Source: Chloroflexota bacterium
GTDB lineage: Bacteria > Chloroflexota > Dehalococcoidia > SM23-28-2 > RBG-16-64-32
Length of the DNA stretch: 41,427 nucleotides
Assembly: GCA_022574655.1 (NCBI GenBank)
Contig: JACZRQ010000009.1
Location: 1 to 41,427 of the forward strand
Direction: 5' to 3'
Shown: one piece after another, positions 1 through 41,427 of the stretch
Numbering within the stretch: the first letter of the stretch is position 1
Layout of the letters: the number at the start of each line of letters is the position of its first letter
Made by a program: the position numbers and the translations under genes
Notes under the pieces: model-generated
What the model saw: the letters and a program-made list of their open reading frames with translations, nothing else
Told to the model about the DNA's origin: nothing
Database searches by the model: none

Positions 1-266
1 CCGGGGATGTCGAAGAAGACGCTGTCCCCGCCGGGAAGCGCGTTCGCGGTCTGGATGGCGGCGCGGAGGGTGCAGTTGCCGGCGCCATCGTCACAGATGC
101 CGTCTCCGGGCGCTGGGTCAGCGGCGTCGCCGACGCTATCAACGACAATTTCCGGCGGGCCGGCGGAAGAAAGATCCACGGAGAGCCAGACCGCGGCGAG
201 CAGAGCAAGGGCAGCGAGGCCAAGTCCGGCGATCCGCCATCCGGCTATCCCCACTACCCTCGACAT
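1..266 (-). CDS. Secreted CSLREA-type protein, N-terminal fragment (cut by window edge)
   Basis: The first 88 codons of a minus-strand gene that runs off the left edge. The ATG is at 266-264. An N-terminal hydrophobic stretch (about residues 7-28) reads as a signal peptide or membrane anchor. A motif follows that matches the CSLREA pattern at the start of many bacterial beta-helix surface proteins: Cys-Thr-Leu-Arg-Ala-Ala-Ile-Gln-Thr-Ala-Asn-Ala, about residues 64-75. The gene upstream (stop at 280) has the same signature and lies 13 bases away, so the two are probably co-transcribed tandem relatives. No strong Shine-Dalgarno sequence precedes the ATG. The rest of the protein is not visible; a beta-helix is expected from the family but not shown. 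Confidence 0.75.
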   Translation of the reverse strand, partial: MSRVVGIAGWRIAGLGLAALALLAAVWLSVDLSSAGPPEIVVDSVGDAADPAPGDGICDDGAGNCTLRAAIQTANALPGGDSVFFDIP

Positions 267-279
267 CTTGAACGACGCC

Positions 280-2253
280 CTAAACGAGGTCGCCGATCGC
301 TGGGCATCCGGGGCCCGAGGCGATGGGAGAGAAGCCAACCACGTGACGAGCGATTGCGAGCGCATCTACCGAGTCGACGGCCCCATCGCACAAGACATCA
401 CCGAAGATACCGCCGTTGAAGGCATCGCCGATGCCCGGACACGGCTCGGTCTGCTCGAGCGGGTCGAAGCCGACGACGAAGAGCAGTATACCGAGCTGAT
501 CGACCGGATCGATGTCTCCGTCGCACTGAATGTCAGCGTGCGCGATGGGCGGGAAGGTTGGACCTGCCGTTGGAGTCGGGGTGGCTGTTGGGCCCGGAGT
601 CGGCGTGGCTGTGGATGTTGAGGTCGGACCCGGAGTCGGTGTAGCGGTCGGAACGGGGGTCGGAGAGGATGTGGGCGCCAAGGGCACCGAGTTGAACTCG
701 TAAGCGCCGAGATCGCAAGTGGCGATGTCGTTCTGGTTACCGTCCACCGGACGTACGTAGTGGCGCTGATCGACGATCGGTGCGGACAGGGCAAAACAGA
801 GATCGCTCTCGACGTCTATCGCCTGGCTGTTCGGCAGAAGGTCATGAGTCCTGGTCGGTCCTCCGTGGAACTGAAGGAGCCCAATCTCCGGATTGGGGAC
901 AATGATCGTTCCTGCAACCTCACCGATCAGCACGCAGCCACTGATATTACCGATGAGGTTACGGTCCGTGAGATCGATCGTACCGGAGCAGTCAGGCGCC
1001 TGCGCTCCGAGATCGAAGTTCTCAGCGATGAGGGATAGAGCCATGTCGACGGTGTTGGTTGCGTCGAAGATGCCGCCGCCATCGCCGGAGCCATTGCCAT
1101 CGAAGTCGGCAGTGTTGTTGGCGATAGTGACGTGAGTGAGGGAGACCGTGCCGTCGTCGTTGTAAAGGCCGCCGCCACTGAAATCGGCGGTGTTGCCACT
1201 GATGGTGCTGTTGAGAGCGGTGGTAGTACCGAAGTCACCCGTGAAGATGCCGCCGCCGCCGAGGGCGCCGCCGGTGTGGTTCTCAGACACGGTGCTACGG
1301 TCGAGCGTCAGAGAGCCGTCGTTGTGAACGCCGCCACCGTCGCCGTCAGCAGTGTTGTTCTCGATCGTGCTTTCAAGGACGTCGATGTCGTCATCGCTGT
1401 AGACACCGCCACCGTTCGACTCGCTGCTGTTGCCGCTGACGGTGGAGAGGGTGAGGTCGAGGTCGGCGAGGTTATCGATGCCACCGCCACGGCCGACGGC
1501 GTCGTTGCCGGAGATGGTGCTGTTGGCGATGACGGCGAAACCGGCCTCGTTGCGAACGCCAGCGCCCGCCTGCGACGCCGTGTTGTTGCTGACGGTCGAA
1601 CCGGAAAGTGAGAGGGTGTCGCTGGTGAGGATGCCGCCACCGAATGAGGCGTGATTATCGGTGATCGTGCTGTTCGTAACGATCAGGTCATCGTTGTTGT
1701 GGATGCCGGCGCCTTCGGTGGCGTTGTTGCTTCGGATCACGACGTTGTCCAGCGTGAGGTCAGCGTTGTTTAGGATGCCGCCGCCGCCACCGGTGGTGTT
1801 CCCTTCCTGGATAGTGAGGTTGGAGATCGTAACGTTGATCAGTTGGCTCTCAGGCGCGACGTGAAAGACACGGTCGAGGTTGGCGCCATCGATGACCGTG
1901 AACTCCGGTCCGAGGCCATCGATCGTGAGGTCGGCGGTGATGTCGAGATCGCCGGCGGCAGCGGTCTCATCGCTACCGAAGATGGCGAACTGGTAGGTGC
2001 CGTTGCCGAGCATGATGACGTCCGCGCCGGCATCGGCGTTGGCCTCGATGACGCCCTCACGCAGCGTGCATCCGGCGAGGTTGCAACCGTCAGGAGCGGT
2101 GTCCCCGAACTGGGATACTTGTATGAAAGCAGCGTTGGCCCTGGGAGTGAGCCAGTTAACGGCGGCAAAAACCGTCAAGGCAACGAGGGCACAGGCTACG
2201 GCGATGAAGAGAGCGCGTAGCGGAGAGTGAATCGGCTTGGTGCGGGCGACCAT
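280..2253 (-). CDS. Secreted right-handed beta-helix protein with CSLREA motif and C-terminal dockerin-like repeats
   Basis: 657 residues. A membrane or signal segment lies at about 13-32, then a CSLREA-like motif (Cys-Thr-Leu-Arg-Glu-Gly-Val-Ile-Glu-Ala-Asn) near 60. Residues about 100-480 carry repeated short units such as 'STISGN', 'STVSGN' and 'GGGIxN', the pattern of polymorphic-membrane-protein or pectate-lyase-like parallel beta-helices. A Pro-Thr-rich linker at about 530-570 leads to two dockerin-like loops (residues 574-657), each with DxxCDGxxDxVD and a later Cys. The ATG at 2253 is preceded by AAAGGA about 8 bases upstream and a strong promoter (2342-2370). It probably sits on the cell surface. 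Its function is unknown; adhesion or polysaccharide binding is a guess from the fold. Confidence 0.85.
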   Translation of the reverse strand: MVARTKPIHSPLRALFIAVACALVALTVFAAVNWLTPRANAAFIQVSQFGDTAPDGCNLAGCTLREGVIEANADAGADVIMLGNGTYQFAIFGSDETAAAGDLDITADLTIDGLGPEFTVIDGANLDRVFHVAPESQLINVTISNLTIQEGNTTGGGGGILNNADLTLDNVVIRSNNATEGAGIHNNDDLIVTNSTITDNHASFGGGILTSDTLSLSGSTVSNNTASQAGAGVRNEAGFAVIANSTISGNDAVGRGGGIDNLADLDLTLSTVSGNSSESNGGGVYSDDDIDVLESTIENNTADGDGGGVHNDGSLTLDRSTVSENHTGGALGGGGIFTGDFGTTTALNSTISGNTADFSGGGLYNDDGTVSLTHVTIANNTADFDGNGSGDGGGIFDATNTVDMALSLIAENFDLGAQAPDCSGTIDLTDRNLIGNISGCVLIGEVAGTIIVPNPEIGLLQFHGGPTRTHDLLPNSQAIDVESDLCFALSAPIVDQRHYVRPVDGNQNDIATCDLGAYEFNSVPLAPTSSPTPVPTATPTPGPTSTSTATPTPGPTATPTPTAGPTFPPIAHADIQCDGDIDPVDQLGILLFVVGFDPLEQTEPCPGIGDAFNGGIFGDVLCDGAVDSVDALAIARHVVGFSPIASGPGCPAIGDLV

Positions 2254-2341
2254 GCTTCAGTCCTTTCGAAGAGAGGGCGGCCGGTGGTTCGTTCCACCAA
2301 GTGATGACACCGCCGGAAGGTTGTGGTCGAGTTACCGGACG

Positions 2342-2370
2342 ATAGTACGAGTTGGGCTTGCGGGGGTCAA
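2342..2370 (-). promoter_or_regulatory. Sigma-70-type promoter for the beta-helix gene
   Basis: On the minus strand TTGACC (2370-2365), a 17-base spacer and TACTAT (2347-2342). The predicted start of transcription is near 2335, giving a leader of about 80 bases before the ATG at 2253. Confidence 0.65.
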
Positions 2371-2380
2371 CGAAGCTATG

Positions 2381-4534
2381 TCAAGTACCGCTGACCAGCA
2401 CCTCCGACCCGATCTCCAGACAGTTGGGCTGCTGGGAGCCTGGCAACGCCGCTACGCTACGGAGGATAGCCAACGCGTCAACGGCGTCGACGTCCAGATC
2501 GCAGTCGACATCGCCCCAGGGGATTGCGCCGAAGCCGACGGGTGTTACAGCAATGGTCTCGCCGAGCGGGAAGCAGGGGTCGTTCTGAGTGAACTCGATG
2601 GCGGCGACGTGCTGGAGGTTCTTGAGCGCGTCAACAGCGGTGACAGCGCCGTTGCAGTCGGCGTCGCCCCACAAGAGGAGAGGCAGGCTGACATCATCTT
2701 CTGGCGGTGGGTCGCTGATCAAGGCGATGGTGTCGCCGTTGTAGTTGGCAACGTAGACGACACCGGCCGCGGGATTAACGCCGAGGGCGTCCGGGGCATC
2801 GCCGACGTCCACGGTGCCGACGACTTCGTGCGTGGTTCGATCGATGATGGAGACCGTATCGTCGAAGCCGTTGGCGACGAAGACGCGGTCGGTAAGCGGG
2901 TTGATGGCGACGTCGTTTGCGCCGTCGCCGACGGTCACCGTATCGACGGAGACAGCGCCTGAGCCGCCAAGACCAGCGGGATCAATGATGGAAATCGTAT
3001 CGCCGAGGAAGTTCGATACCCATACTTCGCCAGTCTCCTGATCTACGGTGAGTCCATCGGGACCGTCGCCGACGTCGATCGTGTCGGTGATCGTGTTCGA
3101 CTGGGCATCGATGACGATGACGGCATCGTTGGCGAAATCCGTCACATAGACAAGGGAGTTGACGACGTCGACCGCGACACCGTTCGGAGCGCCACCGGTC
3201 GCGATCGTCGTGACGGCTGTCGCGGTCGCGATCGTCGTGACGGCTGTCGCGGTCGCGACGTCGATGACCGACACGGTCCCGCCGTGGAAGTTGGCGACAT
3301 AGGCCTGTCCCGTTTGCGGATCAACGGCGACACCACGCGGTCCGTCACCAACGGACACATCGCCGTCCAAACCTCCAGAAAGCGGGATGACACGTACGAT
3401 GTCCCGCTGGAAGTCAGTGACGAAAAGCGTGGTCAGGACTCCGTCCACGTGCGACGCCCCGAGACCTTGCAACCCGCAGCCCGGAACGACCGCTGGCTGC
3501 GCGAACGCGGAGGACATATCCTCGTACGGAGTGGGCTCTGGAGTGGGTTCTGGATCCTCGACCGGACATGGAATCGCTATAGTTGACTGGTGCTCTCCGG
3601 TGCTGTTAAAGACGTCGATGCCACCTGCGTTGAGGACGTAGACGAGGGCGGTCTCTGGGTCGACGTGTAGGTCGGTTGGCATGTTACCAGTATTGTAGTA
3701 GGAGACTTCGCGTTGGTAGCAGAAGGCGGCGCCTTTGCCGTGGTTCAGAGGGCCCACGTCAATTTCGATCGCGAGCACAACTTCTTCCTCGCCTGACTTC
3801 TCGCCCTTCGCCCCCTGGATCTCGTTGTTGATGCACTTGAGCGTGTAGGTGTGCTTTACGACGACTTTGGCGAGGATCGTCTCGCCTCTGTGCTTGACGT
3901 CCGCTTCGCCTAGCATGTCGTCGGGGTCGAGGAGGCCGTCGACGTCGATGAGGTCCATGTTGATCGTACCGTTGAGCTTCTCGGCCTCCGTTATCAGTTT
4001 GGTGATGTGTACGGTAACCTCTTCCTCTTCACCTTCGAAGATTTCGAGTGTTTCCGGGTCGAAGATGACGGCGATACCGTCCTTGCACTTGACTGAGAAA
4101 GAGGCGTCGCTGTTGTCCGTGCCCGATCCGAAGTCGACCTGGAGATCGACCTCGCCGCCGCTGGCACCTTCGACCTTACCGTCGACGCACTTGAGGGTGA
4201 ATTTGATGGTGAACTCGAGGAAGTCACCCTCCCCCTCGTCGTCTGGCACATCGACGTTATGCGTATCGAGGACGTCGTCCGAGGGGAAGTCTGACTCGAT
4301 CAGCCGCACTTCGACGAATCCTGCCTCGACTTCATCTGACGTGAGCTCCTTACGGATAGTAACGGTCACCTCGACGCTCTCGCCTTCGAGGATTTCGACG
4401 TTTGAGGGCGAGAATTCGACGAAGAACACGCCGGCATCGACCGGTCCGGGGGCAGTCGAGGCGAAGAAAAGGAGTGAGGCCACGGCGAGGGCGAAGACGA
4501 TCGATCGGGAGAGAGCGACGCTGAGTGTGAGCAC
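2381..4534 (-). CDS. Secreted YVTN beta-propeller protein with C-terminal dockerin-like repeats
   Basis: 717 residues from a GTG at 4534 with GGAGG six bases upstream. A signal peptide covers about residues 1-35. Two acidic beta-sandwich-like units follow, each opening with a 'FSPSNVEILEGESVEVTV' type strand (about 40-160 and 165-280); they resemble each other. Residues about 280-610 form a YVTN/NHL-type propeller with units like 'VYVTDFANDAVIVIDAQSN' and 'VGDGPDGLTVD'. The last 95 or so residues are two dockerin-like loops (GDADCNGAVTAVDAL and GDVDCDLDVDAVDAL), each with a Cys inside the loop and a second Cys downstream. One blade contains a 27-bp perfect tandem duplication (3198-3251). No catalytic residues are evident; a surface binding role is likely. 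Confidence 0.85.
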   Translation of the reverse strand: MLTLSVALSRSIVFALAVASLLFFASTAPGPVDAGVFFVEFSPSNVEILEGESVEVTVTIRKELTSDEVEAGFVEVRLIESDFPSDDVLDTHNVDVPDDEGEGDFLEFTIKFTLKCVDGKVEGASGGEVDLQVDFGSGTDNSDASFSVKCKDGIAVIFDPETLEIFEGEEEEVTVHITKLITEAEKLNGTINMDLIDVDGLLDPDDMLGEADVKHRGETILAKVVVKHTYTLKCINNEIQGAKGEKSGEEEVVLAIEIDVGPLNHGKGAAFCYQREVSYYNTGNMPTDLHVDPETALVYVLNAGGIDVFNSTGEHQSTIAIPCPVEDPEPTPEPTPYEDMSSAFAQPAVVPGCGLQGLGASHVDGVLTTLFVTDFQRDIVRVIPLSGGLDGDVSVGDGPRGVAVDPQTGQAYVANFHGGTVSVIDVATATAVTTIATATAVTTIATGGAPNGVAVDVVNSLVYVTDFANDAVIVIDAQSNTITDTIDVGDGPDGLTVDQETGEVWVSNFLGDTISIIDPAGLGGSGAVSVDTVTVGDGANDVAINPLTDRVFVANGFDDTVSIIDRTTHEVVGTVDVGDAPDALGVNPAAGVVYVANYNGDTIALISDPPPEDDVSLPLLLWGDADCNGAVTAVDALKNLQHVAAIEFTQNDPCFPLGETIAVTPVGFGAIPWGDVDCDLDVDAVDALAILRSVAALPGSQQPNCLEIGSEVLVSGT
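2555..2671 (-). repeat. Dockerin-encoding DNA repeat, copy 1 of 3
   Basis: A 117-base stretch encoding the first dockerin-like loop and the following 'FTQNDPCFPLGET' segment. It is closely matched at 4790-4906 and 7067-7183. Copies 2 and 3 differ from each other by only a few bases; this copy is slightly more diverged. Confidence 0.8.
3198..3251. repeat. Perfect 27-bp tandem duplication inside the propeller gene
   Basis: The plus-strand unit starting gtcgcgatcgtcgtgacggc is present twice in direct succession (3198-3224 and 3225-3251) without a mismatch. It keeps frame and adds nine residues to one YVTN blade, giving a doubled 'ATAVTTIAT' stretch. Confidence 0.95.
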
Positions 4535-4570
4535 TAGGTTCCTCCAAGGTTCACAATGCGGATGCGCTGA

Positions 4571-4598
4571 CGATAACAGGCAGGTGTGGGGAGGGCAA
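4571..4598 (-). promoter_or_regulatory. Candidate promoter for the YVTN propeller gene
   Basis: Minus-strand TTGCCC (4598-4593), 16-base spacer, TTATCG (4576-4571). Transcription would start near 4564, leaving about 30 bases of leader that contain the GGAGG of the GTG at 4534. The -10 is weaker than in neighbouring promoters. Confidence 0.45.
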
Positions 4599-4618
4599 CC
4601 GACACGGCGGTGGAGCTA

Positions 4619-6121
4619 TCAGCCGACGATGACAGGTGCACCGATGTCCGGGCAATCCGGGCCGGTTTCTAGCGGTGGAAACGCCGCTATGCTGCGCAGG
4701 ATGGCCAACGCATCGACGGCGTCGACGTCCTGGTCGCAGTCTACGTCGCCCCAAAGGTAGTCCGTGACGCCGGCGGGCGATACGCCTACGGTCTCGCCGA
4801 GCGGGAAGCAGGGGTCGTTCTGAGTGAACTCGATGTCGGCGACGTGCTGGAGGTTCTTGAGGGCGTCAACAGCGGCGACAGCGCCGTTGCAGTCGTCGTC
4901 GCCCCAGAGTGCGTTAGCGGGTGCCGGGGTGGCCGTCGGGGAGGGTGTGGGGGTTGGCTCGATGCCGCGGTCATGGACGAAGATGTCCCGGACGCCGTTG
5001 TTGTCGCCCGGCACCAGGTTAGTGGCTACAGAGTCGAAGGCGACGAAGCGGCCGTCGCTGCTGATGGCGGGGCTGCTGCTGCCGCCGTTCGCCTCGCCGC
5101 CGAGGCTGTCGACGCTGACGCGGGTCGTCTCCTCCGTCTGGCGGTCGTGGACGAAGATGTCCAAGACACCGTTGGTGTCGCCAGCCACCAGGTTAGTGGC
5201 GTTTGATTCAAAGGCGACAAAGCGGCCATCGCCGGTGATGGCGGGGGCGGAGCTGAAGTCATCCGCCTCGCCGCCGAAGCTGTCGAAGCTCACGCGGATC
5301 GTCTGGCTGGTCTGGCGGTCATGTACGAAGACGTCCCGGACGCCGTTGGTGTCGCCAGTCACCAGGTTCGTGGCGCTTGAATCAAAGGCGACGAAGCGGC
5401 CATCGCCAGTGATGGCGGGGGCGGAGCTGGAGCCATCCGCCTCGCCGCCGAGGCTGTCGACGCTGACGCGGGTCGTCTCCCCCGTCTGGCGGTCGTGGAC
5501 AAAGACGTCAGATGTACCGTTGGTGTCGCCCGTCACCAAGCCGGTGGCCTGGGAGGAGAAGGCAACGAAACGGCCATCGTCGCTGAGAGAGGGGCCGAAG
5601 CTATTGCCATCCGCCTCACCGCCGAGGCTGTCGACGCTGACGCGAGTCGTCTGCCCAGTCTGGCGGTCGTGGACGAAGATGTCCCGGGAGTCGTTGGTGT
5701 CGTCGTCCACCAGGTTGGTGGCATCGGAGTAAAAGGCAACGAAACGGCCGTCGCCGCTGATGGCGGCATTGGCGCTGAAGCCGTTCGCCTCGCCACCGAG
5801 GCTGTCGACGTTGACGCGGGTGGTCTGCCCGGTCTGGCGGTCGTGGACGAAGATGTCCTGGGTACCGTTGGTGTCACTAGCCACCAGGTCAGTGGCTTTC
5901 GAGTTAAAGGCAACGAAGCGGCCATCGCCGCTGATGGCAGGGTCGTTGCTCGTGGCATCCGCCTCGCCGCCGATACTGTGGACGCTGACGCGCTCAATGT
6001 CGCCAGCCGCCGCGTCGGCCGGCAGGTCAAGGAGTTCTAGCGTCGTCAGACTCACGAGCAACGCCGCAAGAAGCAGGGCGGCGAGCAGGATACGGCGGTA
6101 TGCTGGGGCGATGGCGATCAC
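4619..6121 (-). CDS. Secreted six-repeat TolB/PD40-type beta-propeller protein with dockerin-like tail
   Basis: 500 residues from the GTG at 6121. That start aligns with the start of the paralogue at 8536 and lies seven bases after a matching promoter; in-frame ATGs further upstream lie before the promoter. Residues about 8-35 form one membrane or signal segment. Six repeats of about 58 residues follow, each with 'DGRFVAF', 'ATNLV', 'GDTNG' and 'DIFVHDRQTG', as in WD40-like/PD40 propellers. A short Thr-Pro linker precedes two Cys-bearing dockerin-like loops. The family is known from TolB-like propellers that bind protein or sugar partners. The role here is unknown. The number of blades differs from the seven-repeat paralogue. 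Confidence 0.85.
   Translation of the reverse strand: MIAIAPAYRRILLAALLLAALLVSLTTLELLDLPADAAAGDIERVSVHSIGGEADATSNDPAISGDGRFVAFNSKATDLVASDTNGTQDIFVHDRQTGQTTRVNVDSLGGEANGFSANAAISGDGRFVAFYSDATNLVDDDTNDSRDIFVHDRQTGQTTRVSVDSLGGEADGNSFGPSLSDDGRFVAFSSQATGLVTGDTNGTSDVFVHDRQTGETTRVSVDSLGGEADGSSSAPAITGDGRFVAFDSSATNLVTGDTNGVRDVFVHDRQTSQTIRVSFDSFGGEADDFSSAPAITGDGRFVAFESNATNLVAGDTNGVLDIFVHDRQTEETTRVSVDSLGGEANGGSSSPAISSDGRFVAFDSVATNLVPGDNNGVRDIFVHDRGIEPTPTPSPTATPAPANALWGDDDCNGAVAAVDALKNLQHVADIEFTQNDPCFPLGETVGVSPAGVTDYLWGDVDCDQDVDAVDALAILRSIAAFPPLETGPDCPDIGAPVIVG
4790..4906 (-). repeat. Dockerin-encoding DNA repeat, copy 2 of 3
   Basis: Nearly identical to 7067-7183 and similar to 2555-2671. It encodes the same first dockerin-like loop and Cys-containing segment. 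Confidence 0.85.
4966..6001 (-). repeat. Tandem 174-bp coding repeats, six units
   Basis: Six head-to-tail units of about 174 bases, recognisable on the plus strand by recurring gtcgtggacgaagat and aaggcgacgaagcggccatc. Each encodes one propeller blade. The conservation extends to the DNA level, which favours gain or loss of units by recombination. Confidence 0.85.
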
Positions 6122-6128
6122 AAGAGGC

Positions 6129-6157
6129 AAGATAGCAGGCGGGTGCGGGGATGGCAA
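6129..6157 (-). promoter_or_regulatory. Promoter of the six-repeat propeller gene; predicted leaderless start
   Basis: Minus-strand TTGCCA (6157-6152), exactly 17 bases, TATCTT (6134-6129), with TGC before the -10 (extended -10). The GTG start codon lies seven bases after the -10, where transcription should begin. The same arrangement precedes the paralogue at 8536. Confidence 0.65.
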
Positions 6158-6231
6158 CCTTCGACGCCGTGGAGCCAAGCTCTCCATGAGGTTGCGAGGG
6201 TACATGTGCCAGGGCTCCCTAGCTCCACGGC

Positions 6232-6260
6232 TTGACAGGTTATATCCAGCCTTGTATAAG
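6232..6260 (+). promoter_or_regulatory. Near-consensus sigma-70-type promoter
   Basis: TTGACA (6232-6237), 17-base spacer, TATAAG (6255-6260). Transcription would start near 6267, about 43 bases before the ATG at 6310. Confidence 0.8.
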
Positions 6261-6309
6261 TCGGTTACCTGTCCAATTTAGTCCGCCTAGCCATACGAAG
6301 GAGGCTCTC

Positions 6310-6756
6310 ATGGCTGAGAAGTCGAGACCGATGATATTGTTAGCGGCCGCGTTCGGTATTGTTCTGATCACGGGGATTGCGATCGGTCTGTTCGCGGCCA
6401 GTGTATCGCCGGTTGCTGAGGCCAATCCCGGGAACAATCCGAAGGCGCTCAACGGTTACGTGATCGTGGCCGACAGTTCGGGGAGTCCGTCAACCACGCC
6501 AACCAAAACGGCCCGCGCAACCTGCCCTGAGGGGAAAGGACCGATCGCCGGAGGTTATCAGATGTCGGGAAGCGTTGACGATGCCGTGATCATCGACAAT
6601 CATCCGACTGGCGCGCTTACGGTGCAGGAACCCGGAGAGCCGCCGGAGTTTATACCGGACGGATGGCAAGTACGGATCAAGCGGTTTGGCGGGATCGGAG
6701 GGTGGTCCATATTGGCCTTCGCGGCGTGCGTCGACATCGTCCCGGAGGCCGAATAA
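6310..6756 (+). CDS. Small membrane-anchored or secreted protein of unknown function
   Basis: 148 residues. The ATG at 6310 is chosen because AAGGAGG (6298-6304) sits five bases upstream and a near-consensus promoter precedes it. Residues about 8-30 are one hydrophobic segment. The rest is a small extracellular domain with 'ATCPEGKGPIAGGYQMSG' and a later Cys, a pattern met in short C-terminal modules of secreted bacterial and phage-tail-like proteins (Cys-Pro-x-Gly-Lys followed by Gly-Gly). It is the only plus-strand gene within the propeller island and has no dockerin tail. It is convergent with the gene ending at 6899. I cannot name a function. Confidence 0.75.
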   Translation: MAEKSRPMILLAAAFGIVLITGIAIGLFAASVSPVAEANPGNNPKALNGYVIVADSSGSPSTTPTKTARATCPEGKGPIAGGYQMSGSVDDAVIIDNHPTGALTVQEPGEPPEFIPDGWQVRIKRFGGIGGWSILAFAACVDIVPEAE

Positions 6757-6898
6757 GGGAACCCATCGGCGCTAGTACTGTTGATGCAATGGCAGGTGCC
6801 GCTCCCGACGTCGACTCTTCGGGCTGTATCCGGTTGATCGCTAAAGACACCATCCGGCCGACGAGCAGTAGCCGATTGGAAAACGCCCAATAGCGGAG

Positions 6899-8536
6899 CT
6901 AACTTACAAGCACCTCCGACCCAATCTCAGGACAGCCTTCCTTCTGGCTGACGGGGAACGCCGCGATGCTGCGCAGGATACCCAACGCATCAACGGCATC
7001 GACGTCCTGGTCGCAGTCAATGTCGCCCCAGGGGTAGTTGGTGACGCCGGCGAGCGATACGCCGACGGTCTCGCCGAGCGGGAAGCAGGGGTCGTTCTGA
7101 GTGAAGTCGATGGCGGCGACGTGCTGGAGGTTCTTGAGGGCGTCAACAGCGGCGACAGCGCCGTTGCAGTCGTCGTCGCCCCAGAGTGCGTTGGTTTCAA
7201 CGCCGCGGTCGTGGAGGAAGATGTCCCGGAAGCCGTTGGTGTCGCCCGGCACCAGGTTCGTGGCTTCGGCGTCAAAGACGACGAAGCGGCCGTCGCCGCT
7301 GATGGCGGGGTCGACGCTGCGGTCGTTCGCTTGGCCGCCGAGGCTGTCGACGCTGACGCGGGTCGTCTGGCCGGTCTGGCGGTCGTGGACGAAGATCTCC
7401 CGGAAGCCATTGGTGTCGCCAGGCACCAAGTCCGTGGCCAAGGAGATAAAGGCGACGAAGCGGCCATCATCGCTGATGGTGGACCCGTAACTTTCTTCGT
7501 TCGGCTCGCCGCCTAGACTGTCGAGGCTGACGCGGGTCGTCTCGCTGGTCTGGCGGTCGTGGACGAAGATGTCCCCCCAGCCGTTGGTGTCGCCAGGCAC
7601 CAGGCCGGTGGCATCCGAGCCAAAGGCGACGAAGCGGCCATCATCGCTGATGACGGGGAAGTAGCTGTCGGCGTCTGACTGGCCACCGAGGTTGTCGACG
7701 CTGACGCGGACTGTCTGGCCGTTCTGGCGGTCGCGGACGAAGATGTCCTGGAAGCCGTTTGTGTCGCCGGGCACCAGGTCAGGGGCATCAGACTCAAAGG
7801 CGACGAAGCGGCCATCATCGCTGATGGTAGCGAAGCGGCTGGAGTCGTCCGCATCGCCGCCGCCGCTGTCGACGCTGACGCGGGTGGTCTGCCCGGTCTG
7901 GCGGTCGTGGACGAAGACGTCCCTGACGCTGTTGGCGTCGCCCGCCACCAGGTTGCTGGCGTGCGATGTAAAGGCGACGAAGCGTCCATCATCGCTGATG
8001 TCGGCGTCCAAACTGGAACCATCCACCTCACCGCCAAGGCTGTCGACGCTGACGCGGGTCGTCTGCCCGGTCTGGCGGTCGTGGACGAAGATGTCAACGA
8101 CACTGTTGGTGTCTCCAGCCACAAGATCGCTGGCGACGGAGGCAAAGGCGACAAAACGGCCGTCGCCACTAATGGCGGGACCGCTGCCGCCACCACCCAC
8201 CTCGCCGCCGAGGCTGTCGACGCTGACGCGGGTCGTCTGCCCGGTCTGACGGTCGCGGACGAAGACATCCCGGACGCCGTTGGTGTCGTTAGCCACCAGG
8301 TTAGTAGCTTTGGAGTGAAAGGCGACGAAGCGTCCATCATCGCTGATGGCGGCAGCCGTGCTGTCGCCGCCGTTCGCCTCGCCGCCGAGGCTGTCGACGC
8401 TGACGCGCTCAGTATCGCCGCTCGCTGCGCCGGCCGGCAGACCGATGAATTCCAGCATCGCCAGACCCACCACCAGCCCCGCCAGAAGCAGAGCGGCGAA
8501 AAGTGTACGACGGTAAGCAGTGGCAATGGCGTTCAC
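6899..8536 (-). CDS. Secreted seven-repeat TolB/PD40-type beta-propeller protein with dockerin-like tail
   Basis: 545 residues from the GTG at 8536. It is a close paralogue of the product of 4619-6121. A hydrophobic N-terminal segment (about 8-35) is followed by seven blades of about 58 residues with 'DGRFVAF', 'LVPGDTNG' and 'DIFVHDRQTGQTTRVSVDS', then directly by two dockerin-like loops (GDDDCNGAVAAVDAL and GDIDCDQDVDAVDAL) with almost no Thr-Pro linker. Seven blades fit a closed propeller; the paralogue has six. The promoter places the transcription start at the GTG, so a leaderless message is predicted. The protein is likely exported and surface-bound. No enzymatic motif is seen. Confidence 0.87.
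   Translation of the reverse strand: MNAIATAYRRTLFAALLLAGLVVGLAMLEFIGLPAGAASGDTERVSVDSLGGEANGGDSTAAAISDDGRFVAFHSKATNLVANDTNGVRDVFVRDRQTGQTTRVSVDSLGGEVGGGGSGPAISGDGRFVAFASVASDLVAGDTNSVVDIFVHDRQTGQTTRVSVDSLGGEVDGSSLDADISDDGRFVAFTSHASNLVAGDANSVRDVFVHDRQTGQTTRVSVDSGGGDADDSSRFATISDDGRFVAFESDAPDLVPGDTNGFQDIFVRDRQNGQTVRVSVDNLGGQSDADSYFPVISDDGRFVAFGSDATGLVPGDTNGWGDIFVHDRQTSETTRVSLDSLGGEPNEESYGSTISDDGRFVAFISLATDLVPGDTNGFREIFVHDRQTGQTTRVSVDSLGGQANDRSVDPAISGDGRFVVFDAEATNLVPGDTNGFRDIFLHDRGVETNALWGDDDCNGAVAAVDALKNLQHVAAIDFTQNDPCFPLGETVGVSLAGVTNYPWGDIDCDQDVDAVDALGILRSIAAFPVSQKEGCPEIGSEVLVS
7067..7183 (-). repeat. Dockerin-encoding DNA repeat, copy 3 of 3
   Basis: Nearly identical to 4790-4906 (differences of only a few bases), pointing to recent duplication or gene conversion between the two propeller genes. 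Confidence 0.85.
7205..8416 (-). repeat. Tandem 174-bp coding repeats, seven units
   Basis: Seven direct units of about 174 bases, homologous to those at 4966-6001 and each encoding one propeller blade. Unit number differs between the two genes. Confidence 0.85.
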
Positions 8537-8542
8537 GCGGGC

Positions 8543-8571
8543 AAGATAGCAGAAAAGCCTGAAAATGGCAA
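8543..8571 (-). promoter_or_regulatory. Promoter of the seven-repeat propeller gene; predicted leaderless start
   Basis: Minus-strand TTGCCA (8571-8566), 17-base spacer, TGC-TATCTT (-10 at 8548-8543). Only six bases separate the -10 from the GTG at 8536. The hexamers and extended -10 are the same as at 6129-6157, while the spacer between them has largely diverged. Confidence 0.65.
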
Positions 8572-8692
8572 CCCGCCGGGCAAAGGCTCGCCTGTGTCAT
8601 GGACGCTTCAAGGTCGGACAGTTGCAAGGCGTGCGTAACGCTCGCCCTACTGTTGTGGCGTGCGGCCCGCGGTGGAACCCTCAAGCCTACCG

Positions 8693-9478
8693 CTACTGCG
8701 GCGGTCTCAACGGAGGCGGGCGGTCTCCGGCAGCGTATCGCCGGAGCCATTCGGTCATGGCGGGGTCGCTCATGGTCTCGCTATGGGTCTTGACTTCGAA
8801 GACGAGACCTTCGTCCTCGGACAGGGTGAGTCCGCCGAGGGCGGCGGCGCGATCGTTGCGCATGGCGAGCTGGGGGTAGTTCGAGAGCGCTTCGGCGATT
8901 TCGAGGGCGCGGTCGAGCGCATTGCCTTCGGGGACGACTTCCTGCACGAGGCCGATGCGCTGCGCGTGCTCGGCGTCGATGAGGACGCCGGTCTCGATCA
9001 TGTAAAGCGCGTTACCGAGACCGACGATGCGGGGCAGGCGCTGCGTGCCGCCGTCAACGAGGGGGACGCCCCAACGTCGGTTGAGGACGCCGAACTGGGC
9101 GTTGGCGGAGGCGATACGGAAGTCACACCAGCAGGCGAGTTCAAGGCCGCCGGCGGTGCAATAGCCGTTGATGGCGCCGATGACAGGCTTGCCGAGGTCT
9201 GTGATGCGGGAGACGCCCATAGGCCCGGATTCGCGCGCGCCGGGGCGGGTGATCAGGGTATCGACGGCCTTGAGATCAGCGCCGGAGCAGAAGGAGACGT
9301 CGCCGGCGCCGGTGAGGATCATGATGTCGAGCGAGTCGTCGGCGCGGAATTCGTCCGCGGCGGCGTTGAGGAGACCGGCGGTTTCGCCGTCGACGCAGTT
9401 TCGGACGTCGGGGCGGTTGATTTTGACGACGAGGGTGGCGCCGTGACGGTCTGTCGTTACCTTGGCGGCGGCGCTCAA
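8693..9478 (-). CDS. Crotonase-fold protein (enoyl-CoA hydratase/isomerase family), one catalytic Glu replaced
   Basis: 261 residues from a TTG at 9478 that overlaps the stop of the upstream gene (TTGA), suggesting translational coupling. The oxyanion-hole signatures 'FCSGADLKAV' and 'AGGLELA' are present. The first Glu of classical hydratases is kept in 'GGLELA', but the segment normally reading 'LPExxLG' is 'LNRRWGVPLVDGGTQRLPR', so the second Glu is lost. An RRWGVPLxDGGT motif is, to my knowledge, typical of a crotonase subgroup whose reaction is not the standard hydration. It is the last gene of an operon with a DinB-fold protein and an F420-type oxidoreductase. Substrate unknown; an acyl-CoA is expected. 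Confidence 0.88.
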   Translation of the reverse strand: MSAAAKVTTDRHGATLVVKINRPDVRNCVDGETAGLLNAAADEFRADDSLDIMILTGAGDVSFCSGADLKAVDTLITRPGARESGPMGVSRITDLGKPVIGAINGYCTAGGLELACWCDFRIASANAQFGVLNRRWGVPLVDGGTQRLPRIVGLGNALYMIETGVLIDAEHAQRIGLVQEVVPEGNALDRALEIAEALSNYPQLAMRNDRAAALGGLTLSEDEGLVFEVKTHSETMSDPAMTEWLRRYAAGDRPPPLRPPQ

Positions 9479-9987
9479 GGTGCCTTGCGAACGGCGGTCA
9501 TTATGTCGTTCAGGTGGGTCATGACGTGGCCGACGGCGAGCGCCTGGAGGACGTTGGCGGCAGGGCCTCGGAGGCCGCCGGCGCTCTGGACGGGTGCGGC
9601 CAGGAGCGATTCGTCCGCGTTCTCGACGACGGCGACGGTCCTGGCGCGGTTTTCTTTGAACTCCGCGATCAGCTCGTCGACGCTGGCCTGCGCGCGCTTT
9701 TCGATCTGCCGGTCGGCGTAGCTGCCGATGGCGCCGGACGCGGGAGGGGCGCTCTTAGCGGGGGCACTCTCTTCGTTCGGACTCTGCGCGGCGAGGTCCA
9801 GGATCTTGGCGTAAGTCCACTCCATTGAGGCGACGTGAGCCAGGACCTCGCGCGCGTTCCAGCCATTCTCGTAGCAGCCGCTCTCGAGATCGGCGGCGGC
9901 GACGGAATCGAGGCTGTCGATCAACTGCTGCTCGCTGGTGCGCAGTCCTTCGATGAGTTGTGCCTTCGAGACGTGTGATTCCGTCAC
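9475..9987 (-). CDS. DinB-fold / maleylpyruvate isomerase N-terminal-like protein
   Basis: 170 residues from a GTG at 9987 with AGGAG about eight bases upstream. The sequence fits the DinB four-helix fold: His in 'EVLAHVASMEW' (about residue 51) and two His in 'GHVMTHLNDI' near the C-terminus are in the usual metal-binding positions. A Ser-Ala-Pro-rich insert occupies about 68-84. Relatives include metal-dependent thiol S-transferases and maleylpyruvate isomerases that use a small thiol cofactor; which reaction applies here cannot be told. It lies 11 bases after the oxidoreductase gene and overlaps the crotonase start, so the three are one transcript. Confidence 0.75.
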   Translation of the reverse strand: MTESHVSKAQLIEGLRTSEQQLIDSLDSVAAADLESGCYENGWNAREVLAHVASMEWTYAKILDLAAQSPNEESAPAKSAPPASGAIGSYADRQIEKRAQASVDELIAEFKENRARTVAVVENADESLLAAPVQSAGGLRGPAANVLQALAVGHVMTHLNDIMTAVRKAP

Positions 9988-9998
9988 GGGGATATCTC

Positions 9999-10940
9999 CT
10001 AGCGGAATGCGGGTATGACTTCTTCCGAGAAGCGCATCAGCGATTTCTGGTGCACGGACGGGAACTGGGCGAGGACGATCTCTTGCACACCAACGGCTTC
10101 GAAGGCCTTGATCTGATCGACGACTTGCTCCGGGGAACCCATCAGAACGGACTTTCGCGCTTCCTCATCTGATGAGGCTCCTCGCAGCGATTTCACTCCC
10201 TGGATCACGCGCTCCTGAAACGCGGGGTCTTCGGTCAGGAAAAGGACGGTCTGGATGGTGCGACGAATCGTGTTGAAGTCGCGGCCAACGCTCTCGCAGT
10301 GGCTGCTGAGCACGTCCCACTTGTGAGCGACTTCTTCGGGGGTGCCTTGAACGTTGGAGGCGTCACCATACTTGGCCGCGGTCAGCAGCGTACGTTTTTC
10401 GCCGCCGCCGCCGATCATGATCGGCGGGTGAGGTTTCTGAACGTTGGACGGGTTGTACGGAGGCTCGTCGAGGCCATAGTAGTCGCCCTCGAAGGTCGGG
10501 GAGTCTTCGGTCCAGAGCAGCTTGATCAGCTGCACGGCCTCGTCAAGACGTTTGAGCCGCTCGCCGGTGGTGTAGAAGGGGATGCCGTAAGCCTGATGTT
10601 CGTACACGTGCCAAGCGCCGCCGATTCCGAACTCGAGCCTCCCGTTGGAGATGTGGTCGACGGTAGTGGCCTGCTTGGCGAGTACCACCGGGTGGCGGTA
10701 TGTGTTGCCGCTGACGATGATGCCGAGCCGCACGCGAGACGTCGCCTGGGCGAGAGCCGCGAGGGCGGTCCAGCCTTCGAGGCAGGGGCCCTCCGCGCCG
10801 AAGGCCTGCCCTGTGCCGGTGACGAAGTGGTCCATCAGCCAGAGGGAATCGAACGTGGAACTGCGGTCGAGGTCTTGCCACAGAGAGAGAAGGTCTGGCC
10901 AGGCCATCTGCGACTGGGACGCTTGGACACCGAACTTCAT
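9999..10940 (-). CDS. LLM-class flavin/F420-dependent oxidoreductase
   Basis: 313 residues. The ATG at 10940 is chosen over an upstream codon because GGAGG lies seven bases before it and a clear promoter precedes it. The whole length fits the luciferase-like monooxygenase TIM barrel: 'KFGVQ' first strand, 'WLMDHF', 'SGNTYRHPVVLAKQA', 'VDHISNGRLEFGIGGAW' and 'GTPEEV'. Members use F420 or FMN to oxidise or reduce organic substrates. It is about as long as, and very similar to, the product of 14148-15095. It heads the operon with the DinB-fold protein and crotonase. Substrate unknown. Expansion of this family is a known trait of SAR202-type Chloroflexota. Confidence 0.9.
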   Translation of the reverse strand: MKFGVQASQSQMAWPDLLSLWQDLDRSSTFDSLWLMDHFVTGTGQAFGAEGPCLEGWTALAALAQATSRVRLGIIVSGNTYRHPVVLAKQATTVDHISNGRLEFGIGGAWHVYEHQAYGIPFYTTGERLKRLDEAVQLIKLLWTEDSPTFEGDYYGLDEPPYNPSNVQKPHPPIMIGGGGEKRTLLTAAKYGDASNVQGTPEEVAHKWDVLSSHCESVGRDFNTIRRTIQTVLFLTEDPAFQERVIQGVKSLRGASSDEEARKSVLMGSPEQVVDQIKAFEAVGVQEIVLAQFPSVHQKSLMRFSEEVIPAFR

Positions 10941-10976
10941 TGCGGGACCTCCGAATCTAACTCTTACGCGAGCGTG

Positions 10977-11005
10977 AGGATACGACGATCCGGGGCGACA
11001 GTCAA
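10977..11005 (-). promoter_or_regulatory. Promoter of the oxidoreductase-DinB-crotonase operon
   Basis: Minus-strand TTGACT (11005-11000), 17-base spacer, TATCCT (10982-10977). The leader would be about 30 bases and contains the GGAGG of the ATG at 10940. Confidence 0.7.
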
Positions 11006-11052
11006 TGCGAAGCGGGTTCAAGAGATGAGCGAAATGACAAAGACGGTGGGGT

Positions 11053-11892
11053 TCAGTCGATGGCGACGGAGGCTGCGACGTCCAGCAAGACGTCCTCTGT
11101 TAATGAACCGACGAGGAGTGCCGAGAGAATGAAGGTGAACTCGCCATCGTGCCAGAGGAGCGTGAGTAGTGGATTAGGGCGCGTCGAGTCGACGGGAAGG
11201 AGCTTTCGCTCACCGGATAGGCCGGGGATGCTGAACGGTTCTCCTCCACCGAGTTGGGTCTGCGTCTGGTCCTGGCGGAGAGAGAACCGCGAAGACCCGT
11301 CCGCTGGGGCCCAGGCCTGCTCGACGGACCTGCCGACGCGGAAGTGATTTACGACGGCTATGTCATCGACTGGTTCGTAGCCGCCGGGGACGAAGCCGGG
11401 GGTCGCGATGTCGTATCCGGTACGTTCAACCGCTTCCTCAAGGCTTGGGAGCTTCCAGACGACGGACCCAAATGCGGTCTGCGGCGAGCATGGCTTGGGG
11501 TTCTCGCTGGCCCGCCACCAGTGGCCGTCTTCGTACAACCAGAAGACACGCGGCTCGCCGAAGCCGATGCTCCGGCCGTCCACGTAGAGATCGTAGTCGA
11601 CGGTCGCGCGGTCCTCGTCGATTTCGATCCAGAGGATGCGAAGTTCGGCGGTGTCCCAGTCGGGCCCATACCAAGTGTCAACGGTGTCGAAGAGTTGTTC
11701 CGCGGAGAGGGGGCTGCACGCTTCTCTGTACGACTCGTGGTTGAGGTCGTACGCCTGCGGGTCGCGATCTTGCCACGCTCTGACGTAGTCGGCGACGGTT
11801 TCGCGGAGAGAGGCTTCCCGGCCGTCAGACGACGAGCAGCCGACGAGGACGAGAACCAAGACTGCGGCGACGAGAGCAACTACGAATCTCAT
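11053..11892 (-). CDS. Lipoprotein of unknown function
   Basis: 279 residues from an ATG at 11892 with AAGGAG six bases upstream. A short hydrophobic leader ends in the lipobox 'VLVLVGC', so Cys19 should be lipidated. Residues about 28-150 resemble an NTF2-like/SnoaL-type region ('ADYVRAWQDRDPQAYDL', 'VDYDLYVDGRSIGFGEPRV', 'DGHWWRASE'). The rest carries 'YDIATPGFVPGGYEP', which resembles the DUF4367-type domain of exported anti-sigma and outer proteins ('GFxPxGYxP'). Both assignments rest on short motifs. It lies upstream of the oxidoreductase operon on the same strand but has its own promoter-like element. Confidence 0.75.
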   Translation of the reverse strand: MRFVVALVAAVLVLVLVGCSSSDGREASLRETVADYVRAWQDRDPQAYDLNHESYREACSPLSAEQLFDTVDTWYGPDWDTAELRILWIEIDEDRATVDYDLYVDGRSIGFGEPRVFWLYEDGHWWRASENPKPCSPQTAFGSVVWKLPSLEEAVERTGYDIATPGFVPGGYEPVDDIAVVNHFRVGRSVEQAWAPADGSSRFSLRQDQTQTQLGGGEPFSIPGLSGERKLLPVDSTRPNPLLTLLWHDGEFTFILSALLVGSLTEDVLLDVAASVAID

Positions 11893-11909
11893 GGACGCTC
11901 CTTGAGTTC

Positions 11910-11918
11910 ATTTTATCA
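11910..11918 (-). promoter_or_regulatory. Extended -10 element upstream of the lipoprotein gene
   Basis: Minus-strand TGATAAAAT, with TAAAAT at 11915-11910. No good -35 is seen. The predicted leader is about 11 bases and holds the AAGGAG of the ATG at 11892. Confidence 0.35.
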
Positions 11919-11948
11919 CCGGATTTTCGGCCCGATTGCGGCGACGGC

Positions 11949-12461
11949 CTAGCGCGGGAAGTCGTCGGGGCCGAGGTTGAGTTCGATGGCGATGGCGTCA
12001 GGGTCGAGCCGAACGGTGTACCACTGTCCGCGGCGTTCGAGGCGGTGGGTATCCGGGACGCCGAGGTGGCTGACGACGTGCTCTGCGAAGCCGGGGACCA
12101 GGTCGCCGTGGGAGCAGGCGACGACGCGTCGACCTTCGTTCTGCGCGACGAGCGACCGGAGCGCGTTGAGGCAGCGCTCGCCCAAGGCGAGACGATCTTC
12201 GTCGAGGTGACCTTCGATCAAGTCAGGGACGATTTCGACGGAGATGCCGAGCCGCACGGCGAGCGGTTCGAGGGTCTGGACGCAGCGAAGGGCGGGGCTG
12301 GCGTAGAGGGAGTCGATCGAGCCGCCAGCAGCCAAGGCGGCGGCGATGGATTCGGCCTGGCGGCGGCCGAGGTCGCTGAGGGGGCGAAGGTTCTGGTCGC
12401 CGCGCCAGAGGGCGCGGTCGCCGGCGTCGAGGTGGGGGATGAGTTCGATGGTGGTGGTCAT
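11949..12461 (-). CDS. Histidine phosphatase superfamily protein with altered RHG motif
   Basis: 170 residues. The fold signature of SixA/phosphoglycerate-mutase-like phosphatases is clear: 'LRPLSDLGRRQAES', 'SPALRCVQTLEPLA' with its conserved Arg, and 'VVACSHGDLVPG' with the second catalytic His. The N-terminal RHG/RHA motif, whose Arg holds the phosphate, reads Ile-Pro-His-Leu-Asp-Ala-Gly. The nucleophile His is kept but Arg is Pro (codon CCC, one base from CGC). The enzyme may be inactive or altered. No good ribosome binding site precedes the ATG at 12461. It is divergent from the gene at 12776. Confidence 0.82.
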   Translation of the reverse strand: MTTTIELIPHLDAGDRALWRGDQNLRPLSDLGRRQAESIAAALAAGGSIDSLYASPALRCVQTLEPLAVRLGISVEIVPDLIEGHLDEDRLALGERCLNALRSLVAQNEGRRVVACSHGDLVPGFAEHVVSHLGVPDTHRLERRGQWYTVRLDPDAIAIELNLGPDDFPR

Positions 12462-12488
12462 GGCTTGGCGATTCGGAACGTCGGTGCT

Positions 12489-12521
12489 CCGCTCATCCTA
12501 CGAGAGCCTCAGGATGAGCGG
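12489..12521. repeat. Inverted repeat with perfect 11-bp arms
   Basis: CCGCTCATCCT (12489-12499) and AGGATGAGCGG (12511-12521) around an 11-base loop, between divergent genes. It resembles small dispersed palindromes rich in CTCAGGA seen in many bacterial genomes; a second CTCAGGA palindrome is at 17812-17827. Confidence 0.7.
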
Positions 12522-12675
12522 GAAGGGGCGAGAGTAGGGCGTCTGGCCGACGGCGGCAACCGGACGACACACCGAGGGCCCTCGCGCCCTTCCGTGACCC
12601 GCCCTACCACCGATATCGTCGTCGCGGCCGCTGGGCCTGGCGATGGCCCCTGGAACCACGCCACGGAGGAGAAAG

Positions 12676-12681
12676 TATAAT
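12676..12681 (+). promoter_or_regulatory. Perfect TATAAT -10 element
   Basis: TATAAT at 12676-12681, about 95 bases before the ATG at 12776. No convincing -35 lies at the normal distance, so the promoter is only likely. Confidence 0.4.
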
Positions 12682-12775
12682 CTTTGGGCTGCTCTCATCG
12701 GTGAGGCGCGTTGCAGATACGGACCTGCCCGAGGCTCTCCGCGCTGAACCGCAACTCGAGGCAAGGAGGGATCCA

Positions 12776-13309
12776 ATGCCCCGCGAAAACGATGGAGGTC
12801 AACGAGGATTCTGCTACGAATGGCCGCCGAAGCCCGGCAAAGAGACTTTGGGCGGGATTATTACAGTGCTGGTGACCGTCGGCATCCTCTTGGTGGTGTT
12901 CGTCTACTGTTACAAAGACGCCACTTCGGCGTTCAGCTGTCCAGACGAGGAGTTCGCAGATCTATGTGCCAAGCTGGACAGAAGGATCGATTTTGTAAAA
13001 GCGATTTGCGCAGGGGAAGCAACCTATATGGGGGGAAAGTACTTTCCGGCGATCCCATCCGACTCCCTACCTGAGAGCCTTCGCGGGTCGAGGGTGGAGA
13101 TCAAGATGGGCTGTGCCGGGATCGATCTCAAGTGGCGAGGCGATGGCGACCGAGACCACGTTGTCAGCGGCGACGTGAAGATAGTCGCACAAAATGATCA
13201 GACCGAGCTGGTGGACACGTTCCTGATTGACTGTGGAACTGGAACTACTGGTTCTACCCAGATGGTAAGGTGCATTGAACAGGCCAGGATGGAGCTGGCC
13301 GACGGTTAA
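12776..13309 (+). CDS. Single-pass membrane protein of unknown function
   Basis: 177 residues. The ATG at 12776 has AAGGAGGG (12763-12770) five bases upstream, which decides the start over a longer in-frame reading. About 24 polar residues precede one strong membrane helix (about 25-46, 'GGIITVLVTVGILLVVFVY'). The remaining 130 or so residues should lie outside the cell and contain six Cys (in 'SCPDEEF', 'DLCAK', 'KAICAG', 'GCAGID', 'DCGTG' and 'RCIEQ'), suggesting disulfides. I recognise no family. The gene is convergent with the one ending at 13347 and divergent from the phosphatase gene. Confidence 0.75.
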   Translation: MPRENDGGQRGFCYEWPPKPGKETLGGIITVLVTVGILLVVFVYCYKDATSAFSCPDEEFADLCAKLDRRIDFVKAICAGEATYMGGKYFPAIPSDSLPESLRGSRVEIKMGCAGIDLKWRGDGDRDHVVSGDVKIVAQNDQTELVDTFLIDCGTGTTGSTQMVRCIEQARMELADG

Positions 13310-13346
13310 GGGCGGACGCGCAGGGGGATTGGCTTCGCCACGGCGG

Positions 13347-14138
13347 CTAAGACGGCTTGGAGCGGTACTTGTCGGCGAGCCAGCCAGTCCAGGTGATCTT
13401 GCCGTAGGTGTTTTCGGGGGTGCAGTTGAGCCCCTGACGGAAGCCGCTGGCGATCTTGCCGAAGAGCGGGAGTAGGAGGACGATGCGCCGGCGACCGGTG
13501 GCGGCGATCCACGACCGGGCCATGTCACCAGCGTCGAGGACTTCCGGGCCGCCGATGTCGGCGACGCGGCCGCTGGGGCCGGCTTCGACGAGCTGGAGCA
13601 TGCGGCCGGCGACTTCGGCGGTGTCGATCGTCTGGAATTTGAAGGAGCCGGGAACGGCGCCGATGGGGAAGCGGAGGAGACCGTCAGCAAACATCCGGTC
13701 CAGAAGGGCGTGGAACTGGGTGGCGCGGAGGATGGTGTAGGGGACTCCGGCGTCCTCGATGATCTTCTCGGCAGCGAGTTTGTGCTTGTAGTAGGGGTTG
13801 GGGACCTTGTCGATACCGACGATAGAGATGTAGAGGAAATGCGATACGCCCGCTGCCTTCGATGCGTCAAGCAAGCGGCGGGTACCCGCGACGTCCGCCT
13901 CTTTCGTCTTTCGGAAGGGGCTGGAGGCGCAGTGGGCGACGCACTCAATGCCGTCGACGGCTTCAGCGAGGCCGTCCCCGGTCTCGAGTGTGGCCTGCGC
14001 CCATTCGGTCACCAGGCCGCCGGAGGCAGGGCCAGCGCCGCGGCTCATGATACGGACGCCATGGTCGGCTTTGACGAGCCTGTCCACGAGCGCGCTGCCG
14101 AGGTCGCCGGTGCCGCCTGTTACGAGAACTGCGGTCAT
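13347..14138 (-). CDS. Atypical short-chain dehydrogenase / NmrA-like NAD(P)-binding protein
   Basis: 263 residues from an ATG at 14138 with AGGAGG about six bases upstream. The N-terminal Rossmann signature 'VLVTGGTGDLGSALVDRL' fits atypical SDR/NmrA-type proteins (TGGTGxxG). 'YYKHKLAAEKIIEDAGVPYTILRATQF' corresponds to the usual Tyr/Lys region and the substrate-side 'xxxR' stretch. Such proteins reduce or isomerise small substrates or act as redox sensors. It is the last gene of the operon with two CoA transferases and the F420-type oxidoreductase (gap of nine bases). Substrate unknown. Confidence 0.85.
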   Translation of the reverse strand: MTAVLVTGGTGDLGSALVDRLVKADHGVRIMSRGAGPASGGLVTEWAQATLETGDGLAEAVDGIECVAHCASSPFRKTKEADVAGTRRLLDASKAAGVSHFLYISIVGIDKVPNPYYKHKLAAEKIIEDAGVPYTILRATQFHALLDRMFADGLLRFPIGAVPGSFKFQTIDTAEVAGRMLQLVEAGPSGRVADIGGPEVLDAGDMARSWIAATGRRRIVLLLPLFGKIASGFRQGLNCTPENTYGKITWTGWLADKYRSKPS

Positions 14139-14147
14139 GGGCCCCTC

Positions 14148-15095
14148 CTAGCGGAACTTGCGGATTACGTCGGTGGAGAAGCTGCGGAGGGCGTCGGGGT
14201 GGAAGCGCGGCCACTGCGCGAGCATGAATTCCCGTACGCCGGCATCGACGTAGGCCTGGACCTGCTCCTTGATGTCGTCGGTGCTGCCGATCAGCAACGA
14301 CCTCGCAGCCACGTCAACGGTGGTGCCGCCGGTCGAGGCGAAGCCTTGAAGGACTCGCTTCTTGAAGTCGTCGTCTTCGGTGAGGTAGAGGGGAATCTGA
14401 ATCGTCCGCCGGATGGTCGCAGGATCGCGGTCGATCTTCTCGCAGTGCTTGTCGAGAACGCTGAACTTGTGGGCGACTTCTTCGGGCGTGCCCATGATAT
14501 TGGAGGCGTCGGCGTACTTGGCGACCGTGAGAAGCGTCTTCTTCTCGCCACCACCGCCTAGAAGGATCGGCGGGTGCGGTTTCTGGATGTTGGGCGGGTT
14601 GTAGGGCGGCTCGTCGAGCTGGTAATACTTGCCGCTGAACGTCGGGGATTCTTCGGTCCAGAGCAGCTTGATGTACTGGACGGCCTCGTCGAAGCGCTCC
14701 AGGCGCTCGCGGGTGGTGTGGAAGGGGATGCCGTAGACCTCGTGTTCGTAAGGGTGCCAGGCGGCACCGAGACCGAACTCCAGGCGACCGTTGGAGATGT
14801 GATCGACAGTCGTCGCCTGCTTGGCGAGAACGAGCGGGTGGCGGTAGGTGTTACCGGAGACGAGGATACCGATGCGGATCCGGGTCGTGGCCTGCGCGAG
14901 GGCCGCGAGGGCGGTCCAACTCTCCATACAGGGGCCCTCGGCGCCGGCGGCGGTGCCAAAGCTGGTGACGAAGTGGTCCATGAGCCACATGGACTCGAAG
15001 TTGGAGTTGACGTCCATGTCCCGCCATACGGCAAGCAGGCTCTCCCACGATACGCCTGCCTGCGTGGCCACTGCTCCGAATTTGATACCGCTCAA
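14148..15095 (-). CDS. LLM-class flavin/F420-dependent oxidoreductase, second copy
   Basis: 315 residues. The TTG start at 15095 overlaps the stop of the CoA transferase gene (TTGA) and has GGAG about eight bases upstream. It aligns end to end with the product of 9999-10940, sharing 'MWLMDHFVT', 'SGNTYRHPLVLAKQA', 'TVDHISNGRLEFGLGAAW', 'PYEHEVYGIPF' and 'KPHPPILLGGGGEK'. Family members bind F420 or FMN and act on carbon substrates. Here the context is two CaiB-type CoA transferases upstream and an NAD(P)-binding protein downstream, so a CoA-activated substrate is plausible. The specific reaction is unknown. Confidence 0.9.
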   Translation of the reverse strand: MSGIKFGAVATQAGVSWESLLAVWRDMDVNSNFESMWLMDHFVTSFGTAAGAEGPCMESWTALAALAQATTRIRIGILVSGNTYRHPLVLAKQATTVDHISNGRLEFGLGAAWHPYEHEVYGIPFHTTRERLERFDEAVQYIKLLWTEESPTFSGKYYQLDEPPYNPPNIQKPHPPILLGGGGEKKTLLTVAKYADASNIMGTPEEVAHKFSVLDKHCEKIDRDPATIRRTIQIPLYLTEDDDFKKRVLQGFASTGGTTVDVAARSLLIGSTDDIKEQVQAYVDAGVREFMLAQWPRFHPDALRSFSTDVIRKFR

Positions 15096-16495
15096 GATCC
15101 GTCTCCGTTTCCGTCTTCAATACCGAGTTGTTGTTTGTAGTCTGCCTCAAGTGCCGCGAGAGCGCTCATCCCCAGGAACGTCGTAGTGGGCCACTGAACG
15201 AACATTCGCATCAGCGCAACAGGCACTTCGCTGACAGGCGCGTTACCGACGACTTTTTCCTCCTCTAGTTTCGCAAGTTCTTCGTCTGACAGTCCAAGCA
15301 TGCCTTGAAGGATGTCTTTGTTGTGCTCGCCCAGCTTGGGCGCGCGTCGGGCGGTGTCAGGGGCGAAGGCGGAAAACTGGGCGCCGATCTGTTTGGGGAC
15401 GGGACGCACGCCGTGATCGCCGGTGTCGACTCTGTCGAAGAAGTTACGGGCCTTGAGGTGCTCATCGAAGAGCACCTGCTTCGGGTTGAGGACGGCGGCG
15501 GCGATCACGCCGGCGCTCTGCAAGAGGTGCATCGCTTCCGCCTGATCCTGTTCGCGCGTCCACGATGAGATCAGTCCGTCGATTTCGTCGTGGTGCTCGA
15601 AGCGAGACTCGACGGTCTCGAAACACTTGTCGTCTGCCCAATCGGAGTGGCCGACCGCGTTACAGAATGCGGCCCATTCGTCGTCGTCGCGAATGGTGAT
15701 GACGAGCCAGTTGTCGTCGCCTCCGCCTGAGGTGGACTCTGCTTCGCTCCGCTTACAGCGATAGCAGCCCTGCGGGGCGAACCAGTGGCTGCGGTTGCCG
15801 ATGCGCTCGGGGTTGCGACCGTTCATGGCCTGATCCATCAGCGCATGGCCGACGACGGGGATCGCCGCTTCCTGCTCCGAGAGATCGATGTGCTGGCCCT
15901 TGCCCGTACGCCGGCGGTAGACGAGCGCCGCGAGCGTGGCGCCGGCTCCAGCGACGCCGGAATACGGGTCCGTAAACGAGATGCCCGTGCGCAACGGATC
16001 GCCGCCCCGATATCCAGTCATCGAGGCGATGCCAGAGGCTGGTTCCAGACCCATGCCGTAGGCGGTGAAGTCACGCCAGGCGCCGTTACGGCCGTAGCCG
16101 GAAAGGCTGATCATGATGATGTCTTCTTTGATCTTGCGCAGAGATTCGTAGCCGAGGCCGAGTTTATCCATGACGCGCGGGGTGAAGCTCTCCGCGATGA
16201 TGTCCGCTTCGGGAACGAGCTTCTTAAAGAGTTCGATGGCTTTTTCATCGGTGAAGTCGAGGGTCAGCGACTGTTTGCCCCCATTTCGGTAGAGGAAGTA
16301 GCCGGCGTGGTTCCAGTAGTCTTCCTGGCTATCGTTATCGGCGATGGCGAAGTTGCGTGTGATGTCCATGCGACGGAGGCCTTCGACCTTGATGACTTCG
16401 GCGCCGAGGTCGCTGAGGATGCGCGTGCAGGTGGGGCCGGCGTAGACCTGGGTGAGATCGAGGACGCGGATGCCAGAGAGAGGGAGGCCGGTCAT
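15092..16495 (-). CDS. CaiB/BaiF family (class III) CoA transferase
   Basis: 467 residues from an ATG at 16495 that overlaps the upstream stop (ATGA). The N-terminus 'LSGIRVLDLTQVYAGPTCTRILSDLGAEVIKVE' is the standard family opening. The catalytic Asp expected in the 'DxxxG' element is present at about 176 in 'GISFTDPYSGVAGA', followed by 'RRRTGKGQHIDLSEQEA'. Enzymes of this family move CoA between carboxylic acids through an aspartyl-CoA intermediate. The protein is longer than the usual 380-410 residues: an insert near 247-260 and an extra C-terminal tail of about 55 residues account for it. It is the second gene of a four-gene operon. Confidence 0.92.
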   Translation of the reverse strand: MTGLPLSGIRVLDLTQVYAGPTCTRILSDLGAEVIKVEGLRRMDITRNFAIADNDSQEDYWNHAGYFLYRNGGKQSLTLDFTDEKAIELFKKLVPEADIIAESFTPRVMDKLGLGYESLRKIKEDIIMISLSGYGRNGAWRDFTAYGMGLEPASGIASMTGYRGGDPLRTGISFTDPYSGVAGAGATLAALVYRRRTGKGQHIDLSEQEAAIPVVGHALMDQAMNGRNPERIGNRSHWFAPQGCYRCKRSEAESTSGGGDDNWLVITIRDDDEWAAFCNAVGHSDWADDKCFETVESRFEHHDEIDGLISSWTREQDQAEAMHLLQSAGVIAAAVLNPKQVLFDEHLKARNFFDRVDTGDHGVRPVPKQIGAQFSAFAPDTARRAPKLGEHNKDILQGMLGLSDEELAKLEEEKVVGNAPVSEVPVALMRMFVQWPTTTFLGMSALAALEADYKQQLGIEDGNGDGS

Positions 16496-17637
16496 CCCGT
16501 CAATTCCTGCGTGTGCTGGCCGAGCTGTGGCGCTGGGCCGGTGCGAAGCGGGGTTTCGGACATGCGAAAGAGGTTGGCTGCGAGCGGCAGCGGTCCGACG
16601 CCCGGCTGATCGACTTCCGCGAAGAAGCCGCGTTCGCGAAGGTGGGGGTTCTCAAGGAGGGTCTCTGGGTTGAGGACGGCGGCGAACGGTATTCGCAGCT
16701 CCTGGGCTCTGGTCAGAAGGTCCTCCTGATCGTGTTCCATGAGGTAGGGGCGGAGGATCTTCTCGAACTCCTGCCACTGGAAGGTGCGTAGCCAGAGGTT
16801 CTGGAAGAGCGGGGTCTCCTCAAGTTCCGGTTGCTCCAGCAGAACCGCCATCATCAGTGGGAAGCCGCTGGCCCCGCCGATGACGACGATGTGGCCGTCG
16901 CGGCAAGGGAAGATCTCGCTGGGGTAAGTGGGGATGAGATGACGGGAGTAGAAGCGCTTGCGGATCGCACCGAGGTAGGAGTAGGCGACGGTGTTGTACT
17001 CGTCGGCGCAGCCGAGCGATTCGAGCATGGAGACGTCGATGTGCTGTCCTTGGCCGCTGTTCGACCGGTGTTCGAGCGCGGCGAGCACCGCGACCCAGGC
17101 GTGGAGGGCGCCGAAGTATTCGGCGGGCTCGCCACCGGTGCAGAGGGGTTCCTTGTCGTGGTCGCCGGTGATGTACATGAGACCGGAGAGCGCCATCGCC
17201 GTCATAGAGTTGCCCTTATACGAGCTGTACGGCCCGGTCTGGCCGAAGGGAGTCACGGAGCAGTAGATGAGTGTCGGATGGGCGGACTTGAGATCGTCGT
17301 AGCCCAGTGAGAGTGCGGCCATCCGTCCCGGCTGCTCGCTCTCGACGACGACGTCCGCCTTATCGAGCAGCTTGTCCAGAACATCGCGGCCTTGGTCTGA
17401 GTCGATGTCGAGCGTTACGCTCTTCTTGTTGGCGTTGAGGTGGATGAAGAGCCCGCTCTTATCGTGATGAGGCTCGTCGTTCGGAAAGGGTCCGAGGCGA
17501 CGGGTGTAGTCACCGTCCGGCGGCTCGACCTTGATGACCTCGGCACCCAGATCGCCGAGGAGTTTTGCGCAATAAGGACCGGCGATGCCTTGCGAGAGAT
17601 CGACTACGCGAATGCCATCCAGGGCGAGTTCGGACAA
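16492..17637 (-). CDS. CaiB/BaiF family CoA transferase with Glu at the catalytic Asp position
   Basis: 381 residues. The TTG at 17637 is chosen because GGAGG lies six bases upstream and 'LDGIRVVDLSQGIAGPYCAKLLGDLGAEVIKVE' starts there as in relatives; longer in-frame readings add low-complexity residues. 'GQGQHIDVSMLES' and 'VLNPETLLENPHLRERGFF' are typical of the family. At the position of the nucleophilic Asp the protein has Glu173 (codon GAA, 'GEPAEYFGALHAW'). This change may reduce or alter activity, or this subunit may pair with the next one. It is the first gene of the operon, behind an extended -10 promoter. Confidence 0.9.
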   Translation of the reverse strand: MSELALDGIRVVDLSQGIAGPYCAKLLGDLGAEVIKVEPPDGDYTRRLGPFPNDEPHHDKSGLFIHLNANKKSVTLDIDSDQGRDVLDKLLDKADVVVESEQPGRMAALSLGYDDLKSAHPTLIYCSVTPFGQTGPYSSYKGNSMTAMALSGLMYITGDHDKEPLCTGGEPAEYFGALHAWVAVLAALEHRSNSGQGQHIDVSMLESLGCADEYNTVAYSYLGAIRKRFYSRHLIPTYPSEIFPCRDGHIVVIGGASGFPLMMAVLLEQPELEETPLFQNLWLRTFQWQEFEKILRPYLMEHDQEDLLTRAQELRIPFAAVLNPETLLENPHLRERGFFAEVDQPGVGPLPLAANLFRMSETPLRTGPAPQLGQHTQELTG

Positions 17638-17672
17638 AGGGCTCCTCCGTGACGCGGTTTGGTCTGCGCCGG

Positions 17673-17681
17673 ATGATAGCA
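17673..17681 (-). promoter_or_regulatory. Extended -10 promoter of the CoA transferase operon
   Basis: Minus-strand TGCTATCAT, -10 at 17678-17673. No strong -35. The leader would be about 29 bases and contains the GGAGG of the TTG at 17637. Confidence 0.5.
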
Positions 17682-17811
17682 AAAGCGGAGTGAACGTGGA
17701 ACCGGGGACGTAGCCACTGATCGGTGATTGTGTGGGGCGGGATGGGCGTCGGTCGCGACCGTGACGTCGCCCCATATCCTTCGCAAGAGACGCCGAGTCC
17801 GTCGAAGAATG

Positions 17812-17827
17812 TCCTGAGCGCTCAGGA
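17812..17827. repeat. Perfect 16-bp palindrome
   Basis: TCCTGAGCGCTCAGGA, in the gap between two minus-strand operons (17638-17852). It shares the CTCAGGA core with the inverted repeat at 12489-12521. It could act as a terminator-like hairpin for the operon ending at 17853, but no T-run follows on the minus strand. Confidence 0.6.
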
Positions 17828-17852
17828 TGCCCGCCCGTCTACGGCGTCAACA

Positions 17853-18299
17853 TCAGGGCCAGCGTTCGGCGCGGCGGCGGATGTCTGGCGTGCCGAGACC
17901 CTCCCAGATGGCCCAGTGGGCGCTATCGATCGTGAATTCGAAGGCGACGTCGTTCTTGCTGGTCATGTTGATCTTCTTTGCCTCGATCGCCGCCTGCATT
18001 CGCGTGGCCCAGTCGTCGGAGACGACGGCGCGGCCGATGATCGCGAACTCCTCATCGTTGTCGCCGAGCCAGGCATGGATCGCGCAGCGGGGGTCGCGAA
18101 GGAGGTTGCCGTACTTGACCGTGTGGGTGGCGATGAGCGCCAGCAAACGACCGCCGCCGATAAGGGGCGTGAAGGGATGGACGCGCGGCGATCCGTCCTT
18201 CGCCGTCGTAGCAATGTAGGCGACGCCGACACGAAGGCGCTTCTCGCCCCGTTCGGCGAGTTCCGGCGCGGCTTCGGCGAACTCGTTCCAGGTCATCAT
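17853..18299 (-). CDS. PPOX-class (pyridoxamine 5'-phosphate oxidase-like) flavin-binding protein
   Basis: 148 residues. The ATG at 18299 follows the stop of the SDR gene with no gap (TAGATG). The small split-barrel fold is indicated by 'VAYIATTAKDGSPRVHPFTPLIGGGRLLALIATHTVKYGNL' and 'GRAVVSDDW', as in FMN- or F420-binding PPOX-family proteins. Members include F420-dependent reductases and proteins of unknown reaction. It is the last gene of the VOC-SDR operon. An F420-linked role would fit the two LLM enzymes nearby, but this is inference. Confidence 0.82.
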   Translation of the reverse strand: MMTWNEFAEAAPELAERGEKRLRVGVAYIATTAKDGSPRVHPFTPLIGGGRLLALIATHTVKYGNLLRDPRCAIHAWLGDNDEEFAIIGRAVVSDDWATRMQAAIEAKKINMTSKNDVAFEFTIDSAHWAIWEGLGTPDIRRRAERWP

Positions 18300-19064
18300 C
18301 TAGTACTCCGTATCGACGGGGACGAGCTTGCGGTCGTTCGGGTGGTAGTGGAGCATGACCCGGCTGGCGAGGGTGTCGTCGCGGACGAACTCAAGTACGG
18401 AGTCGCCGATCTCCTCGGGCTTGACCATCGGGTCCGGGACTTCTCGCTTCTTCTTCTCCTCCTCCGTCCAGCCGCTGGTGTACTCGCTTACCGATTCGGT
18501 CGCGACCCAGCCGGGGCAGATGGCGTTCACGCGAACGTTGGCGGCAGCGGCGACGCGGACGATGGATGTCGTGAAGCGTATGACGCCGGCCTTAGCGACG
18601 GCGTACTCCGGCCAGTTGTGGTAGCCGAAGCCGACACCCGCCCCAGAGGCGATGTTGACGACTGCGCCGCCGCGATCGCTCATCGTCTCGAGCGCGAGCT
18701 GTGTCCCGTACATGACCTGTCGCAAGAAGATGTGGAGTACGCCGCTCCAGAGTTCGGGCCCCACCTCCGGGAAGACGACGCCCCGACGGATGCCAGCGTT
18801 GTTGACGAGGATGTCGAGCGATCCGAAGCGGTCGGGCGCGGACGTGATGAGATCACGCAGCTCGCTGTCGACGCGGACGTCGACGTGTGCGAACTCGACG
18901 TTTCCACCGTCCGCGCGAAGCTCCTCGACCGTAGACCGAGCCGCGTCTTCGTTGATCTCGGCGATGACGACGCGTGCGCCGGCTGCGGCCAGTTGACGGG
19001 CGATGCCTTTGCCGACGCCCATCGCAGCACCGGTGACGATCGCGACCTTGCCTTTCGGGTCCAC
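18300..19064 (-). CDS. Short-chain dehydrogenase/reductase (classical SDR)
   Basis: 254 residues from a GTG at 19064, one base after the upstream stop. Classical SDR motifs are all present: TGxxxGxG in 'TGAAMGVGKGIA', 'NNAG' in 'LDILVNNAGIRRG', Ser in 'VNIASGAG', and the catalytic Tyr/Lys in 'YAVAKAG', followed by 'NAICPGWVATE'. It should be a soluble NAD(P)-dependent alcohol/ketone oxidoreductase. The C-terminal part has a charged stretch ('EEEKKKRE'). The operon with two VOC proteins and a PPOX protein suggests breakdown of a cyclic or oxygenated compound; the substrate is unknown. Confidence 0.92.
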   Translation of the reverse strand: MDPKGKVAIVTGAAMGVGKGIARQLAAAGARVVIAEINEDAARSTVEELRADGGNVEFAHVDVRVDSELRDLITSAPDRFGSLDILVNNAGIRRGVVFPEVGPELWSGVLHIFLRQVMYGTQLALETMSDRGGAVVNIASGAGVGFGYHNWPEYAVAKAGVIRFTTSIVRVAAAANVRVNAICPGWVATESVSEYTSGWTEEEKKKREVPDPMVKPEEIGDSVLEFVRDDTLASRVMLHYHPNDRKLVPVDTEY

Positions 19065-19065
19065 G

Positions 19066-19482
19066 CTACGACGCCTGTTCCCGAAGCCCCGGCGTGTAGG
19101 TGATCCCGATCAGCAGACCCTCGGGTGAGAGCAGCCGTGCCGTGGTCTGGCCCCACTCCTCGACTTTAGTGTCCTGGAGGATGCGGACGTCCTTGGACTT
19201 CAGCTCGGCGACGGCGGCCGCCACGTCATCGACCTCCAGCTCGATGGTCGCCTGGGGAAGCGGGACGTCGGCGGGCCAGTCATCGCGGCCGAAGGTGCTG
19301 CGAGCGGCGTCGGCGAGCGTCCAGAGACCGAAGTGCTTGAGGCCGTCGACTTCGGCGACCGAATAGTCGCTGCCCTCCTCCACAGGGACGAAGGGCAGCG
19401 ACAGCTTATCGCGCCAGAAGTCCAGCGCGGATGCGGCGTCATCGACGATCGGCGTGACGCCGGCGACGAACTGAACTTTCAT
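19066..19482 (-). CDS. VOC-superfamily protein (glyoxalase/bleomycin-resistance fold)
   Basis: 138 residues from an ATG at 19482 with AAGGAG five bases upstream; a longer in-frame reading lacks such support. The sequence 'FVAGVTPIVDDAASALDFWRDKLSLPF' and 'IELEVDDVAAAVAELKSKDVRI' followed by 'LLSPEGLLIGITYTPG' gives the two beta-alpha-beta-beta-beta units of the VOC fold. VOC proteins include lyases, dioxygenases, isomerases and resistance proteins. The metal-binding residues are not all obvious, so the reaction is open. It is the second gene of its operon. Confidence 0.82.
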   Translation of the reverse strand: MKVQFVAGVTPIVDDAASALDFWRDKLSLPFVPVEEGSDYSVAEVDGLKHFGLWTLADAARSTFGRDDWPADVPLPQATIELEVDDVAAAVAELKSKDVRILQDTKVEEWGQTTARLLSPEGLLIGITYTPGLREQAS

Positions 19483-19576
19483 GGCGGCTCCTTGTTCTGC
19501 TGAGGGCGACCGCCAGGGTCGCCCCCACGGCGTTATTCGGTTGTCCAAGGCGACACGAGGCCGGCTCTTCGGGATG

Positions 19577-19939
19577 TTACGCCTGTTGAGGATACTGGAT
19601 TAGCTGGCAGTAGTTGCCGTCCGGATCGAGGAATGTGGAGATGGTGCCGCCCCACTCTTCCTTGCCCTCGCGGCGGATGAACTTGACACCCTGTGCTTCG
19701 AGACGGGTCTGCTCGGCCTTGAGGTCGGCGACGACGAGGTCGACGAGCATTCGCTGCGGCTCCTTCGTGGCGCCTTTTGTCTCGCTGTGGCCGTCGACGA
19801 AGAGGTTGGCGCCGCCGACGGCGAAGGCGCCGTCACCCATCTCGGGGACGTTGGGGAGCCCGACAACCTCGCGGTAGAAGCTCTTGAGGCGATCGGGGTC
19901 CTCGCTGGTGATCTGGATGTGAAAGTTAACAACTTCCAT
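19577..19939 (-). CDS. VOC-superfamily protein (glyoxalase-like), first gene of its operon
   Basis: 120 residues from an ATG at 19939 with AAAGGAGGT about ten bases upstream. 'VVNFHIQITSEDPDRLKSFYREVVGL' with His7, and 'GGTISTFLDPDGNYCQLIQY' at the end, give the VOC fold with the usual first metal-ligand His and a C-terminal acidic or Gln position. The end matches glyoxalase-like domains ('FxDPDGNxxxL'). It differs enough from the product of 19066-19482 that the two may form different or mixed dimers. Upstream (19940-20210) lies repeat-rich non-coding DNA in which I see no firm promoter. Confidence 0.82.
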   Translation of the reverse strand: MEVVNFHIQITSEDPDRLKSFYREVVGLPNVPEMGDGAFAVGGANLFVDGHSETKGATKEPQRMLVDLVVADLKAEQTRLEAQGVKFIRREGKEEWGGTISTFLDPDGNYCQLIQYPQQA

Positions 19940-20010
19940 GGTTTTCGTACCTCCTTTAGGTTGGAATGATGTGAGGTTAAGGCACGCCGGTGACAGCGGG
20001 TTGTCAGTAG

Positions 20011-20060
20011 GGGAAGTGGGAAGTGGTTAGTGGTAAGCGGACAGTGGATAGTTGATAGTG
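20011..20060. repeat. Degenerate short repeats (GTGG/AGTGG-rich)
   Basis: A low-complexity stretch of loosely repeated 'gggaagtgg', 'ttagtgg', 'acagtgg' and 'tagttgatagtg' units in the gap upstream of the VOC operon. There is no coding signal. Confidence 0.5.
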
Positions 20061-20068
20061 TTGCGGCA

Positions 20069-20088
20069 CCGCCGACTGAAGTCGGCGG
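20069..20088. repeat. Hairpin with 9-bp arms, family CCGCNGACT-NA-AGTCNGCGG
   Basis: CCGCCGACT (20069-20077), loop GA, AGTCGGCGG (20080-20088). A sister element at 23422-23441 has the fifth pair swapped in both arms, so pairing is preserved. Confidence 0.8.
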
Positions 20089-20098
20089 CTTCGGTGGG

Positions 20099-20197
20099 GT
20101 AGGGGCGCAGCACACCTGATTACCAAAGCCTTTCGGGAATCCGACAAACATGCGGCCAAGTCGGGTGGGACGATTTTGAGGCGTGCTGCGCCCCTAC
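20099..20197. repeat. Inverted repeat element with 18-bp arms
   Basis: The arm GTAGGGGCGCAGCACACC (20099-20116) pairs with GGCGTGCTGCGCCCCTAC (20180-20197), one mismatch, around a 63-base centre with no gene. Size and structure resemble a small mobile or structural element. The outer GTAGGGGC recurs at 38511-38538. Confidence 0.75.
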
Positions 20198-20214
20198 AGG
20201 ACAAGACTCGCGAA

Positions 20215-21144
20215 CTACGCTTCGGCGTAGGCGCGGACGAGGCGCTCGGCTTCTACGCGGACGCGGGTGACGACTTCGGGGGGTGAGAGGACGCGGGCGG
20301 AGCTGCCCCAGCTCAACAGCCAGGGCAGGAGGCGCCGCACGTCCCAGGTCTCGAAGACGAAGACGGAGCCGCCCTCAGCCTGCTCCTCGCGGATGAAGCC
20401 GAACATCGGCGTTTCGCGCGCCCAGGGTACGGCGGACTCGTCCATCCAGACGCGAACCTCTTGCGATTCTCGGCTGTTCGAATCGTGCTCAGGATCGACT
20501 TTGAGGTTGCGTTCGAAGTGCTCAGGGAGCAAAACGGCGTCGCGGATACGGCTGGCGCGGAAGTCGCGCATGTCTTCGCGAAGGCGGCAGTAAGCGACGA
20601 GGTGCCAGTCGTCGCTGTAGAAGATGAGGTGGTAGGGCTCGACCTTGCGTTCGGTGACACGATCGGGGCTGTAGGAATGATAGCGGAGCATGACGACCTG
20701 GTCGTTGGCGACCGCGCGCTGGATCAACGGCAGCCAGGGTGACGGCTCGCGCCGGTTCCAGTGCGAGACGTGGATGCGGTCGCGCAGGCGGTCGACCTCA
20801 CGGCGCGTCTCCGGGTCGAGGACGGCCTCGACCTTCGCCGATGCGGAGCGTGACGCCTCCTTCTGCTCCTCGGTGCCGAGGCCTAGCGCCATGTCTGCCC
20901 CGAGCAGGAGCTGCACAGCCTCTTCGACGGTTAGTGCCACTGGCGGCAGGTGGTATCCGGGGACGAGGCGATAACCTTCGCCAGCCATCGCGGCGACGGG
21001 CACGCCCGCCTGACAGAGAGCGTCGATGTCGCGGTAGATCGTACGGACGGAACAGCCGCAGGTCTCCGCGAGGTCGCTGGCACGGACGGGGGTCTCCTCG
21101 CGCAGGCGCATGAGGATGAGGAGGCGGCGGTCCATCTGCTTCAT
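20215..21144 (-). CDS. HTH/WYL-domain transcriptional regulator (YafY-like)
   Basis: 309 residues. The N-terminal winged helix-turn-helix (about residues 1-60, 'ASDLAETCGCSVRTIYRDIDAL') is of the DeoR/HTH_11 type. The middle has the WYL-type core ('VMLRYHSYSPDRVTERKVEPYHLIFYSDDWHLVAYC', about 165-200). A WCX-like C-terminal extension follows. These regulators sense small ligands or nucleic acids through the WYL domain and often repress nearby genes. A -10-like TATACT lies only nine bases before the ATG at 21144, and there is no Shine-Dalgarno sequence, so the message would be nearly leaderless. The target could be the VOC operon downstream. Confidence 0.9.
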   Translation of the reverse strand: MKQMDRRLLILMRLREETPVRASDLAETCGCSVRTIYRDIDALCQAGVPVAAMAGEGYRLVPGYHLPPVALTVEEAVQLLLGADMALGLGTEEQKEASRSASAKVEAVLDPETRREVDRLRDRIHVSHWNRREPSPWLPLIQRAVANDQVVMLRYHSYSPDRVTERKVEPYHLIFYSDDWHLVAYCRLREDMRDFRASRIRDAVLLPEHFERNLKVDPEHDSNSRESQEVRVWMDESAVPWARETPMFGFIREEQAEGGSVFVFETWDVRRLLPWLLSWGSSARVLSPPEVVTRVRVEAERLVRAYAEA

Positions 21145-21153
21145 GGTGGGACA

Positions 21154-21159
21154 AGTATA
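21154..21159 (-). promoter_or_regulatory. -10-like element close to the regulator start
   Basis: Minus-strand TATACT at 21159-21154, nine bases from the ATG at 21144. No good -35. If used, the leader would be only two or three bases. Confidence 0.35.
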
Positions 21160-21201
21160 GAGGAAGGAGCTAACGAGAGAAGGGGGAAGGGGGAAGAACG
21201 G

Positions 21202-21807
21202 CTACAGGTTGTAGTCAGTGTGATCAGAGACCTGATCGTAGTCCGCGCGATCAAGCTGGTGGCACCAGACATTCTTGCTTTGAATGCTCAGTCGTCGCGA
21301 AGCGGTTGGACTCCGCCAGGCCATGACCTCTCCGCGCGGGCCACCATCAAACTTGTCCGAGACGTACTCAAGTGCAGGCTTTAAATCCGAGTCGGTCGAG
21401 CAGATGATCCCGACGTCGAATGCCCCATCGATAGCCAACGCCACGAAGTCGATTGCGAGCGCGACATCGATGCCTTTCTCCTGCGCCTTTGAAGACGGCC
21501 AATCAGGTGGATACCGGAGAGTACGGGAGATAATGGCCGCGCCAGCAGCCTGCCAAGCGGCACATTGCTTCATGTGAGCACCATACGCCTTCGGTTGCCT
21601 GCCAGATTCGGGACGGCCAGTGTAGATGCGGGTTTGGTGGAGCACCCGCGTGAATCCCTGAGGCGGGCGAGAGCAGATCAACTCCCCGAGGCGGATAGGG
21701 TCACATTGACCGTGGGTGTGCGAAGCATCCGGCGCGAAGAAGGCGGCACGCGCACAATGGTAGAGATTCTGGGAGTCAACGAACAGGACAACTCTCTGTT
21801 CAGTCAT
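21202..21807 (-). CDS. NYN-domain (PIN-like) putative ribonuclease
   Basis: 201 residues from the ATG at 21807; a TTG at 21840 could add 11 residues. 'VVLFVDSQNLYH' at the N-terminus, 'EKGIDVALAIDFVALAI' in the middle and 'FDVGIICSTDSDLKPAL' carry the acidic residues of the LabA/DUF88-type NYN fold, which binds a metal and is related to PIN nucleases. These proteins often act in RNA turnover or defence-like islands. It stands alone beside less GC-rich non-coding DNA (21841-22090) with no clear ribosome binding site, which may point to transfer from elsewhere. It is divergent from the crotonase operon. Confidence 0.82.
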   Translation of the reverse strand: MTEQRVVLFVDSQNLYHCARAAFFAPDASHTHGQCDPIRLGELICSRPPQGFTRVLHQTRIYTGRPESGRQPKAYGAHMKQCAAWQAAGAAIISRTLRYPPDWPSSKAQEKGIDVALAIDFVALAIDGAFDVGIICSTDSDLKPALEYVSDKFDGGPRGEVMAWRSPTASRRLSIQSKNVWCHQLDRADYDQVSDHTDYNL

Positions 21808-22094
21808 GGGTGATCGCTTGGAAAACAATAACCCCGCCAATTCACCTTACCAAGGCAAGGTGGACGACGGGGAGAATTACCAATCAGTTGTCGCACAGAT
21901 ATCGACAGATTGTCAACCACTTTCGTTACATTTTCAAGAATTCTAATCAAATGTCCACTTTCGGCGGGGTTGGCCTTGTTGCACCTAAAGAGGTGCGAAT
22001 GGATCGAGTCTGGCCTCTTCGGATCTCAACCGGGCGTTTCTGGATTAGTCGCTAATTGTTAAATTACGCTCCCGTGTCCCACGTTGGCGCCCTT

Positions 22095-22103
22095 TGCTAC
22101 AAT
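22095..22103 (+). promoter_or_regulatory. Extended -10 promoter of the crotonase operon
   Basis: TGCTACAAT with -10 TACAAT at 22098-22103 and a TG dinucleotide one base before it. No strong -35. It lies 27 bases before the ATG at 22131. Confidence 0.5.
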
Positions 22104-22130
22104 TCGGGCGCTGGAGGTCTAACCCCTGAG

Positions 22131-22907
22131 ATGAGTCTGTCTTTCGAGAAACGGGGCGCGGTCGCGCGGGTGACGCTCGATCGGCCCGATCATCACAACG
22201 CGATCGATACGACGGTGATCGTACAGCTTCACGACGTTTGCGAGGCGCTGGCGGACGATGCTGACGTACGAGCGGTTGTACTGACGGGGGAGGGCGACGT
22301 GTTTTGCTCTGGCTGGGACTGGGAGGCGCTGGCCAGCCACGGCGACGACTCCCTGGAAGCGGCGCGAGACGCCGGCATGCTGGACGACCCGTTCGGGTGC
22401 CTGGCGGAGATGTCGAAGCCGGTGGTCTGCGCGATCAACGGCGACGTGATCGGCGGCGGCCTGGCGCTGGCGCTGGCCTGCGACGTGCGAGTGGCGGCGG
22501 AAGGTGCGCGGTTCGCGTTACCGGAGACGGCGATGGGGCTGATACCGATGGCCGGCGCGACGCAGCGGCTGGCGAGGCTCGTTGGCCGGGGAAAGGCGCT
22601 TGAAATTGTGTTGACCGGCGAGAGCATCGGGGCGGATGAGGCGTTTCGCATCGGCCTCGTGAGCGCGGTCGTGTCACGCGAGAAGGTTGTCGGCGAGGCG
22701 GAGCGGATCGCCGGGCGCATCGCGGAGCGCGGGCCCCTGGCGGTGAAGTACGCGAAGGAAGTGATCTCACGGGGGATCGACATGCCGCTGGAGCAGGCGC
22801 TGCGCTACGAGACGGACCTGACGGTGATACTTCAGACGACGGAAGACAGAGCGGAGGGCGTGCGCGCCTTCCTAGAGAAACGCAAGCCGGAGTTCAAGGG
22901 GAAGTAA
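22131..22907 (+). CDS. Crotonase-fold protein, enoyl-CoA isomerase-like active site
   Basis: 258 residues. The ATG at 22131 starts the normal family N-terminus ('LSFEKRGAVARVTLDRPDHHNA'). GGAGG sits 13 bases upstream, which is rather far. Oxyanion-hole elements 'FCSGWDWEAL' and 'GGGLALALACD' are present. The first catalytic Glu of hydratases is replaced by Ala ('GGLALA'), while the second is kept in 'ALPETAMGL'. A single Glu at that position is how enoyl-CoA delta-isomerases work, so isomerase activity is more likely than hydration. 'MAGATQRLARLVG' carries an unusual Ala in the usual GGTQRL. It is the first gene of the operon reaching at least 24756. Confidence 0.88.
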   Translation: MSLSFEKRGAVARVTLDRPDHHNAIDTTVIVQLHDVCEALADDADVRAVVLTGEGDVFCSGWDWEALASHGDDSLEAARDAGMLDDPFGCLAEMSKPVVCAINGDVIGGGLALALACDVRVAAEGARFALPETAMGLIPMAGATQRLARLVGRGKALEIVLTGESIGADEAFRIGLVSAVVSREKVVGEAERIAGRIAERGPLAVKYAKEVISRGIDMPLEQALRYETDLTVILQTTEDRAEGVRAFLEKRKPEFKGK

Positions 22908-22910
22908 CAG

Positions 22911-23171
22911 ATGCAAGTGATCCTGGAGACAGATGAGGCGTGGTCCTTGATCAGCCTGATCACGTCGTACGTGATCGATAACAGCGGCGTGTCGCAGGAC
23001 GGGAAGCAGCGGATTCGGGGCTGGCGGGGCGAGCACGACGGCACGCCGAAGCTGGAAGAACTGACTGCGGCGATCAATGGATCGCTCGGCAGCTACGGCG
23101 ACGAGAAGACGACCCGCCAGATCCGCAAGAAGGGCCGGTTTGCGAAGCAGGCGAAAGGGGCCGCTAGATGA
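22911..23171 (+). CDS. Small protein of unknown function, paralogue of the next gene
   Basis: 86 residues from an ATG three bases after the crotonase stop. It shares a pattern with the following 79-residue protein: E-x-D-E near residue 6-9, 'LISLITSYV' against 'LLSLVVSHL', then Ile/Leu-Arg-x-Trp, then 'ELT' and an Asn. It is strongly helical, charged and basic at the end ('RQIRKKGRFAKQAKGAAR'). There is no membrane segment and no Cys. The ATGA overlap with 23168 implies coupled translation. I recognise no family. Confidence 0.7.
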   Translation: MQVILETDEAWSLISLITSYVIDNSGVSQDGKQRIRGWRGEHDGTPKLEELTAAINGSLGSYGDEKTTRQIRKKGRFAKQAKGAAR

Positions 23172-23407
23172 AGCTGGAGTTCGAGCGAGACGAGGTGAAG
23201 GAGCTGCTTTCGCTCGTCGTCAGCCATCTGGCGGACGAGGCGAAGCTGAAGAAGGCGGACCTGGCAAAGCTGCGGACGTGGAGCAGCAGTTCGATGCGCG
23301 AGGGGTCGGACGGAACTCGCGAGCTGACGGAGAAGGTCAACGCCGAGATCGAGCGCACGTTCAAGACGAAGGAACGGAGCGCGATCGTGAAACCGGACTG
23401 GAAGTAG
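23168..23407 (+). CDS. Small protein of unknown function, tandem paralogue
   Basis: 79 residues from an ATG overlapping the stop of the previous gene (ATGA). It starts 'MKLEFERDEVKELLSLVVSH' and shares spacing and key positions with the upstream 86-residue protein ('LRTW' against 'IRGW', 'ELTEKVNAEI' against 'ELTAAINGSL'). It looks helical and highly charged. Two such proteins side by side suggest a hetero-oligomer. Their place between two crotonases suggests a helper role in acyl-CoA metabolism, which is inference only. Confidence 0.7.
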   Translation: MKLEFERDEVKELLSLVVSHLADEAKLKKADLAKLRTWSSSSMREGSDGTRELTEKVNAEIERTFKTKERSAIVKPDWK

Positions 23408-23421
23408 AGCGGGACGAACGA

Positions 23422-23441
23422 CCGCGGACTAAAGTCCGCGG
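23422..23441. repeat. Hairpin with 9-bp arms just before a crotonase start
   Basis: CCGCGGACT (23422-23430), loop AA, AGTCCGCGG (23433-23441). It is the sister of 20069-20088 with a compensatory pair change. It ends ten bases before the ATG at 23451, where no Shine-Dalgarno sequence is visible. Confidence 0.8.
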
Positions 23442-23450
23442 GTTCCTAAG

Positions 23451-24212
23451 ATGAGCATGATCCTCTACGAAAAGGACGACGCCGGAATCGCCTGGGTGAC
23501 GCTGAACCGTCCCGACGTGCTGAACGCGATGAACATGCAGATGCGCGACGAGCTGTGGGACCTGATGCACGCCGTCCGCGACGATCCAGACGTGCAGGCG
23601 GTGATCTTCAAGGGCGCGGGCGACCGAGCGTTCTCCGCAGGAGCGGACATCAGCGAGTTCGGCACCGCACCCTCGTATGTGGAGTCGAGGCGAGCGCGTC
23701 GGGAACGTGATCTGTGGTGGTTCATGCTCTCGATGGACGAGCTGCTGGTGGCGGCGATCCAGGGCTACGCGCTGGGCGCCGGGATCGAGCTAGCGATGTG
23801 CTGCGACCTGCGAATCGCCTCTGACGATGCGCAGGTCGGGCTGCCGGAGGTGAGCCTGGGATACATCCCGTCCGCTGGAGGTACGCAGACGTTGCCGCGA
23901 CACGTGCCGCCGGGGATCGCGATGCAGATGATCCTGACAGGCGATCCGATCGACGCGGAGGCGGCGCTCAGGCACGGGCTCGTTCAGCGTGTGGTGCCGC
24001 GAGACCAACTGTACGAGGAAGCAGAAGCGCTGACGAGGCGAGGGTTGGAGCGACGACCCGCGGAGGCGATCGTGCTCGCCAAGAGAGCGATTAGAGACGG
24101 CGTGGAACTTTCGCTCGAACAGGGCATCACACTGGAGTCGCGACTGGCGGCGCTGGCGCTGGCGAGCGATCAGGGGAAGCGCGGCGTGAAGGCCGCAGGC
24201 GCGTCAGGTTAG
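23451..24212 (+). CDS. Enoyl-CoA hydratase/isomerase family protein (both catalytic Glu present)
   Basis: 253 residues. It opens 'MILYEKDDAGIAWVTLNRPDVLNAMN', has the oxyanion-hole segment 'FSAGADISEF', then 'GAGIELAMCCDLRIA' with the first catalytic Glu and 'VGLPEVSLGYIPSAGGTQTLPR' with the second. Of the three crotonases in the window, only this one keeps both residues of a classical enoyl-CoA hydratase. It should add water to a trans-2-enoyl-CoA in the cytoplasm. The start codon has no ribosome binding site; a hairpin ends ten bases upstream, so translation may be coupled to the upstream gene or controlled by folding. Confidence 0.9.
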   Translation: MSMILYEKDDAGIAWVTLNRPDVLNAMNMQMRDELWDLMHAVRDDPDVQAVIFKGAGDRAFSAGADISEFGTAPSYVESRRARRERDLWWFMLSMDELLVAAIQGYALGAGIELAMCCDLRIASDDAQVGLPEVSLGYIPSAGGTQTLPRHVPPGIAMQMILTGDPIDAEAALRHGLVQRVVPRDQLYEEAEALTRRGLERRPAEAIVLAKRAIRDGVELSLEQGITLESRLAALALASDQGKRGVKAAGASG

Positions 24213-24231
24213 GAACGGGAGGGTAGAGGAA

Positions 24232-24756
24232 GTGGGTGGAAGTGAGATGCGGACGGTTCCCGGTAAGGTATGGGGGTGGCTTCAGAGGTATTCCCTTGGT
24301 GTCCCGATACTGCTCGGCTTAGTGCTGGCGGGTGGCCTGGGACTTCTGTTTGCGATCGGAGGCGGGTTCCGCGATCCAGCTGCAATCGAGGCGGGCAGCG
24401 TCGATGACTACGAGGTGCGTCTGCCGAAGTACTTCGAGATCGACCGATTCTGGATCGTGAGGCTCGAGGGTGACGAGATCCTGGCGCTGTACGACAAGAA
24501 CCCGCAGTCGCAATGCCGAACGCTGTGGTTCATCAACGAGGAGTTCATGGGGACGACGGGCTGGTTCAACGAGCCGTGCCAGAACCACTTTTACGACTAC
24601 ACCGGCCGCTGTTTTGACTCGGAGTGCACACGTGGGCTCGACCGCTTCGAAGTCGAGGTGACTGAGTTCGGGGAGATCTTCGTGGACCTCTCGCGGCTGA
24701 ATCTGGGCCCGGAGTACGATCCGGACGATGTACCGTCAGTGCCGCCGCAGTCGTAG
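24232..24756 (+). CDS. Membrane-anchored Rieske-fold protein with most cluster ligands lost
   Basis: 174 residues from a GTG at 24232 with GGAGGG eight bases upstream (an in-frame ATG at 24247 is an alternative). One membrane helix (about 22-45) leads to a domain that follows bc-complex-type Rieske proteins: 'AGSVDDYEVRLPKYFEIDRF', 'RLEGDEILALYDK', 'YDYTGRC', 'RGLDRFEVEV' and 'VDLSRL'. Where Cys-x-His is expected it has Asn-Pro-Gln, and where Cys-Pro-Cys-His is expected it has Glu-Pro-Cys-Gln. Three of four iron-sulfur ligands are gone, so a [2Fe-2S] cluster is unlikely. Other Cys residues could make disulfides. It sits 19 bases after the crotonase, in the same operon. Confidence 0.75.
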   Translation: MGGSEMRTVPGKVWGWLQRYSLGVPILLGLVLAGGLGLLFAIGGGFRDPAAIEAGSVDDYEVRLPKYFEIDRFWIVRLEGDEILALYDKNPQSQCRTLWFINEEFMGTTGWFNEPCQNHFYDYTGRCFDSECTRGLDRFEVEVTEFGEIFVDLSRLNLGPEYDPDDVPSVPPQS

Positions 24757-24843
24757 GGGCGCGGTTCGATTCGTGCGTCTGTCCCACTTTGGTGGCGCTC
24801 AGAACGTCGGGTGGACACCCACTGGCGGGAGTAGAATTGGGGT

Positions 24844-25359
24844 ATGGAAAATGTGCCGGTCGCGAAGCCTGCGCCAAAGGGACGCTGGCGGCTGTCGCGC
24901 GGCCCGCTGCTGGTGGGAGCCGGGCTGGCGGCTGTCGTTCTTGGCTTGGTGCTAGTCGTGGCATTCGCGTGGCCGGCGGTCCTTGACGTCTCGCCGACTG
25001 TCGTGGCCGGACAGGTGGACGAATTCGCGGTGGGGGAGCCGGTGCATTTCGAGGAGGAGGGATTCTTCGTCGTGAAGCTGGCGTCGGGCGAGGTCATCGC
25101 GCTAAGCGACCGGGCGGGAGGACATCTGAAGGACCACATCGAATGGCAACCAAGCCTTGAGTTCGAGGACCAGACGGGATGGTTCAGGGCGCCTTCCCAC
25201 CGCGAGACCTACAGTCTCGATGGCTCGCTGGCGTTCGGTCCCGCATCGAGAGGGATGGACCGATTTCCGGTGGAGGTTAGCGGCGACACAGTGCGCGTGG
25301 ATACGAGTAGGCTGATTTGCGGGCCCGGAGCGCCCGAAGGCATGGTGTGCGTGCCGTGA
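24844..25359 (+). CDS. Membrane-anchored Rieske-fold protein without cluster ligands, paralogue
   Basis: 171 residues. One membrane helix (about 22-45) follows a basic N-terminus. The exported domain reads as a Rieske fold: 'VAGQVDEFAVGEPVHFEEEGFFVVKL', 'GEVIALSDR', 'GPASRGMDRFPVEVSGD' and 'VDTSRL'. The cluster-binding sites are missing: Cys-x-His is Ala-Gly-Gly, and Cys-Pro-Cys-His is Ala-Pro-Ser-His. It resembles the product of 24232-24756 and follows it by 87 bases. No Shine-Dalgarno sequence precedes the ATG; TAGAAT lies six bases before it, so a leaderless message is possible. The fold may have become a structural or binding domain. Confidence 0.75.
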   Translation: MENVPVAKPAPKGRWRLSRGPLLVGAGLAAVVLGLVLVVAFAWPAVLDVSPTVVAGQVDEFAVGEPVHFEEEGFFVVKLASGEVIALSDRAGGHLKDHIEWQPSLEFEDQTGWFRAPSHRETYSLDGSLAFGPASRGMDRFPVEVSGDTVRVDTSRLICGPGAPEGMVCVP

Positions 25360-25433
25360 TACCTGCGGGCCGAGACTGCGTCTCACGTACGGGCTAGGAC
25401 TGGCGCGCAGTGTGGGGTTTCGGCTACGTTAAT

Positions 25434-25446
25434 AGTCCGTCGGACT
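25434..25446. repeat. 13-bp palindrome upstream of the acyl-CoA ligase gene
   Basis: AGTCCG-T-CGGACT, about 75 bases before the ATG at 25520. It could be an operator half-site pair or a chance palindrome; no regulator is indicated. Confidence 0.3.
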
Positions 25447-25519
25447 CCGTGCCGGAAGATATGCTGAAAGCTATCGCGAGACGGCTGTTGGTTCGACGAA
25501 ACCAGGCCCGGAGGTAACG

Positions 25520-27094
25520 ATGAATACTGCTGAATTCCTGATGATCGCCTCGTCCGTTGTACCGGACCGCACGGCGATGACGTGCGAGGGTGCGGACCGC
25601 TCCTTTGCCGAGTTGCAAGAGCGCGTTAACCGGCTGGCGAATGCGCTGCAATCGCTCGGCGTGGGCAAAGGAGACCGCGTGGCGGTGATGGCGATGAATT
25701 CGCCCCAGTTCGTGGAGACGTACTACGCCTGCGCGAAGCTGGGGACGGTGTTCGTGCCTCTGAACTACCGTGCGAAGCGGGAAGAGCTTTCGTACATGTG
25801 CAACAACTCTCAGGCGTCGGTGCTGTTCGTCGGCGACCGCTACCTGGACCTGGCGAACGCGATCAAGCCTGACCTGGAAACTGTGAAACACTTCGTCGGC
25901 ATCGAATCGAAGCCGGAGGGGATGCTGAGTTACGACGAGCTGATCTCTGAGCACGAGCCGGAAGAGATCTTCACCGACATCGACGATATGGACCCGACGA
26001 TCGTGATCTACACCAGCGGCACGACGGCCCTGCCAAAGGGAGTGCTCCTGACGTACCTGGGCATGTCCGTCTACGTGACGAACACCGTCGCCCCCGCCGA
26101 TCCGGCGGCGGAGGACGTGGACGTGTTGCTCGTCTCGGTGCCGTTCTACCACGTGGCCGGAGCGACGACGATGCTTTCGTCTGTCTGGGGCGGGCGCAAG
26201 ATGGTGATTCTACCGCAGTTCGACCCGGGAGCGTGGCTGGAGGCGGTGGAGACGCACAAGGTGACGCACAGCTTCGTCGTGCCAACGATGCTGAAGCGGA
26301 TCATGGAGCACGAGGAGTTCGATAAACGAGACATCAGCTCGCTGAAGCTGGTCGCGTACGGCGCCGCGCCGATGCCCTACGAGGTGGTGACGAAGGCGGT
26401 CGAGAAGTTCAGCTGCGGCCTGATGAACGCCTACGGCCAGACGGAGAGCACGTCGTCGCTGACGTTCCTGGGACCGGACGACCACCAGATACCGGACGGT
26501 CCGCCGGAAGTGCGCGAACTGGCGCTGAAGCGGCTGCGATCCGTGGGAAAGCCAATGGAAGACATCGCCGTCGCGATCATGGACCCGGAGGGCGAGGTTC
26601 TGCCCGCCGGACAAGAAGGCGAGATCGTGGCGCAGGGAGCGCGCGTGATGTCCGGGTACCTGGGCCGCGACGAGGAGACGAGGGAGGCGATAAGGGACGG
26701 CTGGCTGCACACGGGCGACGTGGGCTGGATGGACGACGAAGGCTACCTGTACATCACGGGCCGGACGAAGGACCTGATCATCCGCGGCGGCGAGAACATC
26801 GCGCCGGGCGAGATCGAGAGCATCCTGCAGCAGCACCCGGCCGTCGAAGACGCGGCGGTGATCGGCGTTCCGGACGTGGAGTGGGGCGAAGAGGTGAAGG
26901 CGATCGTCGTCCTCAAGGAAGGCGAGAAGGCATCGATCGATGACCTGACGGCGTTCGTCAAGGAGCGGCTGGCGAGCTTCAAAGCGCCGAAGTTCTACGA
27001 CTTCGTGGACGACCTACCGCGGAACTACCTGGGTAAGGTGCTGAAGAACGACCTTCGCAAGCAGTTCGGCGAGGCGAAGAGCGGAACGGAGTAG
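25520..27094 (+). CDS. AMP-forming acyl-CoA synthetase/ligase
   Basis: 524 residues from an ATG at 25520 with GGAGG about five bases upstream. All ANL-superfamily motifs are present: 'YTSGTTALPKG' (P-loop), 'PFYHVAG', 'YGAAPMP', 'AYGQTE', 'LHTGDVGWMDDEGYLYITGRTKD' with the hinge, and the C-terminal catalytic Lys in 'YLGKVLKNDL'. It activates a carboxylic acid to acyl-CoA with ATP through an acyl-adenylate. A medium- or long-chain or cyclic acid is plausible given the crotonases and CoA transferases nearby, but chain length cannot be read. It is monocistronic by spacing. No firm promoter was found in 25360-25519. Confidence 0.93.
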   Translation: MNTAEFLMIASSVVPDRTAMTCEGADRSFAELQERVNRLANALQSLGVGKGDRVAVMAMNSPQFVETYYACAKLGTVFVPLNYRAKREELSYMCNNSQASVLFVGDRYLDLANAIKPDLETVKHFVGIESKPEGMLSYDELISEHEPEEIFTDIDDMDPTIVIYTSGTTALPKGVLLTYLGMSVYVTNTVAPADPAAEDVDVLLVSVPFYHVAGATTMLSSVWGGRKMVILPQFDPGAWLEAVETHKVTHSFVVPTMLKRIMEHEEFDKRDISSLKLVAYGAAPMPYEVVTKAVEKFSCGLMNAYGQTESTSSLTFLGPDDHQIPDGPPEVRELALKRLRSVGKPMEDIAVAIMDPEGEVLPAGQEGEIVAQGARVMSGYLGRDEETREAIRDGWLHTGDVGWMDDEGYLYITGRTKDLIIRGGENIAPGEIESILQQHPAVEDAAVIGVPDVEWGEEVKAIVVLKEGEKASIDDLTAFVKERLASFKAPKFYDFVDDLPRNYLGKVLKNDLRKQFGEAKSGTE

Positions 27095-27332
27095 GCAGCC
27101 ACGGACACGAGCGATAACATTTGTGAACGCGACGCCTACGGGGGCGACTTAGATCACTCGGCGTAAGGACACCAGACGGCGCAAGCGGGAAGAGCGCAAG
27201 CAGCGGTCGCCTGAGGAGATTGAGGCGGCGCGCGTTCAGCGAGAAGCGGATCTGGCGAGCGAAGAGACGCCTGAGGATCCGCTGATCGACCAAGGCATCT
27301 CGTGGACGGGCCTCGTCGGGGGGCTACTGGGA

Positions 27333-27635
27333 ATGCTGCCGATGGTGTTCTTCGGCGGCGAGGCGTTGCTCGACCCGGACGTGGCCGACGCGGCCGGCCT
27401 GTTCGCCCTGATTGGCGTCGGCTTCGTGCCCGCGATCTGGGTCTCGATACGACCGAGCAAATTCAGGCAAAGGATCCAGAAGTCCACGGTCGTTGCCTGC
27501 CTTGGGCTGGTGTTTTTCGGCGTGGTGGTGGTCCGGGACTTAATCCTGCCGATGATCCTGATGCCAACGACCACCCTGCTGGCAGTCGCGTCCGGGCTGA
27601 TCTTTCAACGCTCGCCTGCGGCTGGGAAGCGTTAG
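27333..27635 (+). CDS. Small membrane protein; coding signal extends upstream of the first ATG
   Basis: 100 residues from the first in-frame ATG (27333). It has about three hydrophobic stretches ('LFALIGVGFVPAIWVSI', 'VVACLGLVFFGVVVV' and 'LILPMILMPTTTLLAVA'). The same frame upstream to 27153 also reads like protein: a charged, Arg/Lys/Glu-rich stretch, then 'GISWTGLVGGLLG' leading straight into the first membrane helix. This stretch has no ATG, GTG or TTG, and it is closed by a TAG at 27150-27152. A GTG at 27123 lies in frame just before that stop. The start is therefore uncertain; a nonsense mutation, a rare start codon or a base error would each explain it. Function unknown. Confidence 0.5.
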   Translation: MLPMVFFGGEALLDPDVADAAGLFALIGVGFVPAIWVSIRPSKFRQRIQKSTVVACLGLVFFGVVVVRDLILPMILMPTTTLLAVASGLIFQRSPAAGKR

Positions 27636-27688
27636 ATCGAAATCAACATGCCGGTATCGCGCGGGTCAGGCTGAATAGCCTGCCTGTA

Positions 27689-27862
27689 CTAGCGCGGCTC
27701 TTTGAGCAGCGAAAGCGGCGTGCGTGGAGTCATCGAAGGCGGGTTGGCGCCATCGTGATCCTTGTGAGTCGAGGCGTTGCGCGCTTCGCGCAGCCTCTGA
27801 ATTCGTAGGGCCTCGCGGTCCAAATCGCGGACCTTCGCCCTAGTGAGCAGTTCGTCGTTCAT
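27689..27862 (-). CDS. Small charged protein of 57 residues, unknown function
   Basis: Minus-strand ATG at 27862-27860 to TAG at 27691-27689. AGGAGG lies about four bases before the ATG, with another ATG four bases further up in a different frame. The product begins 'MNDELLTRAKVRDLDREALR', is helical and Arg-rich in the first half and Pro-rich in the second. It has no membrane segment. It would explain the otherwise empty gap between the membrane protein and the Fe-S oxidoreductase. A TATAGA at 27896-27891 and the Crp-type palindrome at 27923-27938 lie upstream in promoter-like positions. Confidence 0.5.
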   Translation of the reverse strand: MNDELLTRAKVRDLDREALRIQRLREARNASTHKDHDGANPPSMTPRTPLSLLKEPR

Positions 27863-27922
27863 TCATCCTCCTCTCCCAAACCCATCCCGATCTATAGCCT
27901 AAGACGTTGGATAGGTAATGAA

Positions 27923-27938
27923 TGTGACAAAGATCACA
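27923..27938. promoter_or_regulatory. Crp/Fnr-type operator, perfect TGTGA-N6-TCACA
   Basis: TGTGACAAAGATCACA matches the consensus half-sites of Crp-family regulators without mismatch. It lies about 46 bases upstream of a possible start of transcription for the 57-residue minus-strand gene and about 210 bases before the predicted start of the Fe-S oxidoreductase gene. No Crp-type regulator is encoded in the window. Confidence 0.55.
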
Positions 27939-28066
27939 GACGGCAGCCCGATTAGCACATCCGATCGATAAGACGTGAAAACCCGGCTGAGGCGGAATTC
28001 GGAGCTTCGAAGAAGACGTCGGAGGCGAAGAGCGGCTGAGGCTGCCGTCTATCGCAGGAAGGATCG

Positions 28067-28105
28067 AGGAACAGAGGAACGTGGATTCTCGTTCCCCCCG
28101 TTCCT
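28067..28105. repeat. Imperfect long hairpin upstream of the Fe-S oxidoreductase gene
   Basis: AGGAAC-aga-GGAACG pairs with CGTTCC-cccc-GTTCCT around an eight-base loop. It overlaps the -35 region of the predicted promoter by one base and could be an operator or a structural repeat. Confidence 0.55.
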
Positions 28106-28134
28106 TGTTTCCTGCCCCGTGTTCCGTCTATCAT
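28105..28134 (+). promoter_or_regulatory. Candidate promoter of the Fe-S oxidoreductase gene
   Basis: TTGTTT (28105-28110), 18-base spacer, TATCAT (28129-28134). The leader would be about 55 bases and contains GAGGAGG before the ATG at 28196. Confidence 0.5.
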
Positions 28135-28195
28135 GTGGTCGCGTTAGCACGGTGAATACTAGCCAAAACTGTTCAGGCCCGCCGAGGAGGTAAGC

Positions 28196-30319
28196 ATGGC
28201 CCCATCGACTGAGTTCCCGGGGAACGTTTTCTTCTATCTGGTGCTGATAGGGTTCCTCGGCTTCTTCGCCTGGTCAGTGGCTGTGCGTGCCAAGTGGTTC
28301 ACACAGACGCAGTGGGTGAACCGGTTTACGGACCCGATCCAACGAATCGTCGGGCTGATCCCGTTCCTGCTAGGGAACTCGCGCGTGGCGCGGAAACGCT
28401 ACTGGTACTCAGGCTCACTGCACACGATGATCTGGCTGGGCTTCCTGGCCCTGCAGATACGAACGCTGAACTTCCTGCTGAACGGCGTGCATGAGGACAT
28501 CAGCTTCGAGCACAACTTCGGCGTGGTCTGGGACTATGGGCTGCGACCGACGCTGGACGTCTTCAACATCCTCGTTATCGTGGGTGTGGGGATGGCGGCA
28601 TTCCAGCGGTTTTTCTGGAAGCCGAAACGGATGACGCTGAACTGGGACGGCTGGCTGACGCTGTTCTTCATCGGTTGGCTGATGGTGACGGACGTGTTCA
28701 CCAACAGCTTCGAGATCTACCTGTTCAACCCCGAGAACAAAGAATGGAGCTTCCTGGCGTACGGGCTGTCGGAGGTCTGGAGAGAGATGGGGATGTCGGT
28801 CGGTACGGCGGAGGCGCTTCACGTTGTCTGGTGGTACCAGCACCTGGTCGACTTCCTGGCGTTCCTCTGCTTCCTACCGTACTCGAAGCACTCGCACGTG
28901 CTCACGATCGTGCCGCAGATATTCACGCGGCGGCTGGAGCCGACGGGCGTCCTGCAGCCGCTCGGCGACTTCGAGAAGCTGGAGCACTTCGGCGTCGGCA
29001 AGCTCGAGCAGTTCAACTGGAAACAGCTGTTGGACTCGTATTCATGCACGGAGTGCGGGCGATGCACGGACGTGTGTCCAGCGAACATCACCGGCAAGAC
29101 GCTGTCGCCGAAGGCGATCATCGTCAACATGCGGCATCTGATGGAAGAGCAGGAGCCGGCGTTGCTCCCGAGCACTAAGAAGCCCGAGGAGATAACACCG
29201 CTGATCGACGGTGTCGGCTACGAGCCACTGTGGGACTGCGTGACCTGCGGCGCGTGTATGGAGGAATGTCCGGTCTTTATCGAGCACGTGCCGACGATCA
29301 TGGACATGCGCCGCAACCTGGTGATGGAAGAGTCGAAGATGCCGGAACAGGCACAACAAACGTTGCAGCAGATCGAGCAGCGCGGCCACCCGTGGCGCGG
29401 GTCGCAGCTTACGCGCACGAGCTGGATCGAGGAGATGGCCACGGAGGGCGTTGAGGTACCTGTGTTCGACGGCTCGCAGGAGTACCTGTACTGGGTGGGC
29501 TGCACGGGGGCGCTGCAGGAGCGGAACGTCAAGGTTACGCAGTCGCTGGTGCGGCTGCTGATCGAAGCTGGTGTGAGCTTCGGCGTGCTGGCGGCGGAAG
29601 AAGGCTGCTCGGGCGACCCGGCGCGCAGGTTCGGAAACGAATACCTGTACCAGACGCAGGCGGAACAGAACATCGAGATCATGAAGTCGAAGAACGTGCA
29701 GAAGGTGCTCGCCAACTGCCCGCACTGCTACAACACGATCGCCAACGAGTACCCGCAGTTCGATGGCGAGTTCGAGGTGATACACCACACGGTGTTCCTC
29801 GACCAGTTGCTGGCCGACGGCAAGCTTCGCCCCGAGCAAGTGAACGGCCTTGCGCAAAAGACCGTGACTTACCATGACCCCTGCTACGCCTCCCGCCACA
29901 ACAGCATCATCGACGAGCCGCGGCGGGTGCTGACGGCGACCGGGGTGAAGACGGTCGAGATGCAGCGCTGCAAGCGATCGACGTTCTGCTGCGGCGCCGG
30001 CGGGTCCCACATGTGGATGGAGGAGAGCCAGGGTCAGCGGATCAACGACCACCGCATGGAGGAGGCGGTCGGGACGGGCGCGGACGTGATCGCGGTGGCC
30101 TGCCCGTTCTGCATGCAGATGTTCGAGTCTTCAGTGGGAGCAGTACCCGAGGCGGAGGAACGCGGCCTTCAAGTGTTCGACATAGCGGAGCTGTTGGATC
30201 AGAGCATCACCTACAGCAAACCGCTGCCGCCCAGCGGCAACGGTGGCGGAGCCCCGCAGGACGATGAGACAGAGCCGGAGGCTACGGAGGCGGGCGCGGG
30301 GGACGCCAAGACGGAGTAG
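28196..30319 (+). CDS. Membrane-bound Fe-S oxidoreductase, FadF/EMO-like (heterodisulfide reductase-related)
   Basis: 707 residues from an ATG with GAGGAGG upstream. The N-terminal part has about five membrane helices (about 10-230) like the heme-binding subunit of nitrate reductase gamma/HdrE. Two [4Fe-4S] ferredoxin motifs follow: CxxCxxCxxxCP at 284-294 and 348-358. Two CCG-type domains come next: a degenerate one ('NCPHCYN', 'GCSGD') and a canonical one ('DPCYASRHN', 'FCCGAGGSH', 'ACPFCMQ'). Such fusions are proposed to pass electrons from ETF, reduced by acyl-CoA dehydrogenases, to menaquinone (FadF, or EMO in syntrophs). This fits the acyl-CoA genes nearby. No ETF gene is in view. Confidence 0.88.
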   Translation: MAPSTEFPGNVFFYLVLIGFLGFFAWSVAVRAKWFTQTQWVNRFTDPIQRIVGLIPFLLGNSRVARKRYWYSGSLHTMIWLGFLALQIRTLNFLLNGVHEDISFEHNFGVVWDYGLRPTLDVFNILVIVGVGMAAFQRFFWKPKRMTLNWDGWLTLFFIGWLMVTDVFTNSFEIYLFNPENKEWSFLAYGLSEVWREMGMSVGTAEALHVVWWYQHLVDFLAFLCFLPYSKHSHVLTIVPQIFTRRLEPTGVLQPLGDFEKLEHFGVGKLEQFNWKQLLDSYSCTECGRCTDVCPANITGKTLSPKAIIVNMRHLMEEQEPALLPSTKKPEEITPLIDGVGYEPLWDCVTCGACMEECPVFIEHVPTIMDMRRNLVMEESKMPEQAQQTLQQIEQRGHPWRGSQLTRTSWIEEMATEGVEVPVFDGSQEYLYWVGCTGALQERNVKVTQSLVRLLIEAGVSFGVLAAEEGCSGDPARRFGNEYLYQTQAEQNIEIMKSKNVQKVLANCPHCYNTIANEYPQFDGEFEVIHHTVFLDQLLADGKLRPEQVNGLAQKTVTYHDPCYASRHNSIIDEPRRVLTATGVKTVEMQRCKRSTFCCGAGGSHMWMEESQGQRINDHRMEEAVGTGADVIAVACPFCMQMFESSVGAVPEAEERGLQVFDIAELLDQSITYSKPLPPSGNGGGAPQDDETEPEATEAGAGDAKTE

Positions 30320-30455
30320 CCTCGCCGTTAGTCGTAGTTAGCGTCGGGCCAGACGCGGTAGCTGCCCTGGCGAGGAAGGGAAGTTCGAACCGATTCAAGG
30401 CACGCGGTTGAGAGGTCCCATTCGAAGACCCAGAATACGCACCTGAACGCTTCGA

Positions 30456-33020
30456 CTACGGCGCTGTGTCGTACCAAAGGATGGCCCCAAGTACCTCCCC
30501 CACCTCCAGCGGCTCAACGTCTGCCACCGTTAGCGTCCAAGTTCCAGCAATGCTCTCGCCGTCAAACACACTTAGCGGATTCGTAGGTGCGAATATGCCG
30601 TCTATCGATGGAGTCTGCACCGAACACTGATCCTCGACAGGGTTGGGAGCCTCGTCCCACAGAAGCACACGAATGTCGAAGCCATCGCACCCGAACTCCG
30701 CAGCGGGGAATCCAGGCCGGTCGATTACGACCGCAGATGTGCCAGTGTCATCGTGTGTAAGTGTAACAACGAGGTCACCAACCCACGTGTGATCCACGTT
30801 AACGCAAAGGGCTAACTCGGTTATGAGACCTATATCGCCAGATGTGTCGAAGAAGACCGGGACGCCAGCAGGATCGTTGTCTGGGATAGCTAGTGGAGGC
30901 TCTAGGGTAGGACACTCGGTACTGGGTGTGGGGATCGGCGTTGGGCTGGGAGAAGGTGTGGGCGACGGTGTTGGGGTCGGAGTGGGAGTAGGCGTCGGTG
31001 TGGCGGTGGGCGTTGAAGCATCCGTTTGGGTCGGGCCTGCCGATCCAGTCGGCGTGGGTGCCAAGGTAGGCGTAGGTGTGGCCGTCGGGGTTACCGTTGG
31101 ACTAGGGCTGGACGTGGCCGAGGCGGTTGGGATTGGGGTCGGCGTTGGGGTCGGCGTCGGAATCGGCAGCCCGGTCGCAGGCGGTGCGGGTGTTGGCTGA
31201 ACGATCACTGAGCCGATAGGGGTGCATCCGCTTGGTAACGTGTTCGTAAGTCCACCAACATGTTTGAGTATCGTCAACAGGTCAACGGAGTCTACGTCAT
31301 TGTCGCAATCCACGTCACCGTGTATCTGATTGAGCGTCGATGTCGAAACTAATGACAAGAGGGCGGCTCCAATAGCCGGACATCCTGGGGCTTGAGTAGT
31401 GGCTAGACCGGCGACATGGCGGAGGCCCGTAAGGGCATCGACCGAGTCAACATCGCCGTCGCAATCGATGTCTCCGGCCAATAGACTTTGTGCTGGTGCC
31501 GGTGTTGGGGTGGCCGTCGGAGTTGGTGTTGGGACTAAAGGCGTCGGGGGCGGTGTATTGGTCTCTTGTGGAGAAGGCGATGGCGTAGGGCTGGGTGTAG
31601 TTGGGGCGTCTAAGCAATCAGGTCTATTGTTGTTGTCTGAGTCTTCTAGGGCGTCAGCCGCTTGAACAAGACCAGCACCATATCGCGAGTCGTATCCAGA
31701 GGCTCCGAGGTCTTCGGAGCTGCATCGCAGAACGTCTCTTACTTCCTTTGGAGTCAGATTCGGGTACTCCGACAGGATAAGTGCCACCACTGCGGCCACG
31801 TGCGGTGAAGCCATGGAGGTTCCTTCCAGAACACAGTATGCGTGGATTGTGAAGTTGATTGGCGTTCCTAGGCACGTGTGGGCATAAGTGCCTTGCAGAA
31901 CGCCGTCTAGTAGGCCGTCGCCGTTGAGGTCGACGCTTGTGTCCCCTCCTGGTGCTACCACGTGAAGATGGCTTGATCCGCCTTCCGAAGTTCCGTAGTT
32001 CGAGTAACCGGTCTTCTGCTTGTTCAGGTCGACGGCTCCGACGGAAACAACCGTTGGCAGTGCTGCAGGATACGATATTGACGAGTTACCATCGTTTCCG
32101 GCTGCTGCCACGACGACAACGCCCTTGGATTCTGCGTATGAGATTGCGGTTCGAACAACCTGTGCAATCGATGCTCCGCCAAGGCTCAAGTTAATGACAT
32201 CGGCTCCGTTGTCTACGGCATAGCGAATACCGTCCGCTACATCCGCGTTAGGACAGTCTGTGGTAAGGAATAGGATAGAGACGCAAACTTTCACCGGCAT
32301 GATCTTCGCGTTGTAAGCAACTCCTGCGACCCCGATGTTGTTGTTCGTCCTCTGAGCAATGGTTCCCGTGACGTGCGAGCCATGACCGGTATCGTCCTGT
32401 GGGAAGTCATCACCCTCAATAATGTCGACTGGCGAAACGAACTGAGTTCCCACCAGATCCGGTTGGCGTGCGTAACACAGGATTGGAATCCCTTGAAAGG
32501 TGAAGCAGAAGTCGGTATTAGCGACTCCTGAGTCCACAACGGCAACTGTGACTCCGGATCCTGTACTCTGATGCCAGGCTTCCTCGGCTTGAATCATCGG
32601 TAGATGCCACTGAAACGAGAAGAATTCGTCGTTAGGACTGGCCGACGAGTTGTGCGAGAATGGATGCCAGATCAGATTCGGCTCGACTAGGTCGACGAGA
32701 GGGTGAGCTGAGAGAACCTGTATGTATTCATCCTCTCGGCCCTCGGGCACGGTTACAAGTGCATCTGTTCCGGACAGAAGTAGTCGTTCGATTCTGACAT
32801 TCGCACCTGACAAGGTGGCAATCCCTGCCGGCATATCGACGCCAGCCTTGAATCGAACTATTAGCTCACCCGGAACCGCGTCCAATTGATCGACGTCTGG
32901 TTCGGTGCCGAGAGTCGCTGCTTCGCCCTCCCTCCCGTCTGAACCCAGGCTGAACGCGAGCGCCAAGGCCACGGCGAGTCCGGCAAGGCGATAGACCGAT
33001 GATCTCACGCCCCTACCCAA
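30456..33020 (-). CDS. Secreted subtilisin-like serine protease with internal dockerin-like repeats and C-terminal P-domain
   Basis: 854 residues from a TTG at 33020 directly after the stop of the mini-lipoprotein gene; a GTG four codons later is possible. A signal segment (about 8-25) and an inhibitor-like prodomain (about 45-115) lead to a peptidase S8 domain with Asp163 ('VVDSGV'), His213 ('GHGSHVTG') and Ser402 ('GTSMASPH'). Two Cys-bearing dockerin-like loops (about 514-605) lie between Thr-Pro linkers, and a proprotein-convertase P-domain (about 705-854) ends the chain. The other dockerin-like proteins here carry that module at the end. It is an exported protease, probably held at the surface. 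Confidence 0.92.
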   Translation of the reverse strand: MGRGVRSSVYRLAGLAVALALAFSLGSDGREGEAATLGTEPDVDQLDAVPGELIVRFKAGVDMPAGIATLSGANVRIERLLLSGTDALVTVPEGREDEYIQVLSAHPLVDLVEPNLIWHPFSHNSSASPNDEFFSFQWHLPMIQAEEAWHQSTGSGVTVAVVDSGVANTDFCFTFQGIPILCYARQPDLVGTQFVSPVDIIEGDDFPQDDTGHGSHVTGTIAQRTNNNIGVAGVAYNAKIMPVKVCVSILFLTTDCPNADVADGIRYAVDNGADVINLSLGGASIAQVVRTAISYAESKGVVVVAAAGNDGNSSISYPAALPTVVSVGAVDLNKQKTGYSNYGTSEGGSSHLHVVAPGGDTSVDLNGDGLLDGVLQGTYAHTCLGTPINFTIHAYCVLEGTSMASPHVAAVVALILSEYPNLTPKEVRDVLRCSSEDLGASGYDSRYGAGLVQAADALEDSDNNNRPDCLDAPTTPSPTPSPSPQETNTPPPTPLVPTPTPTATPTPAPAQSLLAGDIDCDGDVDSVDALTGLRHVAGLATTQAPGCPAIGAALLSLVSTSTLNQIHGDVDCDNDVDSVDLLTILKHVGGLTNTLPSGCTPIGSVIVQPTPAPPATGLPIPTPTPTPTPIPTASATSSPSPTVTPTATPTPTLAPTPTGSAGPTQTDASTPTATPTPTPTPTPTPSPTPSPSPTPIPTPSTECPTLEPPLAIPDNDPAGVPVFFDTSGDIGLITELALCVNVDHTWVGDLVVTLTHDDTGTSAVVIDRPGFPAAEFGCDGFDIRVLLWDEAPNPVEDQCSVQTPSIDGIFAPTNPLSVFDGESIAGTWTLTVADVEPLEVGEVLGAILWYDTAP

Positions 33021-33113
33021 TCAGTCTCCGGAGCACCGGCTACCACAGGCAACACCGAGCAGTAAGAGCGGCAGGATCGCCGCGAGAGCAATTTGAAGCG
33101 GGCGCTTGAACAT
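33021..33113 (-). CDS. Mini-lipoprotein of 30 residues preceding the subtilase
   Basis: Minus-strand ATG at 33113-33111 to TGA at 33023-33021. AAGGA lies six bases upstream, and a near-consensus promoter sits about 18 bases before the ATG. The product is a basic start, a hydrophobic helix and a lipobox ending 'LLLLGVAC', then eight residues (Gly-Ser-Arg-Cys-Ser-Gly-Asp after the Cys). It looks like an entericidin-sized lipopeptide. The stop is followed at once by the TTG of the protease gene, so the pair share a transcript and probably coupled translation. It may be a true lipopeptide or mainly a leader for the protease. Confidence 0.7.
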   Translation of the reverse strand: MFKRPLQIALAAILPLLLLGVACGSRCSGD

Positions 33114-33137
33114 GATCGTTCCTTCTTGGTGCGTACG

Positions 33138-33166
33138 GTTATATCGTGGGCAGTCGAATCTGTCAA
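33138..33166 (-). promoter_or_regulatory. Near-consensus promoter of the mini-lipoprotein/subtilase operon
   Basis: Minus-strand TTGACA (33166-33161), 17-base spacer, TATAAC (33143-33138). The predicted start of transcription is near 33131. Confidence 0.78.
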
Positions 33167-33195
33167 CGTGCAGCCGCCGAACGCTAAGGGTGGCT

Positions 33196-33678
33196 CTAGC
33201 CGGACGAAGGCTTCGGGGTGGGCGTGGGTGTCCCGACATCATGATCGACGTTGACGCGCTTGACGAAGTAGCGCGCCGAATCGCAGATCTGCAGACGTTC
33301 GTCGTCCTCACGTCCGGCCAGGACGTCGACCTCGTCGCCAATTTGCGGATTCGAACTCCAGTCTCCGAGGCAGCGAATCGGCGACTCGCCGTAGGCTTCG
33401 ATGACCTCGACGGTCTCCCCGGCCGGAAGAGCGCCACCGCCGATGTTCTTCAACACTTCGACGGTGACGCTACATGCTGCATCGACATCGCAGCCGGAGT
33501 TCACTTCTCGCACGATGCCGAAGAACCAGTACTCATCTGCTCCGAGAACCACCTGCGTTGAGATAGGCGTGGGCGGATCAGACGGAGTCGGTGTAGACGT
33601 GGGGTCGTTGTCGCCGGAGCCGGAGCAGGCAACGGAGGCGATGAGGACGGCGGCTCCGACGGCGAGTGTGCGCAACAT
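33196..33678 (-). CDS. Lipoprotein with possible NTR (TIMP/netrin)-like domain
   Basis: 160 residues from an ATG at 33678 with AGGTGA six bases upstream. A hydrophobic leader ends in the lipobox 'IASVAC', so Cys18 is probably lipidated. A short Thr-Pro linker leads to a domain of about 105 residues with four Cys ('GCDVDAAC', 'RCLGDW', 'QICDSARYF'). The order of features (beta strands, 'GDEVDVLAG', late Cys) recalls the NTR-like fold of bacterial lipoproteins. It ends with a Thr-Pro-rich tail and no domain after it. The next gene upstream (33828-34253) encodes a likely paralogue with a matching end. Function unknown. Confidence 0.75.
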   Translation of the reverse strand: MLRTLAVGAAVLIASVACSGSGDNDPTSTPTPSDPPTPISTQVVLGADEYWFFGIVREVNSGCDVDAACSVTVEVLKNIGGGALPAGETVEVIEAYGESPIRCLGDWSSNPQIGDEVDVLAGREDDERLQICDSARYFVKRVNVDHDVGTPTPTPKPSSG

Positions 33679-33827
33679 GTGCTGTCACCTATTACAACTC
33701 GGCGAACCGGCGAAAGGTTCCATTTGCCACCCATTTTGTCCCGCTTCGTTAGGTCACCCACCCAGATCCCCTCGACCAGCCTCGATCAGATCGGGGGCAG
33801 GCCTCGCGGCGACCCGCTGTGGCGTGG

Positions 33828-34253
33828 TCAAGGTGTAGGCGTGGGAGTAACGGTCGGCGTCAGTGAGCGGAGGAAGTAGCGACCGGAGCCGCAGACATCG
33901 AGGTAGCGCTCATCAACGAAGGTGCCGGCGAAGACCTCGTAGGGGCCGCCGAAGATGATGTCGCCGAAGGCGTTGCGGCAGAGTTCGTGTGCGTCTCCGC
34001 CTCCGACCACCACGGTGATGACCTCGCTCCGGTTGAGGCCGGTGTCGGCGATATCCTCGGTGACTCTGAATTGGAACAGGATCGGATCGGGAAAAGGGGC
34101 CATTGGGTCATCCGGCGGCAAGAGTATCCCAGTGAAGCGGTGTTCGCCTGCGCTGACCGCAGAAGTCGGGTTTGTGGTTTGGTCACTGCCACCGGAGCCG
34201 GAGCAGGCGGCGGCGATGATTAGGAGTATGACGACGATCATGGCACGCGACAT
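33828..34253 (-). CDS. Lipoprotein, paralogue of the neighbouring NTR-like lipoprotein
   Basis: 141 residues from an ATG at 34253 with GGAGGG five bases upstream. The leader ends in 'IIAAAC', a lipobox with Cys17. The domain shares with its neighbour 'HRFTGIL', a middle Cys ('LCRNAFG'), 'GPYEVFAGTFVDERYLDVCGSGRYFLR' and a Thr-Pro tail that simply stops. 'GxxYEVFA...L.VC' resembles the NTR/TIMP-like pattern. It has its own promoter-like element. The tails look like dockerin linkers without the dockerin, which may mean loss of that module or use of the tail as a spacer. Confidence 0.75.
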   Translation of the reverse strand: MSRAMIVVILLIIAAACSGSGGSDQTTNPTSAVSAGEHRFTGILLPPDDPMAPFPDPILFQFRVTEDIADTGLNRSEVITVVVGGGDAHELCRNAFGDIIFGGPYEVFAGTFVDERYLDVCGSGRYFLRSLTPTVTPTPTP

Positions 34254-34271
34254 CTTGTCCCTCCGGGGCAG

Positions 34272-34299
34272 ATTCTACTCGAGGAGAGTCCGTCGTGAA
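34272..34299 (-). promoter_or_regulatory. Candidate promoter for the lipoprotein gene at 34253
   Basis: Minus-strand TTCACG (34299-34294), 16-base spacer, TAGAAT (34277-34272). It lies in the gap after the PPDK gene. Confidence 0.45.
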
Positions 34300-34326
34300 C
34301 GAGTCTCTAAAGGACAGCCTGACGCG

Positions 34327-37200
34327 CTAGACGTCGCGTTCGGCCGGACGGCCGCCACCCTGGGCGCTGGAGCCGAGGGCGGCTTGAGCCGCTGCGAGGC
34401 GGGCGATGGGGATGCGCATCGGCGAGCAGGAGACATAGCTAAGCCCGGCGCGATGACAGAAGTCGATGCTCTGTGGGTCGCCGCCGTGTTCGCCGCAGAG
34501 CCCGAGTTCGAGTTCGCTGTTCGCCCGTTTTCCCTTCTCGACGGCGATGCGAATGAGCTGGCCGACGCCCTCCTCATCGAGGTTGGCGAACGGGTTCGCG
34601 GCAAGGATGCCACGATCGACGTACTCCGACAGGAACTTCTCTTCGGCGTCGTCACGGCTGAAGCCGAACGTCATCTGCGTGAGGTCGTTGGAGCCGAAGG
34701 AGAAGAACCGCACCTCGGGAGCGATGCGGTCGGCGGTGAGGGCGGCGCGCGGCAGTTCGATCATCGTGCCGAAGGGGATGGAGCGGCCGGGGGCGCCCGG
34801 ACGGGCGTCCGTCTGGACGGCGCTTGCGTACTCCGCGGCGACGGCTTGAAGACGGGGGTTGAGAGCCTGAAGCTCGGACGTGTCCATCACGAGCGGTATC
34901 ATCACCTCAGGCCGCGGGTCCAAGCCTTCGTTCACGAGGTCGATCGCAGCACGGACGATGGCGCGCACCTGCATCTCGTAGACACCGGGGTAGCTAAGGC
35001 CGAGCCGGCAGCCGCGGTGGCCCATCATCGGGTTTTGCTCCTTGAGCGCCTGCGCCTGGCGGAGGAGGTCTTCTTTCTCCGCCAGTTCGGCTGCGTTTTC
35101 GTTCGTGGCGCGCAGCGTGGCCACCGCCTCGATCAACTCTTCGGTCGGCGGCAGGAACTCGTGCAGCGGTGCGTCGAGCAGCCGAATGACCACCGGCTTG
35201 CCGTCCATGACGCGGAGGATGTCGCGGAAGTCCGCCTGTTGGTACTCGGCGAGCTTGTCGAGCGCCGAGCGGAACGCCTTCGCACCCTCGCTATTCTCAA
35301 GGGTCGATTCGGTCTCACGAAGCTTCGCCTCGATATCGGCGCGCGCTTCACGGTCCGCCTGCTCCAGCTCCGTGCGCAGCGCCTCGATCTCTTGTTCGAT
35401 CCGGTAGTAGTCGCGGGCGTGCATGAGCATCTCGCGGACGTGGGGCAGGCGCTCCGGGTGGAAGAACATGTGCTCCGTACGACAGAGGCCGATCCCCTGC
35501 GCGCCGAAGTCGAGCGCTTGCTGCGCGTCGGGGGGCGTGTCGGCGTTGGCGCGAATGCCGAGGCGTTTGGTCTCGTTCGCCCAATCCAGTAGCTGCGTGA
35601 GGTGCGTGTTGGAGCCGACATCGGGGTCCACGGTGTCGATCTGGCCCACAAAGACTTCGCCGGTGAAACCGTCGACGCTGATCACGTCGCCTTCCTTAAC
35701 GATCGTGCCGTCTGCCGACATCTCGTGGTGCTCCGGGTCGACGAAGACGTCGCTGCAGCCGACTACCGCGGGCTTGCCGAGGCCACGGGTGACGACGGCG
35801 GCGTGGCTGGTGATGCCGCCGCGGCTGGTTAGTACGGCGACCGCTTGGAGGATGCCCGGCATATCGTCGGGGCTGGTCTCGGGCCGGACGAGGATGACAT
35901 CGTTGCCGTTCTCGATCGCCTTCGCGACGTCGGCGGATTTGAACACTACGATGCCGGTGGCGGCGCCGGGCGAGGCGTTGAGCCCGCGACCGAGAAGCCG
36001 CTTGTCCTCCTCCGCCTTCGATTTTGCGTCTTCGTCGAAGCGTGGCAGCAGGAGCTGCGTCAGGTCGTTGGCGGGGACGCGCTGAAGGGCGGTCTCTTTG
36101 TCGATCAGACCTTCGCCCGCCATCTCGACCGCCATGCGCACGGCAGCGATGGCGTTGCGCTTGGCGGACCGCGTCTGGAGCATGTAGAGCTTGCCGTGCT
36201 CGACGGTGAATTCAATGTCCTGCGCGTCGTTGTAGTGCTGTTCTAGCTTGCGGGCGATTCCCGATAGCTCTTCGTAGATCGCAGGGTCATCGTCCTGCAG
36301 CGCCGCGATCGGCTTCGGGGTGCGGGCGCCGGAAACAACGTCCTCGCCCTGAGCGTTCGAGAGGTACTCGCCGTAGAGTGCGGCCTCGCCGGTGCTGGGG
36401 CTGCGGGTAAAGCAGACGCCGGTGCCGGAGTCCCAACCGCTGTTGCCGAAAACCATCGCCATGACGTTGGCGGCGGTGTAGAGGTCGTGCGGGATGCCGT
36501 GGTAATCGCGGTAGGCGATGGCGCGAGCGCTGTTCCAGCTCCGGAAGACGGCGGTGACCGCCATCTTGAGCTGTTTCCACGGGTCCATGGGGAAGGGGAC
36601 CTCGGAGCGCTCGTTGGCGATCTCTTTGAAGCGCTTGACGACTTCCTCGAGCGCGGGGACGTCGAGGTCAGCGTCCGATTCCGCGCCCTCTCGCTTCTTG
36701 ATCTCGGAGAGGACCTGCTCGAAAGGCTCGCTACTGACGCTCAGGGCGACCTTGGAGAAGAGCTGGATGAAGCGGCGGTAGGAGTCGAGCGCGAAGCGGC
36801 GGTCGTCCGTCAGTTTGGCGAAGCCGTCGGTGGTGGCGTCGTTGAGGCCGAGGTTGAGGACGCTGTCCATCATGCCGGGCATCGACATCTTGGCGCCGGA
36901 GCGTACGGAGACGAGCAGCGGGTTGGCAGGATCGCCGAAGCCCTTGCCGATCGCCTCTTCTACCTCACGGAGGTGGGCGCGGACCTCGTCCCAGAGGCCG
37001 TCGGGGACGTGGTGGCCGTTCTCGTAGTAGGCCTTGCAGGTCTTGGTGGTGATGACGAATCCGGGCGGGACGGGGAGCCCGAGCGACGCCATCTCGCAGA
37101 GGTTGGCGCCCTTGCCGCCGAGGAGGTCTCGCATCTGAGCGTTACCCTCATCGAAGCGGTAGATGAACTTCCGGCCGGCCTTGGGGTCCGTTGCCACCAT
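34327..37200 (-). CDS. ppdK: Pyruvate, phosphate dikinase
   Basis: 957 residues from an ATG at 37200 with GGAGG seven bases upstream. It has the N-terminal ATP-grasp part ('RFDEGNAQMRDLLGGKGANLCEM', 'SVRSGAKMSMPGMMDSVLNLG'), the phospho-His domain with His466 in 'LTSRGGITSHAAVVTRGLGKP', and the C-terminal PEP/pyruvate barrel ('GLCRTEHMFF', 'FSFGSNDLTQMTFGFSRDD', 'LCGEHGGDP' with the catalytic Cys). It interconverts pyruvate, ATP and phosphate with PEP, AMP and pyrophosphate. It is longer than the usual 870-900 residues: a charged, coiled-coil-like stretch at about 600-645, just before the 'ADFRDILRVMDGKPVVIRLLD' segment, accounts for much of the excess. Confidence 0.97.
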   Translation of the reverse strand: MVATDPKAGRKFIYRFDEGNAQMRDLLGGKGANLCEMASLGLPVPPGFVITTKTCKAYYENGHHVPDGLWDEVRAHLREVEEAIGKGFGDPANPLLVSVRSGAKMSMPGMMDSVLNLGLNDATTDGFAKLTDDRRFALDSYRRFIQLFSKVALSVSSEPFEQVLSEIKKREGAESDADLDVPALEEVVKRFKEIANERSEVPFPMDPWKQLKMAVTAVFRSWNSARAIAYRDYHGIPHDLYTAANVMAMVFGNSGWDSGTGVCFTRSPSTGEAALYGEYLSNAQGEDVVSGARTPKPIAALQDDDPAIYEELSGIARKLEQHYNDAQDIEFTVEHGKLYMLQTRSAKRNAIAAVRMAVEMAGEGLIDKETALQRVPANDLTQLLLPRFDEDAKSKAEEDKRLLGRGLNASPGAATGIVVFKSADVAKAIENGNDVILVRPETSPDDMPGILQAVAVLTSRGGITSHAAVVTRGLGKPAVVGCSDVFVDPEHHEMSADGTIVKEGDVISVDGFTGEVFVGQIDTVDPDVGSNTHLTQLLDWANETKRLGIRANADTPPDAQQALDFGAQGIGLCRTEHMFFHPERLPHVREMLMHARDYYRIEQEIEALRTELEQADREARADIEAKLRETESTLENSEGAKAFRSALDKLAEYQQADFRDILRVMDGKPVVIRLLDAPLHEFLPPTEELIEAVATLRATNENAAELAEKEDLLRQAQALKEQNPMMGHRGCRLGLSYPGVYEMQVRAIVRAAIDLVNEGLDPRPEVMIPLVMDTSELQALNPRLQAVAAEYASAVQTDARPGAPGRSIPFGTMIELPRAALTADRIAPEVRFFSFGSNDLTQMTFGFSRDDAEEKFLSEYVDRGILAANPFANLDEEGVGQLIRIAVEKGKRANSELELGLCGEHGGDPQSIDFCHRAGLSYVSCSPMRIPIARLAAAQAALGSSAQGGGRPAERDV

Positions 37201-37234
37201 TCGAAATCCTCCTCAGGCGGGACGCCATATGTGC

Positions 37235-37246
37235 GGGGCGCGCCCC
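37235..37246. repeat. Perfect GC-rich palindrome in the PPDK leader
   Basis: GGGGCGCGCCCC, about 35 bases before the PPDK start codon and within its predicted leader. It could form a short hairpin in the RNA. Confidence 0.4.
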
Positions 37247-37263
37247 GGCCCAACGCACTGTAC

Positions 37264-37269
37264 ATTGTA
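37264..37269 (-). promoter_or_regulatory. -10-like element upstream of PPDK
   Basis: Minus-strand TACAAT at 37269-37264; no good -35. It lies back to back with the plus-strand promoter at 37307-37335. Confidence 0.35.
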
Positions 37270-37306
37270 GCGCGATTGATGGCAACGGGGCGGTGCTGTG
37301 GGAGTG

Positions 37307-37335
37307 TTGACAACTGGGGCTAGCTGCCGGTTAAT
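37307..37335 (+). promoter_or_regulatory. Promoter of the IPT/TIG surface protein gene
   Basis: TTGACA (37307-37312), 17-base spacer, GTTAAT (37330-37335). The leader of about 18 bases contains TAGGAG before the ATG at 37360. Confidence 0.6.
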
Positions 37336-37359
37336 GATGATGTTAGGTAGGAGCGACCC

Positions 37360-38502
37360 ATGTCGAGTCGAATGCGAATCCCAGCCGTAATAGCCACCGC
37401 AGCGGCGATGCTGATCGCCTTCTCTGCTGGGGGAAGCGAGACGAGGGCCGGAAACGCAGAGCCGGTTATTCATTCCGTTGACCCTTCCACTGCGCGCGAA
37501 TGGAGCTATGTGACGATTCTGGGTGAAAACCTCGTCTCCGGCGACGGATCGTGCTCCGTTGAGATCGCCGGTCTCCGTTCGTTCGTTAGCACATGCGACG
37601 ATTCCCAGATCCTAGCGATCGTGCCGTGGAATGCGGCGAGCGGAGATGTCGTCGTATTCGCGAACGATAAGGCCTCTAACCCTGTGCACATCAACATCTT
37701 CCCGGCTGATCAGCCAGTGCCCGGTGAAGAGATCGTCGCAGGCGTGATTCATGTAAAGATGGATGCGGGCATCGACATCACGATAGTGCTGGAGCGGGAA
37801 GGTGCTCCGCCGGAATCAGCCACACCGATCAATCCGGACAGCCCGAACCTCGCCGACTGGTACGGCGTAACCGTACCAGTCGGTACAGAAGTAGCGGAAT
37901 CTCGGGCGTATTCGGTCCATCCAGAAGTTCTCTACGTCGGTCCAGTCCCGTTGCCATTTATCGATCCGCCGCCCGTGCCAACGCCGTCACCCACACTAAT
38001 ACCGCAATCGACGATCACGATCCGATTCGTGCGGAACGGCGAGCCGTTGGAGGTAACGCTATCCAGCCCACCCAGCCCTCCGTCGGCAGACGGTGTAACT
38101 TGTCCTCACCTTCAGCCGGCCGTGGTGGTCGTTCGCAGCCAACATGTCGAGCTGTGGCCGCTCACTGATGGAGAACAACCGGTCGAATGCCGTAAAGGCC
38201 CGCCAACGACGTTGAGGTTCGAGTACCTTGCTCATACACCCGATCTGGGAGAAACGGTCTGGCTGACTGCGGAAGTAGAGTGGACCGGCACCGACTTAGT
38301 GACGGATATCGAAGTGCCTGCGGAGTATGTGGTCACGCCAACGCCGACATCGAGTCCGTCACCAACGCCAGCACAACTTCCCGACGTTGGCGGAGCGCCA
38401 AACCGGGATTCGTCCAACCGCTGGCCGTTCGCGTTGGGTTTGGCGTTGGTGGGTGCCATTGGCGGACTGTGGCTGTGCCGACGAGCGGTGGTGGAAGACT
38501 AA
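37360..38502 (+). CDS. Surface protein with IPT/TIG domain and C-terminal membrane anchor
   Basis: 380 residues from an ATG with GGAG six bases upstream. A signal peptide (about 1-30) is followed by an IPT/TIG-like Ig fold (about 35-115, 'PVIHSVDPSTAREWSYVTILGENL'). A second region of unknown fold, Pro-rich segments ('PPPVPTPSPTLIP'), a domain with two Cys and a Thr-Pro linker come next. The end is arranged like a sorting signal: 'LPDVGG', about 12 residues, a hydrophobic helix ('FALGLALVGAIGGLWLC') and Arg-Arg. The fourth motif residue is Val rather than Thr, so sortase recognition is uncertain; a plain membrane anchor is the safer reading. Confidence 0.8.
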   Translation: MSSRMRIPAVIATAAAMLIAFSAGGSETRAGNAEPVIHSVDPSTAREWSYVTILGENLVSGDGSCSVEIAGLRSFVSTCDDSQILAIVPWNAASGDVVVFANDKASNPVHINIFPADQPVPGEEIVAGVIHVKMDAGIDITIVLEREGAPPESATPINPDSPNLADWYGVTVPVGTEVAESRAYSVHPEVLYVGPVPLPFIDPPPVPTPSPTLIPQSTITIRFVRNGEPLEVTLSSPPSPPSADGVTCPHLQPAVVVVRSQHVELWPLTDGEQPVECRKGPPTTLRFEYLAHTPDLGETVWLTAEVEWTGTDLVTDIEVPAEYVVTPTPTSSPSPTPAQLPDVGGAPNRDSSNRWPFALGLALVGAIGGLWLCRRAVVED

Positions 38503-38510
38503 CCTCTCCC

Positions 38511-38538
38511 GTAGGGGCGGCCGGCCCGTCGCTCCTAC
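38511..38538. terminator. Hairpin between convergent genes, GTAGGGGC-type
   Basis: GTAGGGGCGG and a mostly complementary GTCGCTCCTAC around CCGGCCC, between the stop at 38502 and the stop at 38535. There is no T-run. It may serve both genes as a weak terminator or be a relative of the inverted repeat at 20099-20197, whose arms also begin GTAGGGGC. Confidence 0.45.
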
Positions 38539-40067
38539 GCTGGCGTGAAGACGTTGCGCTGCGTTGAGGCGTCGTGGGTGACGCGGCCGGGGCGGCCGAC
38601 GAACTCCTCGCGGGTCATCTGCCAGAGCAGATCGGCGTCGGACGGGGTGTTCGCGAAGAAACGCCCGGACGGGCGCCCGTCTGGGCGCGCGCCTGAGTCG
38701 CCGGATAGGCGGCCGATGATTATGCCCTGGCTGGGGTTGCCGTCGTGGTCGAAGGCGACGGTGTAGGTCTCGACGACGGCGTCGCCTTCGGCCTGCTCGA
38801 CGAACGGTGGGGACTCCAGCGCATCCACTTGCGCCTGGTCGACTGCCGGGTCCGTTCGCTGCCAGTCGCCGTCCGGCGGTTCAGTGCTGTAGACGCCGGC
38901 GGAGTGCTTGGTGAAGAACCAGCCGAGGCCCGTGACCATCCCGAACTCCTGCCCGCGTTCGCGTAAGCGCTCGACCATACGGCTGATGGAGTGCGTGACG
39001 TAGTTGTTGCCGGGGCCGCCGGCGTACGGCAGGCCGCCCGTGACCGAGAGCGGACGAGGATCGTCGGCGGACAGCCCGAGCGCGCCCATCGCCATCTGGA
39101 CGGCTGAGGGGAAGCAGGAGTAGAGGTCGAACGCCGCGATGTCATCGACGGAGATGCCCGCCATGCCGAGCGCGCGCTGCGTAGCGGCGCGGATCGCCGG
39201 CGACTCGTAGTAGTTGGCGCGGTCGGAGACGAACCAGGTGTCGTAGGCGTCGCCGCAGCCGCGAAGGTAGACCCAGCGATCCTCGGGGACGCCGAGTTCG
39301 CGCGCGGTTTCGGTGCCGGTGAGGATGACGGCGGCGGACTGGTCGATCTCGATCATCGCGTTCATTAGCTTCGGGTAAGGGAAGGAGACCCAGCGGTTGT
39401 CGGGCGTGATGTTCGTGATGTCGTCCGGGCTGAGCGCCGTCTGGAACCAAGCGTCGGGATTATCAGCGGCTACGGCGGAGAGCCGGGAGTAGAGCCGGCC
39501 GAGGTGCGCTTGATGGTCGTCGATGCTGTGGCCAAGGTGGGCGCGGATGGCGTTCTCGAAGAGGGGGTACATTCGGTTGGGCAGCGTAGCACCGTGGCGG
39601 GCCTCGATCTCCGTGAAGGCCGTTCGGGAGTCGCCGACGAGTTGCCCCGGTGTGCCGCGCTCCGTCCAGGGCAGGTGCTGCCTGGTCTTGCGGGCGACGC
39701 GCCGGGAGGCGAGCGTCTCGGCGCCGGCGATGAGGGCGATACGAGTGCGGCCCTCGACGATCGCCTGAGCAGTCTCGTTGACGAGGCGCTGGGGAGTCTC
39801 ACCGCCGATGGTCGTGTGCAGCGTCTGCGGCGGATCCGCGCTGATGCGTTCGGCCAGGGCGCCGGGGAGGTCTGGATACTGCCAGGACATGACGTTGGGG
39901 ACCTGGATGGAGTCGACCTTCGGCAGCAGCCCGGCGACACCGGCGTCGCGCTCGGCGGCGCGCGCGACGGTCGCCATCATCTCGAGCGGCTCGATGGCGT
40001 CGTCGACGGTGGCGGGATGGTTGGTTAGCTGGCCGACGCCAACGATGACGGGATAGTTCGTGTTCAT
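38535..40067 (-). CDS. Thiolase-like protein (TLP1-type) lacking the usual active-site Cys
   Basis: 510 residues from an ATG at 40067 with AAGGTGA eight bases upstream. It matches the group usually named acetyl-CoA acetyltransferase but related to mycobacterial thiolase-like proteins: 'YPVIVGVGQLTNHP', 'HTTIGGETPQRLVNETAQAI' where true thiolases have the nucleophile Cys, 'DLYSCFPSAVQMAMGALGL', 'GLPYAGGPGNNYVTHS' and 'TGLGWFFTKHSAGVYS'. A C-terminal stretch of about 100 residues matches the extra OB-like domain of TLP1. It may bind CoA esters and act with a lipid-binding partner rather than catalyse thiolysis alone. It is divergent from the ABC transporter genes. Confidence 0.87.
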   Translation of the reverse strand: MNTNYPVIVGVGQLTNHPATVDDAIEPLEMMATVARAAERDAGVAGLLPKVDSIQVPNVMSWQYPDLPGALAERISADPPQTLHTTIGGETPQRLVNETAQAIVEGRTRIALIAGAETLASRRVARKTRQHLPWTERGTPGQLVGDSRTAFTEIEARHGATLPNRMYPLFENAIRAHLGHSIDDHQAHLGRLYSRLSAVAADNPDAWFQTALSPDDITNITPDNRWVSFPYPKLMNAMIEIDQSAAVILTGTETARELGVPEDRWVYLRGCGDAYDTWFVSDRANYYESPAIRAATQRALGMAGISVDDIAAFDLYSCFPSAVQMAMGALGLSADDPRPLSVTGGLPYAGGPGNNYVTHSISRMVERLRERGQEFGMVTGLGWFFTKHSAGVYSTEPPDGDWQRTDPAVDQAQVDALESPPFVEQAEGDAVVETYTVAFDHDGNPSQGIIIGRLSGDSGARPDGRPSGRFFANTPSDADLLWQMTREEFVGRPGRVTHDASTQRNVFTPA

Positions 40068-40093
40068 ATTGTCTTCACCTTTACGCGAAGGTG

Positions 40094-40122
40094 AGCGTAA
40101 GGCGCTGCCGCGCGAGCGTCAA
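40094..40122 (-). promoter_or_regulatory. Promoter of the thiolase-like gene
   Basis: Minus-strand TTGACG (40122-40117), 17-base spacer, TACGCT (40099-40094). It stands back to back with the plus-strand promoter at 40140-40167. Confidence 0.55.
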
Positions 40123-40139
40123 GTGGGCGCGGACTCTAT

Positions 40140-40167
40140 TTGCCTCAAGGGTTCGCGGCCCTATAAT
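40140..40167 (+). promoter_or_regulatory. Promoter of the amino-acid ABC transporter operon
   Basis: TTGCCT (40140-40145), 16-base spacer, perfect TATAAT (40162-40167). The leader is about 36 bases, with AAAGGAGG before the ATG at 40210. Confidence 0.65.
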
Positions 40168-40209
40168 CCTTACAGTCCGCAGAATGAGATAGCCACAAAG
40201 GAGGCATCT

Positions 40210-41064
40210 ATGCCCCGAGTTTTTCGAACATTCCTGATCTTAGCTCTAGTAGCGCTCGCCGCGACGCTAGTGTTCGCCGCTTGCGGCGACGACGATGACG
40301 ACGACGGCAACGGAGGCAACGGCGACGGAGGAGGCATCGATATCTCCGGCGTTCCTGAGCTTGAGGACGGCGTGTTGAACGTCGGATCCGACATCGCCTA
40401 CGCCCCGTTCGAGTTCTATGAGGAAGGCACCACAACGCCTGACGGTCTAGACATCGACATCGCCGAGGCGATCGCCGCCAAGCTTGGCGTGGACATCGAT
40501 TTCCTGAACACCGGCTTCGACGGGATCAGGCTCGCGCTGGAGACCGACGAGTTCGATGTGCTGATCTCCGCAATGACGATCACTGAAGAACGATTGGAAA
40601 CGATCGACTTCGTGCCGTACATCACGGTGGGCACAGGCATCCTCGTTCCGGCCGGCAACCCGGACGGGATCGCCGGCTTAGACGACCTCTGCGGCAAGAC
40701 CGTGGCGGTGCAGGTCAGCACGATCCAGTTCGACATGCTGGAGGCGCAGAACGACTTGTGTGACGACGACGTCAACATTGTCGTATTCGACTCGAACCCG
40801 CTGGCCGTCGAGGACGTGCGCACCGAAGGTAGCGACGCCAACTTCTCCGATTACCCGGTCGCGGCTGAAGACGCTGCACAGTCTGACGGCGCTCTTGAAG
40901 TTGTCGAAACACAGATCGCTCCAGAGCCTTATGGGATCGGCTTACGCAAGGACTCGACCGAGCTGAATGCCGTGATTCAGGCGGCGCTGGACGCGATCAT
41001 CGCGGACGGCACTTACGCCGGCATCCTCGCCACCTGGGACCTGGCGGACATCGCCCTCAACTAG
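40210..41064 (+). CDS. ABC transporter substrate-binding lipoprotein, polar amino-acid family
   Basis: 284 residues from the ATG at 40210, with AAAGGAGG five bases upstream deciding the start. The leader ends in 'LVFAAC' (lipobox), followed by a run of Asp and a Gly/Asn-rich linker. The mature part fits family 3 solute-binding proteins: 'GVLNVGSDIAYAPFEFYEEG', 'GLDIDIAEAIAAKLGVDIDF', 'FDVLISAMTITEERLETIDFVPYI', 'LCGKTVAVQVSTIQ' and the C-terminal 'LNAVIQAALDAIIADGTYAGIL'. It binds an amino acid or related polar molecule outside the membrane for the permease encoded next. The ligand cannot be named. Its extra Cys pair may form a disulfide. Confidence 0.95.
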   Translation: MPRVFRTFLILALVALAATLVFAACGDDDDDDGNGGNGDGGGIDISGVPELEDGVLNVGSDIAYAPFEFYEEGTTTPDGLDIDIAEAIAAKLGVDIDFLNTGFDGIRLALETDEFDVLISAMTITEERLETIDFVPYITVGTGILVPAGNPDGIAGLDDLCGKTVAVQVSTIQFDMLEAQNDLCDDDVNIVVFDSNPLAVEDVRTEGSDANFSDYPVAAEDAAQSDGALEVVETQIAPEPYGIGLRKDSTELNAVIQAALDAIIADGTYAGILATWDLADIALN

Positions 41065-41087
41065 AAACCGAAGCACGAGTTCAGTAG

Positions 41088-41115
41088 GCGACCCCCGCGC
41101 TGTTGCGGGGGTCGC
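41088..41115 (+). terminator. Strong hairpin between binding-protein and permease genes
   Basis: GCGACCCCCGC, loop GCTGTT, GCGGGGGTCGC: an 11-bp perfect stem followed by TTGCATTT. It resembles an intrinsic terminator with a weak T-tract. In this position it could lower permease expression relative to the binding protein or protect the upstream mRNA. Confidence 0.7.
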
Positions 41116-41128
41116 TTGCATTTCCGAT

Positions 41129-41427
41129 ATGATTGCGCCGATGAGCGAACTGCTGGCGATAAGGTTCGACTTCGGCACGGTTGGGGATTTTCTCTTCCAT
41201 CCGATCATCCTTGAGGCGCTCCTGGAAACGCTGAAGATCGCCTCCATAGCGATGGTGCTGGGAGCGGTGTTGGGAGTGGTCCTGGCGGTGATGCGGGTCT
41301 CTCACAACCCGATAGCCTCAACGTTGGCAGGGCTGTACGTCTGGTTCTGGCGCGGAACGCCGGTCATCCTGCAACTCCTGATGTTCTACTTCGGACTGCG
41401 CCAGCTCATCGATGACGATTTATTCCG
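41129..41427 (+). CDS. Amino-acid ABC transporter permease (HisM/GlnP family), N-terminal part
   Basis: 99 codons before the right edge. Two in-frame ATGs (41129 and 41141) are possible and neither has a strong ribosome binding site. The sequence has 'IILEALLETLKIASIAMVLGAVLGVVLAVMRVS', the first membrane helix and family signature, then 'LYVWFWRGTPVILQLLMFYFG', which matches the conserved 'FxRGTPxxxQL' of polar amino-acid permeases. It should form the membrane channel with the upstream binding protein. The ATPase gene is expected beyond the window. Confidence 0.92.
   Translation, partial: MIAPMSELLAIRFDFGTVGDFLFHPIILEALLETLKIASIAMVLGAVLGVVLAVMRVSHNPIASTLAGLYVWFWRGTPVILQLLMFYFGLRQLIDDDLF

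Follow-up and report, generated by a model that had tools for sequence, protein, structure and literature searches.

Background

The small subunit of nitrite reductase, NirD (Pfam Rieske_2), has a Rieske fold without a cluster. In a Rieske ISP of Acidocella, three to four of the ligands are lost, the pair of disulfide cysteines is kept, and a structural role has been proposed (PMC10715153). Cluster-less Rieske folds are therefore already known. Our literature search on cluster-less Rieske proteins, which reached few subscription journals, returned only the Acidocella protein and no description of the clade reported here. Another described system that bears on this locus is EtfD, an ETF:menaquinone oxidoreductase that serves as a wire from cytosolic ETF to the membrane quinone (PMC13083937). 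The EtfD of M. smegmatis was purified and its structure solved without a Rieske-like partner (PMC13083937), so such a partner is not needed by EtfD in general.

A tandem pair of Rieske-like proteins without cluster ligands

The window, meaning the whole stretch of DNA that was analysed, comprises 41,427 nucleotides of a metagenome-assembled genome (MAG) of a Chloroflexota bacterium within the class Dehalococcoidia. An earlier note on this DNA had claimed two tandem, membrane-anchored Rieske-fold proteins that have lost the iron-sulfur cluster. Both open reading frames were present. We use the term ghost for a Rieske-fold homologue stripped of its cluster ligands.

24232 to 24756, + strand: P1, the first ghost Rieske protein; 174 aa from the GTG at 24232, 169 aa from the ATG at 24247; in the ATG numbering, a transmembrane (TM) helix at about 18-37 and an all-beta Rieske-fold domain at about 46-152
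24844 to 25359, + strand: P2, the second ghost Rieske protein; 171 aa; a TM helix at about 20-42, then a Rieske-fold domain

No Pfam or NCBIfam profile matched P1 or P2 above its cut-off. P2 scored 11.7 bits with the Pfam Rieske profile (PF00355; cut-off 20.3), P1 gave no match to it, and the Rieske_2 profile of NirD (PF13806) stayed below threshold at 12 bits (cut-off 27). With scores below the cut-offs, the family search was therefore unable to settle the Rieske identity of the pair.

The same MAG encodes an intact QcrA elsewhere, at its qcrBC locus (contig C55, locus L053), so P1 and P2 are paralogues. When aligned with this QcrA (CPHLGC...CPCHN), P1 was changed at all four ligand positions (NPQSQC...EPCQN), and P2 (AGGHLKD...APSHR) had the last histidine as its sole remaining ligand. 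The first-loop histidine of P2 (AGGHLK) would be a second kept ligand only under another gap placement. The canonical CxH/CPCH set was absent from both proteins (NPQ/EPCQ in P1, AGG/APSH in P2). The ligand loss was thus as the earlier note had described it and, since the ligands are lost, its conclusion that the pair has no Rieske redox role is supported. Judging from the sequence, we infer that P1 and P2 would be without a cluster. P1 retained Cys90 and Cys111, which aligned with the non-ligand disulfide cysteines of Rieske proteins; both were missing in P2, which had cysteines only near its C-terminus. P2, with its disulfide lost, is the more diverged of the pair. Its N-terminus was QcrA-like (VPVAKPAPK).

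The genome also holds a second tandem pair, whose loops (DPHSEC...DPCHGS and GPHLKRC...NPCSSS) have more ligands left than those of P1 and P2:

913 to 1440 and 1447 to 1965 of contig C116 (locus L048), - strand: second tandem ghost pair of the same genome, adjoining an enoyl-CoA hydratase gene

Predicted fold and topology

AlphaFold2 was run with an alignment of 31 ligand-less homologues and zero canonical Rieske rows. The models of P1 (pLDDT 88.9, pTM 0.72) and P2 (pLDDT 90.5, pTM 0.71) each consisted of a beta domain preceded by one helical anchor at the N-terminus. Rieske domains were the top PDB matches in Foldseek: 9rk4 for P1 (TM 0.77 by target, rmsd 2.2), with 9rk3 also matched, and again 9rk4 for P2 (TM 0.74 by target), followed by 8hn2 and 9rk3. 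The NirD structures 4aiv, 3c0d and 2jo6 were also among the fold matches of P1. Structure prediction, which the earlier note had suggested as a check, confirmed at the level of models that both proteins keep a Rieske fold with a single N-terminal membrane helix. The former cluster loops of P1 were modelled with high confidence (block means of 94-96), whereas confidence was lower for the first loop of P2 (82), where the disulfide is missing.

Lysine and arginine were enriched before the TM helix in 25 of 28 proteins (mean 3.3 before vs 1.0 after), and by the positive-inside rule the domain is therefore predicted to lie outside. Ahead of the TM helix, 40 of 45 canonical proteins but only 6 of 31 ghosts carried a twin-arginine motif, as a motif count rather than an export test. 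Plausibly, the motif is mostly gone in ghosts because a cluster-free domain could be exported unfolded, with no need for Tat.

Distribution, phylogeny and selection

Homologue searches covered the family, order, class and phylum, with a tool-made sampling of the class; the counts are lower bounds, with at least 79 ligand-poor homologues. At least 11 of the 15 searched genomes of the window's GTDB family encoded ligand-less homologues of P1 and/or P2, and the remaining four had intact Rieske proteins only, among the matches listed. Because of this recurrence and the confidently predicted fold, the ligand loss of P1 and P2 is not due to chance or assembly error. A restriction of ghosts to this GTDB family proved wrong, as the wider searches found them in other families. 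A restriction to the Dehalococcoidia had to be qualified, since genomes of a family outside the class (f122) carry independent-looking ghosts.

Among the 79 ligand-poor homologues, the first cysteine ligand was replaced in 78 (by Asp in 37), and so was the second (Asp 58, Asn 8, Glu 6). The first histidine ligand was present in 31 and the second in 13; 43 had no ligand left. Canonical homologues within the same alignments retained C-x-H/C-x2-H. Each disulfide cysteine was present in 76 of the 79, and the three losers (P2 of the window, one protein of genome G179 and one of locus L248) lacked both. In the conservation ranking of the 141 alignment columns in ghosts, the disulfide cysteines were 2 and 4 and the histidines 56 and 59.

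In a tree constructed with the ligand columns removed, 77 of the 79 formed one clade (SH-aLRT 99), all members of which lacked both cysteine ligands. In a tree of 71 rows that was built with more care, 30 of 31 ghosts grouped together (support 99/94). In both trees, P1 and P2 were grouped with other ligand-less proteins, apart from the canonical Rieske proteins. Rooting was done by choosing four canonical rows, and the inner branching order of the ghosts is unsure because the branches are long. The protein of genome G256 (DPHRGC...NPCHGE) was placed among canonical proteins and is perhaps a second ligand loss; a single origin including it was not rejected (p-AU 0.26). The f122 ghosts (genomes G475 and G626; loci L272 and L275) had the loops STHMRC...SPCDGS, and the one at L272 lay directly downstream of qcrB-qcrC. 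The L272 ghost probably marks a separate loss of the cluster within a bc operon, and ligand loss was therefore probably repeated within the phylum.

Several single loci deserve mention. At L229 (5742-6368, - strand), a near-canonical Rieske protein lies beside a canonical one and has its last histidine changed to arginine (CTHLHC...CPCRG). It is the one protein among the 79 that still has cysteine ligands. It is not a true ghost, because only one histidine is lost and it groups with canonical proteins, and it is an early-looking stage of the same ligand-loss process. One qcr locus of genome G016 (L054, 5726-6766 and 7005-7520, - strand) contains two canonical Rieske frames, either a tandem QcrA or a split gene. 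A 592-aa frame at L144 (8055-9830, - strand) has an aspartokinase-like start running into a ghost Rieske, which may be a fusion, a read-through frame or an internal start. The sole test outside the Chloroflexota, a P1-profile search of genome contigs, gave ten loci, all of the P1 type. The contig JADFOF010000296.1 (L134), labelled Planctomycetota, carries a ghost pair nearly identical to pairs of Chloroflexota MAGs and is probably mis-binned or mislabelled.

In close orthologues, dN/dS (Nei-Gojobori) was 0.13-0.29 across five pairs of P1 and 0.22-0.40 across P2-type pairs, or 0.20-0.40 when the f68 pairs are counted with the latter, compared with approximately 0.15-0.2 for the adjacent acyl-CoA synthetase. 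The ghost genes are constrained, slightly less than the acyl-CoA synthetase gene, and they are therefore not decaying.

Genomic context

In the window, P1 and P2 are part of a gene cluster with the following neighbours:

22056 to 22907, + strand: ECH_a, enoyl-CoA hydratase/isomerase (Pfam PF00378, 228 bits); opens the conserved operon
22911 to 23171, + strand: 86-aa conserved protein; in most loci, and across families, its gene separates the two ECH genes
23451 to 24212, + strand: ECH_b, enoyl-CoA hydratase/isomerase (PF00378, 202 bits); the most constant upstream neighbour of ghosts
25520 to 27094, + strand: ACS, fatty-acid/acyl-CoA synthetase (PF00501, 302 bits); the constant downstream neighbour of ghosts
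28196 to 30319, + strand: EtfD/FadF-type ETF:menaquinone oxidoreductase (Pfam CCG and Fer4)

The 86-aa protein had no match in Pfam or NCBIfam. ACS also matched the NCBIfam long-chain-fatty-acid-CoA ligase subfamily NF004837 (531 bits; cut-off 476). EtfD contained 4Fe-4S domains, two CCG domains and an N-terminal membrane region. Its top PDB match was 9ojn (E 6e-113), an entry named "iron-sulfur-binding reductase" with 1042 residues, which was taken to be the M. smegmatis EtfD by the shared length of 1042 residues (PMC13083937). Further along the window (30456-33020, - strand), the translation was recognised by eye as a large, secreted protease of the subtilisin-like kind that carries dockerin-like repeats and a linker rich in proline and threonine.

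In several Dehalococcoidia families, most ghosts were encoded in a conserved operon with the usual gene order ECH, small protein, ECH, ghost Rieske (one or two), ACS, EtfD, EtfB and EtfA. In a marker map covering 65 loci, ghosts were located between ECH_b and ACS on a single strand in families f1, f6, f27 and f68, the first three of which showed the operon order, and they adjoined ECH_b in f3 and f21. The order ECH, small protein, ECH, ghost, with or without ACS, was also found in f38. EtfD, EtfB and EtfA come after the ghost and ACS in f6 and f27. A ghost-profile match lay within approximately 6 kb of EtfD in 19 of the 20 EtfD-bearing f6 genomes examined, and the 18 of these matches that were read (all except G179:C53) were all ligand-less; in the exception, G309, EtfD was on a separate contig. 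EtfD was encoded away from the ghost locus in f68 and f21. Linkage to EtfD is therefore not universal, and ECH_b and ACS are the most constant neighbours. Approximately 20 of about 58 ghost loci lacked these neighbours within the sequence that was read, and ghosts therefore also occur in other settings. In the 65-locus map, canonical QcrAs were near qcrB or qcrC, but no ghost of the Dehalococcoidia clade was.

The search for orthologous pairs and their neighbours that the earlier note had proposed thus revealed recurrent pairs and a conserved beta-oxidation/ETF operon in the Dehalococcoidia. The tandem arrangement is real and recurrent but not universal, as many loci hold one ghost only. The suggested part as an accessory of a quinone complex agrees with the gene neighbourhood, EtfD being a member of the usual operon, but a link to cytochrome bc is not borne out, the ghosts of the clade not being near qcrBC.

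Proposed role and alternatives

With about as much belief as doubt, we infer that these cluster-less QcrA-type paralogues have no redox function and serve, on the extracytoplasmic side, as a docking or stabilising component of a beta-oxidation/ETF-to-menaquinone module. Sequences, models and trees show the Rieske fold, the single N-terminal anchor, the complete loss of both cysteine ligands, purifying selection and the conserved operon position; the ghost domain would lie on the outer membrane face according to the positive-inside pattern. Judging from the sequence, the retained disulfide, together with Asp, Asn or Glu in place of the cysteine ligands (Asx-Pro-type turns), may keep the old cluster loops in place. 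The domain would carry no electrons. Since ETF is cytosolic and EtfD is the wire to the membrane quinone, a domain on the outside could make contact only with the membrane part of EtfD, with some other quinone enzyme or with an external substrate. The ghost may cap or stabilise the membrane domain of EtfD, on the route from ETF via EtfD to menaquinone; alternatively, it may use the former docking surface of the Rieske domain to tether EtfD to a different quinone enzyme. Paired ghosts would probably act side by side. A more tentative and rather doubtful proposal is that the ghosts represent a new type of subunit in a quinone-reductase assembly that oxidises acyl-CoA.

The main rival is the capture of an external substrate for the adjacent ACS. 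The ghost would bind a hydrophobic or organic-acid substrate on the outside, or pass it to a transporter, and ACS would trap it as a CoA ester (vectorial acylation). The predicted outside location of the domain agrees with this, as does the gene order, in which ACS directly follows the ghost at most of the operon loci, including those of f68 that are without EtfD at the locus. However, the linkage to ECH_b is at least as constant as that to ACS, and the ghosts have neither a binding pocket nor a known ligand-binding relative, their nearest folds being electron-transfer domains. We consider substrate capture unlikely.

As an inactive Rieske protein docked on QcrB, the ghost might instead stabilise or regulate the bc complex. 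The relatedness of ghosts to QcrA in the tree is consistent with such a decoy or non-redox subunit, as are the ghosts of the two f122 genomes, in one of which the ghost gene directly follows qcrB-qcrC, and the Acidocella ISP is a precedent from a deranged bc1 for which a structural role was proposed (PMC10715153). It is nevertheless improbable for the Dehalococcoidia clade, of which zero ghosts mapped near qcrB/qcrC, unlike the canonical QcrAs, and the twin-arginine export motif is mostly missing in ghosts.

A mononuclear metal site of two His and one Asp, still used by some members, was considered because the motif DPHxGC...NPCH is recurrent. Both histidines were present in 8 of the 79 ligand-poor homologues, six of which had Asp as ligand 1 and either Asn or Asp as ligand 2 (DHNH/DHDH), and the pattern recurs in G256, outside the clade. 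Yet most members lack both histidines, the histidine columns are poorly conserved, 43 of 79 are without any ligand, and the site is missing from P1 and P2, all of which makes this reading very unlikely. That a [2Fe-2S] cluster is still bound via other residues, for which P1 offers four cysteines (90, 111, 122 and 127), is scarcely credible: C90 and C111 align with the Rieske disulfide, the extra pair C122/C127, invariant across nine P1 orthologues, is positioned after the cluster loops and missing from most ghosts, and the cysteines of P2 are confined to the C-terminal neighbourhood. Decaying pseudogenes or assembly artefacts, as the rapid divergence and some very divergent members might suggest, are refuted for the ghost family by reading frames that are open in many independent MAGs, by dN/dS ratios well below 1, by nearly invariant disulfide cysteines and by a conserved operon position.

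Comparison with known systems

As a docking or stabilising part of the ETF-to-menaquinone module, the ghosts would be a specific candidate partner of EtfD, the mycobacterial form of which is under exploration as a tuberculosis drug target. They illustrate a respiratory metalloprotein that, after duplication, lost its cofactor site and yet was retained and diversified throughout a bacterial class, the dead redox protein seemingly being re-used as a structural or docking part. For annotation, they are a warning that a Rieske fold does not equal a Rieske cluster.

The ghosts resemble QcrA/PetA in their fold, N-terminal anchor, C-terminal GLDRF and VD strands, and sequence and tree relatedness, and P1 also in its disulfide cysteines. 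They differ from QcrA/PetA in being without cluster ligands, in having mostly lost the twin-arginine motif and in their location outside the qcr locus. With NirD they share a cluster-less Rieske fold, and NirD structures were among the fold matches of P1. NirD, however, is a soluble partner of NirB, whereas the ghosts are membrane-anchored, have beta-oxidation neighbours and fall under the Rieske_2 cut-off. EtfD/FadF is encoded in the window and in the conserved operon, and no Rieske-like partner has been reported for the known EtfD (PMC13083937). The Acidocella protein is similar to P1 in its ligand loss and kept disulfide cysteines, but not to P2, which lost both cysteines. It belongs, as the ISP, to a degenerate bc1 operon of acidophilic Acetobacteraceae, whereas the ghosts are an added paralogue, class-wide and often paired, with a beta-oxidation/ETF operon and no petABC operon. 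What is new compared with these systems is a class-wide paralogous clade beside an intact QcrA, with frequent pairing and a place in a beta-oxidation/ETF operon.
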